A DNA stretch of 64,000 nucleotides from an uncultured Hyphomicrobiales bacterium (GTDB lineage: Bacteria > Pseudomonadota > Alphaproteobacteria > Rhizobiales > Beijerinckiaceae). Where the stretch lies: assembly GCA_903825465.1 (NCBI GenBank), contig CAIKAR010000030.1, forward strand, positions 1-64,000, given 5' to 3'. Position 1 is the first letter of the stretch. Every line of letters begins with the position of its first letter. This document shows positions 1-64,000 of the stretch, one piece after another. The translations under genes were made by a program, and so were the position numbers. Below the pieces are notes generated by a model that had not been told where the DNA came from, ran no database searches, and was given only the letters and a program-made list of their open reading frames with translations.

Positions 1-3000
1 CTCAACACGGCGATGTTGTGCATGGCGCGTATGTTGCCGGCGTCGGCGGCCTTCATGTACCAGCTCCGAGCCTTCGCCAAATCGCGGTCGGTCCCCGTTC
101 CACGCTCGTACAACGAACCCAGCCGATAGGCCGCCGGCGCTAGATTCTGGCTGGCCGCCTTTGTAAACCACTCGATGGCGCGCTGCGGATCGCGCGCGAC
201 GTTGCGGCCGTCGGCGTAGCGGGCGCCGAGTTCATATTGCGCCGAAGCGCTGCCCGCGTCGGCGGCGGCCTGCAATCCAGGCGACCGGGCCGCGTTTTGC
301 GTGTTAGGCGATCCATTGATGGAACCGACGGGCGAGGGGTCGCTGGCGATCGCGTTGCCGGCGCTCGCGCCAGAGCTCGGCACGACCGGATTTTCAAGCG
401 ACGCGCCGCCCGCCCGGCGTGGCGGCGCTTTTTCAGCCGGCGGCGGAGTGGGAACCGCCGATTGCGGAGCGATGGGCGGCGGCGCGATAGGCGCCGACGC
501 GGCGGGGGCGGCGGCTTTGGGATCCGCGATCGCGCTGATCTCGGGCTGCGGCGACGCGCCCAGCCGGCCGCGCGACAGCAGGAAGCCGCCCAACAGCAGC
601 AAGGCCAGCACCGGAACAATCAAAAGCGCCTTCTTGGGCGGCGCGACGAGTCCGAAAATCTTTCTGGCGCCGCCATTCGCGACGCCGGCCCGCGCCATCG
701 AGTCGTCTCCGGCGCCACCGGCCGCCCAGGCCTTGTGCGCCGCCTGGGCGCGCGCCCGGGCTTCGGCGTGTTTGACTTCGATGGCCAGGTTTTCGCGCGG
801 CGACACGCGCGGCGCCGGCGCGACGGCGTCCTTGGCGCTGGCCGCGTTGGCCTGTGCCTGCCGGCGGGCGGCGTCGAGCCAGCGCTTGCGCTCTTCCGGC
901 GGCGATTGTTCCGGCGAAGCCTGCGCGTCGGGGAACCGAGGCTGGATTTCCGGCGCGGCGCCGGCGTCAGCCCCGTCCGCCAAGCCCAATTCGGGTCCGG
1001 TCGGAAAGCCACCCAAGTGGACCCCCGCCGACGACGATTGAAAGTCCGGCGAATCGAATTCATTTCCGCCGCGCGGCATGACGACAGGCGTGGGCGCGGC
1101 GGGTTTTGGCGCGGCCGGCGCCGCTGGCGGTGGCGGTGGCGTGGCGGGCGCGAACACGGGAGCGTCTCCCACCGCCAGCATCCGCGGGGCGCGCGTTTCG
1201 CCGACCTCGTCCTCGAGAACGGCGATGCGGTCGACGACTTTTTCCAACGTCTCGTGGACAGCGTTCAACGTCGAATAGGTCCGTTGATCGCTGCGCTCCT
1301 GCATGGAGCGGATATCGGCGATCTCGTGCGGCAGCGTTGAATCGGCCGCCTCCGCCGGCCGCAGCCGGGCGAGCGCTTCGACGACGGTGATCTGGGCGGC
1401 GCTGCGCGCCGCGTTTTCGGCGACGTCGGCGACCGAGTGCCGGTTGTCGTCGATCCGGTTGGCGAGATCGGCGATGGCGTCGTGCATCGACGAAATCGCC
1501 CGCGACCCCTGTTCGAGGCGGTCCATGCGGTCGGCGAGCGCGCGCAGAAGCCCGCGCGTTTCATCGGCGCGCGCGTCGCCTCCGCCAGCCGGCGCGGCGT
1601 CGAGCCGCTCGGCGAAGCGCGCCATGTCGTGGCGGATGTCTTCGAAGACATCGGCGTCGACGCTCGACTTCGCGAGACCCTCGATGGCCTTCGACATGGA
1701 CGAGACCTCGGTCCGCAGCGCGTCCATGGCGCGTGGATCGGCGGCCTGCGCGGGATCTTCCAGGCGCGCGCCAACCTGGCGCAGCATGTCTTCGAACCGG
1801 CTGGTGTCGACAGGGTCGGCCAAGGCGAACGCGCCCGGCCGCTCAAGCTTGGCCGCGATATCACGCATCAGGCCTTCAAGCGCCGAGGTGTCGACCGATG
1901 GAAGCGGCGAGGCAAGCTTCTCGGCGATCGAGTGATGGACATTGTCGATTCGCCGCGCGAGATCGTCGAGTTGATCGGTGGCGCTGGATTGCGACACGGC
2001 CTCGTCGATTTTCGCGGCGAGATCGTCGATGCGCTTGGCGAGCAGTTCCGTCATGCCGCGCGGCGCATCGTCGTCGCCCGCGGGCGCGGCCCGCCCCTCC
2101 AGGCGGTCGGCGAGGCGCGCGAGTTGGCGCTCGACATTTTCCCCGGCGGGGGGTCTGGCGGCGGCTCTCTGCAACAGCGCGCGGATTTCGCTGGTTTGGG
2201 CGCGAATGTCCGCCACGGCGGCGGGATCGGCGACGGCGGCGCGGCTCTGCTCGATCTTGGACCCGAGATCGCGGATGGCGCGTTCGACGGTCTCGAAGCC
2301 TCGCGCCGGCGCGAGATCTGAAATCGCGCCGCGCAGGTCGGCGGTCAATTCGGCGATCGGCCGCAACAACGCTTGTTGCGAACCATTGCGAAGGGATTGG
2401 TCGACGCTTGCGCCCAGGGCGCGCACGGCGCCTTCCAGCGAGGCGACGGAATCGCGTGGCGCGAGCTGGCCGAGCGACCGCGAGATATCGTCGAGGCGCG
2501 CGCGCAACGCGCTCAACTCCGGCGCGCCACCGTCGGGGGACGCGGGAAGCCGCCTGCCCATTTCCGCGATTTCAAGCCGCAAGGCCGCGATCGCCGGATC
2601 GGACGCGGCGGCGGAGCGGGCGGCGTCGCGCGTCTGCGCGTCGAGCCGCGCCACAACGGCGCTTTGGGTTTCCTCCATCCGGCGGTTGAGTTTGGCGACT
2701 TCGGCCTTCAACGCCTCGACCGCAGGGTCCGGCGACGATGCCGCCGTGGGGCGCTCAAAACCTTGGGTGGCCATCGCGCGGCGCGCGTCGTCGATCCTGC
2801 GCGGCAGGTCGTCGAAATCGTCGCGATGCCCGCTTCGAACGTCCGCCTCGGGGCGTTGCGCGCGCGCGGGATTGTCCGGGAAACGCCGCGGCGTCGGCCG
2901 CGGGGCGTCGTCAAGGTCGCGCTGCCGCCGCGAAATCTGGGAGATCGCCTCGTTCAAGCGCGACGGCGTTTGCGGCGCGGCGCGGGCCTGGTCCCGCCAA

Positions 3001-3809
3001 GCGGCCTGAACGGGCTGCGTCTCGCTGGCGAGCGGCGGCGTCGCGTCGAATTTTTCGATCAGGCGGTTGAGTTTGGATTCCAGCCGGCCGAAATCCTGCG
3101 CCGGCGCGTTGGCTGACGGCGCGCGGCCGGCTGTCATCCGTTCGGCCATTTCCTCCAGCCGCCGCTCGAGGCCACGCAGCGAGCGTTCCGACTTTTCGGC
3201 GTCCTTTTCGCGCGACAGCGATTCGAGCTTCGCCTCCAGCCGGGCGATTTTCTCGATCTCCGTGGGGTTGGACCGCGCGCCCTGGCGCGGCGCGTCGTCG
3301 CCGCCGGGACGCGACAACCGCCGCTCGATTTCGGCGAGCTTGCTCGCGACGTGCGAATAGGCCTCGTTGGCGCGCTCGCCCCGGCTTGCGCCGCGCTCGT
3401 AGGCGCGGATCGCCGCGTCGAGCAAAGATTCGGGATTGCCCGGCGTCAGCGGTTCGGGCGCGTCGTAGCGGTCCCGGCGGCGGGATTCATACGATGTTTC
3501 GCGAATGTCGGCGCGCGGCCGCTCGACCGCCACGCGGCGGCGCGACGTGTCCTCGTCGTCGCTGGCGTCGAAGCGGCGCGCCTGTCGCCGGCCACGTTCG
3601 GAAAGGGTCGCCAGCCGCGCGGTGACCGCTTCAAGGCGGCCTTCCTCGTCAACATCGTCGAAGGCGACGCCCCGCTCGCGGGCCTGTTCGGAAATCGCGT
3701 CGTTCAACCACTCGCCCAACGACATGCCCGAGCGCCGCGCCGCGTCGCGCGCGGCCTCGCGGGCGTCAAAATCAACGCCTTTAACGCTCCAAGGAGCCGC
3801 CTTGTTCAT
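1..3809 (-). CDS. PodJ-like polar localization factor with SEL1 repeats (3' end beyond window)
   Basis: Open from an ATG at 3809 through the left edge without a stop, about 1269 codons visible. The N-terminus (MNKAAPWSVKGVDFDAREAA, then GMSLGEWLNDAI) is the signature of Rhizobiales SEL1/peptidoglycan-binding polarity proteins. About residues 50-1040 are charged and Ala/Arg/Glu-rich with long heptad-like stretches, suggesting extended coiled coil in the cytoplasm. A single hydrophobic helix (KKALLIVPVLALLLLGGFLL) falls near residues 1059-1078, then a Pro/Ala-rich linker, then SEL1-type repeats (YELGARYADG, YRLGSLYERG, WYMKAADAGN) up to the edge. This cytoplasmic coiled-coil, one membrane span and periplasmic SEL1 layout is that of PodJ, which organises a cell pole; a C-terminal peptidoglycan-binding domain may lie outside the window. 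Function is inferred from family and topology. No strong Shine-Dalgarno is visible. Confidence 0.8.
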   Translation of the reverse strand, partial: MNKAAPWSVKGVDFDAREAARDAARRSGMSLGEWLNDAISEQARERGVAFDDVDEEGRLEAVTARLATLSERGRRQARRFDASDDEDTSRRRVAVERPRADIRETSYESRRRDRYDAPEPLTPGNPESLLDAAIRAYERGASRGERANEAYSHVASKLAEIERRLSRPGGDDAPRQGARSNPTEIEKIARLEAKLESLSREKDAEKSERSLRGLERRLEEMAERMTAGRAPSANAPAQDFGRLESKLNRLIEKFDATPPLASETQPVQAAWRDQARAAPQTPSRLNEAISQISRRQRDLDDAPRPTPRRFPDNPARAQRPEADVRSGHRDDFDDLPRRIDDARRAMATQGFERPTAASSPDPAVEALKAEVAKLNRRMEETQSAVVARLDAQTRDAARSAAASDPAIAALRLEIAEMGRRLPASPDGGAPELSALRARLDDISRSLGQLAPRDSVASLEGAVRALGASVDQSLRNGSQQALLRPIAELTADLRGAISDLAPARGFETVERAIRDLGSKIEQSRAAVADPAAVADIRAQTSEIRALLQRAAARPPAGENVERQLARLADRLEGRAAPAGDDDAPRGMTELLAKRIDDLAAKIDEAVSQSSATDQLDDLARRIDNVHHSIAEKLASPLPSVDTSALEGLMRDIAAKLERPGAFALADPVDTSRFEDMLRQVGARLEDPAQAADPRAMDALRTEVSSMSKAIEGLAKSSVDADVFEDIRHDMARFAERLDAAPAGGGDARADETRGLLRALADRMDRLEQGSRAISSMHDAIADLANRIDDNRHSVADVAENAARSAAQITVVEALARLRPAEAADSTLPHEIADIRSMQERSDQRTYSTLNAVHETLEKVVDRIAVLEDEVGETRAPRMLAVGDAPVFAPATPPPPPAAPAAPKPAAPTPVVMPRGGNEFDSPDFQSSSAGVHLGGFPTGPELGLADGADAGAAPEIQPRFPDAQASPEQSPPEERKRWLDAARRQAQANAASAKDAVAPAPRVSPRENLAIEVKHAEARARAQAAHKAWAAGGAGDDSMARAGVANGGARKIFGLVAPPKKALLIVPVLALLLLGGFLLSRGRLGASPQPEISAIADPKAAAPAASAPIAPPPIAPQSAVPTPPPAEKAPPRRAGGASLENPVVPSSGASAGNAIASDPSPVGSINGSPNTQNAARSPGLQAAADAGSASAQYELGARYADGRNVARDPQRAIEWFTKAASQNLAPAAYRLGSLYERGTGTDRDLAKARSWYMKAADAGNIRAMHNIAVL

Positions 3810-3922
3810 GTCTGGCCTGAAATCGAGAGACTGGAAAACACGTTGGGAACGCAGTCACGCGAATTCGAATCACTCGTCTCGAATCCGCAACACCCTCGTC
3901 GGGCACTTTCGAGCCAACCTGG

Positions 3923-3937
3923 TAAACGTCTGGTTAA
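3923..3937 (-). promoter_or_regulatory. Candidate CtrA-type site upstream of the PodJ-like gene
   Basis: On the minus strand the bases read TTAA-CCAGACG-TTTA, one mismatch from the CtrA consensus TTAA-N7-TTAA, about 114 bp upstream of the PodJ-like start. CtrA control of polarity genes is known in Caulobacter. Binding here is inferred from the motif only. Confidence 0.4.
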
Positions 3938-4001
3938 TGTTGACCGTTTTCGGCACAGGCCAGCCCAGCCGCCGCATTTTTAAGATTGTATTTTCTATCT
4001 G

Positions 4002-4023
4002 ATACGACTTTTAGTTGTATAAT
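4002..4023 (+). promoter_or_regulatory. Inverted repeat overlapping a TATAAT box upstream of merR-family gene
   Basis: ATACGACT (4002-4009), a 3-base spacer and AGTTGTAT (4013-4020) form an 8-bp inverted repeat with one mismatch. Its right arm runs into a perfect TATAAT (4018-4023), in an AT-rich patch within very GC-rich DNA. MerR-family regulators bind dyads next to the -10 of their target promoters, so this is a plausible autoregulatory operator for the gene at 4108. No good -35 box is visible at 17 bp, which is common for MerR-controlled promoters. Confidence 0.45.
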
Positions 4024-4107
4024 TCGGCGAATCGCGCTTTACTGCCTGCGACGGCGCGAGTCGGCGGCGCAATCAAGGCCCGCGTACCCCGTCAGATGGG
4101 AGTTCCA

Positions 4108-4545
4108 ATGGACACGAATGACCTGGCGGGTTCCACGGGCCCAATCACAATCAGCGAGGTCGCCCAACGTTACGGCGTCACCTTGCGCGCGCTGCGCTTT
4201 TACGAGGACCGGGGGCTGATGTCGCCGCGCCGCGTTGGCCCGACGCGGCTCTACGACAGCGCGACGATCCGCCGGCTCGAATTGATTCTCAAGGGAAAAA
4301 ACCTCGGTTTCACGCTGAGTGAAATCCGCGACATGGTGAATTCCCGCGCGTCCGCGACGGACGCGTCGCCGGATCTCGCCCTGTCGCCCGCGCAGGTTGT
4401 GGCGCAGATCGAGTTGCTCCGCCGCCAGCGATTGGGAATCGAGCACGCGCTGGAGGAGCTGGAAGCGACCCGTCTGCGCATGGCGCTGATCAACGCCGAA
4501 TACTTGAATTCCCCCGCCGCGGTGGGCGAACCCCGCGCCGCGTAG
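4108..4545 (+). CDS. MerR-family transcriptional regulator
   Basis: A 145-residue regulator. The N-terminal winged helix-turn-helix is clear: ITISEVAQRYGVTLRALRFY followed by EDRGLMSPRR and the wing (TRLYDSATIRRLELI). After it come the LGFTLSEIRDMV helix and a C-terminal dimerisation helix (residues about 90-135). There is no cysteine in the effector region, so it is not a classic metal or SoxR-type redox sensor; the ligand is unknown. I chose the ATG at 4108 because ATGGGAG lies about 6 bases upstream and the MerR domain begins just after it; an in-frame ATG at 4015 would add an unconserved extension and lie inside the promoter. It stands alone, with a dyad overlapping a TATAAT upstream, and converges on the next gene. 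Confidence 0.85.
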   Translation: MDTNDLAGSTGPITISEVAQRYGVTLRALRFYEDRGLMSPRRVGPTRLYDSATIRRLELILKGKNLGFTLSEIRDMVNSRASATDASPDLALSPAQVVAQIELLRRQRLGIEHALEELEATRLRMALINAEYLNSPAAVGEPRAA

Positions 4546-4554
4546 GTACGCCGG

Positions 4555-5076
4555 CTATTTCGGCTGGCGCGGAAACGGGACGAACCCTTCCCGGTTCGGC
4601 ATGCGCACCTTTGGCAGGCTGGCGGCGTCCATGACATCGCCGTCGCCGATGATCTTGTTCTCGCGCAATATGAAGGCCGTCACCGCGTAGACTTCCGCGT
4701 CGCTCAACGACTTGGGCGCGTCCCACGGCATGGCGCGGCGGGTGTCGTCGAGCCGCGTCAACGAGAAGTGAAGCAGGGAGGTCAGCGCCGCCGTCGATAT
4801 CGCGGCAAGGCCAACGGTTCGAACCTCCCGCATCGACAGGAAGTGGTTGAGGCTTCTGCCGAGATGAAAGGCCAGAAGCATCAGAGCGCCCATGCACCAG
4901 CCAATCAACCAATAAATGGCGGACGAGGATATCCGGTCGCCGGTGAACATGTCGGGATCGCGAAGCGCCATCGCCGCCAGCGGGGCGAGAGCGACGCACA
5001 GGAGGTCCCACGGGTCGAGAAACCGCCTGATGGTCACATTGGATGTGGGCCGATGCGCCGTCATCGATCGAACCAC
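4555..5076 (-). CDS. Chimeric ORF: sugar-epimerase-type membrane N-terminus joined to a c-type cytochrome C-terminal tail
   Basis: A 173-residue ORF from GTG at 5076 (or ATG at 5064). Residues about 15-100 hold hydrophobic segments and look like the N-terminal membrane part of FlaA1/CapD-type nucleotide-sugar epimerases (RDPDMFTGDRI, LTRLDDT). From RRAMPWDAP to the end it resembles the C-terminus of SoxD/sulfite-dehydrogenase-type cytochromes c (SLSDAEVYAVTAFIL, DVMDAASLPKVRMPNREGFV). There is no CXXCH heme motif and no epimerase Rossmann domain, so neither parent activity can be present. The join is around residue 108-112. It may be a recombination scar or pseudogene, or a small membrane protein in its own right. 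The parent-family assignments rest on remembered motifs. Confidence 0.5.
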   Translation of the reverse strand: MVRSMTAHRPTSNVTIRRFLDPWDLLCVALAPLAAMALRDPDMFTGDRISSSAIYWLIGWCMGALMLLAFHLGRSLNHFLSMREVRTVGLAAISTAALTSLLHFSLTRLDDTRRAMPWDAPKSLSDAEVYAVTAFILRENKIIGDGDVMDAASLPKVRMPNREGFVPFPRQPK

Positions 5077-5295
5077 GCCTCGCGCGGCGCCGCGCTTCCG
5101 ACAGAACAGGTTAGAGCTGTCGTCAAGCCAAGCTTCCCAATGAGAATCGGTATTCGCGCGCCTTCATCGGCGTACAAAGGCAAAACCCCGCTGTCAAAGG
5201 ATTTCAATCTTGCGAATAAAAGCGTTTGCTTAACGAGGAAACCTTAGCCGGACGACTATCGACGAATCAGTCCGACCAGGGCCACCCCGAAAAAC

Positions 5296-6504
5296 TCAAC
5301 CCCGCCAAGCCTCTCCACCGCGGTCGAAGTAGGCCGCCAGAACATGGACATAGATGTCCGTCAAAGCGGCGAGGTCGCTGATGGCGATCCGCTCGTCCAC
5401 CGCGTGCATGGTCTTGCCGACAAGGCCGAATTCGACAACCGGGCAGTGGTCTTTGATAAAACGGGCGTCCGAGGTGCCCCCCGTCGTCGACAAGGCCGGC
5501 CTGCGGCCAGTCCGGGCTTCCACGGCGCCGGCGACCAGATCGACGAAGAGTCCGGGCTCTGTCAGGAACGCAATGGCGTTGGTGGGATCGAAGACGATCT
5601 CGTAGCTCGCCGCTTCGCCGGCCACCGTGGCGCGGCGTTGGATTTCAGCGGCCAGCGTTTCGGGCGTCCATAAATCGTTGAAGCGGATATTGAACGTCGC
5701 GCGGGCTTCGCCGGGAATGACATTGGCGGCGGGGTTGCCGATGTCGATCGTGACAACCTCGAGATTGGACGCGTCGAAATGGCTCGTTCCAGAATCCAGC
5801 GGCTCGGCGCGCAACGCCGCCAGCAGGCGAACAATGTGATGCGCTGGGTTGTCGGCGAGCGCGGGATAGCCGACATGGCCCTGCTTGCCACGCACCGTCA
5901 GCCGCCCGGTCAGCGACCCCCGGCGTCCTATTTTGATCATGTCGCCAAGCGCCTCCGGATTTGTCGGCTCGCCAAGCAGGCAATGATCAAAGCGCTCGCC
6001 GCGCTCGCTCGCCCATCGCAGCAGCTTCGTTGTTCCGTTGACGGCGGGGCCCTCTTCGTCGCCGGTCAGCAAAAAGGCGATGGAGCCCGTCGCCATTCCC
6101 TGTCGCTTGACATGGTCGACGCTCGCCGCGATCGCGGCGGCGACGGCCCCCTTCATGTCCGCGGCGCCCCGTCCCCAGACCATGTCGTCGGCGATTTCGC
6201 CCGAAAACGGATCGAACCGCCATTTCGCGGCGTCGCCCGGCGGCACAACATCCGTATGGCCCGCGAACACCAGACAAGGAGCCGACGCGCCAATGCGCGC
6301 GTAGAGATTGTCTGTGTCCGGCCAACCGGGTTCGGAAAAAACGACGCGATGCGTTTCGAAGCCGGCGTCCGCCAGCGCTTTCTGAGCCACGTCCAGCGCC
6401 CCGGCGTCGGCGGGAGTCACGGACGGGCGGCTGATCAACGCCCTGCAAAGATCGAGGGCTTGCGCGGCGGCGGCGGACATTGTTTCGAAATTCGCTTGTG
6501 GCAT
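5296..6504 (-). CDS. dapE: Succinyl-diaminopimelate desuccinylase
   Basis: A 402-residue M20-family metallohydrolase. It hydrolyses N-succinyl-LL-2,6-diaminopimelate to LL-diaminopimelate and succinate in the cytoplasm, for lysine and peptidoglycan synthesis. Metal and catalytic signatures are all visible: [11 protein letters not shown] (first His), [11 protein letters not shown] (bridging Asp), [11 protein letters not shown] (catalytic Glu and ligand Glu), LLGEPTN, and the late His in [21 protein letters not shown] followed by KQGHVGYP is the dimerisation-domain motif typical of DapE as opposed to ArgE. It is a little longer than the usual 375-385 residues; a second start at 6480 (MSAAAAQAL) would shorten it to 394. 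It is transcribed divergently from arfB with under 80 bp between them and has no other lysine genes nearby. Confidence 0.93.
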
Positions 6505-6580
6505 TCATGTTATTCCCATGCCCGGCGCGGGCCGGCAAGACTTGGCCCCGGGTGGGGGCGGCAATCTCGGGGTTCGCAAG

Positions 6581-7003
6581 ATGATCCGCATCGACCGTTA
6601 CAACGCCATCGACGAGACCCGGATCGAAGAGAGCTTCGTCCGCGCGTCTGGCCCGGGCGGTCAAAACGTCAACAAGGTTTCCAGCGCCGTGCAATTGCGC
6701 TTCGACGCGGCCGGCGACACCGGCCTCCAAACCGACACGCGCGAACGCCTCGCCAGGCTCGCTGGCCGGCGCATGACGCGCGAGGGAGTGGTGGTGATCC
6801 AAGCCAACCGCTTTCGCGCGCAGGAGCGCAACCGCGCCGACGCGATGGAGCGATTGCTGGAGCTGTTGCGACAGGCGGCGGAGCGTCCAGTCACCCGCCG
6901 CGCGACACGGCCCACGCTGGCGTCCAAGGTCCGCCGCCTCGACGCCAAAAAAGTCCGGAGTTCGAACAAAGCCATGCGGCGGTCGCCCGGCGTCGACGAT
7001 TAG
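6581..7003 (+). CDS. arfB: Peptidyl-tRNA hydrolase ArfB (ribosome rescue)
   Basis: A 140-residue class-I release-factor-like protein that frees stalled ribosomes by hydrolysing peptidyl-tRNA in non-stop complexes. The GGQ catalytic loop is present near residue 26-28 (ASGPGGQNVNKVSSAVQLRF). The C-terminal tail is basic (RRATRPTLASKVRRL, KKVRSSNKAMRR), the part that in this family threads into the empty mRNA channel. The start at 6581 (MIRIDRYNAID) matches the family N-terminus; an upstream in-frame ATG at 6518 would add a Gly-rich stretch unlike the family. It is divergent from dapE and 120 bp ahead of a membrane-protein gene. Confidence 0.92.
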   Translation: MIRIDRYNAIDETRIEESFVRASGPGGQNVNKVSSAVQLRFDAAGDTGLQTDTRERLARLAGRRMTREGVVVIQANRFRAQERNRADAMERLLELLRQAAERPVTRRATRPTLASKVRRLDAKKVRSSNKAMRRSPGVDD

Positions 7004-7030
7004 CCTTTTGGCGATTTGATCACGGTGTTG

Positions 7031-7082
7031 CCAAAACCGCACAGCGTTTTGGCGAACGCCGTATTACGTTTGCGCGACGTAA
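7031..7082 (+). promoter_or_regulatory. Two dyads in the gap after arfB
   Basis: The first dyad pairs CCAAAA (7031-7036) with TTTTGG (7047-7052) and CGC with GCG around an ACA loop, with one bulged base; it has no T-run, so it is a weak terminator candidate at best. The second pairs TTACGT (7064-7069) with ACGTAA (7077-7082) across 7 bases and precedes an AT-rich patch ahead of the membrane protein at 7124. Roles are not established. Confidence 0.25.
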
Positions 7083-7123
7083 ATTATGGCTTGAAACGAT
7101 CCAAGGCTGTCACAGTGACGACG

Positions 7124-8353
7124 ATGGAAAGGAGCGCGAGACCAGCCAGCGACCCGGCGACGGACGCGGCCGCGCTTCTTCTCCGCCTGGGCGTGGTCGT
7201 TTTGACCATTCTGCTGCCCTGCGCCGCCGTCGTGTCGCGCCGGCCACTGTTCGTGCTGACCCCCATTGGCTTGATTTTGATGATCCTCGGCAGCCGCCTG
7301 GCGCCCTTGCGCCGCCCTCGGACCTTGCCAAAGCTCGGTCGCGCCTGCGCGTCGCCGCTGGGCGTGACCATCATCCTTTTCGTCGTCTGGGCCGGCATGT
7401 CCCTGGCATGGACGCCCTTTCCGCAAGCGGCTGCCGACCGGTTTTTGAAAACGGCTGGCACGGTGCTTCTGGCCATGGCCGCTTTTGGCAGCCTGCCGAA
7501 CCATGTTCGGGCCTCCAATTCCAATCTGTTGCCGATCGGCGCCGCCGCGACGGCCCTCGCTCTCGTGGTCATCGCGCTCGTGGCGCCCGCCATCGTCCAC
7601 GCCGACGAGGCCGACACCAACACAGTCCATCGGGCGACAATCGGCCTTGTGATTTTGGTTTGGCCCGCGCTGGGCGCGCTGGCGATCCGTGAACGAATGG
7701 CCGCGGCCGGCATTGTCGCGGTCGCCGTCGCGGTCGCCACCGTCGCCGTGTGGCTTCCCTCGGCGCTGGCGGCGCTCATCGTGTCGATTTTGACATTTTC
7801 GTTCGCCTTTTCAAAACCCGGGAGGACCGGTTGGGTATTAGGCCTTGGCGCGGCGTTCCTGATCCTCGCCGGGCCGGCGTTGCCCCTTGTCGCCACGGCG
7901 GTCGTCGGCGACCGGATCGATCCCAACGGACCGCTCGCTTTTTTACCCGCGTGGGCGGCCGCGGTGAAATCGGACGGCCTCAGACTATTGACCGGCCACG
8001 GCTTTGACACGGCTGTGCGCGCCTACGAGTCTGGACGGCTTGGCGCGAACGCGCCGCGCGGCCTGCTGTTCGAGCTCTGGTATGAACTGGGATTGCCGGG
8101 AGCGGCTGTTTCGGCGGCGCTGGCCTATTTTGTTTTCACCGCGGCGGGGCGCGCCTCCAGTGTCATCGCGCCCTTCCTGCTGGCGGCGCTGGCGGCAATC
8201 GTCGCGCTCGCGGCCAGCGGACAGGCGATCTCGCAATTGTGGTGGTTGACCCTTGTCTGCGTCGAGGCGGCGTCCTTCTCCATCGTCATCCGCGCGCAGC
8301 ACACGGTCGGCAGGGTTCGCGCCAAAGTCGTCGGCGCGCCGTCCGCCGGATAG
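7124..8353 (+). CDS. O-antigen ligase-like polytopic membrane protein
   Basis: About 409 residues from the ATG at 7124 (MERSARPASD), almost entirely hydrophobic helices (roughly ten spans). The order of segments fits the O-antigen ligase/polymerase (WaaL/Wzy-like) superfamily: paired N-terminal helices, SPLGVTIILFVVWAGMSLAW, then a longer loop (VVGDRIDPNGP, LLTGHGFDTAVRAYESGRLG, APRGLLFELWYELGLPG). The GHGFD...H/N-rich loop followed by ELWYELGLPG is the usual position of the ligase signature. It would act in the inner membrane joining or polymerising surface glycans. The MsbA-type exporter next to it, convergent by 8 bp, supports an envelope role, but no glycosyltransferase cluster is present. 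An in-frame ATG at 7016 is possible but less likely. Confidence 0.65.
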   Translation: MERSARPASDPATDAAALLLRLGVVVLTILLPCAAVVSRRPLFVLTPIGLILMILGSRLAPLRRPRTLPKLGRACASPLGVTIILFVVWAGMSLAWTPFPQAAADRFLKTAGTVLLAMAAFGSLPNHVRASNSNLLPIGAAATALALVVIALVAPAIVHADEADTNTVHRATIGLVILVWPALGALAIRERMAAAGIVAVAVAVATVAVWLPSALAALIVSILTFSFAFSKPGRTGWVLGLGAAFLILAGPALPLVATAVVGDRIDPNGPLAFLPAWAAAVKSDGLRLLTGHGFDTAVRAYESGRLGANAPRGLLFELWYELGLPGAAVSAALAYFVFTAAGRASSVIAPFLLAALAAIVALAASGQAISQLWWLTLVCVEAASFSIVIRAQHTVGRVRAKVVGAPSAG

Positions 8354-8360
8354 GGCTGGT

Positions 8361-10157
8361 TCAGGTGCCCGCCGCCTCGGACCGCGCGTCGCCGAATTGC
8401 GCGGCGAAGAAGTCGCGATACACGCCCGATCCGGCGATAAGATCGGCGTGCGAGCCGCGTTCCGCCACAAGGCCGCCGTCGATCACGCAAATCTGATTCG
8501 CGTTGATGATGGTTTGCAGGCGGTGCGCGACCACAATGGTCGTGCGCCCGAGGCGCAGCGCGTCGAGCGCCTTCTGGATTTCGCGCTCCGATTCGGAATC
8601 GAGCGCCGCCGTGGGCTCGTCGAGCAGGAGGATGGGCGCGTCCTTCAAAATCGCCCGGGCGATGGCGATGCGCGCGCGCTGCCCGCCCGAAAGTTGCGCG
8701 CCCTGTTCGCCGACATTGGTGTCGTAGCCACTCGCGAAACCCACGATGAAGTCGTGCGCGTGGGCTTTCTCCGCCGCGGACACGATCTCCGCCGGCGTCG
8801 CGTTCGGCCGGCCCAGCGCGATGTTTTCGCGGATGGTGCCGCGGAACAGGAACACATCCTGCGACACAAAGGCGATGCGCGCCCGCAGCGAATGGATATC
8901 GACGCCGGAAATATCGACGCCATCGATTGAAATCCGCCCGCCATCGAGCGGGAAAAAGCGCTGGATCAACGCGACGATGGTCGATTTGCCGCCGCCCGAC
9001 GGGCCAACGAGCGCCGTGGTCATGTTGGGCTCGGCGACGAAGTCGACGCCTTTCAGAACAGGCTCGTCGGCGCGATAGCCGAAGCGCGCGTTCTCGAAAG
9101 CGATGCGCCCGTTCGACACGTCGAGCTTGGGCAGGCCCGACCCCTGCGCCTCCACCCTCGGCGCGTCGAGTATTTCGTAGATCATCCGCGCGCCGACCAA
9201 CCCGTTCTGGATGTCGAGATTGGATTTCCCCAGCCGCTTCAACGGCTCGTAGGCGAGCAGCAGCGCGGTGATGAAGGAAAAAAGCGCGCCGGGATCGGCG
9301 TGCTGGACGGTGACCCGCCATGAGCCGTAAAAAATAACCGCGCCAACGGCGAAGCCGGCCAGCATGTCCGAAATCGGCGCGGAAATCGCGGCGGTGCTCG
9401 CCATGCGGTTCGCCGACCGCTCGACCTCCCGGACCGCGAGCGACATACGCTCGCGCATCTTGTCCTCGAGATTGAAGGACTTGACGATGCGGGCGCCGAG
9501 AACCGCTTCCTGCAGCGTCTCGACGATGCGCGTGGTTCCGTCGAACGAACGGCGGGCGAATTTGCGGATTTTTACGATCAGCCGTCCGAGGGTGAGCATC
9601 GCCACGGGCAAGGTCAGCAACGTGAGGCCCGCCAACAACGGGTCTTGAACGGCCATGACCACGGCCAGCCCGGCCGCCGTCAGCACATCCCGGCTGATCG
9701 ATGTGATCGCGGCCTGCATCGCGTCGCGCATGCCATTGGCCGCCATGGACAGGCGCGTGGTGAATTCGGCGGAATGGCGCTCATGGAAGAAGCGCATGTC
9801 CTGCCCGAGCAGGGCGTCGAACACGCGGCGCTGGATCTCGGCGACGACCCGGTTGCCGGCGCGCGCCAGCAGGGTCAGCGAGCCGAAGGTGGCGAGCCCG
9901 CGCAGCGTGAACAGCAGCCAAACAGTCCACGCCAGCGCGCGGAGCTCCTTGAAGTCTCCCTTGCCGACCATTCCGTTGACAGCGGGCTTCATCAGCCAGG
10001 CGGAATAAGCGGTTGTCGCGGCGCTCACCGCCAGCAAAGCCGCCGCCGCGACATAGGCCCACAGATGCTGGCGCCCATGTTCGGCGAAAAGCCGGCGCAC
10101 GAGGCCGACAGCGCCCAATTCGGTCGCGGGTTTGCTCGCAGGATAGGGCGCGGTCAT
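8361..10157 (-). CDS. MsbA-type ABC exporter (membrane domain fused to ATPase)
   Basis: A 598-residue half-transporter. Residues about 1-330 form the six-span ABC exporter membrane domain; the remainder is the nucleotide-binding domain. Visible motifs are Walker A GPSGGGKS (near 388), the Q-loop in FVSQDVFLFRGTIRENIALG, the signature LSGGQRARIAIARAIL (near 490), Walker B ILLLDEPTAALD and the switch His in VVAHRLQT. The IRENIALGRP motif and size fit the MsbA/lipid-A flippase group, but related peptide or multidrug exporters look alike, so I leave the symbol blank. It lies tail to tail with the O-antigen-ligase-like gene, which favours a lipid or glycan substrate. Confidence 0.85.
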   Translation of the reverse strand: MTAPYPASKPATELGAVGLVRRLFAEHGRQHLWAYVAAAALLAVSAATTAYSAWLMKPAVNGMVGKGDFKELRALAWTVWLLFTLRGLATFGSLTLLARAGNRVVAEIQRRVFDALLGQDMRFFHERHSAEFTTRLSMAANGMRDAMQAAITSISRDVLTAAGLAVVMAVQDPLLAGLTLLTLPVAMLTLGRLIVKIRKFARRSFDGTTRIVETLQEAVLGARIVKSFNLEDKMRERMSLAVREVERSANRMASTAAISAPISDMLAGFAVGAVIFYGSWRVTVQHADPGALFSFITALLLAYEPLKRLGKSNLDIQNGLVGARMIYEILDAPRVEAQGSGLPKLDVSNGRIAFENARFGYRADEPVLKGVDFVAEPNMTTALVGPSGGGKSTIVALIQRFFPLDGGRISIDGVDISGVDIHSLRARIAFVSQDVFLFRGTIRENIALGRPNATPAEIVSAAEKAHAHDFIVGFASGYDTNVGEQGAQLSGGQRARIAIARAILKDAPILLLDEPTAALDSESEREIQKALDALRLGRTTIVVAHRLQTIINANQICVIDGGLVAERGSHADLIAGSGVYRDFFAAQFGDARSEAAGT

Positions 10158-10253
10158 AGGCGGGGGGTTAGCCGCCGCCTGTCTTCATTGCAAGTCGCGG
10201 CGTCAGGATCCGCGAGGGGCGAACCCCAGCCCCCGGGCCGGGCGAGAGCCGCC

Positions 10254-11936
10254 CTACTTGCTTCCGCCAGGCAAAATATCGCTCGTCACGTCCCGGTCCG
10301 CCGGCCATTTCATCCGCCAGGCCAGCGTGATCGACTTGTCGGCGTTGGGCGCGAGGTCGAAGGTCCAGCCCATCACGCCGCGCTTGCCGTCGACGATCTT
10401 GTCGGTTGGCGGCGTGGTGGTCGGACCCTGATCGATCACGATTGCGGTGTTTTCGGAGATCGGGATGCGGTCCACGATATTCACCTTCACCGCGAAGGGG
10501 TGCAGGTTCTTCACCACGGTCTTGTATTCGCGCTGCTCGGTCTTGGTCGAGCCGATCCACGAAGGCTCGTTTTCCTTGCGCTTGACAGGATCGCGCGTGA
10601 TTTTGACGCGGTCGTCGGCGCCGAAGCCGACATCAGTTGAATCGCCCGGCGCGACAAGGCCAAGACGTGACACGCCGACGAACTCGCCGTCGCGCGTGAT
10701 GTTGACCGGGCCGGGCAGCAGCGGCGCGTCCTCGGAATCGACGATCCGCGCCTGCAAATAGGCCGTGGGGTCGAGCGATGGCGCGGCGCGGATCAGCAGG
10801 TCGGGCGTCAGCTTGATCGTCGAAATCCGAAATCCCTTGCTGGAGCCGTCGCCGGGAATGCCGACGCGGCCGGGAATCTGGAAAGAGGCTTGATAAGCGC
10901 CCGCGTCGAGCTGGGCCTGTTGCTCCTCGGCCTGCCGTTGCGGCGCCGGGGCGGCTTCTTTCGGCGCGTCCATCGATTTGGCGAGGGATTGCGCCGCCAT
11001 CGGCGCGGGCGCGTTGCGCGCGGCCATGGCGACCGGCGCCGGCGCTTCGTAGAAAGACAGGCGTTGCGTATAGACCTCCGGCGCCTGCGCCCCACGCCGG
11101 GCGCGCGTGGTCGAAACCGACAGGGCGACGTCGGTCCAGTCCTCGCCGGTGCGTTGCGAGACCGTGGCGCGGCGCGCCAGTTCCAGCGCCGCCTTGCCGC
11201 CCGCGTTGGTGTCGAGCCTGGCGTCGTAGGCGGGCTGCCAACCGGCGTCCGCCACGCGGTAGGTCAGCGTCACCTCGCCCTTGCCGGCGTCGGCGGCGTC
11301 GATGGCGACAGCGGCCTCGCGCGTCGTTTTCGACTGCGCGGGTTTCTGCCGGGATTGTTCGAGCGCGGCGATTTGATCGTCGAGCCCCCGCGCCTTGGCC
11401 CGCGCCGCGATCAACTCGTCGCCTATTTTGGCGAGACCTTGCCCCACCGTGTCCCAGGCGCCTGTCCACTGCCCGATATCGAGGGGCTTTGAATCCGGCG
11501 ACAGCTTTTCCGGGCCGGCCTGCGAAAAACGAACGATCATCGCCTTTTTCGCTTCCAGCGCGTCGAGGGTGGATTGCCAGCCCTCGCGCTCGCTCCGCGT
11601 CGCCTTTAAACGCGCTTCGAACCCGCCGTCGCGCGGCGCTTCGGGCGCGACGCGCGTTTCCACAGCGCCGATGGACATGGCCGCGTCTCCCTTCGCCGAC
11701 ACCCGCAGCGAGGCGGGATCGAGCCCCATCGGCAATCCCCGGAAAACCACCGTCGAACTTCCCGCTGGAAAATCAACGCCCGCCACGCGCGTCACGGCCG
11801 CCGCGTCCGGATAGACGGTCACAGAATCGATTTTCGATTGCGCCTCGATGTCGGCCGCGAGCGCGGGCGCGGCCGACATCGACGTCAGCGCCGAACAGGC
11901 GGTCAACAAACGGCGACGCGACGACTGAACGGCCAT
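10254..11936 (-). CDS. DUF4139 domain protein with Tat-like signal peptide
   Basis: A 560-residue exported protein. The start at 11936 (MAVQSSRRRLLTACSAL) is preceded by a strong GGAGGA and gives a twin-arginine-like signal (SRRRLL) ending near ALAADIEAQ. The mature part opens with KIDSVTVYPDAAAVTRVAGV and FPAGSSTVVFRGLP, the N-terminal DUF4140 pattern. A coiled-coil segment follows (residues about 100-190), then a DUF4139 beta-rich domain (VTLTYRVADAGWQPAYDARL, YKTVVKNLHPFAVKVNIVDR, GWTFDLAPNADKSITLAWRM). A Pro/Ala/Gln-rich linker sits in the middle. DUF4139 proteins are periplasmic or surface proteins of unknown function with mucoidy-inhibitor-like repeats. A run of open frame upstream to 12347 is not part of the gene. 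Confidence 0.82.
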   Translation of the reverse strand: MAVQSSRRRLLTACSALTSMSAAPALAADIEAQSKIDSVTVYPDAAAVTRVAGVDFPAGSSTVVFRGLPMGLDPASLRVSAKGDAAMSIGAVETRVAPEAPRDGGFEARLKATRSEREGWQSTLDALEAKKAMIVRFSQAGPEKLSPDSKPLDIGQWTGAWDTVGQGLAKIGDELIAARAKARGLDDQIAALEQSRQKPAQSKTTREAAVAIDAADAGKGEVTLTYRVADAGWQPAYDARLDTNAGGKAALELARRATVSQRTGEDWTDVALSVSTTRARRGAQAPEVYTQRLSFYEAPAPVAMAARNAPAPMAAQSLAKSMDAPKEAAPAPQRQAEEQQAQLDAGAYQASFQIPGRVGIPGDGSSKGFRISTIKLTPDLLIRAAPSLDPTAYLQARIVDSEDAPLLPGPVNITRDGEFVGVSRLGLVAPGDSTDVGFGADDRVKITRDPVKRKENEPSWIGSTKTEQREYKTVVKNLHPFAVKVNIVDRIPISENTAIVIDQGPTTTPPTDKIVDGKRGVMGWTFDLAPNADKSITLAWRMKWPADRDVTSDILPGGSK

Positions 11937-12081
11937 GGTTTCCTCCGGGAGCGCCACTTGCGCGCGCCATGCAGGCCTCGGGAATCGGGTGAAAACGAGG
12001 CGAAGGCTTGACAATTTAGGGTTACATCGCCCGCCGCGATTGTCTACACCGGCGCACAACCGCCGCGAGGACGCGATCGAA

Positions 12082-12996
12082 TTGCCGAATGGCCCGCCCA
12101 GCGCGCTTGAACGCGCCTTCGCCAATCCCTGGCTGCTGCTGACGCTGACGTGCCTGTTCTGGGGCGGCAATGTCGTGGCCGCGCGCCTCGCAGTCGGCGA
12201 GATCTCGCCAATGACGCTGGTGACGGGACGCTGGGCGCTCGCCTGCCTCGCGCTGATGGCGACGGCGCGGCGCGCCTTCGTCGCCGACCTGCCCCTGCTC
12301 GCGCCGGTCAAATGGCGCGTTCTGGCGATGGGCGGCGTCGGCTTCACCCTCTACCACACGCTCTACTTCATCGCTGGCCACTACACGCCCGGCCTGCACA
12401 TCGCGATTTTGCAGGGCGTTACGCCTGTGTTTGTGTTCATCGGCGCGTTCATCCTGTGGCGCATTCCCGTGCGGCTCGCCCAGGCCGCGGGCTGCGCGAT
12501 GACGCTTGTCGGCGTGGCGCTTGTTGGCGCGCGCGGCGACTTTTCCGAACTCGCGGCGATGAAATTCAATCTCGGCGACACCGCGATGCTGGTCGCCTCG
12601 GTGTTCTACGGCGGCTACACTCTGGCGCTCAGGGTTCGCCCGAAGACGTCGTCGATGGGTTTTTTCGTCGCGCTGGCGCTGGCGGCGCTGCTGACCTCGC
12701 TGCCGTTGTTCGCGGGCGAAATCGCGCTGGGCGGTTTTATTTGGCCGACAACGAAGGGCCTGTGGATCCTGCTCTATGTGACAATCTTTCCGACGCTGTT
12801 GTCGCAGGTGTTTTTCATCCGCGCGGTGGAGCTGGTCGGTCCGGGCCGCGCGACGCTCTTCTACAACCTCACGCCCGCGATAGGCGCGGTCCTTTCGGCG
12901 GTGGCGCTCGGCGAAACCTTTGAGACCTACCACCTCGTCGCGCTGGCGCTGGTCATTGGCGGCGTCACCATGGCGGAATGGTTCGGGCGGAAATAA
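12082..12996 (+). CDS. EamA/DMT-family transporter
   Basis: About 304 residues with ten predicted membrane helices in two EamA repeats: LTLTCLFWGGNVVAARLAVG opens the first, DTAMLVASVFYGGYTLALR the second. The second ends with the usual ALGETFETYHLVALALVIGG. This is an inner-membrane drug/metabolite-type permease of unknown substrate. The start is uncertain: the frame is open from 11935, but that ATG lies inside the divergent DUF4139 start. The TTG at 12082 (reading M-PNGPPSALERAF) is the best-placed initiator, with a weak GCGAGG about 11 bases upstream. A TTGACA at 12008-12013 may be part of its promoter, though no matching -10 is visible. Confidence 0.8.
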   Translation: MPNGPPSALERAFANPWLLLTLTCLFWGGNVVAARLAVGEISPMTLVTGRWALACLALMATARRAFVADLPLLAPVKWRVLAMGGVGFTLYHTLYFIAGHYTPGLHIAILQGVTPVFVFIGAFILWRIPVRLAQAAGCAMTLVGVALVGARGDFSELAAMKFNLGDTAMLVASVFYGGYTLALRVRPKTSSMGFFVALALAALLTSLPLFAGEIALGGFIWPTTKGLWILLYVTIFPTLLSQVFFIRAVELVGPGRATLFYNLTPAIGAVLSAVALGETFETYHLVALALVIGGVTMAEWFGRK

Positions 12997-12997
12997 C

Positions 12998-13020
12998 GGC
13001 GCGGCGGCGCCCTTATTTTT
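12998..13020 (+). terminator. Likely Rho-independent terminator after the EamA gene
   Basis: GGCGC (12998-13002), a 4-base loop and GCGCC (13007-13011) form a short GC stem, followed by a T-rich run (13013-13020). It begins one base after the EamA stop and overlaps the last codons of the convergent pyk gene. Confidence 0.45.
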
Positions 13021-14437
13021 CGTCGCCGGAGAAGGCGATGCGGATCATGTTGGTCGCTCCGGGTGTCCCGAACGGCACGCCGGCGACTATCACGACGCGG
13101 TCGTTCTCTTTCGAGAACTCCTCGCGGTTGGCGAATTTGCAGGCGCGCTTCGCCATGTCGTCGATGTCGTCGGCGTCCTTGGTGACAACCGCGTGGACGC
13201 CCCACGCCAGCGATAGGCGGCGCGCCGTGTCGCGGTTCGGCGTCAACGCCAGCACGGCGGGCGCGGGACGTTCGCGGGCGATGCGCATGGCCGTCGAGCC
13301 CGAGGATGTCCAAGCGCAGATCGCCTTCACGTCAAGGGTCTCGGCGACATCGCGCGCGGCGACGGCGATGGCGTCCGCGCCGGTGCGCTCGGGCGCCTGC
13401 CGCTGCGCGTTGATGACGTCGCGGTAGACCGGGTCGCGCTCGACCTCGATGGCGATGCGGTTCATCGTCGCCACCGCCTCGACCGGATATCGCCCCGCCG
13501 CGCTTTCCGCGGACAACATGATGGCGTCGGCGCCTTCGAACACGGCCGTCGCCACGTCGGAAACCTCCGCGCGGGTCGGAACCGGCGACATGATCATGGA
13601 CTCCAGCATCTGCGTCGCCACCACGACCGGCTTGCCGAGGCGGCGGCCGCCGCGGGTCATGCGCTTTTGCAGGCCCGGCACGCGCTCCAGCGGCATTTCG
13701 ACGCCGAGGTCGCCGCGCGCGACCATCAACGCGTCGGAAATCTCCATGATCTCGTCAAGCCGGGCGATCGCCTGCGGCTTCTCTATCTTGGCGAGCACCA
13801 AGGCGCGGCCCCGCGTGATCTTCTTGACCTCGGCGATGTCGTCGGCGCGCTGCACGAAGGAAACCGCGACCCAATCCACGCCCTCGTTCAGCGCGGCGTC
13901 GAGGTCGGACCTGTCCTTGGCGGTCATGGCGGAAACCGGAATTTCGGTGTCGGGCAGGCTAACACCCTTGCGGTTCGACACCTTGCCCGCGACATCGACG
14001 CGCGCCACCGCCCGGGTCGGCGAGGCCTCGACGACATGCAGCGCCACCTTGCCGTCGTCGATCAGCACCTTGTGGCCCGGCGCGAGCGCCCGCAGGATCT
14101 CGGGATGCGGCAAAAACACGCGGGTCTTGTCGCCCGGCGCCGGATCCGAATCGAGAACGAACGTTTGTCCCGGCGCGAGTTCGACCGACGTGTCGGCGAA
14201 TTCGCCAACGCGCAGCTTGGGTCCCTGCAGATCGACGAGAACGCCGATTTCGCGGCCGAATTCCTCCGAGATCGAGCGGACCATGCGCACGCGCTCGCGC
14301 ATTTCATCATGCGCGCAGTGGCTCATGTTGATTCGAAACACGTCGGCGCCCGCCTGAAACAGCCGCACGACCGTCTCCCGGTCGCGCGACGCGGGCCCGA
14401 GCGTCGCCACGATCTTCACACGCCGCAGTCTGCGCAT
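13013..14437 (-). CDS. pyk: Pyruvate kinase
   Basis: A 474-residue glycolytic enzyme that converts phosphoenolpyruvate and ADP to pyruvate and ATP. The family is unmistakable: KIVATLGPASRD at the N-terminus, FRINMSHC (nucleotide-binding Arg/Asn/Ser), VLVDLQGPKLRVG (K+ and substrate site), VLAKIEKPQAI (catalytic Lys), MVARGDLGVE (metal-binding Asp), VVATQMLESMI (signature) and a complete C-terminal regulatory domain (AICAWTSSGSTAMRIARERP). Length is normal. It lies 75 bp downstream of a DUF1036 gene on the same strand, a common Rhizobiales pairing, and is divergent from the N-formylglutamate amidohydrolase/DUF1244 pair. Confidence 0.97.
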   Translation of the reverse strand: MRRLRRVKIVATLGPASRDRETVVRLFQAGADVFRINMSHCAHDEMRERVRMVRSISEEFGREIGVLVDLQGPKLRVGEFADTSVELAPGQTFVLDSDPAPGDKTRVFLPHPEILRALAPGHKVLIDDGKVALHVVEASPTRAVARVDVAGKVSNRKGVSLPDTEIPVSAMTAKDRSDLDAALNEGVDWVAVSFVQRADDIAEVKKITRGRALVLAKIEKPQAIARLDEIMEISDALMVARGDLGVEMPLERVPGLQKRMTRGGRRLGKPVVVATQMLESMIMSPVPTRAEVSDVATAVFEGADAIMLSAESAAGRYPVEAVATMNRIAIEVERDPVYRDVINAQRQAPERTGADAIAVAARDVAETLDVKAICAWTSSGSTAMRIARERPAPAVLALTPNRDTARRLSLAWGVHAVVTKDADDIDDMAKRACKFANREEFSKENDRVVIVAGVPFGTPGATNMIRIAFSGDEK

Positions 14438-14512
14438 TCAACTATTCCCGTTCAAACAGGTTGGCCGGCCCAAACCAAATCCACGCGCGCGACGGATTCG
14501 CGACAGTGGGGC

Positions 14513-14938
14513 TCATTGCGGCGCTTGCGACGCGTCGGTGAGCTGGACGGTCCAGTTCTTGGCGTCCTTGCCGGTGTCGATTTCGAGGAACCCGGTGCGG
14601 TCGTAGCCGCGCACGAGGCAATTGTCGCGGCTTTCAATGCGGAACTCGCGGTCGCGCGTGCACATGTAGGCCTTGCCCTTCCACTCGCCGCCGCGCTCGT
14701 CCATCGCGTAGACGTAGTAGAACTGCGCCGCGAGGCTGCCGCGCAGCAGCACTTCGCAGTCGGTGGTCTTCAGGTTCCACCAACCCTCGCTGACCCAGGT
14801 CTTGCCGTCGGTGTAGGCGATCGAGACGCTGACGCGGCCGGAAGAGTTGTTGCAGACGCGGAAATCCGCGCGCGCCGCCGCTGGCGCGAGGGCGCCGGCG
14901 AAGACAGCGGCGAACAGGACGTGCGAAAACCTGGGCAT
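14513..14938 (-). CDS. Secreted DUF1036 protein
   Basis: A 141-residue protein with a signal peptide (MPRFSHVLFAAVFAGALAPA, cleavage near ARADFRV). The mature DUF1036 domain shows the family pattern FRVCNNSSGRVSVSIAYTDG, SEGWWNL, and a set of conserved cysteines (residues about 29, 60, 93 and 107) likely to form disulfides in the periplasm. Molecular function is unknown for the family. It is the first gene of a probable two-gene unit with pyk. Confidence 0.85.
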   Translation of the reverse strand: MPRFSHVLFAAVFAGALAPAAARADFRVCNNSSGRVSVSIAYTDGKTWVSEGWWNLKTTDCEVLLRGSLAAQFYYVYAMDERGGEWKGKAYMCTRDREFRIESRDNCLVRGYDRTGFLEIDTGKDAKNWTVQLTDASQAPQ

Positions 14939-15042
14939 GGGCGCCTATCGATCGGAAAGCCGGCGTAATTGCGTCAATATGATTCGGTGGCCATATTCGG
15001 CCCCCGGGCGGCGCTGTCAACGCGGAGGCTTCGAGGCAAAAC

Positions 15043-15837
15043 ATGGATCGGGCTGTGGAAGTCGTTCCCGGCGCGCGCGACGCCGGGGTGTTGTTCATCT
15101 GCGACCACGCGTCCAACGCGGTCCCGGACGATCTCGCGAATCTTGGCCTCCCGCCCCAACAATTCGAGCGCCATATCGCCTACGACATCGGCGCGGCGGA
15201 ATTGACGCGGACGCTGGCGCGCGAATTCGGGGCGCCGGCGGTTCTGTCCGGGGTCTCGCGTCTCGTCATCGACCCCAACCGCGGCGCCGACGACCCCACC
15301 CTCGTGATGCGCCTGTCGGACGGCGCGGCGATTCCCGGCAACGCGCGCGTCGACGCGGCGGAAGTCGAGCGGCGGACAAATCTCTATTGGCGGCCCTACC
15401 GCGACGCCATCGCGCTAGAGATCGCCGACATGGGCGCGACGGGGCCGCCGCCGGCCGTGGTCTCGCTGCATTCGTTCACGCCGGTGTGGAAAGGCTTCGC
15501 GCGGCCGTGGGACGTGGCGGTCTTGTGGGACGCCGATCCCCGCGTCGCCGCGCCGCTCATCGCCGCCTTCGCGGCGGCGGGGCTCCGCGTCGGCGACAAC
15601 GAGCCCTACGACGGCGCGCTCGAAGGCGACACGTTACATGAACTGGCCACCAAGGCCGGCCTCGCCCATGTGTTGATCGAGGCGCGCCAGGACCTTGTGG
15701 CGACATCGGGCGGCGTCGCGGATTTCGCGGCGAAAATATCCGCCGCCCTGCGCCCTGTACTCGCGCGTCCCGAAACCCATATAATCGAGAGATACGGCAG
15801 CCGGACCGACCGGCGGCACAGGAGTCCGCGGCCATGA
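15043..15837 (+). CDS. N-formylglutamate amidohydrolase family protein
   Basis: A 264-residue protein of the N-formylglutamate amidohydrolase superfamily. LFICDHASNAVP near the N-terminus supplies the family's metal-binding Asp-His pair; DPNRGADDPTLV, HIAYDIGAAEL, VVSLHSFTPVWKG and LIEARQDL also match. HutG-type members release formate from N-formylglutamate in histidine breakdown, but no other hut gene is near and the Rhizobiales homologs of this neighbourhood are of untested specificity, so no symbol is given. Its stop overlaps the start of the DUF1244 gene (ATGA), implying translational coupling. The last 15 residues are basic and probably disordered. Confidence 0.85.
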   Translation: MDRAVEVVPGARDAGVLFICDHASNAVPDDLANLGLPPQQFERHIAYDIGAAELTRTLAREFGAPAVLSGVSRLVIDPNRGADDPTLVMRLSDGAAIPGNARVDAAEVERRTNLYWRPYRDAIALEIADMGATGPPPAVVSLHSFTPVWKGFARPWDVAVLWDADPRVAAPLIAAFAAAGLRVGDNEPYDGALEGDTLHELATKAGLAHVLIEARQDLVATSGGVADFAAKISAALRPVLARPETHIIERYGSRTDRRHRSPRP

Positions 15838-16148
15838 AATTAGACGAAAAGACCCGCACGGAACTCGAGGCGGCCGCCTTCCGCCGCCTCGTCGGCCACC
15901 TGCGCCAGCGCGTCGATGTCCAGAACATCGACCTGATGAATCTCGCCGGCTTTTGCCGCAACTGCCTGTCGAAGTGGATGAAGGAAGAGTCCGACGAGCG
16001 CGGGCTGGGCCTGAGCATCGACGACACGCGGATGGAGGTCTACGGCATGGACTTCAACACATGGAAGCAGTTGCATCAGCGCGACGCTTCGCCCGACCAG
16101 CAAAAGGCCTTCGCCGCCGTGGCCGGCGACCATGCCAAGCACGCGTAG
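15834..16148 (+). CDS. DUF1244 protein
   Basis: A 104-residue soluble protein of the DUF1244 family. Family hallmarks are EAAAFRRLVGHLRQR, VQNIDLMNLAGFCRNCLSKW (a CRNC pair that may bind metal) and YGMDFNTWKQLHQ. Its ATG overlaps the stop of the preceding amidohydrolase by four bases (ATGA), so the two are co-translated. Function is unknown; the family is widespread in Alpha- and Gammaproteobacteria. Confidence 0.9.
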   Translation: MKLDEKTRTELEAAAFRRLVGHLRQRVDVQNIDLMNLAGFCRNCLSKWMKEESDERGLGLSIDDTRMEVYGMDFNTWKQLHQRDASPDQQKAFAAVAGDHAKHA

Positions 16149-16172
16149 GAAGACCCGCATCCACACGCCCGG

Positions 16173-17153
16173 TCAGGCCACGCCTATCTGATAGAGATCG
16201 TGGATATGGAGCACGCCGACGGGCGCGCGCGCGGCGTCCACAACGATCAGCACCGAGCGTTTGCGCGCGTTGAGCATGGCGAGCGCCTCGGCGGCCATGG
16301 CGTCCGGCCCGATGGTCTGCGGCGAGGGTGTCATCACCTCGTCGACGATCTCCGACAATAGATTGCCCGTCGATTTCATGTGCCGGCGGAGGTCGCCGTC
16401 GGTGATGAGACCCGCGAGCCCCCCGGCGGAATCGACCACGCAGACGCAGCCGAGGCGTTTGCCGGTCATCTCCAGCACGGCCGCTTCCATCGTCGCGCCG
16501 AGCGCGACGCGCGGCACGGCGTCGCCGCGGTGCATGACATCGCGGACAAAGGAAAGCCGCGCGCCGAGCTTGCCGCCGGGATGAAACTGCTGGAAATCAT
16601 GGGCGGTGAAGCCCCGCGACTCTAGCAGGGCCACCGCCAGCGCGTCGCCAATGGCGAGCTGCATCGTCGTCGAGGTCGTCGGCGCCAGGCCGTTCGGACA
16701 GGCCTCCTCCGCCTGCGGCAGCGTCAGGCAGACATCGGCGGCGAGCGCCAGCGTCGAATCCCCCTTCGAGGTGATCGCGACCAGCGGAATGCCAAAACGG
16801 CGGGAATAAGTGGTGATGTCGGCAAGCTCGGCCGTTTCGCCCGACCACGACAGGCAGAGGATCGCGTCGCCCGTCTGGATCATGCCGAGATCGCCATGGC
16901 TCGCCTCGGCGGGATGGACAAAATAGGCGGGCGCGCCAGTCGAGGCCAGGGTCGCCGCGATCTTGCGCCCGACATGGCCCGATTTGCCCATGCCGCTGAC
17001 GATGACGCGCCCGGTGACCGTCAGCAAAAGCGCCACGGCGGCGTCGAAGCGCGCGCTCATTCCATCGGGCGCCGACAAGGCGCCTTCGAGGGACAGAATG
17101 CCGGCGCGTTCGAGTTCGAGCGTGCGCAGGGCCGATCGGGTGGCGGAGGTCAT
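16173..17153 (-). CDS. kdsD: D-arabinose 5-phosphate isomerase (KpsF/GutQ family)
   Basis: A 326-residue isomerase that interconverts ribulose 5-phosphate and arabinose 5-phosphate, the first step towards KDO for lipopolysaccharide. The N-terminal SIS domain has VIVSGMGKSGHVGRKIAATL, the catalytic HPAEASHGDLGM stretch, SWSGETAELADI and FHPGGKLGARL. Two CBS domains fill the C-terminal 120 residues (VRDVMHRGDAVP, VDEVMTPSPQTI). I place the start at 17153 because TAGGAGC lies just upstream; in-frame open sequence to 17228 lacks similarity. It stands alone, divergent from the beta-barrel gene, although it would serve the same outer envelope. Confidence 0.92.
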   Translation of the reverse strand: MTSATRSALRTLELERAGILSLEGALSAPDGMSARFDAAVALLLTVTGRVIVSGMGKSGHVGRKIAATLASTGAPAYFVHPAEASHGDLGMIQTGDAILCLSWSGETAELADITTYSRRFGIPLVAITSKGDSTLALAADVCLTLPQAEEACPNGLAPTTSTTMQLAIGDALAVALLESRGFTAHDFQQFHPGGKLGARLSFVRDVMHRGDAVPRVALGATMEAAVLEMTGKRLGCVCVVDSAGGLAGLITDGDLRRHMKSTGNLLSEIVDEVMTPSPQTIGPDAMAAEALAMLNARKRSVLIVVDAARAPVGVLHIHDLYQIGVA

Positions 17154-17293
17154 GCGCGCTCCTACCATTTCGCGCCCCCCGCTGTCATGCCGGTCCCCGC
17201 GCTTCAATTTGGGACAGGTAACCTTCAATTAACCATACCGCGTTAACGATTGCGCAAGGCCTTCCATGTCCGAAGCGCCGAGCGGGGATTGCG

Positions 17294-18937
17294 GTGCCAC
17301 GAATTCGCTTGCGCGCGGCGCTGGCTGGACTGGTTCTGGCGGCGCACGCCCCCGGAGCATTGACGCCCGCGCGCGCGCAACAATCGCAACCACAGCCTCA
17401 ATTGGGGCAGTCGCCGATTTCGGGCCTCGATCCCGCGCCGCCGACACCGGCGCCCAGTTTCACCGGGTTGCGTGGCACGAGCGCCGACAACGGCCTTGCC
17501 GCCCCGGCGCCGGGCGCGCCTTTGTCCGACGCGCTGGCGCCAAGCGTGTCGAACGTGCCCGGCGCGCCGAACTACGGCAAGCCGGTGCCGCCGCGAAACC
17601 CAAAACTCGGTTATCGCGGGCAAGCGAAAACAGCCGCACGGCCCCTGCCGCCGCTGATTCCCTATCCGACATCGTCTCAAGGGCGGCAAAAACCCGTCCC
17701 GCCGATCGGCCAGCCTGTCCCCGACCCGCAGCCCGCCCCCACAGTCGCCGCGGCGCCGATCATCTTGCGCAAACCACCGCCGAAGGTCGAAACCGACCCC
17801 TTCGCGCCCATCGGCGTCGACGCGGGCGTCGGCGGGTTGCGGCTTGTGCCCTATGTCGAGGTCGACACCGGCTACGCGTCAAATCCCAACGCCAGTCCGA
17901 CGCCAACCGGCGGCTCATGGCTGCTGCGGGGCGAAACCGGCGCCGCGATCGCCTCCGACTGGTCGCGGCACCAACTCACCGGCGCGCTGGAGCTTGGCTA
18001 CAACAAGTATTTTTCACAGCCGAACGCGGACCGCCCCGACGGCCAGGGCAAGTTCGACCTCAAAATCGACGTCACGCGCGATTTTTCAACCGATTTCGAA
18101 ATCCGCGGCGTGTTGACGACACAGGCGCCGGGAACACCCGGCATCGGCTCAAGCGTCGTCAACCGGCCACTGGTCGTGACCGTGGGCGCGACGGGCGGCG
18201 GCACCGACAATCTCGGCAATCTCGCCCTGGGTTTGCACGGCACCATCGACCGCACGATCGAACAAAACGGCGCCACCAGTTCCGGCGCGATCATAGACCT
18301 CGCCAACGGCAACTACACCGCGTTCGGGCTGCAGCCCCGGATCGCCTATCAGCTCACGCCGGGCCTCATTCCCTTCGTCGAAGCGACCATCGACACCCGC
18401 AAGCGCGACGAACAACTCGACCTCGCGGGTTTCGCCCGCGACTCAAACGGCCTGTCGGCGCGCTTCGGCACGACGTTCGAACTGTCGCGCATCCTCACGG
18501 GGCAGGCCGCCATCGGCTACGCCGAACGCACCTACGCGGACCGGCGCCTGCAAAGCGTGAGCGCGCCAACGATCGACGCCTCGCTCGTCTGGACGGCGAC
18601 GCCTCTGACGACGGCGACCCTCAAGGCGGCGACGACGATCAACGAAACCACCGTGACGAATTCCGCGGGCGGCGTGAACCACACGGGTTCGCTCGAAATC
18701 GACCACGCGTTGATGCGCAACCTCATGATCACCGCCGTCGGCTCCATTGGCGTCACCAACTACTCCGGCGTCAACCTGACGGAGACAACCTATTCGACGG
18801 GCCTGAAGGCCGTCTACAACATCACCCGCTCCATCGCCGTGACCGGCAACTTCACCCACGACCGCCTCGTTTCGACCGCGCCGGGCTCCGACTACACCGC
18901 CAACGTGTTTCTGCTGGGGTTGAAGTTGCAGAGGTGA
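17294..18937 (+). CDS. Outer-membrane beta-barrel protein with Pro-rich N-terminus
   Basis: A 547-residue protein from a GTG at 17294. A signal peptide (RLRAALAGLVLAAHAPGALT, cleavage near ARAQQ) is followed by about 135 Pro/Gln/Ala-rich residues and then, from about residue 170, alternating polar and aromatic strands (VPYVEVDTGYASNPN, QLTGALELGYNKYF, LTGQAAIGYAERTYADRRLQ) ending in LLGLKLQR. The pattern fits the BBP2-type outer-membrane beta-barrel family common in Rhizobiales, with VDTGYASNP as the typical opening strand. Role unknown, possibly polysaccharide export or adhesion. It is divergent from kdsD and not obviously in an operon. Confidence 0.75.
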   Translation: MPRIRLRAALAGLVLAAHAPGALTPARAQQSQPQPQLGQSPISGLDPAPPTPAPSFTGLRGTSADNGLAAPAPGAPLSDALAPSVSNVPGAPNYGKPVPPRNPKLGYRGQAKTAARPLPPLIPYPTSSQGRQKPVPPIGQPVPDPQPAPTVAAAPIILRKPPPKVETDPFAPIGVDAGVGGLRLVPYVEVDTGYASNPNASPTPTGGSWLLRGETGAAIASDWSRHQLTGALELGYNKYFSQPNADRPDGQGKFDLKIDVTRDFSTDFEIRGVLTTQAPGTPGIGSSVVNRPLVVTVGATGGGTDNLGNLALGLHGTIDRTIEQNGATSSGAIIDLANGNYTAFGLQPRIAYQLTPGLIPFVEATIDTRKRDEQLDLAGFARDSNGLSARFGTTFELSRILTGQAAIGYAERTYADRRLQSVSAPTIDASLVWTATPLTTATLKAATTINETTVTNSAGGVNHTGSLEIDHALMRNLMITAVGSIGVTNYSGVNLTETTYSTGLKAVYNITRSIAVTGNFTHDRLVSTAPGSDYTANVFLLGLKLQR

Positions 18938-19051
18938 GGGTTGAACGGGCCATCCCTTTGGTTCGAGCCCTTCCCGCCAAAACTTGCCACCCCGTCGCGC
19001 GCTCCCTATCGTCCACCGCCACATCGCGGCACCGGGGAGGCTCGCAAGGAC

Positions 19052-20218
19052 ATGGCGCGCATCGACACTTGTTACAACATCGCCGATCTCCGGGAGGCGG
19101 CCCGCAAACGGCTGCCCAAGGGCGTGTTCCAGTATCTCGATCTCGGTACCGAAGATCTCGTGGCGCTGCGCAACAACCGCGATTTCCTGGACAGGACAAA
19201 GCTGCTGAACCAGGTGCTCGTCGATGTCTCCGACATCGACACCTCGACAGAGGTTTTCGGGCGAAAAACCAGCCTGCCCCTCGCCATCGCGCCGACGGGC
19301 ATCGCCGGCCTGACCTGGTATGAGGGCGAGCTCGAACTGGCCAAGGCCGCCGCCAAGGCCGGCGTGCCCTTCACGCTGGCGACCGGCTCCAACACCGCGA
19401 TGGAGAAGGTCGCCGCGATTGGCGGGCGCTGCTGGTTTCAACTCTACATGTGGCGGCAAAAGGAATTGTCCTACGAGGTCGTCAAGCGCGCCGAGCGCGC
19501 CGGCTTCGAGGCGTTGATCTGGACGGTCGACATCGGCCTTGGCGCCAACCGCGAGCACAACAAGCGCAACGGCTTCAACACGCCCTACAAGCTCAACGCG
19601 AAGAGCGCGGTCGACATGGCCTTGCATCCAGAATGGATGATCAACGTCATGGGCAAGTATCTGCGCACGACGGGCATGCCGACGCACGCGAACTACCCGC
19701 CGCAATTTCAAACAAGCGTGACAGGCGCCGCGAGCCAGGCCAAGGCCCTGCGCGCCGACATGGTGAGTTTCGACGACATCGACCGGCTGCGTGAAATCTG
19801 GCCCGGCAAGCTGATCATCAAGGGCATAATGCGGCCCGACGACGCCGAGAAATGCGTCGCGCGCGGCGTCGACGGCATCGTCGTGTCGAACCACGGCGGC
19901 CGCAACATGGACAGCGCGCCCTCGACGCTCGACGTGCTGCCGGGCATCGTTCGCGCGGTCGGCGGCAAGACGACGGTCATCGTCGACTCCGGGGTGCGGC
20001 GCGGCAGCGACCTCGTGAAATGCCTCGCCCTCGGCGCGAAGCTGGCGCTGACCGGCCGCGCGACGCTCTACGGCATCGGCGCGGGCGGACAGGCGGGCGC
20101 GGACAAGGCGCTGGCGATCCTGAAGGACGAGTTGCGGCGCACGATGAGCTATGTGGGGCGCGCCAGGACGGCGGACATCGACGGCGACGTGTTGTGGCGG
20201 GGCGACTTGCGGAATTGA
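19052..20218 (+). CDS. FMN-dependent alpha-hydroxy-acid dehydrogenase (LldD-like)
   Basis: A 388-residue TIM-barrel flavoenzyme oxidising an L-2-hydroxy acid such as lactate, glycolate or mandelate to the keto acid. Diagnostic segments are FQYLDLGTEDLVALRNNRDF, LPLAIAPTGIAGLTW, FQLYMWRQKE, the Lys in KLIIKGIMRPDDA, the catalytic His and substrate Arg in VVSNHGGRNMD, and VIVDSGVRRGSDLVKCLALG. The family usually reads NHGGRQLD; here the tail is NMD. The start is the ATG at 19052 (MARIDTCYNI), where homology begins, with GGGAGG upstream. The MFS gene follows 69 bp later and could import or export its substrate or product. Confidence 0.88.
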   Translation: MARIDTCYNIADLREAARKRLPKGVFQYLDLGTEDLVALRNNRDFLDRTKLLNQVLVDVSDIDTSTEVFGRKTSLPLAIAPTGIAGLTWYEGELELAKAAAKAGVPFTLATGSNTAMEKVAAIGGRCWFQLYMWRQKELSYEVVKRAERAGFEALIWTVDIGLGANREHNKRNGFNTPYKLNAKSAVDMALHPEWMINVMGKYLRTTGMPTHANYPPQFQTSVTGAASQAKALRADMVSFDDIDRLREIWPGKLIIKGIMRPDDAEKCVARGVDGIVVSNHGGRNMDSAPSTLDVLPGIVRAVGGKTTVIVDSGVRRGSDLVKCLALGAKLALTGRATLYGIGAGGQAGADKALAILKDELRRTMSYVGRARTADIDGDVLWRGDLRN

Positions 20219-20287
20219 CGAAGCACGGCCCGCGGTTATTGTGACGCCAACGCCGCGCGAAAAGCGGCGGGCTTTCGGGGGAACGCC

Positions 20288-21664
20288 ATGACATCGCAAG
20301 CCCCGGCGGACACAAGGCGCGCGCCTTCGGGCTGGCGGCTCTGGTACATGGTCGCCGTGTTGTGCTCCACCAACACGGTCGCCTTCATCGATCGCGGCTC
20401 GCTGCAATTGCTGGCGCCGCAGATCACCCGCGACCTCGGCATCTCCGATTCGCAAATGGGCCTTCTGATTGGGCCCGCCTTCGCGCTCACCTACCTCGGC
20501 CTTTCCGTGCCCGCGGGCATGCTGGTCGACAGGTTCGCGCGCCGCCGCCTGATGTCGATGGCCATAACCTTCTGGGCTTTCGCGACCATTCTCAGTGGCT
20601 TCGCCGCCGCGTTTTTACCCCTGCTTGTCGGTCGCCTCGCCATCGGCGGCGGCGAGGCGATGGGCGGCCCGGGATCAATGTCGATCATCCGCGACGCCGT
20701 GCCGCCGGAAAAGCGCGGGCGCTCCGTCGCCATTTGGGCGATGGGCGCGAACATCGGCGGCGCCATCGCCTTTCTCGCTGGCGGCGCGATCCTCGCGTCC
20801 ATCGGCGACGCGCTGTCGGTGACCCTGCCCGTCGTCGGCGCGCTGCGCTCATGGCAACTGGTGCTGATGGTGAGCGGATTTCTGGCGATTCCCGTCGCGT
20901 TTCTGATGTTCAGCTTTCCCGAGCCAGCGCGCGCGGCGGCGAGCGCGGGAGATGGCGTCGGCCTCGGCGCGGCGCTCTCCTACATGGGATCCCGCTGGCC
21001 GGTGTTCCTGCCGCTTTTCATCGTCAACGGCGTCTGCATCGTCATCACCGTGGGCTCGGGACTGTGGACCGCGACGATGTTCCAGAGGGTGTTCCATGTG
21101 CCGCGGCCCATGGTTGGTCTGAACCTCGGATTGATGAACCTGTTTCTCGCCATGCCGAGCCAGTTTCTCTCCGGCATCGTCATGGACTGGCTGGAGAAGC
21201 GCGGCGTCAAAAACCCGACCCCCCTGTTCGGGGCCATCGTCACAGCCGTCATTTTCGGCCTCGGCGTGTCGTTTCCCCTCGCCGGCGACGCGGCGACGGC
21301 GTGGACGCTCCTTGGCGCCTATCTCCTGATCGGCACGTGCACATTCACCATCGGCACGGCGCTCGTGACGCGCCTGTCGCCGCGCGACATGGTCGGCAAG
21401 ATCAGCGCGACGCACTTCATGTGGGTCGGCTTTCTCGGCACGTTCGTTGGCGGCGTGCTCTACCCCGGCGTGTCGGACGCCTTCTTCTCTGCGCAAGGAG
21501 ACAAGGCGATCTCCTACGCCATCGCAACGGTGATCGGCGCGCTCGACGTGGTCGCGTTCCTCGGCTACGCGGTTTTGACGCTGACGACGCGACGGGAGTT
21601 GGCGAAGCCGGGATCGGGCGCGCTGCCGACGCAGGTGGTTGAGACGCGCGGAGCGGAACAGTAG
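20288..21664 (+). CDS. MFS transporter
   Basis: A 458-residue permease with twelve predicted spans. The MFS loop 2-3 signature is present (GMLVDRFARRRLMSM), as is the early Asp/Arg in VAFIDRGSLQLLAPQITRDL, which resembles the hexuronate/spinster-like anion group. It probably moves a small organic acid across the inner membrane, and the upstream hydroxy-acid dehydrogenase fits that, but the substrate is not determinable. It is on the same strand as, and may be co-transcribed with, the flanking dehydrogenase and methyltransferase genes (69 and 37 bp gaps). Confidence 0.88.
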   Translation: MTSQAPADTRRAPSGWRLWYMVAVLCSTNTVAFIDRGSLQLLAPQITRDLGISDSQMGLLIGPAFALTYLGLSVPAGMLVDRFARRRLMSMAITFWAFATILSGFAAAFLPLLVGRLAIGGGEAMGGPGSMSIIRDAVPPEKRGRSVAIWAMGANIGGAIAFLAGGAILASIGDALSVTLPVVGALRSWQLVLMVSGFLAIPVAFLMFSFPEPARAAASAGDGVGLGAALSYMGSRWPVFLPLFIVNGVCIVITVGSGLWTATMFQRVFHVPRPMVGLNLGLMNLFLAMPSQFLSGIVMDWLEKRGVKNPTPLFGAIVTAVIFGLGVSFPLAGDAATAWTLLGAYLLIGTCTFTIGTALVTRLSPRDMVGKISATHFMWVGFLGTFVGGVLYPGVSDAFFSAQGDKAISYAIATVIGALDVVAFLGYAVLTLTTRRELAKPGSGALPTQVVETRGAEQ

Positions 21665-21701
21665 GCTCGCCCCCGAAGTCTAGCGATTCGCCCGGGGTTT
21701 C

Positions 21702-22850
21702 ATGTTGCGCGCCATCGAATTGTTCGCGGGAGCCGGCGGCCTTGGCGTCGGCGTCAGCCGGGCCGGCATACATCCCGCGCTCATTGTCGAGCGCGACAAA
21801 TGGTGTTGCCACACGCTGCGCGAAAACCGCGAATCTTTTTACCCGGGTTGTCCGCCGCCCATCGAAGACGATGTGCGGGCGATCGATTTCCGCCCGCATC
21901 GGGGCGAAATCGACGTGGTCACCGGCGGTCCGCCATGTCAGCCGTTTTCGCTCGGCGGCAAGCACCGCGCCCACGCGGACCACCGTGACATGTGGCCTCA
22001 GGCGGTGCGGGTCGTGCGCGAAACGCGGCCGCGCGCGTTCATTTTCGAGAATGTGCGCGGCCTGACGCGACAGACCTTCGCGGACTATCTGGGATACATT
22101 CTTTTGCAGCTTCAGCATCCCTCGCTGGCGAAGCGCGACGAGGAGGCGTGGACCTCGCATTTGGCGCGTCTGCAAAAACGCCACACCGGGAAAAACCAGG
22201 TCGAATACCGGGTGCTGCATCAGGTGCTCGACGCGGCCGACTACGGCGTCGCGCAGCGTCGACACAGGGTCGTGTTCGTCGGATTTCGCGCGGACATCGA
22301 CGCGGGCTGGTCGTTTCCGCCGCCGACGCATTCGGGCGCCGCGCTGGCGCGCGCGCAAATGGCGGGGGATTATTGGGATCGGCGCAACGTGCCCACGCGC
22401 GACCGGATCGCGTTTAAATCGAAGGCGGCGGAAACCGGCGCCGCGCTGCCTTGGGCGACGGTCCGCGACGCCCTCGCGGGCCTGCCCGATCCCCGCTCGA
22501 AAGCGGCGGCGGACTGGCGCGACCACCGCTTTCAGGATGGCGCGCGGAGCTACGCCGGCCACACCGGCAGTTTCATCGACCAACCCGCGAAGGCGTTGAA
22601 AGCCGGCGTCCACGGCGTGCCCGGCGGCGAGAACATGTTGCGGCTGGCGGATGGCTCGACGCGTTACTTCACGATAAGGGAAGCCGCGCGCTTGCAGGCG
22701 TTTCCCGACCATTGGCGCTTCCACGGCTCGTGGTCGGAAGCGATGCGGCAGCTTGGCAACGCCGTGCCGACGACGCTCGCCCATGTTGTCGCGGCCTCGG
22801 TTCGGCGCAATCTTGAGCCACGTTTTTCCGCGCGGAGCGCAACGACATGA
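21702..22850 (+). CDS. DNA (cytosine-5) methyltransferase, orphan
   Basis: A 382-residue m5C methyltransferase. The ordered motifs are present: I (ELFAGAGGLGVG, residues 6-17, AdoMet binding), IV (GGPPCQPFS, catalytic Cys79), VI (ENVRGL, Glu116), VIII (QRRHRVVFVG, near 185) and X (RQLGNAVPTTLA near the C-terminus). The target-recognition region is residues about 190-320. No restriction endonuclease, Vsr or mobile element is next to it, so it looks solitary, possibly regulatory or a remnant. Its stop overlaps the start of the LLM oxidoreductase gene (ATGA at 22847-22850), an unexpected translational coupling. The target sequence cannot be read from the protein. Confidence 0.92.
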   Translation: MLRAIELFAGAGGLGVGVSRAGIHPALIVERDKWCCHTLRENRESFYPGCPPPIEDDVRAIDFRPHRGEIDVVTGGPPCQPFSLGGKHRAHADHRDMWPQAVRVVRETRPRAFIFENVRGLTRQTFADYLGYILLQLQHPSLAKRDEEAWTSHLARLQKRHTGKNQVEYRVLHQVLDAADYGVAQRRHRVVFVGFRADIDAGWSFPPPTHSGAALARAQMAGDYWDRRNVPTRDRIAFKSKAAETGAALPWATVRDALAGLPDPRSKAAADWRDHRFQDGARSYAGHTGSFIDQPAKALKAGVHGVPGGENMLRLADGSTRYFTIREAARLQAFPDHWRFHGSWSEAMRQLGNAVPTTLAHVVAASVRRNLEPRFSARSATT

Positions 22851-23944
22851 AAGCAGCCCTCTTTTCCGCCGCGCGCTACAACGGCCCCGCCGAGGATGTT
22901 GGCTGGCCGGTCGCCAGCACCGTTTACGCCGCCGAGGCCGCAAGCTACGCGCTCAACATCGCGCTCGACCAGTTCGAGATGGCCGACCAACTCGGTTTTG
23001 ACTGGGTCAGCGTCGCCGAGCACCACTACGCGCCGTTTTCGCTGACGCCGAACCCGATGATCATGGCGGGCGCGCTGACGCAGCGCGTCAAGCGGGCGAA
23101 GATCGCGCTGCTTGGCGCGTCGATCCCCATCAACAATCCCATCCGCGTGGCCGAGGAGTTCGCCATGCTCGACACGATCACCGGCGGGCGCGTCATCGCC
23201 GGCATGTTGCGCGGCACCCCGAACGAATACGTCACCTACAACATCAACCCGGCCGAATCGCGCGCGCGTTTCGAAGAGGCGTTGAAGCTCGTCAAGACCG
23301 CCTGGACCCAGACCGAGCCCTTCGGTTGGCAGGGCCGCTATTACCAATACAAATCGGTGTCGCTGTGGCCGCGAATCGTTCAGAAGCCGCATCCGAAGAT
23401 CTACATGAGCGGGTCGAGCCCGGAGTCGGCGGAATTCGCGGCGAAAAACCACATCGGCCTTGGCTTCGCCGTCACCAGCGTGCCGTTGGCGAAAGTCGCG
23501 GCGGACTATTTCCGCGGCCAGTGCCGGCGCTTCGGCTACGAGCCCGACCCGGAGGACATCATCTACCGCGTCGGGGTTCACGTCGCGGAGAGCGACGATC
23601 AGGCGCTGGAGGATTTCACCGCGGCGGTCGGCGCCGCGCCGCGCGGCAGCCTCACCATGGCCAATCGCGCGCTCGAAAGCGCCGTCGCCGCAACGGGCTA
23701 TTACGGCCGCGACGCGGATGCGCAACGGGGGCGGCTGATGCCGGGCGGCCTGCGCGAACGCGTCGAGGAAGGCCGCATATTGCTGGGCGGGCCCGAAAGC
23801 GTGCTCAAGCAGATCGAGAAAATCCGCGACGACCTGGGCGCCGGCGTCGTCGATTTCACGGTCACCCACCAGATGGGCGCGAAAACGAACCGGTCGATCG
23901 AATTGATCGCCGAAAAAATCCTGCCGAAGATCCGGGGATGGTGA
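22847..23944 (+). CDS. LLM-class flavin-dependent oxidoreductase
   Basis: A 365-residue luciferase-like TIM-barrel monooxygenase using reduced FMN and O2. Family features are DQFEMADQLGFDWVSVAEHH, YAPFSLTPNPMIMAGALTQR, NNPIRVAEEFAMLDTITGGR (flavin-site pattern) and KPHPKIYMSGSSPES. A reductase partner is not next door. The start overlaps the stop of the methyltransferase, and its own stop overlaps the start of the next small gene (ATGGTGA), so three genes are read as one unit. The substrate is unknown; alkanal-monooxygenase-like is the closest general description. Confidence 0.88.
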   Translation: MKAALFSAARYNGPAEDVGWPVASTVYAAEAASYALNIALDQFEMADQLGFDWVSVAEHHYAPFSLTPNPMIMAGALTQRVKRAKIALLGASIPINNPIRVAEEFAMLDTITGGRVIAGMLRGTPNEYVTYNINPAESRARFEEALKLVKTAWTQTEPFGWQGRYYQYKSVSLWPRIVQKPHPKIYMSGSSPESAEFAAKNHIGLGFAVTSVPLAKVAADYFRGQCRRFGYEPDPEDIIYRVGVHVAESDDQALEDFTAAVGAAPRGSLTMANRALESAVAATGYYGRDADAQRGRLMPGGLRERVEEGRILLGGPESVLKQIEKIRDDLGAGVVDFTVTHQMGAKTNRSIELIAEKILPKIRGW

Positions 23945-24426
23945 GCGCGATGACGGAAACGCAGGAAACACCCGCCGCCATGCTGCTTCTCGCGCCATCG
24001 TCGAAGGCCGCGGACATTCTCGAAAAAAAGTTCGAGCTTCGGAAAGACGGCGCGGCGCGGGCCGTTCTGGCGCAGGGCGCGCGCGCCAACGAGGCGCTGC
24101 GCGCCGCGCTCGCGGGCGGCGTTTCCGCCGTGGTGTTGATATCGCCGCCCGCCGTCGAGGCGCTCGACGAGGATATTAAATCCCGCTTGCGCGACATCGC
24201 GGCGCCGATCCTCGCCCTGTTCGGCACGGAAGATTCCAGTTCCCCCGTCGAATTCGGCCACGCGTGGCGGCGCGCGTTGCCCAAATGCTTCCAAACCTTC
24301 GTGTTCGACGCCGGCGCCGACATGGCGAACGAGCGGCCCGCGGCGGTGGCCTCGCTCGTCGCCGAGTTTTTGACGCTGGGCGAAGGATTTTTGGTGAACC
24401 ACGGGGATGGACGCGCGTTGCCTTGA
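23938..24426 (+). CDS. Degenerate alpha/beta-hydrolase-like protein
   Basis: A 162-residue protein that overlaps the LLM stop by seven bases; starts at 23938 or 23950 are both possible. The second half reads as the C-terminal part of an alpha/beta hydrolase (APILALFGTEDSSSP with the acid loop, then VFDAGADMANERPAAVASLV). Where active relatives have a GXSXG nucleophile elbow it has QGARANEAL, and where they have DAGHD it has DAGAD, so both the Ser and the His of the triad seem lost. It is also shorter than the usual 220-300 residues. It may serve as a non-catalytic partner of the LLM enzyme, or be decaying. Confidence 0.6.
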   Translation: MVSAMTETQETPAAMLLLAPSSKAADILEKKFELRKDGAARAVLAQGARANEALRAALAGGVSAVVLISPPAVEALDEDIKSRLRDIAAPILALFGTEDSSSPVEFGHAWRRALPKCFQTFVFDAGADMANERPAAVASLVAEFLTLGEGFLVNHGDGRALP

Positions 24427-24497
24427 GCGCTGTCCGCGAATCGACGAAATTATGCTACCATCTCGAAAAGGGCGCTTCGGCCCTGGAGGAACCGGAC

Positions 24498-24638
24498 ATG
24501 GCCAAAGGTCAGATGAAGAGCAGCAAGGAAAAGAAAAAGCCCAAGGCGGAAACGCCCAAGGCCAAGGGCCCGTCGGCCTACCAGTCGTCGATGGGGAAGG
24601 GTGGCCCGGCGGCCAATCCCTTCGCCAAAAAGAGCTGA
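24498..24638 (+). CDS. Small Lys-rich conserved protein
   Basis: A 46-residue basic peptide (starts MAKGQMKSSKEKKKPKAE, ends ANPFAKKS). A strong GGAGGA lies eight bases before the ATG, which argues it is real despite its size. Short Lys/Pro-rich proteins beginning MAKGQ...S..KKPK occur widely in Proteobacteria, with unknown role; nucleic-acid binding is possible from charge alone. It converges on the YidB-type gene with four bases between stops. Confidence 0.65.
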   Translation: MAKGQMKSSKEKKKPKAETPKAKGPSAYQSSMGKGGPAANPFAKKS

Positions 24639-24642
24639 CGTA

Positions 24643-25119
24643 TCAGCGGCCCCAGTTGTTGACTTCCTGCTGGGTCGGCACGCGGCCGTTCGGCGTCAGA
24701 TTGTCGACGATCCCCGGCAGCGCCTGCGACAGCATGTTGATCACATCCTGCTCGCTGACGCCGGCGCGTTTGGCGATGTCGGAGATTGTCTGCTGGCCGA
24801 TCGCCGGGCCAAGCTGCGCGGGCGCGATCGGCTGATTGGGCCCGGACGAGACCCACGAGTCCGCCGCCGCGCCGTGGCCCGCGTTGCGCAGTTTGTCGAG
24901 CAGGCCGCCGAGTCCGGCTGAAAGCCCATCGTCGCTGGCGCCGATTGTGGCGGGATGGGCGGGCGCCGGCGCGGGCGGAACAACCTGCGCCTGAGGCGCG
25001 TCGTCCTTGCCGCCCCCGAGCCATTTGGCGAGTATCAGCGCGCCCGCCGCGATGACGAGAGGCTTCGCCAGATTGCCGCCGGGAACAGCGTTGCCAACGG
25101 CGTTGTCGAACATGCCCAT
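24643..25119 (-). CDS. YidB/DUF937 family protein
   Basis: A 158-residue protein from MGMFDNAVGN (ATG at 25119, AAGGAG upstream). It has a short hydrophobic stretch (KPLVIAAGALILAKWL), a Pro/Ala linker and the C-terminal helical domain of the YidB/DUF937 family (GLGGLLDKLRNAGHGAAADS, WVSSGPNQPI, ISDIAKRAGVSEQDVINMLS, LPGIVDNLTPNGRVP). Function is unknown. Confidence 0.85.
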   Translation of the reverse strand: MGMFDNAVGNAVPGGNLAKPLVIAAGALILAKWLGGGKDDAPQAQVVPPAPAPAHPATIGASDDGLSAGLGGLLDKLRNAGHGAAADSWVSSGPNQPIAPAQLGPAIGQQTISDIAKRAGVSEQDVINMLSQALPGIVDNLTPNGRVPTQQEVNNWGR

Positions 25120-25282
25120 GTAAATCTCCTTTAGCCCGCGTGGCGGAGCCAACCGCGGATATGTCGGATGTTCGGGGCCCCGCCGCAAGCCCCGGCCGGC
25201 CTTCCTTGCGTTCACGCGCGAATTGTCCAACTATGCCCGTGTTTCCGCCGGCCAAGCCACCGGCACAATAAGGAGCATTGGC

Positions 25283-25540
25283 ATGAGCGTTATTTCATGG
25301 ATTGTCCTCGGCCTGATCGCCGGCTTTATCGCGAGCAAGATCGTCAATAAAAGCGGCGAAGGATTTTTGCTGGACATCGTGCTCGGCGTCGTCGGCGCGG
25401 TGGTCGGCGGCGAAATCTTCAACGCGGCCGGCATGGCCGGCGTTTCCGGAATCAACCTCTGGAGCATTCTGGTTTCCATCGTTGGAGCGGTGATCGTCAT
25501 TTGGATTTACCATATGGTCACCGGCAACAAGCGCCTGTGA
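25283..25540 (+). CDS. GlsB/YeaQ/YmgE-family small membrane protein
   Basis: An 85-residue protein with three hydrophobic helices, each rich in Gly, and the family pattern SWIVLGLIAGFIASKIV, LLDIVLGVVGAVVGGEIF and ILVSIVGAVIVIWIYHM. AAGGAG lies upstream of the ATG at 25283. The family is called transglycosylase-associated and is induced by general stress in several bacteria; mechanism unknown. Confidence 0.88.
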   Translation: MSVISWIVLGLIAGFIASKIVNKSGEGFLLDIVLGVVGAVVGGEIFNAAGMAGVSGINLWSILVSIVGAVIVIWIYHMVTGNKRL

Positions 25541-25577
25541 TCAAGGGTCGTATAAAAGAGCTGGAGAGAAGGGCCTG

Positions 25578-26015
25578 ATGCGAAACGGCGCCTTGGGAGC
25601 TTGGAAGCTTCGATCGTTTCACATGGAGAATGTCGAAACCAAGGAGCGATCGGAGCCCTTCGGATCCGAGCCGAGGGGGTCTCTCATCCTGCATGCAGAC
25701 GGGCGCATGGCGGCGCTCATCGCGCCGGGGGAGCGGACAGCGCTCACCGCCGGGGCCGATCAAGCGGCGGCTTTCCCAAAGCTCTTGGCTTACTCGGGCC
25801 GCTTTCGATTGGAGCCGCCGGATCGTTTGGTCACCTCGGTCGATGTCGCGTCGATCGAGGACTGGATTGGCACTGATCAGGCGCGAACCTACACGGTCGA
25901 CGGGGACAGGCTGGATATCTTCACCCCTCCCGGGCGCATGCCGCGGCAAGACGCCGATGAAGTCACCGTCATCGGCGTCTTGTCGTGGACACGGGAAACA
26001 TCGACGTCGACTTGA
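25578..26015 (+). CDS. Lipocalin-like domain protein
   Basis: A 145-residue protein with the pattern of the small lipocalin-like family: LGAWKLRSFHMENVET at the N-terminus, GSLILHADGRMAALI, FPKLLAYSGRFRLEP and RTYTVDGDRLDI. These segments suggest a single beta-barrel. No signal peptide is visible, so it is probably cytosolic. The ligand is unknown. It is 37 bp downstream of the GlsB-like gene on the same strand. Confidence 0.72.
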   Translation: MRNGALGAWKLRSFHMENVETKERSEPFGSEPRGSLILHADGRMAALIAPGERTALTAGADQAAAFPKLLAYSGRFRLEPPDRLVTSVDVASIEDWIGTDQARTYTVDGDRLDIFTPPGRMPRQDADEVTVIGVLSWTRETSTST

Positions 26016-26055
26016 AAAGCGGGTGGGATTTCAAACCGGCCTAATACCGCAAGAT

Positions 26056-26084
26056 TTGACCGTTTCCCGCCCCTTGCGTATTAT
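26056..26084 (+). promoter_or_regulatory. Sigma70-type promoter for the arg operon
   Basis: TTGACC (26056-26061), a 17-base spacer and TATTAT (26079-26084) match five of six bases of the consensus in each box, with ideal spacing. It lies about 70 bases upstream of argD and is the best promoter match I noticed in the window. Confidence 0.6.
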
Positions 26085-26099
26085 CCGCGAAATCCAAAC

Positions 26100-26129
26100 C
26101 GCCGCCCCCGGGGCGGCGTATTGATTTTT
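26100..26129 (+). terminator. Terminator-like hairpin in the argD leader
   Basis: CGCCGCCCC (26100-26108) and GGGGCGGCG (26110-26118) are perfectly complementary about a single base, and a T-rich run follows directly (26119-26129). It lies between the likely transcription start and the argD ATG at 26153, so it could act as an attenuator of the arg operon. If transcription passes the preceding gene it could also terminate that transcript. Confidence 0.5.
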
Positions 26130-26152
26130 CAGGCCGAAAGCGAGCCGCTCCC

Positions 26153-27379
26153 ATGTCCGACACCGCGCAGAACACGCAAGCCTCCGACGCCGCGATTCTT
26201 CCCACCTACGCCCGCGCGCCCGTGGCTTTCGAGCGCGGCGAGGGCTCGTGGCTGGTGGCGACGGACGGCGCGCGCTATCTCGACTTCGGCGCCGGCATCG
26301 CCGTGTGCGCGCTCGGCCATTCGCATCCCCACATGATCGCCGAGTTGACCGCGCAGGCCCAAAAGCTCTGGCATGTCTCGAACCTGTATCATATTCCGCA
26401 GGCCGAGCGGCTGGCCAAGCGCCTCGTCGAAACGACTTTCGCGGATTATGTGTTTTTCACCAATTCCGGCGTCGAGGCGGTCGAAGGCGCGATCAAGACC
26501 GCGCGAAAATACCAGGCGGCGAGCGGCCATCCCGAAAAATTCCGGCTGATCACCTTCGACGGCGCGTTCCATGGCCGGACGCTTGCGGGCATCGCGGCGG
26601 GCGGCAACCAGAAATACATCGACGGCTTCGGACCCAAGGTCGATGGCTTCGACCAGGCGCCGTGGGGCGATCTGGAAGCGGTCAAGGCGCTGATTGGCCC
26701 GGAGACCGCCGGCGTTCTCGTCGAACCCATCCAGGGCGAAGGCGGCGTGCGCACGCCGCCAGCCGGCTTTTTGCGCGGCCTGCGGGAAATCTGCGACCAA
26801 CACGGTCTCGTGCTTGTCATGGACGAGGTGCAATCCGGCGTTGGGCGGACGGGCAAGTTGTTCGCGCACGAAATCTACGGCGTTAAGCCCGACATCATGG
26901 CGATCGCCAAGGGCATCGGCGGCGGCTTTCCGCTGGGCGCGTTTCTGGCGACGCGCGAAGCGGGCAAGGGCATGGTTGTGGGCTCGCACGGCACGACGTT
27001 CGGCGGCAACCCGCTCGCCACGGCCTGCGGCAACGCGGTGCTCGATGTCGTGCTCGCCGAGGGATTTCTCGACGAAGTCCAGCGCAAGGGGCTGTTGCTG
27101 AAACAGCGGCTGGCCCAGTTGCAGGACGCCCATCCAAAAGTCATCGCGGAGATTCGCGGCGAGGGCCTGTTTGTCGGCGTTCGCTTGCGCACGCCGAACG
27201 CCGACTTCGCCGTCGCGGCGCGCGACGAGCGGATGCTGGTCATCCCCGCTCTCGACAACACCATCCGCCTGCTGCCGCCGCTGACGGTTTCCGACGCGGA
27301 GCTGGACGAGGCCATCGCCCGCCTCGACCGCGCCTGCGGCGTCGCCGAAGCCAAGCTCGCGGCGGAACAAAAGCAATGA
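26153..27379 (+). CDS. argD: Acetylornithine aminotransferase
   Basis: A 408-residue class-III PLP aminotransferase. It makes N-acetylornithine from N-acetylglutamate semialdehyde, and in many bacteria also serves in lysine synthesis. Motifs include [81 protein letters not shown] and the PLP Lys in [14 protein letters not shown] (near residue 252). Length is standard. The last bases overlap the argF start (ATGA), so the genes are co-translated. A sigma70-like promoter and a terminator-like hairpin precede it. Confidence 0.95.
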
Positions 27380-28308
27380 GCGCGCCGCGGCATTTTCTCG
27401 ACCTGACGGAAGTTCCCGCGACCGAGTTGCGGCGCGTGCTCGACGGAGCCGCGCGCATCAAGGCCACGTGGCGCAAGGGCGAACGCGCGGCGTCTCGGCC
27501 GCTCGACGGCAAGGTGCTGGCGATGATTTTCGATCGCCCGTCGACGCGCACGCGGGTCTCCTTCGATGTCGGCATGCGCCAGCTCGGCGGCGAAACGCTG
27601 ATGCTGACCGGCGCGGAAATGCAGCTCGGCCGCGGCGAAACCATCGCCGACACCGCGCGGGTCCTGTCGCGCTACGTCGACGCGATCATGATCCGCATTC
27701 TTGACCACAGCGATCTGCTGGAACTCGCCGAACACGCGACCGTGCCGGTGGTCAACGGCCTCACCAAGCGCTCGCATCCCTGCCAGGTGATGGCGGACGT
27801 GCTGACGTTCGAGGAACACCGCGGGCCGATCAAGGGCCGCACGGTCGCCTGGACCGGCGATTCCAACAATGTGTTGGCGAGCTGGATCCACGCCGCGCCG
27901 GCCTTCGACTTCGCCATCAATGTCGCGACGCCGCCGGAGCTCGCGCCGCCACCGAGGCTTCTCGAATGGGCGGCGAAAGCGGGCGCGCGCCTCCACCTGA
28001 CGGGGGATCCGTTCGAAGCGGTCGACGGCGCGGCCGCGGTCATTTCGGACTGCTGGGTGTCGATGGGCGACGAGGAAGAGGCGCGCCATCGCCACAATCT
28101 GCTGCAACCCTACCAGGTCAATAAAAAGCTGATGGCCGCCGCGGCGAAGGACGCCGTGTTCATGCACTGCCTGCCGGCCCACCGCGGCGAAGAGGTGACC
28201 GACGAAGTCATCGACGGCCCGCAGTCCATCGTCTTCGACGAGGCGGAGAACCGCATGCACGCGCAGAAGGGCGTGCTCGCCTGGTGCCTCGGAGCCCTGC
28301 CCGCATGA
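27376..28308 (+). CDS. argF: Ornithine carbamoyltransferase
   Basis: A 310-residue enzyme that joins ornithine and carbamoyl phosphate to give citrulline. The carbamoyl-phosphate loop ([14 protein letters not shown]), HPCQ motif ([19 protein letters not shown]), ornithine-side SMG motif ([11 protein letters not shown]) and HCLP motif ([13 protein letters not shown]) are all intact. It overlaps argD upstream and hslO downstream, each by an ATGA junction, so stoichiometric expression of the three is likely. Confidence 0.96.
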
Positions 28309-29270
28309 ACGCGCCCGCGCGCGCCCCCAGCGATATCGGGGGCGACGATTGCGTGCTGCCCTTCGCCGTCGAGGCGCTCGACGTGCGCGGTCGCGTCGCG
28401 CGGCTTGGCCCGGCCATCGACGCCATCCTGTCGCGGCACGCCTATCCGCCGCCGGTGGCGCGGCTGCTGGGCGAGGCCGCGGCGCTGACCGCGCTGCTGG
28501 CGACCGCGCTGAAAATCGACGGGCGCTTTCAGCTGCAAACGAAGAGCGACGGCCCGGTCGATATGATCGTCGTCGATTTCGACGCGCCTGACCGGCTGCG
28601 CGCCTTCGCGCGCTTCAACGCCGAGCGGCTGGACCTTTCCGCCCCCCGCGCCGACCTTCTGGGCAGCGGCCACCTCGCGCTCACGATCGAGCAGGGCGCG
28701 GAACTCACGCGCTATCAGGGCATCGTCGCGCTGGAAGGGCAGGGGCTCGAAGCCGCGGCGCACGAGTATTTCCGCCAGTCCGAGCAAATCCCGACCTACG
28801 TGCGCCTCGCGGTAGCGCAGTCCGTCACGCCGGAGGGTTCGCAATGGCGCGCCGGCGGCATGCTCACGCAGTTCCTGCCGAGCGCCCCAGAGCGGCGCCC
28901 CATGACCGACATCGATCCCGGCGACGCGCCGCCGGGGGTCGCCGCGCCCGAGGCGGTGGAGGACGACGCCTGGACGGAAGCCAAGCTGCTCGCGGCGACG
29001 GTGGAAGATCACGAACTCGTCGATCCCCTGCTGTCGAGCGAGCGGCTGCTGTACCGCCTGTTCCACGAGCGCGGGGTCAAGGTGTTCGAGCCGGCCGACG
29101 TGCTCGACCGCTGCCGTTGCTCCGACGAGCGGGTGCGAACGATGTTGCGAAACTTTTCCGCCGCCGACCGCCGCGACATGGTCGGCGAGGACGGCAAGAT
29201 CGGCGTCACCTGCGAATTCTGTTCGACGAAGCGGGAATACGCGCCGGAAGAGTTCGACGGCGCGAAATAA
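28305..29270 (+). CDS. hslO: Redox-regulated chaperone Hsp33
   Basis: A 321-residue holdase activated by oxidative unfolding. The N-terminal domain is typical ([55 protein letters not shown]). The zinc switch is complete: a CRC pair near residues 269-271 and a CEFC pair near 303-306, the four cysteines that release zinc on oxidation. It is a little longer than the E. coli protein. The start at 28305 gives an ATGA overlap with argF; seven extra in-frame codons lie upstream but inside argF. Coupling of hslO to arginine genes is seen in other Alphaproteobacteria, reason unclear. Confidence 0.95.
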
Positions 29271-29279
29271 AAGCCTGAC

Positions 29280-30038
29280 CTATAACCCCGGGCCTTTCGC
29301 CGCCGCCAATATGGCGCCGAGCTTCGGTCCCTGATTGGCCTGCAACATCACCGCGTAGCCGTCGGAATCGCCTTGCTTCAGGCCCATTTCGTCGATTTCG
29401 TAACGCGCGGGCTGGCCCATCCAGTTGCCCGCTTTTTCCATGCCGCGCACGATGTTTGTGTAGGTGACCGAGCGCCCCGCGTTTTCGCCGCGGCCAATCG
29501 CGACCGTCCGCGATTTAGCCAATCGCAGCACCCACAACGCGCCCCATTTGCCCGCGCCCTCCGGCGCGCCGCCGACCTCGGCGATCAAATGGCCGCCTTC
29601 CATATGGGTTTTTAGCGAGACCTTCAGCGCGCCCTGTTCGCCGGCGGCGAGTTGCGTCGCGGCGTCGAGTTCCGTCGGATCGCTGCCGACGGCGTGGCGC
29701 AACCCGTCGATGACCGCCTGTGGCGTATACACCGCGCCATCGCCGCGCGACTGGGCGTAAGCTTTCTGCCGCGCGGTGTAGGCGGGCGAGGCGAACGTGT
29801 CCTTCCAGCCGATATAGTCCCAATAATCAACGGGAAACGACAAAACGAGCGTGTCCGCCTCCCGGGCCATCTTCGCCGCGAGCACGTCGGCTGGCGGACA
29901 GGAGGAACAGCCCTGGCTGGTGAAGAATTCAACAACGCGGCCAATGGTTTGCGCGCGCGCGCCGCTGGAAAACGCGAACGAAAGCGCCAGCGCCGCGGAA
30001 GCCAACAGTGTCGCGCGAACTGCACCCATCGACAGCAT
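29280..30038 (-). CDS. Secreted DUF1223 thioredoxin-like protein
   Basis: About 252 residues with a signal peptide (ATLLASAALALSFAFSSGA, cleavage near ARAQT). The mature protein starts with VVEFFTSQGCSSCPPADVLA, a thioredoxin-fold CXXC, then VLSFPVDYWDYIGWKDTFAS and YTPQAVIDG, all hallmarks of DUF1223. Acts presumably in the periplasm; substrate unknown. ATGs at 30038 and 30029 are both possible starts; I took the longer with an uncharged start to the signal. It converges on hslO with nine bases between stops. Confidence 0.85.
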   Translation of the reverse strand: MLSMGAVRATLLASAALALSFAFSSGARAQTIGRVVEFFTSQGCSSCPPADVLAAKMAREADTLVLSFPVDYWDYIGWKDTFASPAYTARQKAYAQSRGDGAVYTPQAVIDGLRHAVGSDPTELDAATQLAAGEQGALKVSLKTHMEGGHLIAEVGGAPEGAGKWGALWVLRLAKSRTVAIGRGENAGRSVTYTNIVRGMEKAGNWMGQPARYEIDEMGLKQGDSDGYAVMLQANQGPKLGAILAAAKGPGL

Positions 30039-30122
30039 CTCGAAAACAGGGAACCACCCCCTAGGTATCCCAACATGGCCGCCAAGGCCACTCACGTCCT
30101 GGTGACCCGCGGCGAGGCGCTG

Positions 30123-31298
30123 CTATCGCCCCGAGCGCAGCGCGTTCAACACCCGGGTCGCGGCGCGGCCGTCCTGCGGCAGGCCGGCGCGGGCCTGATA
30201 GGCGACGATCGCGGCGCGGGTCTTGTCGCCGACGTTGCCGTCGGGATCGCCAACCGCGTAGCCGCGCTGGTTGAGCAGCGACTGGATTTCCTTGCGCTCG
30301 GGACGGCCAACGCCGGGATCGTCGGTCGGCCAGGGTGTCTTGAACGTTCCGCCGCCCCGTATTCTGTCGGATAAGTACGCCACCGCCAGCACATAGGATT
30401 CGGCGGCGTTGTAGCCATAGATGGCGTCGAAGTTGCGCGTCGTCAGAAAAGCCGGCCCATTGCGGCCAGCCGCGAGATAGAGGCCGTAAGAGCCCTCCGG
30501 CAGCGGTTTGCCATCGGCGCGGCGCAAGCCCTGCGCGCTCCAATAGGCTGCCGGATGCTTGCGGGTCCGGCCCACCTCGCCGGAGTAGCCCTGCGGCAAT
30601 TCCACCTCGTATCCCCAATGAAGGCCCGACACCCAGCCCGCGTGCTTCAACAGATTGGCGCTGGAGCCGAGCGCGTCGGGAACGGACCCCACCACGTCGC
30701 GGCGCCCATTTCCCTCGAGATCCACCGCGAGCCGCTGATAGGTCGATGGCATGAACTGGGTCTGCCCGAAGGCGCCCGCCCATGAGCCGATCAACTGGTC
30801 CTGCGCGATGTCGCCGTGCTCGATGATTTTCAGGGTCGCGAACAATTCGCCGCGGAAAAACGCCTGCCGCCGCCCTTCACAGGACAAGGTCGCCAGCGAC
30901 TGCACCAGCGGGCGCTTGCCCAGGTTGCGGCCGAAATCGGTTTCAACGCCCCAGATCGCGACCAACACCGAGGGATCGACGCCAAAGCGCTGCTCGGCGG
31001 CGCGCAGGGCCGAGGCCTGCTCGCGCATGCGGGCGCGGCCGTCGGCGACGCGCTCGTCGTCCACCGCGCCGGCAATGTAGTCCCAGATCGCGGTTTTGAA
31101 TTCGGGCTGCTTGTCGAGAAAGCTCGCCGCGTCGCTGGGTTCAAGACCGCGCGTCGCCTGATCGAACGTCGCCGGGGACACGCCGCGCGAGGGAGCCTCG
31201 CCCCGCAGCGAGGCGAGGCAGGACTGAAAGTCGGCGCGGGCCGGCTGCGCGGAGAGCAGCGCGGCGGCTATGGCGAGGGGGAGGATCGAATCGCGCAT
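30123..31298 (-). CDS. Lytic murein transglycosylase (MltB type) with peptidoglycan-binding domain
   Basis: A 391-residue-scale periplasmic enzyme that cleaves glycan strands of peptidoglycan to 1,6-anhydro-muropeptides. Signal peptide MRDSILPLAIAAALLSAQPA, cleavage near ARADF. The SLT_2 domain shows LVAIWGVETDFGRNLGKRPL with the catalytic Glu, FGQTQFMPSTYQRLAVDLEG and AWYSG-equivalent region. A peptidoglycan-binding repeat closes the protein (IQSLLNQRGYAVGDPDGNVG, TRAAIVAYQARAGLP). The start at 31298 puts the signal at the N-terminus; the frame is open to 31382 but upstream residues are not signal-like. It is divergent from an acyltransferase gene across a region holding a perfect CtrA-type site. 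Confidence 0.9.
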   Translation of the reverse strand: MRDSILPLAIAAALLSAQPARADFQSCLASLRGEAPSRGVSPATFDQATRGLEPSDAASFLDKQPEFKTAIWDYIAGAVDDERVADGRARMREQASALRAAEQRFGVDPSVLVAIWGVETDFGRNLGKRPLVQSLATLSCEGRRQAFFRGELFATLKIIEHGDIAQDQLIGSWAGAFGQTQFMPSTYQRLAVDLEGNGRRDVVGSVPDALGSSANLLKHAGWVSGLHWGYEVELPQGYSGEVGRTRKHPAAYWSAQGLRRADGKPLPEGSYGLYLAAGRNGPAFLTTRNFDAIYGYNAAESYVLAVAYLSDRIRGGGTFKTPWPTDDPGVGRPERKEIQSLLNQRGYAVGDPDGNVGDKTRAAIVAYQARAGLPQDGRAATRVLNALRSGR

Positions 31299-31408
31299 GG
31301 CCGGAAAATAGCAGATTTCCCGGGGGATCGCGAAAACGCCAACGCGCGCGTCGTGAAGAAGCGATGTCTGTCGGCGTCTCAATTAACTTTTCCGCGCGGC
31401 GTTAATCG

Positions 31409-31423
31409 TTAACCAGCGATTAA
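31409..31423 (-). promoter_or_regulatory. CtrA-type site between the transglycosylase and acyltransferase genes
   Basis: TTAA-N7-TTAA, an exact match to the CtrA consensus; read on the minus strand it is TTAA-TCGCTGG-TTAAC, including the trailing C. Another TTAA lies at 31402-31405. It is 111 bp upstream of the mltB-type gene and 84 bp upstream of the acyltransferase. Cell-cycle control is inferred from the motif. Confidence 0.5.
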
Positions 31424-31506
31424 TTGGACCCCCCGCCGGCGGCGGCGTAATTTCGTCCTTCACCGAAGCGCCACCGTGAGGCGGCGAACGGCGTCTGGAG
31501 GCCATC

Positions 31507-32595
31507 ATGACGCGATCCAGCACAAGCGCTCCCCGGCTCGCGGGATTGGACAGTCTTCGACTGATGGCCGCGGCCTGGGTCGCCTGTTCTCACGGCGCGC
31601 GCCTGCCCTTGGAACACATGGTTTCAGGCGACGGCCCCGTCGCTCAGGGGCTCGTCGCGCTCAACAACGGCCTGTTCAACGGCGTGGCCGCGGCGATGCT
31701 GTTCTTCGTGATCTCCGGCCTTGTGATCCACCACGCCAACGTCGGGCTCGAAGCCATCGACATCCCGGGCCACTATGTCAGGCGCCTTCTCCGCGTCGCC
31801 CCGCCGCTCTTCGTCATGCAGATCGTTTGTTTGCTGATGGGGCCAAAATTCCAGATCGAGCTCAACGACGTTCTCTGGAGCGTCTATTGCGAGATCGCGT
31901 TTTATCTCGCCTATCCCTTGTTGTTCCCGTTGTTTCGCCGCGTTGGCGCCGAGCGCGTGTTCATGGCCTCAAGCGTTCCCTCGGCGATCGCCATCGCCCT
32001 CACGTGGCCGACGTCCTATCATTCGATGTTGCCGCTTCCGGCGCTCCTCGCCATCGGCGCGCCCTGTCTTCTGCTGGGTTGCCTGCTGGCGGAGAAGCTG
32101 GCGGCAGGCAAAGCCATTGATGTCGGCGGCGCCATCTGGGCGTGGCGCGCGGCGGCGATCGCCTTGTCGGCCGCGATGAAGCTGCCAGTGACGCATGGGC
32201 CTTTTCACGTCGGCTATCCAGCCGGCCACTGGATATTCGCGATCTTCTCGTTTTTCTGGCTGAGCCGCGAGGTCGGCTATTTCGCTCATCGAGCGCCGCC
32301 GCGGCTGACGGAAGCCGGCGGAGCCATGTCCTATTCGTTATATCTCGTGCATTTCCCCGTGCTTGGATTGTTTCTGGTTTCGGAAACGGCGGGCGCGCCG
32401 TTGCGCGGAATTTTCGGCCACGGCGCCGGCGCGTGGCTGGCCGCGTGGGGACTTTGGATCGCTGGGATCGCGATGGCGACGCTCGTGTTTCACGTTTTCA
32501 TCGAGGCGCCGTTCCACCGCCTCGCCAGAAAATTGGGACGCAGGGTCGCGGAGCGCGCGCGGCGAACCCGGACCCGGCGCGAAGTCACCGCGTAA
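31507..32595 (+). CDS. Acyltransferase 3 family membrane protein
   Basis: A 362-residue integral membrane protein with about ten helices. The acyltransferase-3 signature is present: Arg18 and His29 with ten residues between (LDSLRLMAAAWVACSHG), FFVISGLVIHH and YVRRLLRVAPPLFVMQ, and the late AMSYSLYLVHFPVLGLF. Members transfer acetyl or succinyl groups to surface sugars such as O-antigen, exopolysaccharide or peptidoglycan. The target here is unknown. Its 3' end overlaps the convergent hydrolase gene by 11 bases. Confidence 0.88.
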   Translation: MTRSSTSAPRLAGLDSLRLMAAAWVACSHGARLPLEHMVSGDGPVAQGLVALNNGLFNGVAAAMLFFVISGLVIHHANVGLEAIDIPGHYVRRLLRVAPPLFVMQIVCLLMGPKFQIELNDVLWSVYCEIAFYLAYPLLFPLFRRVGAERVFMASSVPSAIAIALTWPTSYHSMLPLPALLAIGAPCLLLGCLLAEKLAAGKAIDVGGAIWAWRAAAIALSAAMKLPVTHGPFHVGYPAGHWIFAIFSFFWLSREVGYFAHRAPPRLTEAGGAMSYSLYLVHFPVLGLFLVSETAGAPLRGIFGHGAGAWLAAWGLWIAGIAMATLVFHVFIEAPFHRLARKLGRRVAERARRTRTRREVTA

Positions 32596-33379
32596 AATCG
32601 AGGACAGCGGCGGCGACGGCGGCGGGATTGTCGAGGTCGGCGAGGTGCCCGGCGTCCGATATTGTGCGAACCTTGGCGCCGGGTATCGCGGCCTGCCATT
32701 TCGCCAGCAGGGCGGACGACACCACCTGGTCGCGATCGCCGCGCAACAACAGCGTCGGCCGCGAAATCATGGGCGCCCGTTTCGCCACGCCCGAATTGCC
32801 GAGGGGCCACAGAAGACGCGCGGCGGCCTCCGCTGCGCGCGCGGCGTCAATCTCCCATTCCACGTCGTTCGCGCTCGCCGACGGCGCGACATGCGCCCGC
32901 CAAAGCCCGGGATCGGCGCAGAGAAACGCGGGATATTCATCCGCCCGGCGCGCGAACATGTCGGCGGGCGGCGCGGCCTCGTCGTAATATCCCAGCGGAG
33001 AAATCAGCGCGAGCCGTCTGACGCTGCCCGGCCAAAGCGCGGCGATCTCCGCGGCGAGCGCGCCGCCGACGCTCGCGCCGATCAAGTCCGCGCCTTCGAG
33101 CCCCGCGGCCATGAAAATCCGCCGCGCGGCCACCACCCAGTCGAACTGCGTGTCGAGATCGAGATGCGCCCGCCCGCCGCCCGGAAAACCTGGCAGGGAC
33201 GGCGCGACGACCTCGCGGCGCTTCGACAACTCGTCGAGAAACGGCGTCCAGCGCGGCAAGCCGCCCCATCCCGCGAAATAGCCGACACGAGGGCCCGCGC
33301 CCTTGCGCCAGACGCGGATGTCGTGGCCGTCCAGGTCGATGATGGATTGGTCGATGGCGGAGTCTTGGGGAGGGTTCAT
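32585..33379 (-). CDS. Alpha/beta hydrolase
   Basis: A 264-residue serine hydrolase of the alpha/beta fold. The nucleophile elbow is GASVGG (Ser near residue 102), the acid lies in LLLRGDRDQVV and the catalytic His in ISDAGHLADLDNP. VVAPSLPGFPGG supplies the oxyanion-side pattern. It is the last gene of a same-strand set with an LLM monooxygenase (10 bp upstream), a pterin-dehydratase-like gene and a cytochrome c, which suggests it hydrolyses an ester or ring product of the oxygenase. The substrate is unknown. Confidence 0.88.
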   Translation of the reverse strand: MNPPQDSAIDQSIIDLDGHDIRVWRKGAGPRVGYFAGWGGLPRWTPFLDELSKRREVVAPSLPGFPGGGRAHLDLDTQFDWVVAARRIFMAAGLEGADLIGASVGGALAAEIAALWPGSVRRLALISPLGYYDEAAPPADMFARRADEYPAFLCADPGLWRAHVAPSASANDVEWEIDAARAAEAAARLLWPLGNSGVAKRAPMISRPTLLLRGDRDQVVSSALLAKWQAAIPGAKVRTISDAGHLADLDNPAAVAAAVLDFTR

Positions 33380-33389
33380 GGCGGCCGCG

Positions 33390-34613
33390 TCACTCCGCCG
33401 CCACGCTTGAGGCCGCGAACGGCTTCGGCCACCAGTGGTCTTCGTAGTCGCCGAACAAGCCCTTCAGTTTCGGGATCACTTTCTCCGCGAAAAGCCGCGT
33501 GTTGGTGAACGTCGTTTCCTTGCTCATGTCGCCGAAGTGCAGCAACGGCATGAGTTGACCCACATGCAGCGAGGTCGCGACCTCGCGAATCTGCTCGACC
33601 ACTTCGTCAGGCGTGCCCAGCACGACGTAGCCCTCGTCGACGATCTCGCTCATTTCCGTGGCGCGGCGACGCTTCGAGCGGTCGGCGACGCGCGCCACCT
33701 GCCCGGTCAACCCGGCGCGCTGCGTCTCCTCGGTCACATAGCCCGCCGGGCCCGCGTAGCGTGGATCGATGTGCTGGCACCGGCCGTAGAAATATTCCGC
33801 CGGCCCCGTGTAGAGATCCAGCGCCTGCTGGCGGCTTTCGGCGACGCCGACGAATTGCAGGAATCCGGCGCGATAGGGATTGCGCTCCTTGCCGGCCTGA
33901 TCGACCACTTTCCAGAAGCCCTTCATCGTGTCTTGCGCGATCTTGTAGCCGCCATAGGACAGGTAGCAGTAGACGTAGTCGTTATCGACGCAGAAGTCCC
34001 ATGTCTCGACGGAGCCGCCGCCGGGAATCCAGATCGGTGGATGCGGCTTCTGGATCGGCCGCGGCCACGCGTTGACATGCGCCTGTTGCGTGAAGCGTCC
34101 GTTGAAGGCGAAGGGCTTCGGCTCCGTCCAGGCGCGCACAATCAGGTCGTGGGCCTCGTGGTAGCGCTGGCGCAACTGGCTCGGGTTCGTCGAATAGGCG
34201 AAACAGGTGTCCATCGGCGTGCCGACGGGAAAGCCAGCGATGAGGCGCCCGCCCGACACGCAGTCGATCATGGCGAACTCCTCCGCCACGCGCGTCGGCG
34301 GATTGTAGAGCGCGATCGAATTGCCGAGCACGCAGATTTTCGCGTCTTTCGTGGCGCGCGCCAACGCCATGGCGACGAGGTTGGGCGACGGCATCAAGCC
34401 ATAGGCGTTCGAGTGGTGCTCGTTGACGCAGATCGCGTCGAAACCGACCTTCGCCGCGTATTCAAGCTCGTCGAAATAGTCGTTGTACATCTGGTGGGCG
34501 CGGGCGGGATCGAACAGCGCGGGATCAATGTCCACCCACACGGAGGGATTTTTCGCGCGGAAATCCGCCGGCAAATCCATGTAGGGCATCAGATGAAACC
34601 AAAGAAAATTCAC
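33390..34613 (-). CDS. LLM-class flavin-dependent monooxygenase
   Basis: A 407-residue luciferase-like enzyme. The N-terminus (FLWFHLMPYMDLPADF), EYAAKVGFDAICVNEHHSNA, YNPPTRVAEEFAMIDCVSGG and KPHPPIWIPGGGSVETWDF define the family, with the FMN-site segment in the third. It would insert one O2 atom into an unknown organic substrate using FMNH2. It sits 51 bp after a pterin-4a-carbinolamine dehydratase-like gene and 10 bp before an alpha/beta hydrolase on the same strand. It differs clearly in sequence from the LLM proteins at 22847 and 41430. Confidence 0.88.
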   Translation of the reverse strand: MNFLWFHLMPYMDLPADFRAKNPSVWVDIDPALFDPARAHQMYNDYFDELEYAAKVGFDAICVNEHHSNAYGLMPSPNLVAMALARATKDAKICVLGNSIALYNPPTRVAEEFAMIDCVSGGRLIAGFPVGTPMDTCFAYSTNPSQLRQRYHEAHDLIVRAWTEPKPFAFNGRFTQQAHVNAWPRPIQKPHPPIWIPGGGSVETWDFCVDNDYVYCYLSYGGYKIAQDTMKGFWKVVDQAGKERNPYRAGFLQFVGVAESRQQALDLYTGPAEYFYGRCQHIDPRYAGPAGYVTEETQRAGLTGQVARVADRSKRRRATEMSEIVDEGYVVLGTPDEVVEQIREVATSLHVGQLMPLLHFGDMSKETTFTNTRLFAEKVIPKLKGLFGDYEDHWWPKPFAASSVAAE

Positions 34614-34664
34614 GCGAACTCCCCCTCGGCGGCGCCCGCGTTGTCAAAAGTCCGGGCGGACGGA

Positions 34665-35045
34665 TCAATCGTCGTAGACCAGATAGGCGTGCGCGGGCTC
34701 CGCCGGCGTCCCTTCCAGCGCCCCGCCCTCCTTCGCCGGCCGCCATTGCAGCAGCGACTCGATTTTCGCGGCGAGATCGAAGTCGCGGTCGGTTATTCCG
34801 CCGGCTTCGTGCGTGTCGAGGCGGACTTCGACGGCGGGATAGGTCGCGCGCAACTCGGGGTGGTGCCAGGCCATTTCGGCGAGGTGGGCAATGGCGTTCA
34901 CCGCCATCGTGGTGCCCTTCCAACCACAAGTGCGATAGGTCCGGCACAGCGAGCCCTTGTCGAGCCGCCAATGCCGGAGTTCGCCTTTCAGGCGGGCGAG
35001 GACTTCGGCGTCGGTGTAAACCGCGAGTGGTTTGCGTTTCGCCAT
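34665..35045 (-). CDS. Pterin-4a-carbinolamine dehydratase-like protein
   Basis: A 126-residue protein from ATG at 35045, with AGGAGAGG upstream. The active-site pattern is complete: AWHHPELRATYPAVEVRLDT followed by HEAGGITDRDFDLA. His61, His62, His79 and Asp88 fall at the same numbers as the catalytic residues I recall for the rat enzyme. Classical members dehydrate 4a-hydroxytetrahydropterin made by phenylalanine hydroxylase, but no such hydroxylase is present here. Instead it sits between a cytochrome c gene and a flavin monooxygenase gene. The C-terminus is about 20 residues longer than usual. A role with a 4a-hydroxyflavin is discussed as a finding. Confidence 0.8.
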   Translation of the reverse strand: MAKRKPLAVYTDAEVLARLKGELRHWRLDKGSLCRTYRTCGWKGTTMAVNAIAHLAEMAWHHPELRATYPAVEVRLDTHEAGGITDRDFDLAAKIESLLQWRPAKEGGALEGTPAEPAHAYLVYDD

Positions 35046-35065
35046 GAGTCCTCTCCTTATGTCGG

Positions 35066-35473
35066 CTATTCCTCGGCGCCGTCGCCGTTTTCCTTGATCG
35101 TGGAGATGAAGGCGATGACATCGGCGCGGCGGTCGTCCTGCTTGATGCCCGGGAAGATCATCTTGGTGCCGGGCACCTTGCCGCGCGGATCCTTCAGATA
35201 TTCGTCGAGGGTCGCCGCGTCCCACGTCAGGCCCGAATTCTTGTTGGCGTCGGAATAATTGTAGCCGGGATAGCTGCCGGCCTTGCGGCCGACGACGCCG
35301 TTCAGCACGGGACCGACGGAATTCTGAGCGTCGGCGCCGATCTGGTGGCAGGCGCGGCACTGGTTGAACAGAGTGCGCCCTTTGGCCGGATCGCCCGCGG
35401 CGAACGAAGGCGTGGCGAGAGCTGCGAAAGAAAACGTGGCGACGAGGGTCGCGGCGGCGTGCGTCAATTTCAT
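35066..35473 (-). CDS. Class I cytochrome c
   Basis: A 135-residue periplasmic monoheme cytochrome. Signal peptide (MKLTHAAATLVATFSFAALA, cleavage near SFAAGD), heme-binding motif CRACH (residues about 39-43), and the distal Met ligand probably in VPGTKMIFPGI. The spacing GPVLNGVVGRKAG and YSDANKNSGLTWDAATLDEY matches cytochrome c2/c550-like proteins. It is the first gene of the set running to the hydrolase at 32585, with 20 bp to the next gene, although a redox role in that pathway is only inferred. Confidence 0.92.
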   Translation of the reverse strand: MKLTHAAATLVATFSFAALATPSFAAGDPAKGRTLFNQCRACHQIGADAQNSVGPVLNGVVGRKAGSYPGYNYSDANKNSGLTWDAATLDEYLKDPRGKVPGTKMIFPGIKQDDRRADVIAFISTIKENGDGAEE

Positions 35474-35535
35474 CTAAGGTTCCTTCGAACAGACGGCGGG
35501 AAAACCGGCGTGGTGGATGTCGCGTCGCCAAGTAT

Positions 35536-35573
35536 TCACCCGGGGGTGACGTGGCCGCGTGTTCGGATATTAT
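35536..35573 (+). promoter_or_regulatory. Dyad and promoter-like boxes ahead of the ABC importer
   Basis: TCACCC-GG-GGGTGA (35536-35549) is a perfect palindrome. It overlaps GTGACG (35546-35551), which stands 16 bases from TATTAT (35568-35573), a plausible -35/-10 pair for the operon starting at 35650. It lies between divergent genes, so a repressor or activator bound there could act on both. Confidence 0.35.
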
Positions 35574-35649
35574 GGCAGTCGCGCCCGCCAAACAACTGGC
35601 GGGATGGAAAAACACGCCGCCCGCCAAAGGCCGGCTTTGGGAGATCGAT

Positions 35650-36627
35650 ATGCCGCTGGGCAGGCTTGTTTCCGCGCTGGCGGCGTTGTGGATTGGCGCG
35701 GGCGGCGCGTCCGCCGAATCATTGCGGATCGCCGCGCAAAAAACCGGCACGCTGGCCTGGGAACTCGATGTCATCGCCGCGCACGGCCTCGCCGTTGAGG
35801 CCGGCCTCGACTTGCAAATCGTTGAATACGCCTCGCCGGAAGCCGGCAAACTCGCTCTACATTCCGGATCGGCGGATGTCATCCTCTCCGACCTGATGTT
35901 TGTCGCGCGCGAGCGGGCGCTGGGCGGCTCGCTCGTGTTCGCTCCCTACTCGTCGGCGCTGGGCGCCGTGATGGTCCCCGAGGGCTCGCCCATCCGCGGG
36001 ATCGCGGATTTGAAGGGCCGCAAGATCGGCGTCGCCGGCGGGCCGCTCGACAAGAGCTGGCTCATGCTGCGAGCTTTGTCCCGGCGCGCCGGGTTCGATC
36101 CAGCGAAAGAGTCCGAACCCGCCTATGGCGCGCCGAAACTGCTGGAAGCCAAGGCGGAGCAAGGCGAACTTGCGGCGCTGTTGAATTATTGGAACATCTG
36201 CGCCGACATGGAAACAAAAGGCTTTCGCCGCGCCATCGACATGGCCGACGTCGAGCGGGCGCTCGGCGCGGCCGCGCCCGTCGCGCTGGTGGGCTACGCC
36301 TTCGACGGCAAATTCGCCGACGCGCACGCGCCCGCGATGTTGAAATTCCTCGACGTGTCGGCCCGCGCCCGCAAGATGCTCGCCGACGACCCAGCGGAGT
36401 GGAAACGCATCGCCGGGCGCGTGGGCGCGTCGTCGGAGGCGGCGCTGTCGGTTTACCAAGCCCGCTACGCGCAAGGCGCGGCGCGGCGTCCGCTGGCCGA
36501 GGAAGAGGCCGACGCGCGCGCGCTTTACGGCGTCATCGCCGCGGAGGGCGGCGCCGCGCTCGTCGGCCCCGCGACCACGCTCGATCCGGCGGCCTATTGG
36601 CGCCCGCCGGGGGAGGCGACGCGTTGA
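35650..36627 (+). CDS. ABC transporter substrate-binding protein (SsuA/TauA/ThiY-like)
   Basis: A 325-residue periplasmic binding protein. From MPLGRLVSALAALWIG (ATG at 35650, GGGAG upstream) it has a signal peptide ending near ASAESL. The mature protein shows the NMT1/SsuA layout: LRIAAQKTGTLAWELDVIAA, SGSADVILSDLMFVARER, YSSALGAVMVPEGSPIRGIADLKGR without the usual catalytic features of enzymes. It captures a small organosulfonate, nitrate, aromatic or pyrimidine-type ligand; which one cannot be told. It is the first gene of a three-gene importer, its stop overlapping the TTG start of the permease. Confidence 0.85.
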   Translation: MPLGRLVSALAALWIGAGGASAESLRIAAQKTGTLAWELDVIAAHGLAVEAGLDLQIVEYASPEAGKLALHSGSADVILSDLMFVARERALGGSLVFAPYSSALGAVMVPEGSPIRGIADLKGRKIGVAGGPLDKSWLMLRALSRRAGFDPAKESEPAYGAPKLLEAKAEQGELAALLNYWNICADMETKGFRRAIDMADVERALGAAAPVALVGYAFDGKFADAHAPAMLKFLDVSARARKMLADDPAEWKRIAGRVGASSEAALSVYQARYAQGAARRPLAEEEADARALYGVIAAEGGAALVGPATTLDPAAYWRPPGEATR

Positions 36628-37364
36628 CCGCGCGTCTCGTTTCGCTGCTGGCGTTGCTCGCCGCGTGGCAGGTCGGCTCCGGGATCGCCGGCGCGCGCCT
36701 GCTCCCCGCGCCCGCCGCCGTCGCCGCCGCGCTGCTTGTGGAAGCCCGCGACGGCGCGTTGTTTTTCAATCTCGGCGTGACGTTGGCGCGCGTCGTCGCG
36801 GCTTTCGCCATCGCGATGATTCTGGGCTCGGCGCTTGGCGTGCTGATGGGCCGCTCGCGCCTCGTCGACAAACTCGCCGACCCGTGGCTGGTCGTGCTTC
36901 TCAATTTGCCGGCGCTCGTCATTATCGTGCTGGCCTATATCTGGGGCGGTCTCACGGAGACAGCCGCCATCGCCGCGGTGGCGCTCAACAAGCTGCCGTC
37001 GGCGACCGTGACATTGCGCGAAGGCGCGCGGGCCCTCGATCCCCAGCTCGACGACATGGCGCGCGCCTTCGTCTTTTCGCGCGCGAGCTGGCTGCGTCAT
37101 GTCGCGCTGCCGCAATTGGCGCCCTATATCGCGTCGGCGTCGCGCGCGGGCCTGTCTCTTGTCTGGAAGATCGTGCTCGTCGTCGAGTTGATCGGGCGCC
37201 CCAACGGCGTCGGCTTCGAGATCGGCTCGGCGTTCGAGCTTTTCGACGTCACGCGCATCCTGGCCTATTCACTGGCGTTCGTGGCGGTTATGCTGGGCGT
37301 CGAACTCTGTCTGGTGCAGCCATTTGAACGACATGTCGCGCGTTGGCGTCCCGCGCGGGCCTGA
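36624..37364 (+). CDS. ABC transporter permease (SsuC/TauC-like)
   Basis: About 246 residues with six membrane spans. I start it at the TTG at 36624 (TTGA overlap with the preceding stop, GGGGGAGG eight bases upstream) because no ATG occurs before the first conserved helix. The EAA loop that docks the ATPase is DDMARAFVFSRASWLRHVAL followed by PQLAPYIASASRAG, as in the SsuC/TauC family. It forms the channel for the ligand bound by the protein at 35650. Confidence 0.85.
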   Translation: MTARLVSLLALLAAWQVGSGIAGARLLPAPAAVAAALLVEARDGALFFNLGVTLARVVAAFAIAMILGSALGVLMGRSRLVDKLADPWLVVLLNLPALVIIVLAYIWGGLTETAAIAAVALNKLPSATVTLREGARALDPQLDDMARAFVFSRASWLRHVALPQLAPYIASASRAGLSLVWKIVLVVELIGRPNGVGFEIGSAFELFDVTRILAYSLAFVAVMLGVELCLVQPFERHVARWRPARA

Positions 37365-38085
37365 CACTCGGGACCCGCTCGACGTCCGTATCGAAGAAAA
37401 GTCCTTTCAATCGGGGAGCGGCGAAAAGTTCGTCGTGCTGCGCGATTTCTCCCTTCGCCTGCGTTCGGGCGAGATCGCCGCGCTTGTCGGACCCTCGGGC
37501 TGCGGCAAGTCCACGCTTCTCCGCCTGGCGGCGGGGCTCGACACCGATTTCACGGGTGAAATCGCGCGTCCCGCGCGCGACCGGCTTGGCATGGTGTTTC
37601 AGGAGCCGCGCCTGCTGCCCTGGCGCAGCGTGATCCAAAATCTGCGCGTCGCCGCGCCGCGCGCGACCGCCAGCGCTCTCGACGCGTTGCTGAAGGCGTT
37701 CCACATCGACGCGCTGCGCGACCGCTATCCCGGCGAGCTGTCCGGTGGACAGGCCCGGCGCGTGGCGCTGGCGCGCGCCTTCGCCGTCGAGCCGGAACTG
37801 CTGTTGCTCGACGAACCCTTCGTGTCGCTCGACGCGGCGCTCGCCGCGGCCCTGCGCGCGGAACTCGCCGCGATCGTCGAAAACGGGCGTGTGACGACGC
37901 TGCTGGTGACGCACGACCTCGACGAGGCGATCGAACTGGCGGACCGGCTGATCCTGATGGCGGGGCGGCCCGCGCGCGTCGTGGCGGACATCGCCATCGC
38001 CGAGCCGCGGGGCGCGCGAACCTCCGCGCGGATTTCGGAAATCAAGGCGGACGCCCTCGGCCGGGCCGCGGCGGCCGCGCCATGA
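37333..38085 (+). CDS. ABC transporter ATP-binding protein (SsuB/TauB-like)
   Basis: A 250-residue ATPase driving the importer. Walker A GPSGCGKSTL, Q-loop VFQEPRLLPW, signature LSGGQARRVALARAF, Walker B LLLLDEPFVSLD and switch His in VTHDLDEAIEL are intact; the LLPW after the Q-loop is typical of SsuB/TauB/NrtD. The ATG at 37333 overlaps the permease by 32 bases; a TTG nine bases earlier is an alternative. RecQ follows after 13 bp but is unlikely to be related. Confidence 0.92.
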   Translation: MSRVGVPRGPDTRDPLDVRIEEKSFQSGSGEKFVVLRDFSLRLRSGEIAALVGPSGCGKSTLLRLAAGLDTDFTGEIARPARDRLGMVFQEPRLLPWRSVIQNLRVAAPRATASALDALLKAFHIDALRDRYPGELSGGQARRVALARAFAVEPELLLLDEPFVSLDAALAAALRAELAAIVENGRVTTLLVTHDLDEAIELADRLILMAGRPARVVADIAIAEPRGARTSARISEIKADALGRAAAAAP

Positions 38086-38098
38086 AACGCGACATAGC

Positions 38099-39808
38099 AT
38101 GAGCCCCGACATTGAAAGCGCGCGCGAGAAAATGCGCGAGACTTTCGGATTCGCCGATTTCCTGCCCCATCAGCAAGAGGTTCTCCGCGCGGTTCTCGCC
38201 GGCGAAAACGTGCTCGCGGTGTTGCCGACCGGCGGCGGCAAATCGCTGTGCTATCAGCTGCCGGCGCTGCTGCGCCCCGGCCTCGTCGTCGTCGTTTCGC
38301 CCTTGATCGCGTTGATGCGCGACCAGGTGCTGGCGCTGCGCGCGCGGGGGATTCGGGCGGGCGCGATTCATTCCGCCAATCCCGACGGCGAATCCCGCGC
38401 CGTGGAGCGCGCCATCGCCGAACGGCGGCTCAAGCTTGTCTATGTCGCGCCGGAGCGATTTTCCGCGCCGGGCGTTCTGGACGTCCTGAAGGCCGCCGAC
38501 GTTTCCTTGTTCGCCATCGACGAGGCGCATTGCGTGGCGCAATGGGACCATGATTTCCGTCCGGAATATCTGGCGCTGCGCGAAATCGCGCGGCAACTCG
38601 GCGGCGTTCAAACTCTCGCTGTCACCGCGACCGCCAACAAGCGCACGCGCGGCGAGATCGTCGATCTGCTTCTCGGCGGCCGCGCGCCACGCGAGATCGT
38701 CGGCTCGTTCGACCGGCCGAACCTGCGCCTCGCCTTCGCGCCCAAGAGCGACGCTTTCCGCCAGATCGGCGATTTCGTCGGCCGGCGGCGCGGCGACAGC
38801 GGCATCGTTTATTTCGGCTCGCGCGAGCGCAGCGAGGCCTTCGCGACCGCGCTTTCGGCGCGCGGCCACCGCGCGCTCGTCTATCACGCCGGCCTCGACG
38901 GGGCGACCCGGGCCGCGCGGCAAGACGAATTCACGGAAGCCGAGGGCGTGGTGATGTGCGCGACCATCGCCTTCGGCATGGGCGTCGACAAGGCCGACAC
39001 GCGCTTCGTCTGCCACGTCGACACGCCCTCGGGAGTCGAGGCTTATTATCAGGAGATCGGACGCGCCGGACGCGACGGCAAACCAGCCGACACGCTTGCG
39101 TTGTGGAACGAAGCCGACTTCGACCTGCGCCGGCGGCGCATCGACGAAAGCGCGCTTCCCCGCGCGAGGGCGCTGGCGGAGGCGCGCAAATTGGCGGCGA
39201 TGCGGGCGCTGTGCGACACGCCGGCCTGCCGCCGCCAAACCCTGCTCGCGGCTTTCGACGAACGCGTCGGCCCCTGCGGGAATTGCGACAATTGCCGGAG
39301 CGCGCTTGGGCGGGTGGCGCGCGCGATCCCCGCCGCGTCGCGCCTTTTGGCGCCCGGGCAAACCCTCGCGGCTCTCGCCGGCAAGGCGTTGACGGGCGAG
39401 GCCGCGCAGTCACTGCGCCGCCACGCGCGCGATTGGCCGGGCGCGCTCGCGCGACGGCTCGCGGCGCGGTTCGGGAAGAATGAGGCAGCCGCCCCGGACG
39501 AAGGCGACGCCGCGGCGGCGAACGAGCCAGCTGAGCCGACAACTGAATGGACCTCTGTCGCGACGCCACCGCTGACCACGAGCGGTCAGCGCCTGCTCGT
39601 CGCGCTCAAGGCGCGGCGGCTGGAACTGGCGCGCAAGGAGCGCCAGCCGCAGCGCGCCATCGCGGCGGATTCGGCGTTGGCGGAACTCGCCGCGCGCCGG
39701 CCCCGCGACATGACGGCGCTGGCCGAGATCGAGGGTTTCGACGCGCAAGCGCGGGCGCGCCATGGCGCGGCTTTTCTGGAAGTGGTGCGGCGACATGGCG
39801 AAGCGTGA
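38099..39808 (+). CDS. recQ: ATP-dependent DNA helicase RecQ
   Basis: A 569-residue 3'-5' helicase. The helicase core shows FLPHQQEVLRAVLAG, Walker A PTGGGKS (Lys48), the DEAHC box (141-145), SATANKR-like VTATANKR, and motif VI EIGRAGRDGKPA. The zinc region (CDTPACRRQTLLAAFDERVG, CGNCDNC) is near residues 371-399, and a C-terminal HRDC domain closes the protein (LLVALKARRLELARKERQP, ALAELAARRPRD). Between them the winged-helix domain of typical RecQ is not recognisable: the roughly 100 residues there are Ala/Arg-rich and end in a low-complexity acidic linker. Total length is about 30-40 below the usual. It is probably in read-through from the ABC operon or has its own promoter inside it. Confidence 0.92.
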   Translation: MSPDIESAREKMRETFGFADFLPHQQEVLRAVLAGENVLAVLPTGGGKSLCYQLPALLRPGLVVVVSPLIALMRDQVLALRARGIRAGAIHSANPDGESRAVERAIAERRLKLVYVAPERFSAPGVLDVLKAADVSLFAIDEAHCVAQWDHDFRPEYLALREIARQLGGVQTLAVTATANKRTRGEIVDLLLGGRAPREIVGSFDRPNLRLAFAPKSDAFRQIGDFVGRRRGDSGIVYFGSRERSEAFATALSARGHRALVYHAGLDGATRAARQDEFTEAEGVVMCATIAFGMGVDKADTRFVCHVDTPSGVEAYYQEIGRAGRDGKPADTLALWNEADFDLRRRRIDESALPRARALAEARKLAAMRALCDTPACRRQTLLAAFDERVGPCGNCDNCRSALGRVARAIPAASRLLAPGQTLAALAGKALTGEAAQSLRRHARDWPGALARRLAARFGKNEAAAPDEGDAAAANEPAEPTTEWTSVATPPLTTSGQRLLVALKARRLELARKERQPQRAIAADSALAELAARRPRDMTALAEIEGFDAQARARHGAAFLEVVRRHGEA

Positions 39809-39922
39809 AGGCGCGCTCGGCGCGTGGACCGCCGCTTCCCCGCGACGCTTGCGATTGCCGCCGGCTTGTCGCAAAAGACGGCGAAGATCGCCCCTCCGCG
39901 CGTGGAAATCCCCAGGACAGGA

Positions 39923-41350
39923 ATGACGAGCCAGCCACAGCCCCAACGCCAGTTGGGCAAAGAACAGATTCGCGTCATCATGGTCGGCCTGATGGTCGCC
40001 ATGTTCCCCGGCGCGCTCGACGCGACGATTATCGGGCCGGCGCTGCCCACGATTGGCCGCGACCTCGGCGATGTCGGCAACCTCGCCTGGGTCGCGACCG
40101 CCTATCTGCTGGTTTCCACCGCGGTGACCCCCCTTTACGGCAAGCTCAGCGACATCCACGGCCGGCGAATCATGCTGCTGATCGCCATCGCGGTATTCGC
40201 CTTCGGTTCGCTGCTGTGCGCGCTCGCGCCGACGACGATCCTGCTCGCGTTGGCGCGCGGGGTTCAGGCGCTTGGCGGCGGTGGATTGGTGTCGCTGGCG
40301 ATGACGGTCATCGGCGACGTGGTGCCGCCGCGCGAGCGCCCGCGCTACCAGGTCTACACGTCGGTCATGTGGACGACCGCGAGCCTGCTCGGCCCAGTGG
40401 CGGGCGGCTATTTCGCCGAGCGCTGGAACTGGACGGTGATCTTCTGGATCAACCTGCCCATTTGCCTCGCCGCGTGGCTGATGACCGATTCGAAGCTGCG
40501 CGGGCTGCCGCGCAACGAGCGTCCGCACAAGCTCGACTACGCCGGCGCGGCGCTGATCGTGCTCGCCTCCGGCCTGCTGCAACTGACGCTGAGCTGGGGC
40601 GGCGCGCATTACGCGTGGTCGTCGGCGACGATCCTGTCGATGACCGCGGCGACCATCTTTTTCACGGCGCTGTTCGTGTGGCGCCTCGCGACCGCGGAAG
40701 AGCCGCTCATCCCCTACCGCTTGTTGTCGAACAAGGTGATTCTGTTCGGCGCGACCTCGGTCGGCGCCACGATGGCGATGTATGTGGCGTTGACGATCTA
40801 CGTGCCGGTGTTCCTCGAGAGCGTGCGCGGGTTTTCCGCCAGCCGCGCCGGCCTGGCGCTGTTGCCGCTGACCTTGTGCTCGACGATCGGCGCCGTTGGC
40901 GCGGGGCGGGCCATGCTCTTCGTGCGCCGCTACAAATTCGTCGCGTTGTTTGGGCAGGCGATGGCCGCCGCCGCGTTGACGCCCGTGTTCTTCCACCCGG
41001 TCGACATGTCGATGACCGAATTCGAATTCCTGCTGGGCCTCGTCGCCGTCGGCTGCGGCGCGGTGTTTCCGATCACCACCGTGTCCATTCAGAATTCGGT
41101 GCAGCGGCACGACCTCGGCACGGCGATGTCGCTGATCACGTTTTCGCGCAATCTCGGCGCGGCGGGCGGCGTCGCGCTGTTCGGCGTCGTCGTCGCGTCG
41201 CTGCCGCCCGCGTCCGCGGGGATGGCCGCGGTGGGCGAGACCTTCCGCTATGTGTTCCTGCTTGGCGCGGCGGGCTTCGTTCTCGGTTTCGCGCTGCTGC
41301 TGTTCATGGACGAGCGCTCGCTCACGGGCGCCTCTGGACAGATGAAGTAG
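39923..41350 (+). CDS. DHA2-type MFS efflux transporter
   Basis: A 475-residue permease with about 14 spans, the DHA2 drug-proton antiporter layout. LDATIIGPALPTIGRDLGDV (motif D1-like), LYGKLSDIHGRRIMLL (loop 2-3 motif A) and RGVQALGGGGLVSLAMTVIG (motif B) are conserved; VYTSVMWTTASLLGPVAGGY is motif C of exporters. It probably expels a drug or toxic metabolite. The ATG at 39923 has AGGACAGG upstream; an in-frame ATG at 39824 would add a non-hydrophobic leader. No MFP partner or regulator adjoins it. Confidence 0.88.
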   Translation: MTSQPQPQRQLGKEQIRVIMVGLMVAMFPGALDATIIGPALPTIGRDLGDVGNLAWVATAYLLVSTAVTPLYGKLSDIHGRRIMLLIAIAVFAFGSLLCALAPTTILLALARGVQALGGGGLVSLAMTVIGDVVPPRERPRYQVYTSVMWTTASLLGPVAGGYFAERWNWTVIFWINLPICLAAWLMTDSKLRGLPRNERPHKLDYAGAALIVLASGLLQLTLSWGGAHYAWSSATILSMTAATIFFTALFVWRLATAEEPLIPYRLLSNKVILFGATSVGATMAMYVALTIYVPVFLESVRGFSASRAGLALLPLTLCSTIGAVGAGRAMLFVRRYKFVALFGQAMAAAALTPVFFHPVDMSMTEFEFLLGLVAVGCGAVFPITTVSIQNSVQRHDLGTAMSLITFSRNLGAAGGVALFGVVVASLPPASAGMAAVGETFRYVFLLGAAGFVLGFALLLFMDERSLTGASGQMK

Positions 41351-41429
41351 TCCGGACGGTCCCGCGCGGGGCTATCGCGTCGGCGCAACCCGCGGCAGAA
41401 TAGCGGCTTCTCCATTCGCGGGATTTTCC

Positions 41430-42782
41430 ATGGCCAGCGGCAAGAAACTCCATCTCGGCGCCTTCATGCGCCCGGCGACCATTCACACCGGCGCCTGGCG
41501 CTACCCCGGCGCGTGGCCCGACGTGAATTTCAATTTCCCCAAGCTGCGCCAGCTCGCGCAAAAGCTCGAGGCGGGAAAATTCGACACGTTCTTCATGGCC
41601 GACCACATGGCCGTTTTGAACATGCCGTTCAAATCGCTGCGCCGCAGCCACACCGCGACGTCGTTCGAGCCGTTCACGCTGTTGTCGGCGCTGGCCGCGT
41701 CGACGACCCGCATCGGCCTCGCGGCGACGGCCTCGACGACTTTCGACGCGCCCTATCACATCGCGCGCCGCTTCGCCTCGCTGGACCACATCAGCGGCGG
41801 CCGCGCGGCGTGGAACATTGTCACCACGTCCAACCCGGACGCCGCGCTCAACTTCGGCATGAAGGAGCAGCTCGAGCATGGCACGCGCTATCGCCGCGCG
41901 CGCGAGTTCTATGACGTTGTCACCGGACTATGGGACTCGTGGGCGGACGACGCGATCATCCGCGATGTCGAAAGCGGCGTGTTTTTCGACCCCGACAAAC
42001 TGCATGTGCTGGACCACCACGGCGAATTCCTCGACGTGCGCGGCCCTCTGAACATCGCGCGCCCGGTGCAGGGCTGGCCGGTGATCGTGCAGGCGGGCGC
42101 CTCCGATCCCGGGCGCCAACTCGCCGCCGAAACCGCCGAACTCGTGTTCACCTCGCAGCCGAATATCGAGGCGGGGCGGCGCTTCTACGCCGACGTCAAG
42201 GCGCGGATGGCGAAGGCGGGGCGCAACCCGGCCTTCATGAAAATTCTGCCGGCCTGCCTTGTCGTGGTCGGCGAAACGGTTGGGGAAGCGAAGCGCAAGC
42301 GCGCGCTGCTCGACACGTTTGTCCACGAGGACAGCGGAATTTCGTCGCTTTCGATCGCGCTTGGCCACGATGTGTCGGGCTTCGATCTCGACGGCCCCCT
42401 GCCCGAAATTCCCGAATCGAACGCCGGCAAGACCTCGTGGCTGCGCGTCACTGAAATGGCGAAGCGCGAAAACCTCACCGTGCGCCAGCTCGCTCAACGA
42501 GTCGGCGGCCATTCCGGCCTGTCGATGGTGGGCACGGCGAAGACCATCGCCGACACGATGGAGGAATGGCTGGAGACCGAGGCCTCCGATGGCTTCACCA
42601 TTCAGTTCCCCTATCTGCCGGCCGGGCTCGACGACTTCGTCGATCAGGTCGTGCCGGAGTTGCAGCGCCGCGGAATTTTTCGAAAGGAATACGAGGGCGC
42701 GACGCTGCGCGAGAACCTCGGGCTTCCCCGGCCGGAGAACAGGTTTTTCCCCAAGGTCCAAAACGACCTCGCGGCGCCATGA
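41430..42782 (+). CDS. NtaA/SnaA/DszA-type flavin monooxygenase (LLM class)
   Basis: A 450-residue monooxygenase. It belongs to the NtaA/DszA/SnaA subgroup of luciferase-like enzymes: LHLGAFMRPATIHTGAWRYP at the start, FDTFFMADHMAVLN, LLSALAASTTRIGLAATAST, HISGGRAAWNIVTTSNPDAA, then YRRAREFYDVVTGLWDSWAD. Members oxidise chelators, sulfones or other xenobiotics with FMNH2 from a separate reductase, which is absent here. The start ATG at 41430 has no clear Shine-Dalgarno. It is flanked by an efflux pump and, convergently, an orphan Bug-type binding protein. Confidence 0.9.
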   Translation: MASGKKLHLGAFMRPATIHTGAWRYPGAWPDVNFNFPKLRQLAQKLEAGKFDTFFMADHMAVLNMPFKSLRRSHTATSFEPFTLLSALAASTTRIGLAATASTTFDAPYHIARRFASLDHISGGRAAWNIVTTSNPDAALNFGMKEQLEHGTRYRRAREFYDVVTGLWDSWADDAIIRDVESGVFFDPDKLHVLDHHGEFLDVRGPLNIARPVQGWPVIVQAGASDPGRQLAAETAELVFTSQPNIEAGRRFYADVKARMAKAGRNPAFMKILPACLVVVGETVGEAKRKRALLDTFVHEDSGISSLSIALGHDVSGFDLDGPLPEIPESNAGKTSWLRVTEMAKRENLTVRQLAQRVGGHSGLSMVGTAKTIADTMEEWLETEASDGFTIQFPYLPAGLDDFVDQVVPELQRRGIFRKEYEGATLRENLGLPRPENRFFPKVQNDLAAP

Positions 42783-42797
42783 CTTTTTCAGCTTCGG

Positions 42798-43808
42798 CTA
42801 TTCCAGCTTCGCCGCCTGTTCGACGAGATCGCGGACTTCCCTGGGCGTCGCGACCGCGGCCGCGACAAGCGCGCTCACGGCTTCGCCCGTTTTCGGAGTG
42901 ACATCGAATCCGAGACCGCGCGCCTCGTCGAGGAACGCGGGATCGGCGAGCGTCGCGTCGAATGCGCGGCGCAGGATTTCAACGCGTTCCGCGGGCACGC
43001 CGGGCGGCGCCATCAACGGACGGCCGAGTTCCTGATTGGACGCGAAGAATTTGAAGATGCCGCGTTGTTCGGGCGTTTTGACGAAATCGAACACGGTTGG
43101 CATCTTCATCCAGGCGATCGGCGTCTCCTCCATGCTGAAGAGCGCGCGCATCTCGCCAGACTCGATCCATTGGCGCCGCTTGCCGTCCGCCGCGCCGATG
43201 GAATCGACGATTCCGCCGGCTTCGCCACGCTTCATCGCCAGCACGACGTCCTCCGGCGCGGCGTAGCCCATGACTATTTTGAGCTTCATGCCAAGAACGT
43301 TGCGCAGTAGAACGGGAGCCGTCGTCACCGCCTGCCCGACGCCCGGCGCGCCGACGACAAGCTCGCGCTCGAACAACCGAGCGGCGTCGGTCACCCCCGA
43401 GAGGCCCGAGACGAAAAAGACGCGGTGGTTGACTTCGGGACTGCCGATCCAATTGAAGCGAAGCGGGTCGAAACGGACGTTCGGAAATTTCAGTATCGCG
43501 GCGTCGGTGATGTTGCGCGACACCATGCCGAGAACGGTGCCGTCGCGCGGCGCGGTGTTGAAGAGGTAGTTCGTCGCGACGATGTGGCCGCCGCCCGGCA
43601 TGTTCTCGACGACGAACACGGGCTCGCCCGGGACGCGCCGCTGCATGTGGCGGCCGATCAGCCTCGCCCAGATGTCGTAGTCCTGTCCCGCGCCCGTGCC
43701 GACGACGAGGCGAATTTGCTTGCCGCGGTAAAAATCGTCGGCGAACGCGGGCGCGGCGCAAAACATCAGCGCGGTCAACAGGGCCAAGGGGCGATGAAAC
43801 ATGGACAT
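42798..43808 (-). CDS. Bug/TctC-family periplasmic binding protein
   Basis: A 336-residue secreted binding protein. Signal peptide near MFHRPLALLTALMFCAAPAFA, then DDFYRGKQIRLVVGTGAGQD, VENMPGGGHIVATNYLFNTA and RDGTVLGMVSRNI, the typical start of the Bug fold. The family picks up carboxylates and aromatic acids for TctAB-type transporters or acts as sensors; no TctA or TctB is present, as is usual for orphan Bug genes. ATGs at 43808 and 43802 are both usable. It converges on the monooxygenase with 15 bases between stops. Confidence 0.87.
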   Translation of the reverse strand: MSMFHRPLALLTALMFCAAPAFADDFYRGKQIRLVVGTGAGQDYDIWARLIGRHMQRRVPGEPVFVVENMPGGGHIVATNYLFNTAPRDGTVLGMVSRNITDAAILKFPNVRFDPLRFNWIGSPEVNHRVFFVSGLSGVTDAARLFERELVVGAPGVGQAVTTAPVLLRNVLGMKLKIVMGYAAPEDVVLAMKRGEAGGIVDSIGAADGKRRQWIESGEMRALFSMEETPIAWMKMPTVFDFVKTPEQRGIFKFFASNQELGRPLMAPPGVPAERVEILRRAFDATLADPAFLDEARGLGFDVTPKTGEAVSALVAAAVATPREVRDLVEQAAKLE

Positions 43809-43955
43809 GACCAAAGGCGAATTCGCCGTCTGTTAGAGCCCGCGGCGGCGCGGACGGTCAAGCCGTCATTGACTCGCCAGGGTCGCCGGATTCAAATGAA
43901 GCCTGTCGCGAGACCCGCGTTTCGCGCCGGACAAAGCAGGAGGAATGTGAGAGAC

Positions 43956-44336
43956 ATGGCCAAGATCCGCCACATCGTCTTCAACACCACCGATCCCGAG
44001 CGGCTGGCGAAATTCTACGTCGAGGCGCTGGGCCTGACGGTCACGCACCGCGCGCGCAACGGCGGCGTTTCGTTGACGGACGGCTATCTCAACCTCTCCA
44101 TCCACGCCAACAAAATGGACGGCAAGCCCTCCGGTTTCAACCACTTCGGCTTCGTCGTCGACGACGCGGAAGAGGTCGTCGAAACGTTCAAGGCGACGGG
44201 CCATCGCCCGCCGGAAAAACGCCCCGGCGACCGGCATTACGCCGAATACCGGGCCATGGACCCCGACGGCAACAACTTCGACCTGTCGGAAAACGGCTAC
44301 GACACGCTCCGTCCGGACCGCGTCGCGCCGAAGTGA
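43956..44336 (+). CDS. VOC (glyoxalase/dioxygenase-fold) protein
   Basis: A 126-residue single-module VOC protein. AGGAGG lies 12 bases before the ATG at 43956. It shows IRHIVFNTTDPERLAKFYVE (first metal-site His), GLTVTHRARNGGVSLTDGYL, and SGFNHFGFVVDD (second His), AMDPDGNNFDLSENGYDT (acidic ligand). It is a clear paralog of the VOC gene at 45822, on the opposite strand across the FAD-dehydrogenase gene. Its stop is one base from that gene's stop. The reaction is unknown; VOC enzymes include isomerases, lyases and ring-cleaving dioxygenases. Confidence 0.88.
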   Translation: MAKIRHIVFNTTDPERLAKFYVEALGLTVTHRARNGGVSLTDGYLNLSIHANKMDGKPSGFNHFGFVVDDAEEVVETFKATGHRPPEKRPGDRHYAEYRAMDPDGNNFDLSENGYDTLRPDRVAPK

Positions 44337-44337
44337 C

Positions 44338-45822
44338 TCAGCCGTTGCGCGCGGCGGCCTCGCGCCCGGCGACGCGGCTGAACACGACGTTGCGCGTCTG
44401 CCCGGTGTTGCCCGGATAGTTGTGGAAAAACAAGCCCACCACGTCGCCAGACGCGTAGAGGCCGCGGATGGGCTTGTCGGACACGCCGAGCACGCGGGCG
44501 CGCGTGTCGATCTTGACGCCGCCGAACGTGAAGGTCACGCCGCAGGTGACGGGATAGGCGCGGAACGGCGGCTTTTCGATCTTCACCGCCCAGTTTGATT
44601 TCTTCGGCGTGATTCCGCTTGTGCGCTTGCCATCGAGATTGCCGGGATCGAACGGGATTTTATCGTCGCAGGCGGCGTTGAACTCCTCGACGGTCCGGAC
44701 GAGGATCTCCGGCGCGAGGCCGATCATTTTCGCGAGTTCGGGAATCGTGTTCGCCTCGTGCATGGTCGCGCCGACGTAGTTGCCCTGTCGGAACAGCTTC
44801 ACCGTCGTCGCGTCGAACAACTGATGGGCGAGCGCGCCGGGCTGCGCGAGCACCGCGCGGCCCGTCTTGGCGTAGGTGTAGGAATGCTTGTTCTCGCCCT
44901 CGTCGTAGAAGCGCTGGCCGAGCGCGTTGACGGTGATTCCGAACTTGTATTCGTAGCGGTTGGCCGAATTGCCGTGACCGTCGTCGCGCAGCGGAATCGC
45001 GCCGTCGGGCGCGGCCGCGTCGATGGGCGTCGCGTGCGCGCCCTGCCAATGGCCAGCGGTTTTCGCGCCGAGCGCGATCAGCATGTTGAGCACTTCGCCC
45101 GTGTCGTGCTTGCTGCCGCGCACGCGCATGAAATCGGCGCCGGGGCCGAGGAACTTGGCGCGCATCTCGGCGCTCGCCTGAAATCCGCCGCTGCAGCAAA
45201 TCACCGCGCGCGCGTGGAGGTCGTACTCGCCGTCCGGCGTTAGCACGCGGACGCCCTCGACCGCGTGCTCGCTGCCAAGAATGGCGCAAACCTTCGCCTC
45301 GTAGCGGATCTCGATGCCCAGGGAATCGGCGATCGCCCGCCATTTGAGCAATTGGCCGAGGCCGCCGCCAATGGGCAGGATGACCGCGCCCGGCTCGAAA
45401 TAATTCCTGCCGTTCACGACCACGGACTTCTCGTGCTCGAACCTGATTCCCTTCTCCTTCATCCAGTGGATGCCGGCGTTGGAGTTGTCGACGAGAAAAT
45501 TCGCCAGAACGGGGTCGATGCGCTTCTCCGTCACGCGCGTGAGATCGGCGAGAAAGTTCTCGCGCGTGTAGGCGGGCATGACGAAGGCGTCGAACGTCTT
45601 TTGATCGAGGTCGGGCAGAAACTCGCGTATCTCGCGCGCGCCGTCGTAGGCGAAGCGGAAGCCTGTGTGCGAATAGCGCGCGTTGCCGCCGAACTCCTCC
45701 TTCGGCGCCTTCTCGAGCATTACGACGCGCTCGGCGCCGGCCTCGCGCGCGGCGACCGCCGCCTCGTGCGCGGCGCTGCCGCCGCCGATGACGATGATGT
45801 CGCAGGCCTGCTTCGCCGCCAT
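44338..45822 (-). CDS. FAD-dependent dehydrogenase/reductase (tricarballylate-dehydrogenase-like)
   Basis: A 494-residue flavoprotein of the fumarate reductase/succinate dehydrogenase flavoprotein family. The FAD Rossmann motif is CDIIVIGGGSAAHEAAVAAR near the start, EKAPKEEFGGNARYSHTGFR continues the cofactor domain, and GLYASGDVVGLFFHNYPGNT with RNVVFSRVAGREAA closes it. It most resembles TcuA-type tricarballylate dehydrogenases and 3-ketosteroid/fumarate-reductase-like enzymes; the substrate is likely a carboxylate or a cyclic ketone. Its ATG overlaps the stop of the upstream VOC gene by one base (TAATG), so both are co-translated. I chose the start at 45822 because it directly precedes the FAD motif. 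Confidence 0.85.
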   Translation of the reverse strand: MAAKQACDIIVIGGGSAAHEAAVAAREAGAERVVMLEKAPKEEFGGNARYSHTGFRFAYDGAREIREFLPDLDQKTFDAFVMPAYTRENFLADLTRVTEKRIDPVLANFLVDNSNAGIHWMKEKGIRFEHEKSVVVNGRNYFEPGAVILPIGGGLGQLLKWRAIADSLGIEIRYEAKVCAILGSEHAVEGVRVLTPDGEYDLHARAVICCSGGFQASAEMRAKFLGPGADFMRVRGSKHDTGEVLNMLIALGAKTAGHWQGAHATPIDAAAPDGAIPLRDDGHGNSANRYEYKFGITVNALGQRFYDEGENKHSYTYAKTGRAVLAQPGALAHQLFDATTVKLFRQGNYVGATMHEANTIPELAKMIGLAPEILVRTVEEFNAACDDKIPFDPGNLDGKRTSGITPKKSNWAVKIEKPPFRAYPVTCGVTFTFGGVKIDTRARVLGVSDKPIRGLYASGDVVGLFFHNYPGNTGQTRNVVFSRVAGREAAARNG

Positions 45823-46214
45823 TACTTGCCGGCCTCGTCCATGTCGTAGCCCTTGACGGAGAGGTCGAACATATTGCCGTCGGGGTCGGTGCCGCGCGTC
45901 TCGGCGAAGGCGCGGTCGGCGGGTCTTTTGCGCGGCGGCTTGACGCCCAGCTTGGCCATTCGCTCGGCGTAGAAGTCCTGGTCGTCGACCATGAAACCGA
46001 AATGATTGATGCCGGACGGCTTGCCCTCGGCCTTGTTCTCCAGCAGCGCCAGCGTGATGTAGCCGTCGGTCATGTACACCGCCGCGCTGCCGCCCGCGCC
46101 CGCGACGGGAATGCGCCGCATGTCGAACGCGCTTTCGTAGAATTTCGCCAGCCGCTCGGGGTCGAGCGTGATGATGGCGAGATGGCGGATTTTCGGCTTT
46201 GTTTTCCCGGCCAC
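45822..46214 (-). CDS. VOC (glyoxalase/dioxygenase-fold) protein, paralog
   Basis: A 130-residue VOC protein: IRHLAIITLDPERLAKFYES, AAVYMTDGYITLALLENKAE, SGINHFGFMVDD and GTDPDGNMFDLSVKGYDMDE. It shares the line KPSG(I/F)NHFGF(M/V)VDD and the DPDGN(M/N)FDLS block with the protein at 43956, so the two arose by duplication. It is co-translated with the FAD dehydrogenase (one-base overlap), which suggests the two act on the same or consecutive intermediates. Confidence 0.88.
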   Translation of the reverse strand: MAGKTKPKIRHLAIITLDPERLAKFYESAFDMRRIPVAGAGGSAAVYMTDGYITLALLENKAEGKPSGINHFGFMVDDQDFYAERMAKLGVKPPRKRPADRAFAETRGTDPDGNMFDLSVKGYDMDEAGK

Positions 46215-46298
46215 GTTGTCCTCCGATGTTTTCGCGCGCGCGCGGCGTATTATGGGGAAAGCCTACACGCGCCGGAGCGCCTGTCAAATTCTCCGCGC

Positions 46299-47243
46299 CT
46301 ATTTCGGAATATCGATCATCGCGTTCAATTGTTCCGGCGTGATCGGCGCGGCGATGAACTTGCCGGCGACCGCCTCCGAGATGATTTGTTCCGCGCCTGT
46401 GATGTCATCCGTGTCGAGGGACGCCTTCGGGATGAGCCCGCGCACCTTCGCGACGACCGCGTCGGGCAGCTTGGCGTATTCGGCGAACATCTTCAGCGCG
46501 GCGGAATCGGTGTACATGAAATCGATGGTTTCCCGATAGGCCTCGCGAAAGCGTCGCAACACTGGCCGACGATTCTGGAGGTTGTCGAGATTCGCCAGGT
46601 TGACGCGGCCCGTGCGTGTTTTCAAAACCGCGACATCATCCCCGGTCGCGACGATGCGGATCTGCCCGGCCTCGACCTTGTCGAGGAAGAAAGGCACGGC
46701 GGAAAAGCCGATGTCGACCTGCCCCGTCAACACTTGCGTCAACGTCGCCGCGATGCTGCCGGTCGAAACCGTCTTCGCGTTCAACTTGTATTGCGCGACG
46801 AGCGCGAGGGCCGCCGCGTTGCTTGACGAGCCCGGCAAGGAATAAGACAGCGTTTTCCCGTTGAAATCGGGAATGCCCTTTATCGGCGAGTCCGCCGGCA
46901 CGTACCAATATTGATCCGGCGAGCCCTGGATTTCCGCGCCTATGATCTTCACCGGGGCGCCCTTGGATATCGTCCCAATGGCGGCGGAAATTCCGGCGCC
47001 CTCGGCGATATCGACGCTGCCGGCTATGAGCGCCTGGATCGCCTCCGGCCCCGCCTGCGTGTAGAGAATATCGACATCGAGCCCGTGCTTTTTGAAGATG
47101 CCGGAGCGCTTGCCTATTTCCGCGATGCCGGTGTCCCACGCGCCTTGTTGCGTGATGGCGATCTTGAGGGGGTCGTCGGCGCGCGCCGGCGCCGCGCCCG
47201 CGAAAACAAGCGGCGCCAACAACGCCGCGGTCATGCGTCTCAT
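46299..47243 (-). CDS. ABC substrate-binding protein (SsuA/NMT1-like), orphan
   Basis: A 314-residue secreted binding protein. GGGAGGAAG lies just upstream of the ATG at 47243. Signal peptide MRRMTAALLAPLVFAGAAPA, cleavage near ARADDPL. The mature part follows the NMT1/SsuA pattern: KIAITQQGAWDTGIAEIGKR, GIFKKHGLDVDILYTQAGPE, IAGSVDIAEGAG and GKTLSYSLPGSSSNAAALAL. No permease or ATPase adjoins it, so it must share transport partners elsewhere. It is 23 bp after another orphan binding-protein gene on the same strand. Confidence 0.83.
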   Translation of the reverse strand: MRRMTAALLAPLVFAGAAPARADDPLKIAITQQGAWDTGIAEIGKRSGIFKKHGLDVDILYTQAGPEAIQALIAGSVDIAEGAGISAAIGTISKGAPVKIIGAEIQGSPDQYWYVPADSPIKGIPDFNGKTLSYSLPGSSSNAAALALVAQYKLNAKTVSTGSIAATLTQVLTGQVDIGFSAVPFFLDKVEAGQIRIVATGDDVAVLKTRTGRVNLANLDNLQNRRPVLRRFREAYRETIDFMYTDSAALKMFAEYAKLPDAVVAKVRGLIPKASLDTDDITGAEQIISEAVAGKFIAAPITPEQLNAMIDIPK

Positions 47244-47265
47244 GCCTTCCTCCCTTTTCACTTGT

Positions 47266-48342
47266 TCAGCGGAACATATCTTCGATCAATTTCGTCGAGG
47301 TTTCGGTGTAGGCGTTGAGGTTCTCGGGACTGATGAAATTTTCCTCGACACCGGCGCGCGACGGCACGATGGGCGCTATCTGCTTGAGCGGCTCGACATC
47401 GCCGCGCACGGGCAGGTATTCGGCGCCGGCGAGGATTTGCTGACCCTCGCGCGACAAGATGAAATCCATCAACAACATCGCCGCGTGTGGGTGGCGGACC
47501 CCTTTGGGGATCGCGAGCGTGCCCGCCGCGCTCGCCACCGGCGGCAACAGGCCGGCGTCGACCGGCGCGCCCTTGCCCGCCGAGATCAGCGGATGATGCG
47601 CGAAGATCGCCACCGCCAGCGGGAATTCGCCGGCGATGACGCGGTCCACCAGCGTGCGCGCATTCCCGGCGCCGAAGTTGACGATTTTCTGCGCCGCGAG
47701 TCTGCGCAGGTAATCGAGCGCCTTCTCCTCGCCCCACGCGAGCCGCAAGTTGGTGACGAACAAAGGCGCGGCGCTCGACGCGGTCAGCGGCCAGGCGATC
47801 TTGTTTTTCCACTTGGGGTCGAGAAGATCGTCGTAGCTCTTCGGCGCTTCGGCCCGCGGCACCATCCGGGTGTTGTAGGCCATGCCGAAATAGCTCATGC
47901 GCGTCGGCGCCCAGAGCCCGCGCTTGTCGCGGATTTTTTCGGGAATGTCGTTCAGCGTCGGCGACCACGCGGGATCGGCGAAGCCCGCCTTCACCGCCAT
48001 CTCGCCGATGCCTGTGCCCTCGACCAGGTCGGCGACGAGGTTGTTGGCGCGGGATTCCGCCGACAATTTCACGGCGATGTCCTCGGAATCGCCGCGCCAA
48101 TAGGTCATCTTGATCGCGGGGTATTTCCTATGAAACGCCTGCGTCAGCGGGCGCAGCGCCTGATTGACTATCATCGCCGAAAAAAAGACGACTTCGCCCT
48201 CCTTCGCCGCGCCGTCGAGCAGGCGCTGTTCCCGGTCGGCGCCGCGGTAGGTCAGGATGTCGGGAGCCGCGGATTGCGCGCGCGCAGGCCCCGCGGCGAG
48301 CGAAACGAACAGCGCGAAAACCGCTTTCGCCATCGCCCGCAT
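47266..48342 (-). CDS. Extracellular solute-binding protein (AfuA/iron-type family), orphan
   Basis: A 358-residue secreted protein with signal MRAMAKAVFALFVSLAAGPA and cleavage near ARAQSAA. The pattern KEGEVVFFSAMIVNQALRPL, FHRKYPAIKMTYWRGDSEDI, and SYDDLLDPKWKNKIAWPLTA is that of the iron(III)/2-aminoethylphosphonate-type binding proteins. The family also takes carboxylates; the ligand cannot be named. GGGAGG precedes the ATG. It is a distant paralog of the protein at 58472. No membrane subunits are nearby. Confidence 0.83.
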   Translation of the reverse strand: MRAMAKAVFALFVSLAAGPARAQSAAPDILTYRGADREQRLLDGAAKEGEVVFFSAMIVNQALRPLTQAFHRKYPAIKMTYWRGDSEDIAVKLSAESRANNLVADLVEGTGIGEMAVKAGFADPAWSPTLNDIPEKIRDKRGLWAPTRMSYFGMAYNTRMVPRAEAPKSYDDLLDPKWKNKIAWPLTASSAAPLFVTNLRLAWGEEKALDYLRRLAAQKIVNFGAGNARTLVDRVIAGEFPLAVAIFAHHPLISAGKGAPVDAGLLPPVASAAGTLAIPKGVRHPHAAMLLMDFILSREGQQILAGAEYLPVRGDVEPLKQIAPIVPSRAGVEENFISPENLNAYTETSTKLIEDMFR

Positions 48343-48367
48343 GCGCGAACCTCCCTCGCTCGAAAAC

Positions 48368-49459
48368 CTATTTCGACTTCGTCATGGGCGAGCCCGCTTT
48401 CGGCGAGACGCCGCAGCCCGGCGCATCCGTGAGGTGCAGCACGCCATTGTCGAGCCGCAACCCTTCCCAATGGTCTTCCGCGAGCCCGTCGAATTCGGTG
48501 AGCTCGCTGGCATAGTAGATGTTCGGAAGCGCCGCGGCGAGCTGCATGCCGTGCGCGGCCAGCAGCATGGGGCCGGAATGCGCGCCCATGCGGTAGCGCA
48601 CGCCGCCAGCCTCGCAAATCTGCGCCGCCGCGTAGGTTTTGCGCAAGCCGCCGAGCTTGCTGATCTTGAGGCTGATCGCGTCGACGATTCTTTCGCGCAC
48701 GAGAATCATCACCTGGTCGAGCGAATAGGCGGCTTCGTCCGCTTCCACCGTGATGGGCACCGCCCGCGTCACCGCCTTCAACCCGATCAGATCGTTCGCC
48801 GGCACAGGCTGTTCGGCGAGATCGATGTTGTAGTCGGCCATTTTGTTGAGCGCGCGAATCGCGTCCTTCACGTTGTAGGACTGATTGGCGTCGACCGTGA
48901 GGTGGAGGTCCGGCCCGACCTCGGCGCGCACCGCCTTCACGCGCGCCACATCCTCCTCGACATGGCCGTGGATCTTGATCTTGAAGTGCTTGACGCCCTT
49001 GTTGGCGAGCATGCGCGCGTTTTTCGCCATGTCGGCCGGCGACTTGATCGGCAGTATTCGAAGCGTCGCGAATTCGCGCGTCGAGGGTCCGCCGAACAAT
49101 TCGCACACGGGCACCCCGAGGCGCTTGCCCTGCAAATCGTGCAGCGCGCAATCGATGCCGGATTTCGCCTGGTTGTTGCCGACCATGACGTGGTCAAGCT
49201 CGTCCATGATGGTCGCGACGCAACGGGGATCGCGGCCGACGAGGTTTTTGGTCAACCGGTCGAGCGCGCCCTTCACGCCGAAGTGCGACGCGCCGTAATG
49301 GGCCATGGTGGAGGCGTAGCCATAGCCGACGCGGCCCTCGTCGTCGTGGATTCCGACAACCCAGCCTTCGGACACGCCGCTGGCGGCGAGCGCGAACTTC
49401 CAGTCCTTGTCCAGCTTCGGCAACAGGGATTCGTGAATGCGGACTTCGGCGATTTTCAT
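48368..49459 (-). CDS. Enolase-superfamily enzyme (muconate-lactonizing/mandelate-racemase-like)
   Basis: A 363-residue enzyme from the ATG at 49459. The catalytic set reads as the muconate-lactonizing subgroup: a KXK pair (KHFKIKIHG, Lys160 and Lys162), metal ligands Asp190 (LTVDANQSY), Glu216 (LAEQPV) and probably Asp241 (VEADEAA), and the opposite-face Lys265 (AISLKISKLGG). Such enzymes abstract a proton alpha to a carboxylate, in cycloisomerases, racemases, epimerases or dehydratases. The neighbours (two binding proteins, FAD dehydrogenase, VOC pair, hydrolase) point to catabolism of an organic acid. The exact reaction is unknown. Confidence 0.88.
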   Translation of the reverse strand: MKIAEVRIHESLLPKLDKDWKFALAASGVSEGWVVGIHDDEGRVGYGYASTMAHYGASHFGVKGALDRLTKNLVGRDPRCVATIMDELDHVMVGNNQAKSGIDCALHDLQGKRLGVPVCELFGGPSTREFATLRILPIKSPADMAKNARMLANKGVKHFKIKIHGHVEEDVARVKAVRAEVGPDLHLTVDANQSYNVKDAIRALNKMADYNIDLAEQPVPANDLIGLKAVTRAVPITVEADEAAYSLDQVMILVRERIVDAISLKISKLGGLRKTYAAAQICEAGGVRYRMGAHSGPMLLAAHGMQLAAALPNIYYASELTEFDGLAEDHWEGLRLDNGVLHLTDAPGCGVSPKAGSPMTKSK

Positions 49460-49557
49460 TCCGTGGGCTCCCTTTCCCGACGCGGGGAATCCCCGCTGGG
49501 ACGCGGAGTTGTCGCGCAGGCTACACCGGCGTCCTCGCGCGCGGCAAGCGGCGCGCG

Positions 49558-50361
49558 TTACGCCGGCCATAATCCGTTTCGGGCGAGGAAATCCATCGCC
49601 AGCGCGTCGAACGCGGCGGGTTCTTCGATGAAGCAGCAATGCCCGGCGCCCGGCAATATCCTGTGTTCGCAGCCCGCGATCAACGACGCGGTTTTGGTCC
49701 CGCCGGGCAACGCGCCATCGTGTTCGCCATTGACGATCAGCGTCGGCGTCTTGAACGACGGCAGTTTCGGCGTGATGTCCGAAAGCGTCAGCGCCTCGAA
49801 AACCCGCGCGATGGAATCGGGGTTCAGCCCCGCGCCGCGCTCGGCAAAGCCGTCCAGCAGATAGGTTCCAATGGCGCTGTCCGCCCATCGGGCGGTCACG
49901 CCGAAGCGGAGATGCCCGAGATGATAGTCGCGCAGGGTTCCCGCCTTCGCGTTCGCGCGGTAGGCGGCGACGCGGTGGTCGAACTGGTTTTGCGGGCCGC
50001 TGTTGCCGCCGATGAGGATCGCGGCCTCGAAGATTTCGGGATGGTCGCAAGCGAGCATGAGCGCGATCTTCGAGCCGACGCTGCAGCCCATGATCACCGC
50101 GTCCTCCGTCGCGCCTTCCTTGGCGAGCACGGCGAGAACATCGGCGCCCATGTCGGCGAGGGAGAACGGTTCCGTTGGCTTCGACGAGCGTCCCCATCCC
50201 CGCAAGTCCATCGTGACAACGCGGAAGCGGTCCGAGAAGCGCGCCTGCTGATAGAGCCAGACGTTGTGGTCGAACGGCAGCGGGTGGATCAACACCAGCG
50301 GCGGACCCGCGCCCGCGGTTTCGTAGAAAATGTCGATGCCATCGCGGCGGCAAACAGGCAC
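49558..50361 (-). CDS. Alpha/beta hydrolase
   Basis: A 267-residue serine hydrolase. The best start is the GTG at 50361 (reading MPVCRRDGIDIFYE), with GGGGAGG upstream; the open frame beyond has no homology and enters the divergent promoter. Motifs are LVLIHPLPFDHNVWLYQQAR (oxyanion His), TMDLRGWGRSS, nucleophile GCSVGSKIAL, acid loop in LIVNGEHDGALP and His in LPGAGHCCFIEEP. It resembles 3-oxoadipate enol-lactonase-like (PcaD) hydrolases, which fits the muconate-lactonizing-like gene downstream on the same strand, but ring-cleavage genes are absent, so this is only a suggestion. Confidence 0.85.
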   Translation of the reverse strand: MPVCRRDGIDIFYETAGAGPPLVLIHPLPFDHNVWLYQQARFSDRFRVVTMDLRGWGRSSKPTEPFSLADMGADVLAVLAKEGATEDAVIMGCSVGSKIALMLACDHPEIFEAAILIGGNSGPQNQFDHRVAAYRANAKAGTLRDYHLGHLRFGVTARWADSAIGTYLLDGFAERGAGLNPDSIARVFEALTLSDITPKLPSFKTPTLIVNGEHDGALPGGTKTASLIAGCEHRILPGAGHCCFIEEPAAFDALAMDFLARNGLWPA

Positions 50362-50392
50362 GGACGACCTCCCCAAGCGAACCGGCGGCGCT

Positions 50393-50421
50393 TTGACTTG
50401 ACGATGTCGGCGACATAGTTT
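50393..50421 (+). promoter_or_regulatory. Likely promoter with internal palindrome for the SPFH/P-type ATPase operon
   Basis: TTGACT (50393-50398), 17 bases, then TAGTTT (50416-50421) is a plausible sigma70 promoter about 60 bases ahead of the operon. Within the spacer ATGTCG-G-CGACAT (50404-50416) is a perfect 13-bp palindrome, exactly where a metal-responsive or other regulator would block or realign RNA polymerase. The divergent hydrolase gene starts 32 bp away. No regulator gene is adjacent. Confidence 0.42.
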
Positions 50422-50478
50422 TCGCGCCAACGCGACGATGAAAGCCGAAGACAGGTGGCGGTACAAGGGGAATTCAGC

Positions 50479-52323
50479 GTGTTTGAGCCGTTTGGCCGCG
50501 AATTCCGTTCCCGCTTTGGCGCCGGCCTCGCGTTGCTGGGCCTCGGCGCCGCGGCCATCGGCGCGCCGGAATGGACAGCCATGCTGCCGCCCGTTTGGCG
50601 CGCGCCCGCCGCGTTGGCGATCCCCGGCGCCGCGCTGGTCCTGGCCGCCGCCGCGTATCTATGCTCCGGCTTGGTCGCATTGGAGCGCGCGCGCGGCGGC
50701 GTGGGCGTTCCGTTTGGCGAATGGCCCCAGGCGCTTGTCGTGTTCGGCGCCGTCGCGACGGCGGGATACGGCCTGTTCGCGGCGTGGAGCGACGCGTCCA
50801 ACGTCGATGCGGCAACTTCGTTGCGCGTCGCCGGCGGCGCGTTGATTCTCTGCGCGTTTCCCCTGCTCGTGCTAGAGCGCGTCCAGGCGGGCGAAAGCGA
50901 GGCGCGGTCGCCGGACGCGCCATTGCTCGCGCGGTTGACGCGCCTGCCCCTGTTCGCCTTCGTTGCGATCGGCTCCACGATGATTCTGCGCTCGGCGGAC
51001 TTCGCCTTCGCCACGTGGATCGAACTCGCGGTGATGGCCGTGGTGGCCCTCGTCGCGGTGGAACTGACGCTGCGCGCGGCGGCGACATTTTTCGTTCCTT
51101 TCGCGCCGCTCGACCAACGCAAGGCGATGCCTGACAGCTTCGTCGCGGGCTTGCTTGGCGCGGGTTCGGGATCGCTCGTGCGGTTCAACGCCGCCGTTAA
51201 AAACCAGTTCGGCATCGACCTTTCGCGCAGCCAGGCGCTATCGTTTCTATGGCGCGCCTTGCCCGCGGCGATTGGCGCGCTGGCGCTCGGCGCGTGGGCT
51301 CTGACCGGCTTGACCGCGACCGGCGTTGCGGAGCGCCATGTGTACGAGCGGCTGGGAGAGCCCGTCGCCGTTCTCGGGCCGGGCCTGCATGTTCATCTGC
51401 CTTGGCCGCTTGGAATAATGCGGCCGGTGGAACTCGGCGTCGTCCATGAAGTCGCCATCGTGTCCAGCGCCGACGCCCGGACCTACGCGGCGGACATTCC
51501 ACCGGCGGAGGCGCCCGCGCCCGCGTCCGCGGATCGGCTGTGGGACGGCAACCATCCCGGAGAGGCGAGCTACCTGCTCGCCAGCGAGAGCAATGGCGGT
51601 CAGGGCTTTCAAATCGCCAACGTCGATCTGCGCGTGGTTTACCGCATCGGCCTAAGCGACGCGGCGGCGCTTCAATCGGCCTATTCCATCGCGGACCCCG
51701 AGGCGCTGATGCGCGCGCAGACCGGGCGGCTGCTGGCGCGTTTCTTCGCGCGCAACACGCTCCTCGATTTGCTCGGCCGAAGCCAAGCGACATTCGCCGA
51801 GGATTTTCGACGCGACTTGCAGAACGAACTCGACGGCCTGAACTGCGGCCTAGAGGCGATCTCGATCATCGTCGAGGCCATCCATCCGCCCGCGGGCGCC
51901 GCGAACGCCTATCACGAAGTCCAGGCCGCCGAGATTTCGGCGCGCTCGCGCGTTTCGACTGAGCGCGGCGAGGCCGCTCGAAGCGAGAAGGCGGCCGAAC
52001 GCGCGGCTTTGCTCAACCGCGACGACGCCGCCGCCGCCGCCGCTGAAACCGCGGGCAAAGCCAAGGCCGACAGCGTCTTGTTCGATGGCGACCGCGCCGC
52101 CTACAAAAGCGCCGGCGCGCCCTATCTGATGGAACGGCTGTTCGAGCAGCTTTCCGCTGGCCTCGCGAAGTCCGAAACGATCATTGTCGATCATCGCTTG
52201 AAGGGCGCGGCCGCGCCGACGCTCGACTTGCGCGCGTTCGCCATTCCCGGCGGCGCCAGCGCGCCGGAGCGCGAAGAACGCGACGGGCCGTCGGAAGGTT
52301 CGTCGCCCGGCGAGGAAGATTGA
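50479..52323 (+). CDS. HflK-like SPFH protein with extra polytopic membrane domain
   Basis: About 614 residues from the GTG at 50479, preceded by AAGGGG at 8 bases; a GTG at 50455 is also in frame. Residues 1-205 contain roughly six hydrophobic helices (such as AALAIPGAALVLAAAAYLCS and ELAVMAVVALVAVELTLRAA). Another span lies near 258-280, just before an SPFH domain (GVAERHVYERLGEPVAVLGP, GLHVHLPWPLG), which continues through VDLRVVYRIGLSDAAALQSA. An Ala/Glu coiled coil follows (AARSEKAAERAALLNRDDAA), with an HflK-like end (YLMERLFEQLSAGL, ETIIVDHRL). Ordinary HflK has one membrane span and about 400 residues. HflK/HflC form ring cages that modulate FtsH in E. coli; no ftsH is here. It heads a four-gene operon ending in a metal ATPase. 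Confidence 0.78.
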   Translation: MFEPFGREFRSRFGAGLALLGLGAAAIGAPEWTAMLPPVWRAPAALAIPGAALVLAAAAYLCSGLVALERARGGVGVPFGEWPQALVVFGAVATAGYGLFAAWSDASNVDAATSLRVAGGALILCAFPLLVLERVQAGESEARSPDAPLLARLTRLPLFAFVAIGSTMILRSADFAFATWIELAVMAVVALVAVELTLRAAATFFVPFAPLDQRKAMPDSFVAGLLGAGSGSLVRFNAAVKNQFGIDLSRSQALSFLWRALPAAIGALALGAWALTGLTATGVAERHVYERLGEPVAVLGPGLHVHLPWPLGIMRPVELGVVHEVAIVSSADARTYAADIPPAEAPAPASADRLWDGNHPGEASYLLASESNGGQGFQIANVDLRVVYRIGLSDAAALQSAYSIADPEALMRAQTGRLLARFFARNTLLDLLGRSQATFAEDFRRDLQNELDGLNCGLEAISIIVEAIHPPAGAANAYHEVQAAEISARSRVSTERGEAARSEKAAERAALLNRDDAAAAAAETAGKAKADSVLFDGDRAAYKSAGAPYLMERLFEQLSAGLAKSETIIVDHRLKGAAAPTLDLRAFAIPGGASAPEREERDGPSEGSSPGEED

Positions 52324-52342
52324 AGAACCAGGGTTCGAACGC

Positions 52343-53356
52343 ATGTCGCACGCGCATCACCATCACGGCCACCACCACGGCCATGACCATGGCCACCACG
52401 ACGATGGCGCGCCTGAAAAAGGCGGCTGGCTTGGCCGCCGCGCGCGGTTCGTCGCGGCCTTCGCGCTCGCCGCGTTGGCGCTCGCTTCGGCTTGCCTGGT
52501 GCTCGTCGGCCCCGGACAGGCCATCGTGTTGACGCGCTTCGGCGATCCCGCGCGCGTGTTGACGCGTCCCGGCCTCGCGTTTCGCATGCCCGCGCCGATC
52601 GAGAATATCGTCGATGTCGATCTGCGCCTGCGCACCACGTCAAGCGGCCTGCTCGATGTCGGGACCAAGGACGGCCTGCGCATTCTCGTGCAGGCCTACA
52701 TGGCCTGGCAGGTGCCGGGCGACGCCGACCACGTGCGCCAGTTTCTGCGCGCCGTGCGCAACCAGCCCGATGTCGCCGCCGACCAGTTGCGCGGATTTTT
52801 GAACTCGTCGCTGGAAATCGTCGCGAGCGGCTTCGATCTCGCGAGCCTTGTCAACACGGACCCCTCTAAAATACAGCTGGAACAGTTCGAGCGGCGCGCG
52901 CGCGAGCGCCTCGACGAGCAGTCGCTGCGCGTCTACGGCGTCAACGTGCGGCAGGTCGGACTCGAACGGCTGACCCTGCCGGCGGAGGCGCTCAACGCCA
53001 CCGTCGAGCGCATGCGGGCCGAGCGCGCGGTCGTCGCGGCCGAACGGCAGGCGGAGGGCCAGCGCGCGGCGGCGGAAATCAACTCCAACGCCGAGCGCGA
53101 CGCCCGCATATTGGTGGCGAAGTCGCGCGCCGAGGCCGCCGACATCGACGCTAAGTCGCGCGTCGAAGCCGCCGACATCTACGGCAAGGCCTTCGGCGGC
53201 GATCCCAAGCTCTACACGCTGCTGCGCTCGCTCGACACGCTCGGCGCGGTCATCGGCCCAAACACGCGCGTTATTCTGCGCACCGACGCGGCGCCGTTCC
53301 GCGCGTTGGTCGACGGCGTGGCCGCGCCGGGTCCGGCGGCGGGTGGGACGCCATGA
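52343..53356 (+). CDS. HflC-like SPFH protein with His-rich metal-binding N-terminal tail
   Basis: A 337-residue SPFH protein. The first 22 residues (MSHAHHHHGHHHGHDHGHHD and two more) hold 12 histidines, a typical zinc, nickel or cobalt-binding stretch. One membrane span follows (VAAFALAALALASACLVLVG, residues about 37-57), then the SPFH core (QAIVLTRFGDPARVLTRPGL, VDVDLRLRTTSSGLLDVGTK, GLRILVQAYMAWQVPGDADH). A long Ala/Glu/Arg coiled coil (ERMRAERAVVAAERQAEGQR) leads to an HflC-like end with KLYTLLRSLDTL. HflC does not normally carry such a tail. The stop overlaps the next start (ATGA). Which metal the tail binds, and on which side of the membrane, cannot be read from the sequence. Confidence 0.85.
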   Translation: MSHAHHHHGHHHGHDHGHHDDGAPEKGGWLGRRARFVAAFALAALALASACLVLVGPGQAIVLTRFGDPARVLTRPGLAFRMPAPIENIVDVDLRLRTTSSGLLDVGTKDGLRILVQAYMAWQVPGDADHVRQFLRAVRNQPDVAADQLRGFLNSSLEIVASGFDLASLVNTDPSKIQLEQFERRARERLDEQSLRVYGVNVRQVGLERLTLPAEALNATVERMRAERAVVAAERQAEGQRAAAEINSNAERDARILVAKSRAEAADIDAKSRVEAADIYGKAFGGDPKLYTLLRSLDTLGAVIGPNTRVILRTDAAPFRALVDGVAAPGPAAGGTP

Positions 53357-54444
53357 GCGCCTCCGCCGACGACGCGGTCTCGGTGGATGGCGCCTGGGCG
53401 CAGTCGGCGCGCCTGTCGTTCCGGTTTCTGTTCGCGCTCGTCGGCATCGTCGCTCTGGGCTGGCTGACGTCGAACATCAGGCAAATTCCGAGCGACAGCC
53501 GCGCGCTCGTCTATCGTTTCGGCGATGTCGCTCGGGTTCAGGGCGCGGGGCTTTTGATCGCGTGGCCCCGCCCGATCGAGGAGGTGACGCTGGCGCCGGC
53601 CGCCGACCGCCAATTGTCGACCCGCGTCGAAGCGTTCGACTCCGTCGAGACGCGCTTTCGCCAGCGCAATCCAAACAACGCCGCGCAAGGCGCCGCCGAC
53701 GATCCACGCGAATCCGGCGGCGTCGCCATATCGAGCGATCCGCACGAGAACGGCGGCTTCCTGCTCACCGGCGATTTCAGCGTGGTGCATTTCGAGGCGA
53801 CGGTTTTCTATCAAGTGTCCGACCCCGTCGCCTACGCGGTCGCGCTCGACCACGTCGAACCCGCGCTGCGCCGCGTCTTCGTCGCCGGCGCGCTGGCGTT
53901 GAGCGCCGGGCGCGACCTCGACACCGTGCTGGTGGCGCGGCCCGAACGCGGCGGCGGCGGCCAAGCGCTGGCGGGCCGCGAACAATTGCGCGGCGAACTT
54001 GTCGCGGAGGCGAACAAAAGGCTGCAAGCGCTCGCCGACGCCGGCGCGCCGCTTGGCGTGGCGGTCAGCCGCGTCGATCTGACGGCGACGTTGCCCACCG
54101 GCGCGAAAAGCGCCTTCGACGCCGTGCTGGTGGCGACGCAATCGGCCGACCGCGAAATCGCCGAGGCGCGCGCCTCCGCCGAGCGCGCGTCGCAAAACGC
54201 CGACCAGGTGTCGGACCGCTTGCTCCGCGCGGCCCAGGCGGCGGCGCGCGAACAGGTCGATCTCGCCACGACGCGCACCGCGGCCATCGCCGCCTTGTCG
54301 AATGAGCCGGGGTTGAAGGGCGACATGCTTTATCAACGCCTTTACAACGACCGGATCGGCGGCGTTCTGGCTAAGGCGGCGCGCGTCGAGGCGATCGACA
54401 AGGACGTCGGGTCGCGCGTGATATTGCCGGGAGCGTCGAAATGA
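53353..54444 (+). CDS. Second HflK-like SPFH protein
   Basis: A 363-residue SPFH protein from the ATG at 53353, overlapping the preceding stop. One membrane span near residues 22-42 (SFRFLFALVGIVALGWLTSN) is followed by QIPSDSRALVYRFGDVARVQ, GAGLLIAWPRPIEEVTLAPA, and a middle segment with a Gly-rich insert (DPRESGGVAISSDPHENGGF) not found in classical HflK. The C-terminal coiled coil (AEARASAERASQNADQVSDR) and end (MLYQRLYNDRIGGVLAKAAR) match HflK-type caps. It is the third SPFH paralog in a row; the three differ from each other about as much as HflK does from HflC. Its stop overlaps the ATPase start. Confidence 0.8.
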   Translation: MSASADDAVSVDGAWAQSARLSFRFLFALVGIVALGWLTSNIRQIPSDSRALVYRFGDVARVQGAGLLIAWPRPIEEVTLAPAADRQLSTRVEAFDSVETRFRQRNPNNAAQGAADDPRESGGVAISSDPHENGGFLLTGDFSVVHFEATVFYQVSDPVAYAVALDHVEPALRRVFVAGALALSAGRDLDTVLVARPERGGGGQALAGREQLRGELVAEANKRLQALADAGAPLGVAVSRVDLTATLPTGAKSAFDAVLVATQSADREIAEARASAERASQNADQVSDRLLRAAQAAAREQVDLATTRTAAIAALSNEPGLKGDMLYQRLYNDRIGGVLAKAARVEAIDKDVGSRVILPGASK

Positions 54445-56348
54445 GCGCCGCGCACGCCATCGACGACATTCACGACGGCGGGTTGCTGACCCATTCGGAG
54501 GAGCGCTCGCTGCGCTGGCGCCTGACGATGGCGCTCACCGCCGCCTGTTGCCTGATTCTTTCGACGGGGCTGCGCTGGCTCGCGCCGTCGCAGAGCGATG
54601 TCGCCGAGCTTGTCGCCGGCGTCGCGGCGCTTCTCGTCGCCGTGCCCGCGCTGCGGGCGGCGTGGTGGAGCCTCAGGCATCCCGACCTCCACGGCATCAC
54701 AGATCAGTTGATCGCGCTCGCCGTGATCGCGGCCTGGGCGGCGGGCGACCTGGTCACCGCCGCGCTGCTGCCGCTGGTCATGACCATCGGCCATGTGCTG
54801 GAAGAGCGCTCGCTGCTCGGCTCGCAGGAGGCGATCCGCGCGCTGGGCAAGCTGACGCGGACGCGCGCGCGGAGAACACTCGACAGCGGCGCCATCGAAG
54901 AGGTCGACGGCGCGGCGCTGCGCGTGGGCGACATGGTCGAACTTCGGGCGGGCGATGTCGCCCCCGCCGACGGAATTGTCGTCGCGGGCGCGTCGAGCCT
55001 CGACACCGCGTCGATTTCGGGCGAGTCGGCGCCGCGCGAGGTGTCCATCGGCTCCGAGGTTCACAACGGCTCGATCAACCATGACGGCGTGCTGAAACTC
55101 CGCGTGACGCGCGTCGGCGGCCAGACGGCGCTCGGCCGCGTGGTGTCGCTGCTGCGCGAGGCGGAACAGGCGAAGCCCGCCGTCACGCGCGTCCTCGAAC
55201 AATATTCCGAGCGCTATCTGGCGCTGGTGCTGCTTGTGGCGGCGGGGACATGGTTCGTCACCAGCAGCGCGACGGCGATGCTGGCGGTGCTCGTCGCCTC
55301 GTGCCCCTGCGCGCTGGTGCTCGCGGCGCCGGCGACCTCCATCGCCGCCATCGCCGTCGCCAGCCGCCATGGCGTTCTGGTCAAGGGCGCGGCGTTTCTC
55401 GAAAGCCTCGCGACGGTGAATTCGCTCGTTGTCGACAAGACCGGCACCATGACCGTCGGCGAATTGCGGCTGACCGGCGCCGCGCCACGCGAGGGCGTGT
55501 CGCGCGACGATCTGATCCGCGTCGCCGCGCGAATCGCCGGCGCGAGCGGCCACCCCGTCAGCCGCGCGCTCGCTTCGTTGCTTCCGGCGGGCGATTTCGC
55601 GAAAATCGCCGACGCGCGGGAGACGAAGGGCTTCGGCGTTGTGGGCGTTCTCGACGGCGAACGCGTCGCGCTCGGCCGCGGCGAACTGTTCCGCGAGCTT
55701 GGCGTGGCCGCGCCCGACGCGCCGGAGCACGACGGACCGGTGGCGGGGGTTTCGCGCGGCGAAGAATTTCTGGGCTGGCTGATGTTCGCCGACGAGCCGC
55801 GCAAGGAGGCCGCGGAAGCGATGGCGGACCTTCGCGCGCTTGGCCTCGACCGGCAATTGCTGTTGACCGGCGACCGCTGGCCGGTGGCGCGCGCGGTGGC
55901 CCGAACGCTTGGCGTCTCGAATGTTCAGGCGGAAGTGCTCCCCGCCGACAAGATGCGCTTCGTGCAGGACGAGATCGCGCGCGGCCTGCGGCCGCTTGTC
56001 GTCGGCGACGGCGTCAACGACGCGCTGGCATTGAAGGCCGGCGCGGTTGGCATCGCCATGGGCGCGCAGGGCACGGATGTCGCGCTCGCCTCCGCCGACA
56101 TCGTGCTGATGACGAACGATTTGCGGCGCCTCGGCACCTGCGTGCGGCTGAGCCGCAAATGCCGCTCCACCATCCACGCCAACGTCGCGATGGGGCTCGG
56201 CTGGACGCTTGTCATCATCGCGCTCGCGGCGACCAACACGCTCGGCGCCAGCGGCGCGGTGGTGGCGGCGCTGCTGCACAATTTCAGCACGTTTCTGGTG
56301 ATGGCGAACGCTGGCCGCCTCCTGAAATTCCAGGAGACGTTGGCATAG
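54441..56348 (+). CDS. Heavy-metal translocating P-type ATPase (P1B-like, no N-terminal metal-binding domain)
   Basis: A 635-residue ATPase. The ion-site motif SCPCALVLAAP (CPC near residue 287), phosphorylation site DKTGTMTVGE (Asp near 331), actuator SGESAPRE, the HP motif SGHPVSRAL and GDGVNDALALKAG (near 521) are intact, so it should be active in transport. There is no HMA domain; the N-terminus is 28 short polar residues containing three histidines. The last helices read ALLHNFSTFLVMANAGRLL; the Lys/Asp pair expected in zinc/cadmium P1B-2 pumps and the MXXSS of copper pumps are not seen. The metal is therefore uncertain. It is the last gene of the SPFH operon and overlaps the preceding stop (ATGA). 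Confidence 0.92.
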   Translation: MSAAHAIDDIHDGGLLTHSEERSLRWRLTMALTAACCLILSTGLRWLAPSQSDVAELVAGVAALLVAVPALRAAWWSLRHPDLHGITDQLIALAVIAAWAAGDLVTAALLPLVMTIGHVLEERSLLGSQEAIRALGKLTRTRARRTLDSGAIEEVDGAALRVGDMVELRAGDVAPADGIVVAGASSLDTASISGESAPREVSIGSEVHNGSINHDGVLKLRVTRVGGQTALGRVVSLLREAEQAKPAVTRVLEQYSERYLALVLLVAAGTWFVTSSATAMLAVLVASCPCALVLAAPATSIAAIAVASRHGVLVKGAAFLESLATVNSLVVDKTGTMTVGELRLTGAAPREGVSRDDLIRVAARIAGASGHPVSRALASLLPAGDFAKIADARETKGFGVVGVLDGERVALGRGELFRELGVAAPDAPEHDGPVAGVSRGEEFLGWLMFADEPRKEAAEAMADLRALGLDRQLLLTGDRWPVARAVARTLGVSNVQAEVLPADKMRFVQDEIARGLRPLVVGDGVNDALALKAGAVGIAMGAQGTDVALASADIVLMTNDLRRLGTCVRLSRKCRSTIHANVAMGLGWTLVIIALAATNTLGASGAVVAALLHNFSTFLVMANAGRLLKFQETLA

Positions 56349-56363
56349 CGGCGCGGCCGCTCG

Positions 56364-56975
56364 TCAAATCACGAACAGCCGGTCCGGCAATTCGTTCGCC
56401 TCGCCGGCGGCCGGCGGCAGATGCTTCGCCAGAATCGCGCCGCAAGCCTCGACCGCGACGACGAATCCATCGGCGATCCGGCCCTCGCGCGTTCGCGCGA
56501 CGAGCGCGTCCACCGCCGCCTGCCATTCGGCCTGCGGCACCTTGTCGGCGACGCCCTCGTCGGCGATCACGCGGGCGTAACGCTCCGCCAGCGAAACGAA
56601 AATCAACACGCCGCTGCGCCGCGATGTCCGTGTCAACCCGCGGCTCAAGAACTGTTCCGCCGCCGCCTGAAACGCGTGCTGGCGTTGTACCCGGCGCGGC
56701 GTCAGGGCGACGCGGACCGCCGGCGTGGACAGGATCAGCAACGCGGCCGCGAAGGTTGCGAGCTGCGCCAGCAGAATGCGCGCCACCGACAACTGGGTGA
56801 GCCACAGAAGCGCCCAGGGCAGCGCCAGGGCGAGAAGGATCGACCACGCCAGCGGCATCGTCGCGTAGTCGGACGAGGAGCGCGCCAGAACGCAGACGAT
56901 TTCCCCGGACGTCTTTTGCTCCGCCGCGCGGATCGCCTCGCCGACGCGGGCGCGGTCCTCGATCGAGATCGTCAT
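56364..56975 (-). CDS. TPM-domain membrane protein
   Basis: A 203-residue protein. The N-terminus shows the TPM domain (IEDRARVGEAIRAAEQKTSG, EIVCVLARSSSDYATMPLAW), two hydrophobic spans follow (ILLALALPWALLWL, LLAQLATFAAALLILSTPAV), and the second half is the remaining TPM core (RRSGVLIFVSLAERYARVIA, VPQAEWQAAVDALVARTREG). Function unknown; in other bacteria TPM proteins occur with LemA. Its ATG overlaps the stop of the upstream TPM gene by one base. Confidence 0.85.
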   Translation of the reverse strand: MTISIEDRARVGEAIRAAEQKTSGEIVCVLARSSSDYATMPLAWSILLALALPWALLWLTQLSVARILLAQLATFAAALLILSTPAVRVALTPRRVQRQHAFQAAAEQFLSRGLTRTSRRSGVLIFVSLAERYARVIADEGVADKVPQAEWQAAVDALVARTREGRIADGFVVAVEACGAILAKHLPPAAGEANELPDRLFVI

Positions 56976-57781
56976 CACCAGCTCCCCGAGGCGCCGCCGC
57001 CGCCGGACGATCCGCCGCCGCCCGAAAAGCCGCCGCCAGATCCGCCACCACCGCTCGAAAAGCCGCCGCCGCCACCGCTCGACGAGCCCGACGACATCGC
57101 CACCGCCCATAGAACCTGAAAGAAGATTTCGCGGCACCTCCGGCAAAACAACAGCAGCGCGATAAAACAGAACAGCGCGATGGCGAGCGTCGTGTTCGAT
57201 ATCTGGTTCTGGTCGGGCGCGTCGAGGCGCAGCGAGGGGCGTTGCTGCCATTCCGACGAGTCCGTGGTCAAGACCGTTATGATGTCGTCGACCCCGCTCG
57301 AAATACCGCCGCCGAAGTCGCCGGTTTTGAATTTCGGAGCGATGGCGTTGGAGACGATGACCTTCGACAAGGCGTCGGTGAGCGTGCCCTCGAGCCCGTA
57401 GCCGACTTCGATGCGCACGCGGTGTTCGTTCGGCGCGACGAGCAGGAGAACGCCGTTGTTCTTCTGCTTCTCGCCCAGTTTCCACGCGCGGAAGAGCGCG
57501 TTGGCGTAGGGCTCGATTTCCTGTCCTTCCAGCGACTTCACGGTCGCGGCGACAAGCTGGATGCCTGATTTCGTCTCGAGATCGGCGAGCTTGGCCTCGA
57601 TCGCCGCGCGCGTGTCGGCGGGGACGACGCCCGCCTGATCGACGACGCGGCCGGTGAGTTCCGGAAACGTTTGCGCCAGCGCCAGCGGTGCGAAAAACAA
57701 CGCGCAAACAAACGCCAACGCGCGCGAAGCCGCCGCCGCGAGGGAACGCGAACGAACCCCGCTTCGCGAAACTCCGATCAT
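56975..57781 (-). CDS. TPM-domain protein with Gly/Ser-rich tail
   Basis: A 268-residue protein. The signal region is AFVCALFFAPLALAQTFPEL, the periplasmic TPM (DUF477) domain follows (GRVVDQAGVVPADTRAAIEA, LETKSGIQLVAATVKSLEGQ, KNNGVLLLVAPNEHRVRIEV), then one membrane span (TLAIALFCFIALLLFCRRCR). The last 45 residues are almost only Gly and Ser (SSGGGGGFSSGGGGSGGGFS), a common tail in this family. It is the middle gene of a lemA-TPM-TPM operon. Confidence 0.88.
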   Translation of the reverse strand: MIGVSRSGVRSRSLAAAASRALAFVCALFFAPLALAQTFPELTGRVVDQAGVVPADTRAAIEAKLADLETKSGIQLVAATVKSLEGQEIEPYANALFRAWKLGEKQKNNGVLLLVAPNEHRVRIEVGYGLEGTLTDALSKVIVSNAIAPKFKTGDFGGGISSGVDDIITVLTTDSSEWQQRPSLRLDAPDQNQISNTTLAIALFCFIALLLFCRRCREIFFQVLWAVAMSSGSSSGGGGGFSSGGGGSGGGFSGGGGSSGGGGASGSW

Positions 57782-57803
57782 TTCCCCCGCGTCCCGTTGC
57801 GCG

Positions 57804-58403
57804 TCAGAACTTCACCTGCGGCGGGGATTGGGCGGCGTCGTTCGCGGCGAAGTTGGCCATCGCCTTGTAGCCGCTCTGGAACGTCGAGGCCCACAGCACG
57901 CCGGGAAAGGTCTTCAAGTCGGTGTTATAGACCCGCACCGCCTCGATGTAGTCGCGCCGCGACACGGCGATGCGGTTTTCCGTGCCTTCAAGCTGCGATT
58001 GCAGGGCGAGGAAATTCTGGTTCGACTTGAGGTCGGGGTAGTTTTCACTCACCGCCAGCAGGCGCCCAAGCGCGCCGGAGAGCTGCGCCTGCGCCGCCTC
58101 GAATTCCTTCAGCTTTTCCGGATCGGTCAATTGGCTGGCGTCGATTTTCACCTGCGTCGCCTTGGCGCGCGCCTCGGTGACGCCTATCAGCACGTCTTTC
58201 TCCTGCTTCGCGTAACCCTGCACGGTCGCGACCAGGTTGGGGATGAGGTCGGAGCGGCGCTGGTAGTCGTTTTGCACCTGCGACCACTTCGCCTTCGCGG
58301 CCTCCTCGTCGGTGGGAATGGTGTTGTAGCCGCAACCCGCGACCGCGAGGCCCAGAACCGCGACGGCGAACAGCGAGCGGATTTTGGCGAGATAAACCGG
58401 CAT
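57804..58403 (-). CDS. LemA family lipoprotein
   Basis: A 199-residue protein from the ATG at 58403, with AGGAGGG upstream. The signal (SLFAVAVLGLAVAGCGYNTI) ends in a lipobox, AGC, so it is probably a lipoprotein anchored by Cys. The helical LemA domain follows: WSQVQNDYQRRSDLIPNLVA, TVQGYAKQEKDVLIGVTEAR, QLSGALGRLLAVSENYPDLK, ENRIAVSRRDYIEAVRVYNT. Function unknown. It heads the operon with the two TPM genes (22 bp to the first). Confidence 0.93.
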   Translation of the reverse strand: MPVYLAKIRSLFAVAVLGLAVAGCGYNTIPTDEEAAKAKWSQVQNDYQRRSDLIPNLVATVQGYAKQEKDVLIGVTEARAKATQVKIDASQLTDPEKLKEFEAAQAQLSGALGRLLAVSENYPDLKSNQNFLALQSQLEGTENRIAVSRRDYIEAVRVYNTDLKTFPGVLWASTFQSGYKAMANFAANDAAQSPPQVKF

Positions 58404-58471
58404 GAAGCCCTCCTGAAAACAGGCGGAATATGCGCCGCCGCCGCGAGCGTGTCCATGCGGGCGGGCGCGCG

Positions 58472-59494
58472 TCATTTGAAAAGCGCGTCGAACACCTCGC
58501 CCCACCGCGGCATCGACGCGTGGATCGTGTCGGGCGACATGCTGACCGCCTCGAACGTGGTAGGCCCCGGCCGCAGCGAGGGATCTTTGGGCGGCACCTT
58601 CGGATTGGCGGGCACGTAATCAGCCACGCGGAAAAGCGCTTGCCCCTCTTCGGACACCAGGAAATCCGCGAGCAGTTTGCCGGCGTTGGGATGCGGCGCT
58701 TTTTGGGCGACGGAAACAACGGAAGCGGAAACGGTCGACGGAGACGACGGCGCCCAGGCCACGGGCGCGCCCTTCGCCGCGGAAATCACCGCGTGGTAGT
58801 TGAAGATTTGCAGCGCGATGGGAAATTCCCCCTCGATCACCTGATCGAGCAATCGCCGCGCGCCGGCGGAAACCGTGGTGATGTTCTGGCGCGCCAGCGC
58901 GCGCAAATAGTCCATGCCTTTCGCCTCGCCCATCGACAGCAAAACCGCGCCGACCAATCCCGGTCCGCCCGACATGGTGCGGCCGACGGTGAACGCCATC
59001 TTTCCCTTCCACCGGGGATCGAGCAGATCGGCCGACGTTTTGGGCGCCGCGCCCTTCGGCACGAGGTCGGTGTTGTAGCCCAGCGTCTGCACAAACAAAT
59101 TGCTCGCGGTCCAATAGCCATCGGGGTCGGCGATGTCGGCGGGGAAACCCGCGGCGATGTCGGGTTGCCATTTCAGGACGAGGCCGCGCGGCTTCAAGGC
59201 CGCGACCGTGTCGGGCCCGTCGAACACGTCCACGATATGGAGGCCGGCGTCGGCCTCGGTCGTGATCCGCAGGACGACGTCGTTGGGCAAGGAGACGACC
59301 ACCACCTTGATCCCGTATTTCTTCTCGAATGCGGCGGCCATGGGGTCGGAGAGCTGGGCCGCGAGCAGCGTCGTGTACCAGGTCACCTGGCCCTCGCGGC
59401 GCGCGGCGTCTATCAGGTTTTGATCGGCCGCGCGCGCCGCCGCCGCGAACGCGAGAGACACCGACAATGCCAGCGCCACGGTCCCCATGCGCAT
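58472..59494 (-). CDS. Extracellular solute-binding protein (AfuA/iron-type family), orphan
   Basis: A 340-residue secreted binding protein from the ATG at 59494 (GGAGGG upstream). Signal MRMGTVALALSVSLAFAAAA, cleavage near ARAADQ. The pattern LIDAARREGQVTWYTTLLAA, FEKKYGIKVVVVSLPNDVVL, TSADLLDPRWKGKMAFTVGR and EGEFPIALQIFNYHAVISAA is that of the same family as the gene at 47266. The ligand is unknown and no transport subunits accompany it. It lies 162 bp downstream of the liv operon on the same strand. Confidence 0.83.
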   Translation of the reverse strand: MRMGTVALALSVSLAFAAAARAADQNLIDAARREGQVTWYTTLLAAQLSDPMAAAFEKKYGIKVVVVSLPNDVVLRITTEADAGLHIVDVFDGPDTVAALKPRGLVLKWQPDIAAGFPADIADPDGYWTASNLFVQTLGYNTDLVPKGAAPKTSADLLDPRWKGKMAFTVGRTMSGGPGLVGAVLLSMGEAKGMDYLRALARQNITTVSAGARRLLDQVIEGEFPIALQIFNYHAVISAAKGAPVAWAPSSPSTVSASVVSVAQKAPHPNAGKLLADFLVSEEGQALFRVADYVPANPKVPPKDPSLRPGPTTFEAVSMSPDTIHASMPRWGEVFDALFK

Positions 59495-59655
59495 GCGGCG
59501 CCCTCCGTTGTTCTTCTCCACGCGCGACGATGTCGATCGCCGCGCTCTTCCCCCCCGCCGAACGCGGCAGTATTCACGGGAACTCCGCCGGAGGCAAACC
59601 GAACGGCGGACCATCTCTTGCAACAGTGTCCTCGCCCCCGTGGTCCGGAGATTTC

Positions 59656-60378
59656 TTAGCGCGCCGCGCCCAGATACGCCGCCTTCACCGCGGGGTCGTC
59701 GCGCAGCTTCGCCGCCGGGCCCGACGTCGAAATGACGCCGTTCTCCAGCACATAGCCGAAGTCCGCCACTTCCAGAGCGGCGGCCGCGAACTGCTCGACC
59801 AGCAGCATCGTGGTTTTGCCCTCCTTCAGGCGGGCGATGGTGGCGAAGACTTCTTCCACCAGCCGCGGCGACAGGCCCATCGAGGGCTCGTCGAGCATCA
59901 GCAATTCCGGGTTGAGCATCAACGCGCGCGCCATGGCGAGCATCTGCTGCTCGCCCCCCGACAACGTGCCCGCGAGCTGCGCGCGCCGCTCGCGCAGACG
60001 GGGAAACAGCTCGTACATTTTTTCGAGATCCGCGGCCGTGTCGCCCTTTGGCCGCGCGCCGGTCAAGCGCGGAAAAGCGCCGAGCAGCAGGTTGTCGCCC
60101 ACTGGTAGGGCCGGAAACACGCGCCGCCCCTCCGGCGAATGGGCGACGCCGAGCCTCGTGATCTTGTGCGACGGCAAGCCCGATATCTCGACGCCGCCGA
60201 GTTTGATCGAGCCGGATGTGGGCGCGATCATGCCCGAGAGGGCGCGCAGCGTGGTGGTTTTGCCAGCGCCGTTCGAGCCGATCAGCGTCACCAGTTGGCC
60301 GTCGCCGACCTCGATGTCGACGCCGTGCAGCACCTGAACCTTCCCATAGCCCGCGACGAGGTTTTCGACCTTCAACAT
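59656..60378 (-). CDS. livF: Branched-chain amino-acid-type ABC ATPase LivF
   Basis: A 240-residue ATPase. Walker A GSNGAGKTTTL, signature LSGGEQQMLAMARALM, Walker B LLMLDEPSMGLSP, and the LivF hallmark GVAHSPEGRRVFPAL are all present. With LivG it powers uptake of branched-chain amino acids or, for many Rhizobiales paralogs, urea, aromatic acids or other amides. It is the last gene of the livKHMGF operon, 10 bp after the fusion gene. Confidence 0.93.
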   Translation of the reverse strand: MLKVENLVAGYGKVQVLHGVDIEVGDGQLVTLIGSNGAGKTTTLRALSGMIAPTSGSIKLGGVEISGLPSHKITRLGVAHSPEGRRVFPALPVGDNLLLGAFPRLTGARPKGDTAADLEKMYELFPRLRERRAQLAGTLSGGEQQMLAMARALMLNPELLMLDEPSMGLSPRLVEEVFATIARLKEGKTTMLLVEQFAAAALEVADFGYVLENGVISTSGPAAKLRDDPAVKAAYLGAAR

Positions 60379-60388
60379 CGCGCGGCCC

Positions 60389-62392
60389 TCAAGCGGCGTG
60401 GGCGGCGGCGCCGCCCAGATAGGCTTCGATCACGCGGGGATTGGCCTGCACGTCGGCGGGCTTTCCCTCGGCGATCTTTTGGCCGAAATCGAGGACCGTC
60501 ACGACGTCGCTGACCGACATCACCACGTCCATGTGATGCTCGATGAGGATGATCGTGATGCCCTGCGCCTTGATCTTGCGAATGATGTCCAGAAGCTCGC
60601 GGATGTCGGGCGCGGTGAGGCCCGCGGCCGGCTCGTCGAGCAACAGCAGCTTCGGATCGAGCGCCAGCGCGCGGCCGATTTCGAGCAGGCGTTGCTTGCC
60701 GTAGGGGAGGTTGCGCGCCTCTTCATTGGCGAGTTCGGCGAGACCGACGAAAGCCAGAATGCTCGCTGCGCGGGCTCTCGCGGCCTTCTCTTCACGACGA
60801 GCGCGCGGCGTCGCCAGCGCCGCGTCGAAAACGGTCGAGCGGTATATGTGGTGCAGGCCGACAAGCACGTTTTCAAGCAGCGTGAGCTCGCTGAACAGCT
60901 GAACGTTCTGAAACGTGCGCGCGACGCCGCGCGCCGCGATATCCGGCGAGGTCAACCCGGAGATGTCCGCGCCCTCGAGGCGTATCGCGCCCGAGGTCGG
61001 CGCGTAGACGCCGGTCAGCGCGTTCATCATCGTCGATTTGCCGGAACCGTTGGGGCCAATCAACCCATGGATCGAGCCCCGCGCGACCTCGAGATCGACC
61101 TTGTCGAGCGCGCGCAATCCGCCGAACTGCATGACGATTTGATCGACGGCGAGCAGGATTCCTTCTTCGCCGCCGGCGCGCGTCAACGCCGCGCCGGCCT
61201 CGCCATGCGCGTCGATCGCCGCGTGGCCGCGCGCCCAATCCGGCTTCAGGGCGCCCGCCAGTCGTTTAAGGAAGCCGACGATTCCGTCCGGCAGATAATA
61301 GACGACGAACAAGATCATCGCGCCGAAGACCGACAGCTTGTAGTCGGTGATTTTCTGCAAATAGAGCGAGAACGCGTAAAACGCGAGACAGATCGCCACG
61401 GGCGTGGCGGCGTGGACGCGCTCCTCCGGCCTTTTGACGAAGACATAGGCGCCGGCGGCGACCGCGATCACGGCGATCGCCAACGCCACGTCGCGAAACA
61501 GGTCGATGTCGGCGAGCAGATTCGGCAGATAGACGACAATCGCCGAGCCGAGAATCGGGCCCAGGCGCGACTTGCGTCCGCCCATCGTCACCGCCAGCAG
61601 GAACTGCACCGACAGGTCGAAGCTGAAATTGTTCGGCGCGATGTATTGCTCGGAATAGGCGAAGAGAACGCCCGCGAGCCCGGCCAGCGCGGCGCTCAGC
61701 ACGAAGGCCATCACCTTGTGGCGATAAACGCTGACACCCATGCAGTCGGACGCGATGGGGCTGTCGCGCAGCGCCTCGAACGCGCGGCCGAAGCGCGAGG
61801 CGACGACGCGGTTGACGACAACGACGGTCAGGCCGAGGAACAGCGCGCAGACGTAGAAATACTGCGCCTCGCGCACGCGCTTGATCGACATGTCGAACAG
61901 CGGAAGGGAATCGCCGAGGTCGCGCCAGTCGTAGAAAACCGGCGTCGTCAGCGTGACGCCGAGCGGCCCGTGGGTGAGATCGAAGTGGCCGAGCCAGGGC
62001 CCCAGATCCGTCATTTCGTTGATCAGAATCTGCACGATTGTGCCGAAGGCGAGCGTCACCATCGCGAGATAGGGGCCGGTGACGCGCAACGCGGGCAGCG
62101 CCAGCACGGCGCCGAAGAAGGCCGCGACAAAAGGCGCGATCAGCAACGACGGCCAGAAGCCCCACCCCAGATGCGTGAACAGCGAGCCCGCCGTGTAGGC
62201 GCCGATGCCGAACAGCGCGGCGTGGCCGATCGACACTTCGCCCGTGTAGCCGAACACGATGTCGAGGCCGAGCGCAACGATGGAGAAGATCGCCGCCGTC
62301 ACGATGATGTGTAGATAGAACGGGCTCGTGACGACGAAGGGAAGCGCCAGCGCGGCGAGGATCAGGACAAGCGGCAATCCCGCGCGGCGCAT
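60389..62392 (-). CDS. LivM-LivG fusion (permease plus ATPase)
   Basis: A 667-residue protein joining two subunits usually encoded separately. Residues about 1-320 are the LivM permease (FGYTGEVSIGHAALFGIGAY, RDSPIASDCMGVSVYRHKVM, SLRARGIR-less loop). After extra hydrophobic segments and a short linker near residues 390-400 the LivG ATPase starts: GLIGPNGSGKSTMMNALTGV (Walker A, near 448), FQNVQLFSELTLLENV, LPYGKQRLLEIGRALALDPK (signature region), and LLLLDEPAAGL. Such fusions occur elsewhere in Alpha- and Betaproteobacteria. The start at 62392 is one base from the livH stop. Confidence 0.92.
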   Translation of the reverse strand: MRRAGLPLVLILAALALPFVVTSPFYLHIIVTAAIFSIVALGLDIVFGYTGEVSIGHAALFGIGAYTAGSLFTHLGWGFWPSLLIAPFVAAFFGAVLALPALRVTGPYLAMVTLAFGTIVQILINEMTDLGPWLGHFDLTHGPLGVTLTTPVFYDWRDLGDSLPLFDMSIKRVREAQYFYVCALFLGLTVVVVNRVVASRFGRAFEALRDSPIASDCMGVSVYRHKVMAFVLSAALAGLAGVLFAYSEQYIAPNNFSFDLSVQFLLAVTMGGRKSRLGPILGSAIVVYLPNLLADIDLFRDVALAIAVIAVAAGAYVFVKRPEERVHAATPVAICLAFYAFSLYLQKITDYKLSVFGAMILFVVYYLPDGIVGFLKRLAGALKPDWARGHAAIDAHGEAGAALTRAGGEEGILLAVDQIVMQFGGLRALDKVDLEVARGSIHGLIGPNGSGKSTMMNALTGVYAPTSGAIRLEGADISGLTSPDIAARGVARTFQNVQLFSELTLLENVLVGLHHIYRSTVFDAALATPRARREEKAARARAASILAFVGLAELANEEARNLPYGKQRLLEIGRALALDPKLLLLDEPAAGLTAPDIRELLDIIRKIKAQGITIILIEHHMDVVMSVSDVVTVLDFGQKIAEGKPADVQANPRVIEAYLGGAAAHAA

Positions 62393-62393
62393 G

Positions 62394-63293
62394 TCAGACC
62401 TTCTTTATGGCGGCCGCGCCGAACAGGCCGGCGGGCTTCAGCGACAACACGAGCAACAGCAGCAATAGGCCGGGAACGTCCTTGTAGCCCGTCGAAATGT
62501 AGAAGCCGGTGAGGTTCTCGACGACGCCAAGTATGAGTCCGCCGACGACGACGCCGACGCCGCTCGACAGTCCTCCGATGATGGCGACGGCGAAGGCCTT
62601 CAATCCGAGCACCGCGCCCATGGTGGCGCCGGTCAGCGTGACGGGCGCCACCAGCACGCCGGCGAAGGCCGCCGTCATCGACGACAGCGCGTAGGAAAAC
62701 ATGATGACGAGGCGCGTGTCGATGCCCATCAACCCCGCCGCGTCGCGGTCGTTGGCGGTGGCGACCACCGCCTTGCCGTAAATCGACTTGCGGTTGAAAA
62801 CCTCCACCGCGACCATCAGCAGCAGCGCGCCGACCACGATGGCGATTTCCATCGGCTGAACGCGCACGCCGCCAAACGACAGCGCGGCTTCGGGCAGCGG
62901 CGAGGGAAACCGCAGGGCGTCGTGGCCCCAGATGTTCTCGGCCATGTTTTTGAAAACGACGCCGAGCGCGATGGTCGCCATGATCCAGCCCGCGTCGGAC
63001 TTCGCCTTCACAGCCTGGCGCACGCCGAAAAATTCAACGACCGCGCCTTGCAACAAGCCAAAGGCGAGCACCACGGGCAGCATCAGCAGAAACGCGGGCA
63101 ACGTCGCGATGGCGTGGCCGATGAGGAAATTAATCGTGGTGAGGCCGACAAGCGCTCCCAGCATGAGCGCCTCGCCCTGACCGAAGTTCAGCGTCTTCGA
63201 TGTCGAAAACGTCAGCTGATAGCCGAAGGCTATGACGCCATAGACCATGCCGACGGAGATTCCGCTGACGATTAGCTGGGCGAGGATTTGCAT
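62394..63293 (-). CDS. livH: Branched-chain amino-acid-type ABC permease LivH
   Basis: A 299-residue permease with about eight spans. Family signatures are LIVSGISVGMVYGVIAFGYQ, TLNFGQGEALMLGALVGLTT, AVVATANDRDAAGLMGIDTR and GGLSSGVGVVVGGLILGVVE. It forms the channel heterodimer with the LivM domain of the fusion. A 188-bp gap holding a palindromic repeat separates it from livK. Confidence 0.94.
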   Translation of the reverse strand: MQILAQLIVSGISVGMVYGVIAFGYQLTFSTSKTLNFGQGEALMLGALVGLTTINFLIGHAIATLPAFLLMLPVVLAFGLLQGAVVEFFGVRQAVKAKSDAGWIMATIALGVVFKNMAENIWGHDALRFPSPLPEAALSFGGVRVQPMEIAIVVGALLLMVAVEVFNRKSIYGKAVVATANDRDAAGLMGIDTRLVIMFSYALSSMTAAFAGVLVAPVTLTGATMGAVLGLKAFAVAIIGGLSSGVGVVVGGLILGVVENLTGFYISTGYKDVPGLLLLLLVLSLKPAGLFGAAAIKKV

Positions 63294-63333
63294 GGGGATC
63301 TCTGGATGAACGCGTCGCCCGTGGCGAGGATTT

Positions 63334-63470
63334 CCTTCTCCCCATCGCGGGAGAAGGTGTCGCGTGGCGACTGACGAGGGCGCCGACGGCGAGGGCGATC
63401 CGCGAAAGACGTGTTCGCGTCTCCACCCTCATCCAGTCTTCGGCGCGCCTCGCCCGAGCGGCGGGAGAAG
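63334..63470. repeat. Dispersed palindromic intergenic element
   Basis: CCTTCTCCC (63334-63342) and GGGAGAAGG (63349-63357) form a perfect 9-bp hairpin, and GGGAGAAGG recurs near 63461-63469. Read outwards, the two halves of the gap are inverted copies of the same motif, CCCTC(A/G)TC followed about 30 bases later by GGAGAAGG. This is the form of the short palindromic repeats scattered between genes in Rhizobiales. It sits inside an operon, between livK and livH, where such an element can form mRNA structure. Confidence 0.55.
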
Positions 63471-63481
63471 GCGTCTCGCTC

Positions 63482-64000
63482 TCAGCCCTTCGGCTTGACC
63501 CGCAGGGCTTTGTCGCCCTGGAGATCTTCGGGATGCGCCGGCACGACGCGGCCATTCTTCACGAGGCCCATCACCGGGATGTTCGGGCTGATCGCCTCGT
63601 GGTCGGTCGCCGAGAACGGATGGTCGTAGGTGGTCACCACGCCCTCGACCTTTTCGTTCAAATTCTCGAGCGCGGCGAGAAGCTTGCGGCCGTCCGTCGA
63701 TTTCGCCTGCCTGATCGCGGCGGCGAGCAGATAGACCGAGTCGTAGCCCTGCGCCGCCGACACCGGCGACGGCATCCGGTCGCCGCCGTAAGCCTTGTGA
63801 TAAGCCTCGATGAAAGCCTTGCGCTTCGGCGTCGTCGGCATTTCGATGAAGGTTTCCGGCATGATCGCGCCGTCGCCGTTGGCGCCCGCGGTGTCGATGT
63901 AGCTCGCCATTGACAGCGTCCACGAGCCCACCAGCGGCACCTTCCAACCAAGTTTCGCCATCGCGTTGGCGATCTGCGCCAGCTCTGGCCCGATGGCGTA
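63482..64000 (-). CDS. livK: Branched-chain amino-acid-type binding protein LivK (5' end beyond window)
   Basis: The last 172 codons of a periplasmic binding protein of the LivK/amide-binding family, open to the right edge of the window (YAIGPELAQIANAMAKLGWK is the first visible segment). The rest reads LVGSWTLSMASYIDTAGANG, IEMPTTPKRKAFIEAYHKAY, AAQGYDSVYLLAAAIRQAKS and a closing TTYDHPFSATDHEAISP motif typical of the C-terminal lobe. An ATG inside (63961) is not the start. It is the first gene of the operon and delivers ligand to LivH and LivM. The ligand is unknown. Confidence 0.88.
   Translation of the reverse strand, partial: YAIGPELAQIANAMAKLGWKVPLVGSWTLSMASYIDTAGANGDGAIMPETFIEMPTTPKRKAFIEAYHKAYGGDRMPSPVSAAQGYDSVYLLAAAIRQAKSTDGRKLLAALENLNEKVEGVVTTYDHPFSATDHEAISPNIPVMGLVKNGRVVPAHPEDLQGDKALRVKPKG

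Follow-up and report, generated by a model that had tools for sequence, protein, structure and literature searches.

Few clients of SPFH cages have been identified, which leaves the roles of these cages beyond FtsH unsettled; in the locus described here, three SPFH proteins are encoded together with a heavy-metal P-type ATPase. The operon lies in the first 64,000 nucleotides of a contig from an uncultured Hyphomicrobiales bacterium (the window, throughout). We favour, with modest confidence, reading it as an HmtA-type metal-uptake operon in which the SPFH trio are dedicated partners of the ATPase and form a dome around it. What is new here is the one-to-one linkage of SPFH-2 and the ATPase, the extra helices of SPFH-1, the histidine tail of SPFH-2 and the residue signature of the ATPase.

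Organization of the operon

The original prediction had described three SPFH genes followed by a P1B ATPase gene on one strand, and ORF coordinates, Pfam and NCBIfam all confirm this layout (Table 1), including the 19-bp gap between SPFH-1 and SPFH-2 and the 4-base ATGA overlaps at the next two junctions. The mechanical ORF of SPFH-1 starts at 50455; the start given in the original prediction, 50479, was preferred because it fits the closest relative (locus L036) by eye. The outline of the promoter-like stretch upstream is also common to L036, by eye, despite other flanking genes there.

Table 1. Features of the SPFH-ATPase operon, in window coordinates
Feature	Position	Strand	Basis
Promoter-like stretch 5' of the operon, TTTGACTTGA...TAGTTTTCG	50392-50424	+	Read by eye
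SPFH-1 (K1), HflK-like	50479-52323	+	ORF list, profile matches
N-terminal six-helix membrane domain of SPFH-1	50479-51120	+	AF2 model, Foldseek
SPFH-2 (C), HflC-like	52343-53356	+	ORF list, profile matches
SPFH-3 (K2), HflK-like	53353-54444	+	ORF list, profile matches
P1B-type ATPase, HmtA-like	54441-56348	+	ORF list, profile matches

Conservation and origin

Among 397 Pseudomonadota genomes searched for both types, the SPFH-2 type was found in 12 genomes of five genera, the operon's own included (520-581 bits; next best match 146), and the ATPase type, at E 1e-130, in the same 12 only (997-1114 bits). The ATPase gene lies 1.0-1.7 kb 3' of SPFH-2 on the same contig and strand in all 12, and at the thresholds used none of the 397 genomes carries just one of the two. 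Of 86 loci retrieved by their similarity to SPFH-2, 85 keep the order SPFH-1/2/3/ATPase (each gene a single ORF in 81, an ORF split in four); the sample is biased, since its genome relatives are the best 80 out of 487, most of them from Pseudomonas. In the same best-80-of-487 sample, the 4-base overlap occurs in 77/82 rows for SPFH-2/SPFH-3 and 81/82 for SPFH-3/ATPase; the rows are the 81 one-ORF-per-gene loci plus the window, and retain L037 and L028, which have impossible values at two gaps and one gap, respectively, from over-long ORFs. Gene order and junction overlaps are kept across alpha-, beta- and gammaproteobacteria. The original prediction had staked its case on the ordered trio recurring with the ATPase in other genomes, and it does recur. 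As the four genes are a genuine unit under conservation, it is very likely that the SPFH trio and the ATPase are functionally tied.

The only exception to the order among the 86 loci (best 80 of 487 relatives) is a trio on an Aquibium plasmid (L033), whose HflC-like protein is 31% and ATPase 33% identical to those of the window. An HflC matching that of L033 at E 1e-40 occurs in 157 of 240 class genomes (listed identities 31-40%), and given the low identity and the common HflC type we treat L033 as a different arrangement.

The flanking genes recur in genomes of the genus, which argues against contamination or misassembly: the downstream LemA gene is present at 75-79% identity in 7 of 12 other genomes, and the upstream gene, enolase-like as judged by eye, at 65-68% in 2 of 12, the others having more distant copies only. 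With SPFH-3 as the query, on which this genus-wide absence rests, no convincing relative was found in 36 other genomes of the genus (11 weak matches, E 6.8e-6 to 9.6e-4, and 25 without any). From these comparisons, the operon looks like a cassette acquired in this genome.

The SPFH trio

All three proteins belong to the SPFH (Band 7) superfamily by Pfam (Band_7 E 1.7e-17, 1.1e-28 and 8.2e-14 for SPFH-1, -2 and -3), and the model of SPFH-1 also matches cage subunits of HflK/C, stomatin, prohibitin and erlin (best E 7.2e-11). SPFH-2 matches the HflC chain (2.3e-16) and SPFH-3 the HflK chain (3.8e-7) of the E. coli cage. Each of the three falls below the HflK/HflC equivalog cut-offs (TIGR01933, TIGR01932), with 55.6 bits vs 159.4 for SPFH-1, 87.1 vs 134.4 for SPFH-2 and 86.2 vs 159.4 for SPFH-3. 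One transmembrane helix is predicted in SPFH-2 and in SPFH-3, while the predicted topology of SPFH-1 comprises six N-terminal membrane helices, the SPFH transmembrane helix and a long C-terminal helix. The N-terminal tail of SPFH-2 is His-rich in 80 of 82 rows (best 80 of 487 relatives), compared with 0 of 21 at the matched position of HflC-like control hits; these came from 22 loci, one of which gave no hit, and represent 20 distinct genes, the hits of L003 and L005 being the same gene. As for the two tail-less cases, the ATPase of L029 has histidine in its own N-terminus, and that of L041 is the only one in the 80-row ATPase alignment without the TM8 His-Asn; with one case each, they lend slight support to a coupling of tail and ATPase.

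The metal site of CDF/ZnT proteins carries a DxxxD/HxxxD motif, and the N-terminal domain of SPFH-1 was considered as a zinc transporter of this family. A Foldseek search with its AF2 model (pLDDT 90.2, pTM 0.87) places the CDF proteins YiiP, SLC30A10 and ZnT3 at the top of the fold list, YiiP with E 0.059 (prob 1.00, TMq 0.52), and no match reaches E 0.001. No consistent Pfam family was found for the domain, hhalign against CDF gave a probability under 1% (19 of 22 rows, those carrying the motif), and the conservation rows across loci, which omit the partial L037, contain no conserved DxxxD/HxxxD-type pair in its helices. Lacking a significant fold match, profile-profile support and a metal site, the transporter assignment was rejected; that the domain may be CDF-like in fold, without the metal site, is a weak lead from the model.

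Class and ion-site residues of the ATPase

The ATPase passes the heavy-metal P-type models TIGR01525 (487.6 bits vs a cut-off of 346.25) and TIGR01512 (451.8 vs 313.5), misses the Cu-exporter (P1B-1, CopA) model TIGR01511 (350.6 vs 397) and has no HMA domain match; together with CPC, DKTGT and HP motifs, the TIGR01525 score places it among the P1B heavy-metal ATPases. It carries CPC in TM6, N-x6-W-T in TM7 and H-N-x-S/G-T in TM8, with a conserved Cys574 immediately before TM7. CPC, Asp332 and His371 are present in 80/80 sequences, the TM7 Trp in 80/80 and the TM8 His in 79/80 (best 80 of 487, the counts using the 80 of 82 rows kept by length). The Lys in TM7 and Asp in TM8 that we take to be the ion-site residues of ZntA align with this Trp and His, so that the pair by which a P1B-2 Zn/Cd exporter (ZntA) is recognized is absent.

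Zinc regulation and the Pseudomonas aeruginosa counterpart

The original prediction knew of no characterized system of this composition, yet the same cluster has been described in P. aeruginosa, where PA2434-PA2439 is reported to be induced by zinc depletion (PMC4542158, PMC11761036), with PA2437 14.4-fold, PA2438 10.6-fold, PA2439 9.0-fold and PA2435 5.6-fold up in a znuA mutant; since 2015 an expression table has thereby shown trio and ATPase together (PMC4542158). PA2435 is HmtA, a reported Zn/Cu importer, for which a 2022 review describes the import evidence as overexpression data and wants confirmation (PMC10393844). The metal exporter originally proposed thus probably has the wrong direction, because HmtA is reported to import Zn/Cu (PMC10393844). 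Comparison of the window ATPase with Pseudomonas operon ATPases covered two P. syringae loci (L109, L114), to whose ATPases it is 58-59% identical. The P. aeruginosa trio has been listed as PaFlo5-7 (PA14_33070-33080-33110), the same SPFH operon is reported in P. syringae, and deletion of the PA14 trio reportedly gave no growth defect in LB and mild phenotypes only; the accessible excerpts of that paper contained no metal test of the deletion (PMC13086221). In the excerpts of open-licence PMC literature available, we found neither a test of an SPFH role for HmtA nor a report of physical contact between SPFH proteins and the ATPase.

Reports on regulation diverge. An EMSA is described in which Zur binds the promoter of PA2439 in vitro depending on Zn, contrary to the listing of hmtA as an exception among Zur targets (PMC10393844); one study saw no response of hmtA mRNA when zinc was added, and the reported proteomic rises have p-values of 0.052 and 0.121 for HmtA and 0.184 and 0.065 for PA2439 (PMC11761036). 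We scanned 81 of the 85 ordered loci plus the window for a Zur-like box (L037, L072, L088 and L111 were left out). A box with at least 9/12 matches lies near the start of the operon in 65 of 66 Pseudomonas loci, which are related and not 66 independent cases, vs 17 of 660 control pieces from the same loci, and in 5 of 15 non-Pseudomonas loci. The seven alphaproteobacterial loci scanned have none at this threshold and the window reaches 8/12 at best, so Zur control of the window operon was rejected, with the proviso that the boxes of other groups may differ.

Proposed mechanism

As a transition-metal pump of the inner membrane, the ATPase would carry Zn and/or Cu, and the most likely direction is inwards, as Lewinson et al. 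reportedly described for HmtA in 2009. The SPFH trio may assemble in the manner of HflK/HflC into an inner-membrane-anchored dome over the periplasmic face; most likely this dome serves the ATPase alone and surrounds it, the ATPase being placed by inference inside it or at its wall. Such a dome could concentrate, shield or supply the transporter and its metal, and keep the ATPase away from FtsH or unfavourable lipids; the original prediction likewise proposed that a cage may control the assembly, degradation or metal access of the pump. The six-helix domain of SPFH-1 could contact the ATPase, and metal leaving the HMA-less pump could be taken up or buffered by the presumably cytosolic His tails of SPFH-2. 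Induction by zinc depletion and import by HmtA are both as reported in the literature on P. aeruginosa.

In a bolder and rather doubtful version, the operon would encode a composite metal-import machine, an inward P-type ATPase in its own SPFH dome, with the CDF-like membrane domain of SPFH-1, its transport site lost, serving as docking part, invariant histidines in the dome portion of SPFH-1 acting as periplasmic metal ligands, and the SPFH-2 tails as cytosolic metal acceptor. If true, it would be, to our knowledge, the first SPFH cage to combine a transporter client fixed by genetics with a role in bacteria that does not depend on a protease.

Alternative explanations

FtsH is a zinc metalloprotease, and the trio could be a paralogue of the HflK/C complex, acting as modulator of FtsH or of a different protease during metal starvation, the ATPase being co-transcribed through a shared stress response, e.g., for control of importer turnover. 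The HflC/HflK-like sequences of SPFH-2 and SPFH-3 fit this idea, as does the mention of FtsH with the P. aeruginosa trio in two papers, as far as their excerpts go (PMC11761036, PMC9431628). We nevertheless judge it unlikely, as all three proteins score below the equivalog cut-offs, there is no need for an FtsH modulator to be accompanied by this one type of ATPase wherever it occurs, and the genome has a separate Band_7 pair, presumably hflK/hflC, on contig C17. A further point against it is that the sole Peptidase_M41 gene found lies on contig C8 and the operon on C30, in agreement with the earlier statement that no ftsH is nearby. The wider statement that there is no protease nearby holds for known membrane proteases in the four flanking ORFs scanned (49558-50466, 56287-57075, 56975-57781, 57804-58505); the upstream alpha/beta hydrolase among them also matches Hydrolase_4, described as serine aminopeptidase S33.

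Most P1B ATPases are exporters, and a Zn/Cd/Cu efflux pump stabilized in the membrane by an SPFH scaffold would accord with the general and cadmium-type models passed and with the nearest solved chains, which are named cadmium, zinc and copper ATPases. It is similarly improbable, given the Trp and His that replace the ZntA pair (80/80 and 79/80 of the best 80 of 487) and the reported rise of the Pseudomonas cluster in zinc depletion, not excess. Far less probable still is a general microdomain scaffold hitch-hiking with the ATPase with no specific functional tie; operon neighbours do vary between loci, but neither type occurs alone in the 397 genomes at the thresholds used, and order and overlaps persist across three proteobacterial classes. 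The HmtA-type uptake operon with dedicated SPFH partners stays the preferred reading. In those classes a cage-type trio goes one-to-one with a single transporter, which amounts to a genetically defined client, and the operon could be used to decide if true metal import by a P1B ATPase exists and what an importer would need a cage for.

Comparison with known systems

The window ATPase has CPC in common with ZntA (4umv) and CopA (3j08), whereas the Lys/Asp pair of ZntA is Trp/His here and the YN and MSS of CopA are absent. With 7qbz, which we take to be CoaT, it has the TM8 His and Ser-Thr in common, but SPC is replaced by CPC and HEG by HN-x; it differs from ZntA, CoaT-like and CopA ATPases alike in having no HMA domain match. 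The SPFH proteins have the SPFH domain and N-terminal transmembrane helix in common with E. coli HflK/HflC, which are two genes, whereas the window has three (two HflK-like and one HflC-like) that score below the equivalog cut-offs and are linked to a metal ATPase, with six extra helices in SPFH-1 and a His-rich tail in SPFH-2. The P. aeruginosa hmtA cluster, by its published gene list, has the same order of HflK-type, HflC-type, third SPFH and P1B ATPase genes (PMC4542158), although the organism is a different one and the window has no Zur-like box. Stomatin is located on the cytosolic side and has several clients, whereas the partner in the window is encoded in the operon and its dome is predicted. 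Human stomatin, reported to form an SPFH dome enclosing AQP1 and UT-B, offers a precedent in its way of working for an SPFH dome around a transporter (PMC12407830).

Results

Open reading frames together with Pfam and NCBIfam matches bear out the predicted operon of three SPFH (HflK/HflC-type) genes and a P1B-type ATPase gene, in which a 19-base gap is followed by two ATGA overlaps. SPFH-1, SPFH-2 and SPFH-3 all score below the NCBIfam HflK/HflC equivalog cut-offs, and the ATPase passes the cut-offs of the heavy-metal and cadmium-type models and falls short of the copper one. A separate pair of Band_7 genes on another contig of the source genome (C17) is presumably hflK/hflC, and this genome encodes one further E1-E2 ATPase. 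No ftsH lies near the operon, as originally predicted; the single Peptidase_M41 (FtsH-type) gene of the source genome is located away from it on contig C8. Genes for a TPM-domain and a LemA protein (56975-58505 of the window) are convergent to the operon end.

Genes of the SPFH/ATPase operon and the matches that identify them
Gene	Position	Strand	Evidence
SPFH-1	50479-52323 (preferred start; alternative 50455)	+	ORF call, Pfam Band_7, NCBIfam best match HflK
SPFH-2	52343-53356	+	ORF call, Pfam Band_7, NCBIfam best match HflC
SPFH-3	53353-54444	+	ORF call, Pfam Band_7, NCBIfam best match HflK
P1B-type ATPase	54441-56348	+	ORF call, Pfam E1-E2 ATPase + hydrolase domains

A tblastn search of plasmids with SPFH-2 matched 18 records: ten share 56-62% identity with it across 79% of its length, a short fragment shares 54% and the other seven 25-32%. 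The same four genes occur in Paraburkholderia, Klebsiella, Burkholderia and Rhizobium loci. The order SPFH-1, SPFH-2, SPFH-3, ATPase is kept in 85 of 86 loci, six from plasmids and 80 from a scan of genome contigs (the best 80 of 487, mostly Pseudomonas). Four of these 85 (L061, L068, L107 and L113) contain a split ORF, at least one operon gene being broken in two with the order unchanged, through one of frameshift, decay or sequencing error. The exception to the order, an Aquibium oceanicum plasmid (L033, 5334-14747), carries another kind of SPFH trio, HflK-HflC-HflK, and downstream of it genes for a peptidyl-prolyl isomerase, a large heavy-metal ATPase, PCu(A)C and SCO; it is a second neighbourhood of an SPFH trio and a P-type ATPase, apparently linked to copper.

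A draw of 397 Pseudomonadota genomes provided a less biased linkage test, in which 12 genomes from five genera, the source genome included, scored 520-581 bits for SPFH-2 and all others 146 bits or less; the same 12 scored 997-1114 bits against the ATPase profile, and no other passed E 1e-130. The ATPase lies 1.0-1.7 kb downstream of SPFH-2 on the same contig and strand in 12/12, a spacing that leaves room for SPFH-3. The four genes are a conserved unit, and the co-occurrence of trio and ATPase in other genomes, on which the original prediction turned, was found both in gene order (85/86 loci) and, for SPFH-2 and the ATPase, in distribution (12/397 genomes).

The four proteins share 62, 85, 71 and 80% identity with those of the closest relative operon (L036). 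The GC content of the operon (69.7%, versus 65-66% in the flanks), the lack of a strong SPFH-3 match in all 36 other genomes of the genus, and flanking genes that are shared with the genus (downstream LemA gene in 7/12 genomes at 75-79%; upstream gene in 2/12 at 65-68%) fit an acquired cassette. On conjugative-typed plasmids of Klebsiella aerogenes (L029) and Burkholderia ubonensis (L032) the operon sits near a Tn3-family transposase and between IS elements, respectively, and is likely a mobile cassette. In Paraburkholderia sprentiae (L028, 1-4226) its surroundings include metal ABC permeases along with genes for a DUF2946 protein and a PCu(A)C copper chaperone, a context that hints at copper in addition to zinc.

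A Zur-like box (at least 9 of 12 positions, near the operon start) was present in 65/66 Pseudomonas loci versus 17/660 control pieces from the same loci, and in five of 15 other loci (controls 3/150). The best match in the window reached 8 of 12, and 0/7 alphaproteobacterial loci reached 9. By eye, a promoter-like stretch is common to the window and L036; the flanking genes are not.

Pfam found no HMA domain in the operon ATPase. The CPC motif, Cys574, Asn581, Trp588 and Thr589 are invariant across 80 ATPases and Cys567 is conserved in 77; both cysteines lie just before TM7 on the predicted cytosolic side and are possible exit ligands. In TM6 the operon-type ATPase has CPC and 7qbz has SPC, and TM8 of 7qbz reads HEGST; the TM7 Lys and TM8 Asp of ZntA are replaced in alignments by Trp and His. 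The ion site thus differs from that of each solved ATPase in the alignments (7qbz, ZntA and CopA).

A simple hydropathy scan of SPFH-1 from 82 loci gave seven peaks in 64, six in 14 and five in four, with five in the window protein. In its AlphaFold model (mean pLDDT 72.1) six helices at the N-terminus and then a seventh precede the SPFH domain, and a long helix lies at the C-terminal end; the model matched HflK/C, stomatin, prohibitin and erlin in Foldseek (best E 7.2e-11); given seven membrane helices and the N-terminus inside, the SPFH domain would be periplasmic, as for HflK. Four histidines in or beside this domain (His331, His367, His477 and His487, numbered from 50455; invariant in 31/31) would likewise be periplasmic if the predicted topology holds. 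Modelled alone, the six-helix domain is a confident fold (pLDDT 90.2, pTM 0.87) whose top three PDB matches in Foldseek are CDF transporters, though none of the CDF matches is significant (YiiP, E 0.059, prob 1.00, TMq 0.52; SLC30A10, E 0.54; ZnT3, E 0.56). Profile comparison with CDF proteins gave a probability below 1%, no Pfam family occurred in more than 5/31 members, and the conserved polar residues (R78, R142, E203 and R207 invariant; E141 in 97%) do not make a CDF metal site. The modelled CDF likeness may serve as a lead only.

SPFH-2 has a His-rich tail preceding its single TM helix, with at least five His within the first 60 residues in 80/82 loci (mean 13.4), versus 0/21 HflC-like control hits (20 distinct genes) with five His in the corresponding stretch. 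An HflC-like topology would make the tail cytosolic. Only L029 and L041 (Solimonas soli) lack it; in L029 the ATPase N-terminus is itself His-rich, and L041 has the sole ATPase of 80 without the TM8 His-Asn. These exceptions, one case each, are suggestive and no proof of coupling between tail and ATPase; in L041 a possible change of metal would couple the SPFH-2 tail and the ATPase site.

Discussion

The reading that fits best is an SPFH assembly dedicated to the ATPase and surrounding it, given that the genes are linked one to one, that the subunits are of cage type and that the stomatin dome around AQP1 and UT-B (PMC12407830) offers a precedent. The cage idea appears plausible, and the operon's own ATPase provides it with a sharply defined client. 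Such a dome might shield the pump from proteolysis, concentrate periplasmic metal or hold a special lipid patch, alternatives between which sequence cannot discriminate. The original prediction had the pump as a metal exporter, a direction that is probably wrong, as the import reading of the Pseudomonas aeruginosa counterpart HmtA (PA2435) and induction by depletion suggest inward transport; the changes in the ion site agree with import and are no proof of it. A 2022 review holds that import by HmtA needs confirmation, and treats hmtA as an exception among Zur targets (PMC10393844).

The operon is real, strongly conserved and already known: its composition, first thought uncharacterised, is that of a P. 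aeruginosa cluster described as PA2439 (HflK family), PA2438 (HflC), PA2437 (HflC family) and PA2435, all upregulated in a znuA mutant (PMC4542158). Zinc depletion proteomics reported higher PA2438 (p 0.011 and 0.053), HmtA (0.052 and 0.121) and PA2439 (0.184 and 0.065) (PMC11761036), and N-acetylcysteine raises the trio along with further genes of the Zur regulon (PMC9431628). Although the PA2439 promoter is bound by Zur, hmtA mRNA remained at a low, unchanging level when zinc was added (PMC8531726). The text of a 2009 SPFH-family survey has no match for ATPase or metal (PMC2636767), nor has that of a 2026 PA14 study for hmtA or ATPase (PMC13086221). In the latter, deletion of the trio (PaFlo5-7) left LB growth normal, lowered biofilm by ~20% and attenuated the strain in larvae, and horizontal transfer of the operon was proposed. 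That study reports the trio in 2/10 other Pseudomonas reference genomes, whereas our scan (best 80 of 487) locates it in many further Pseudomonas records.
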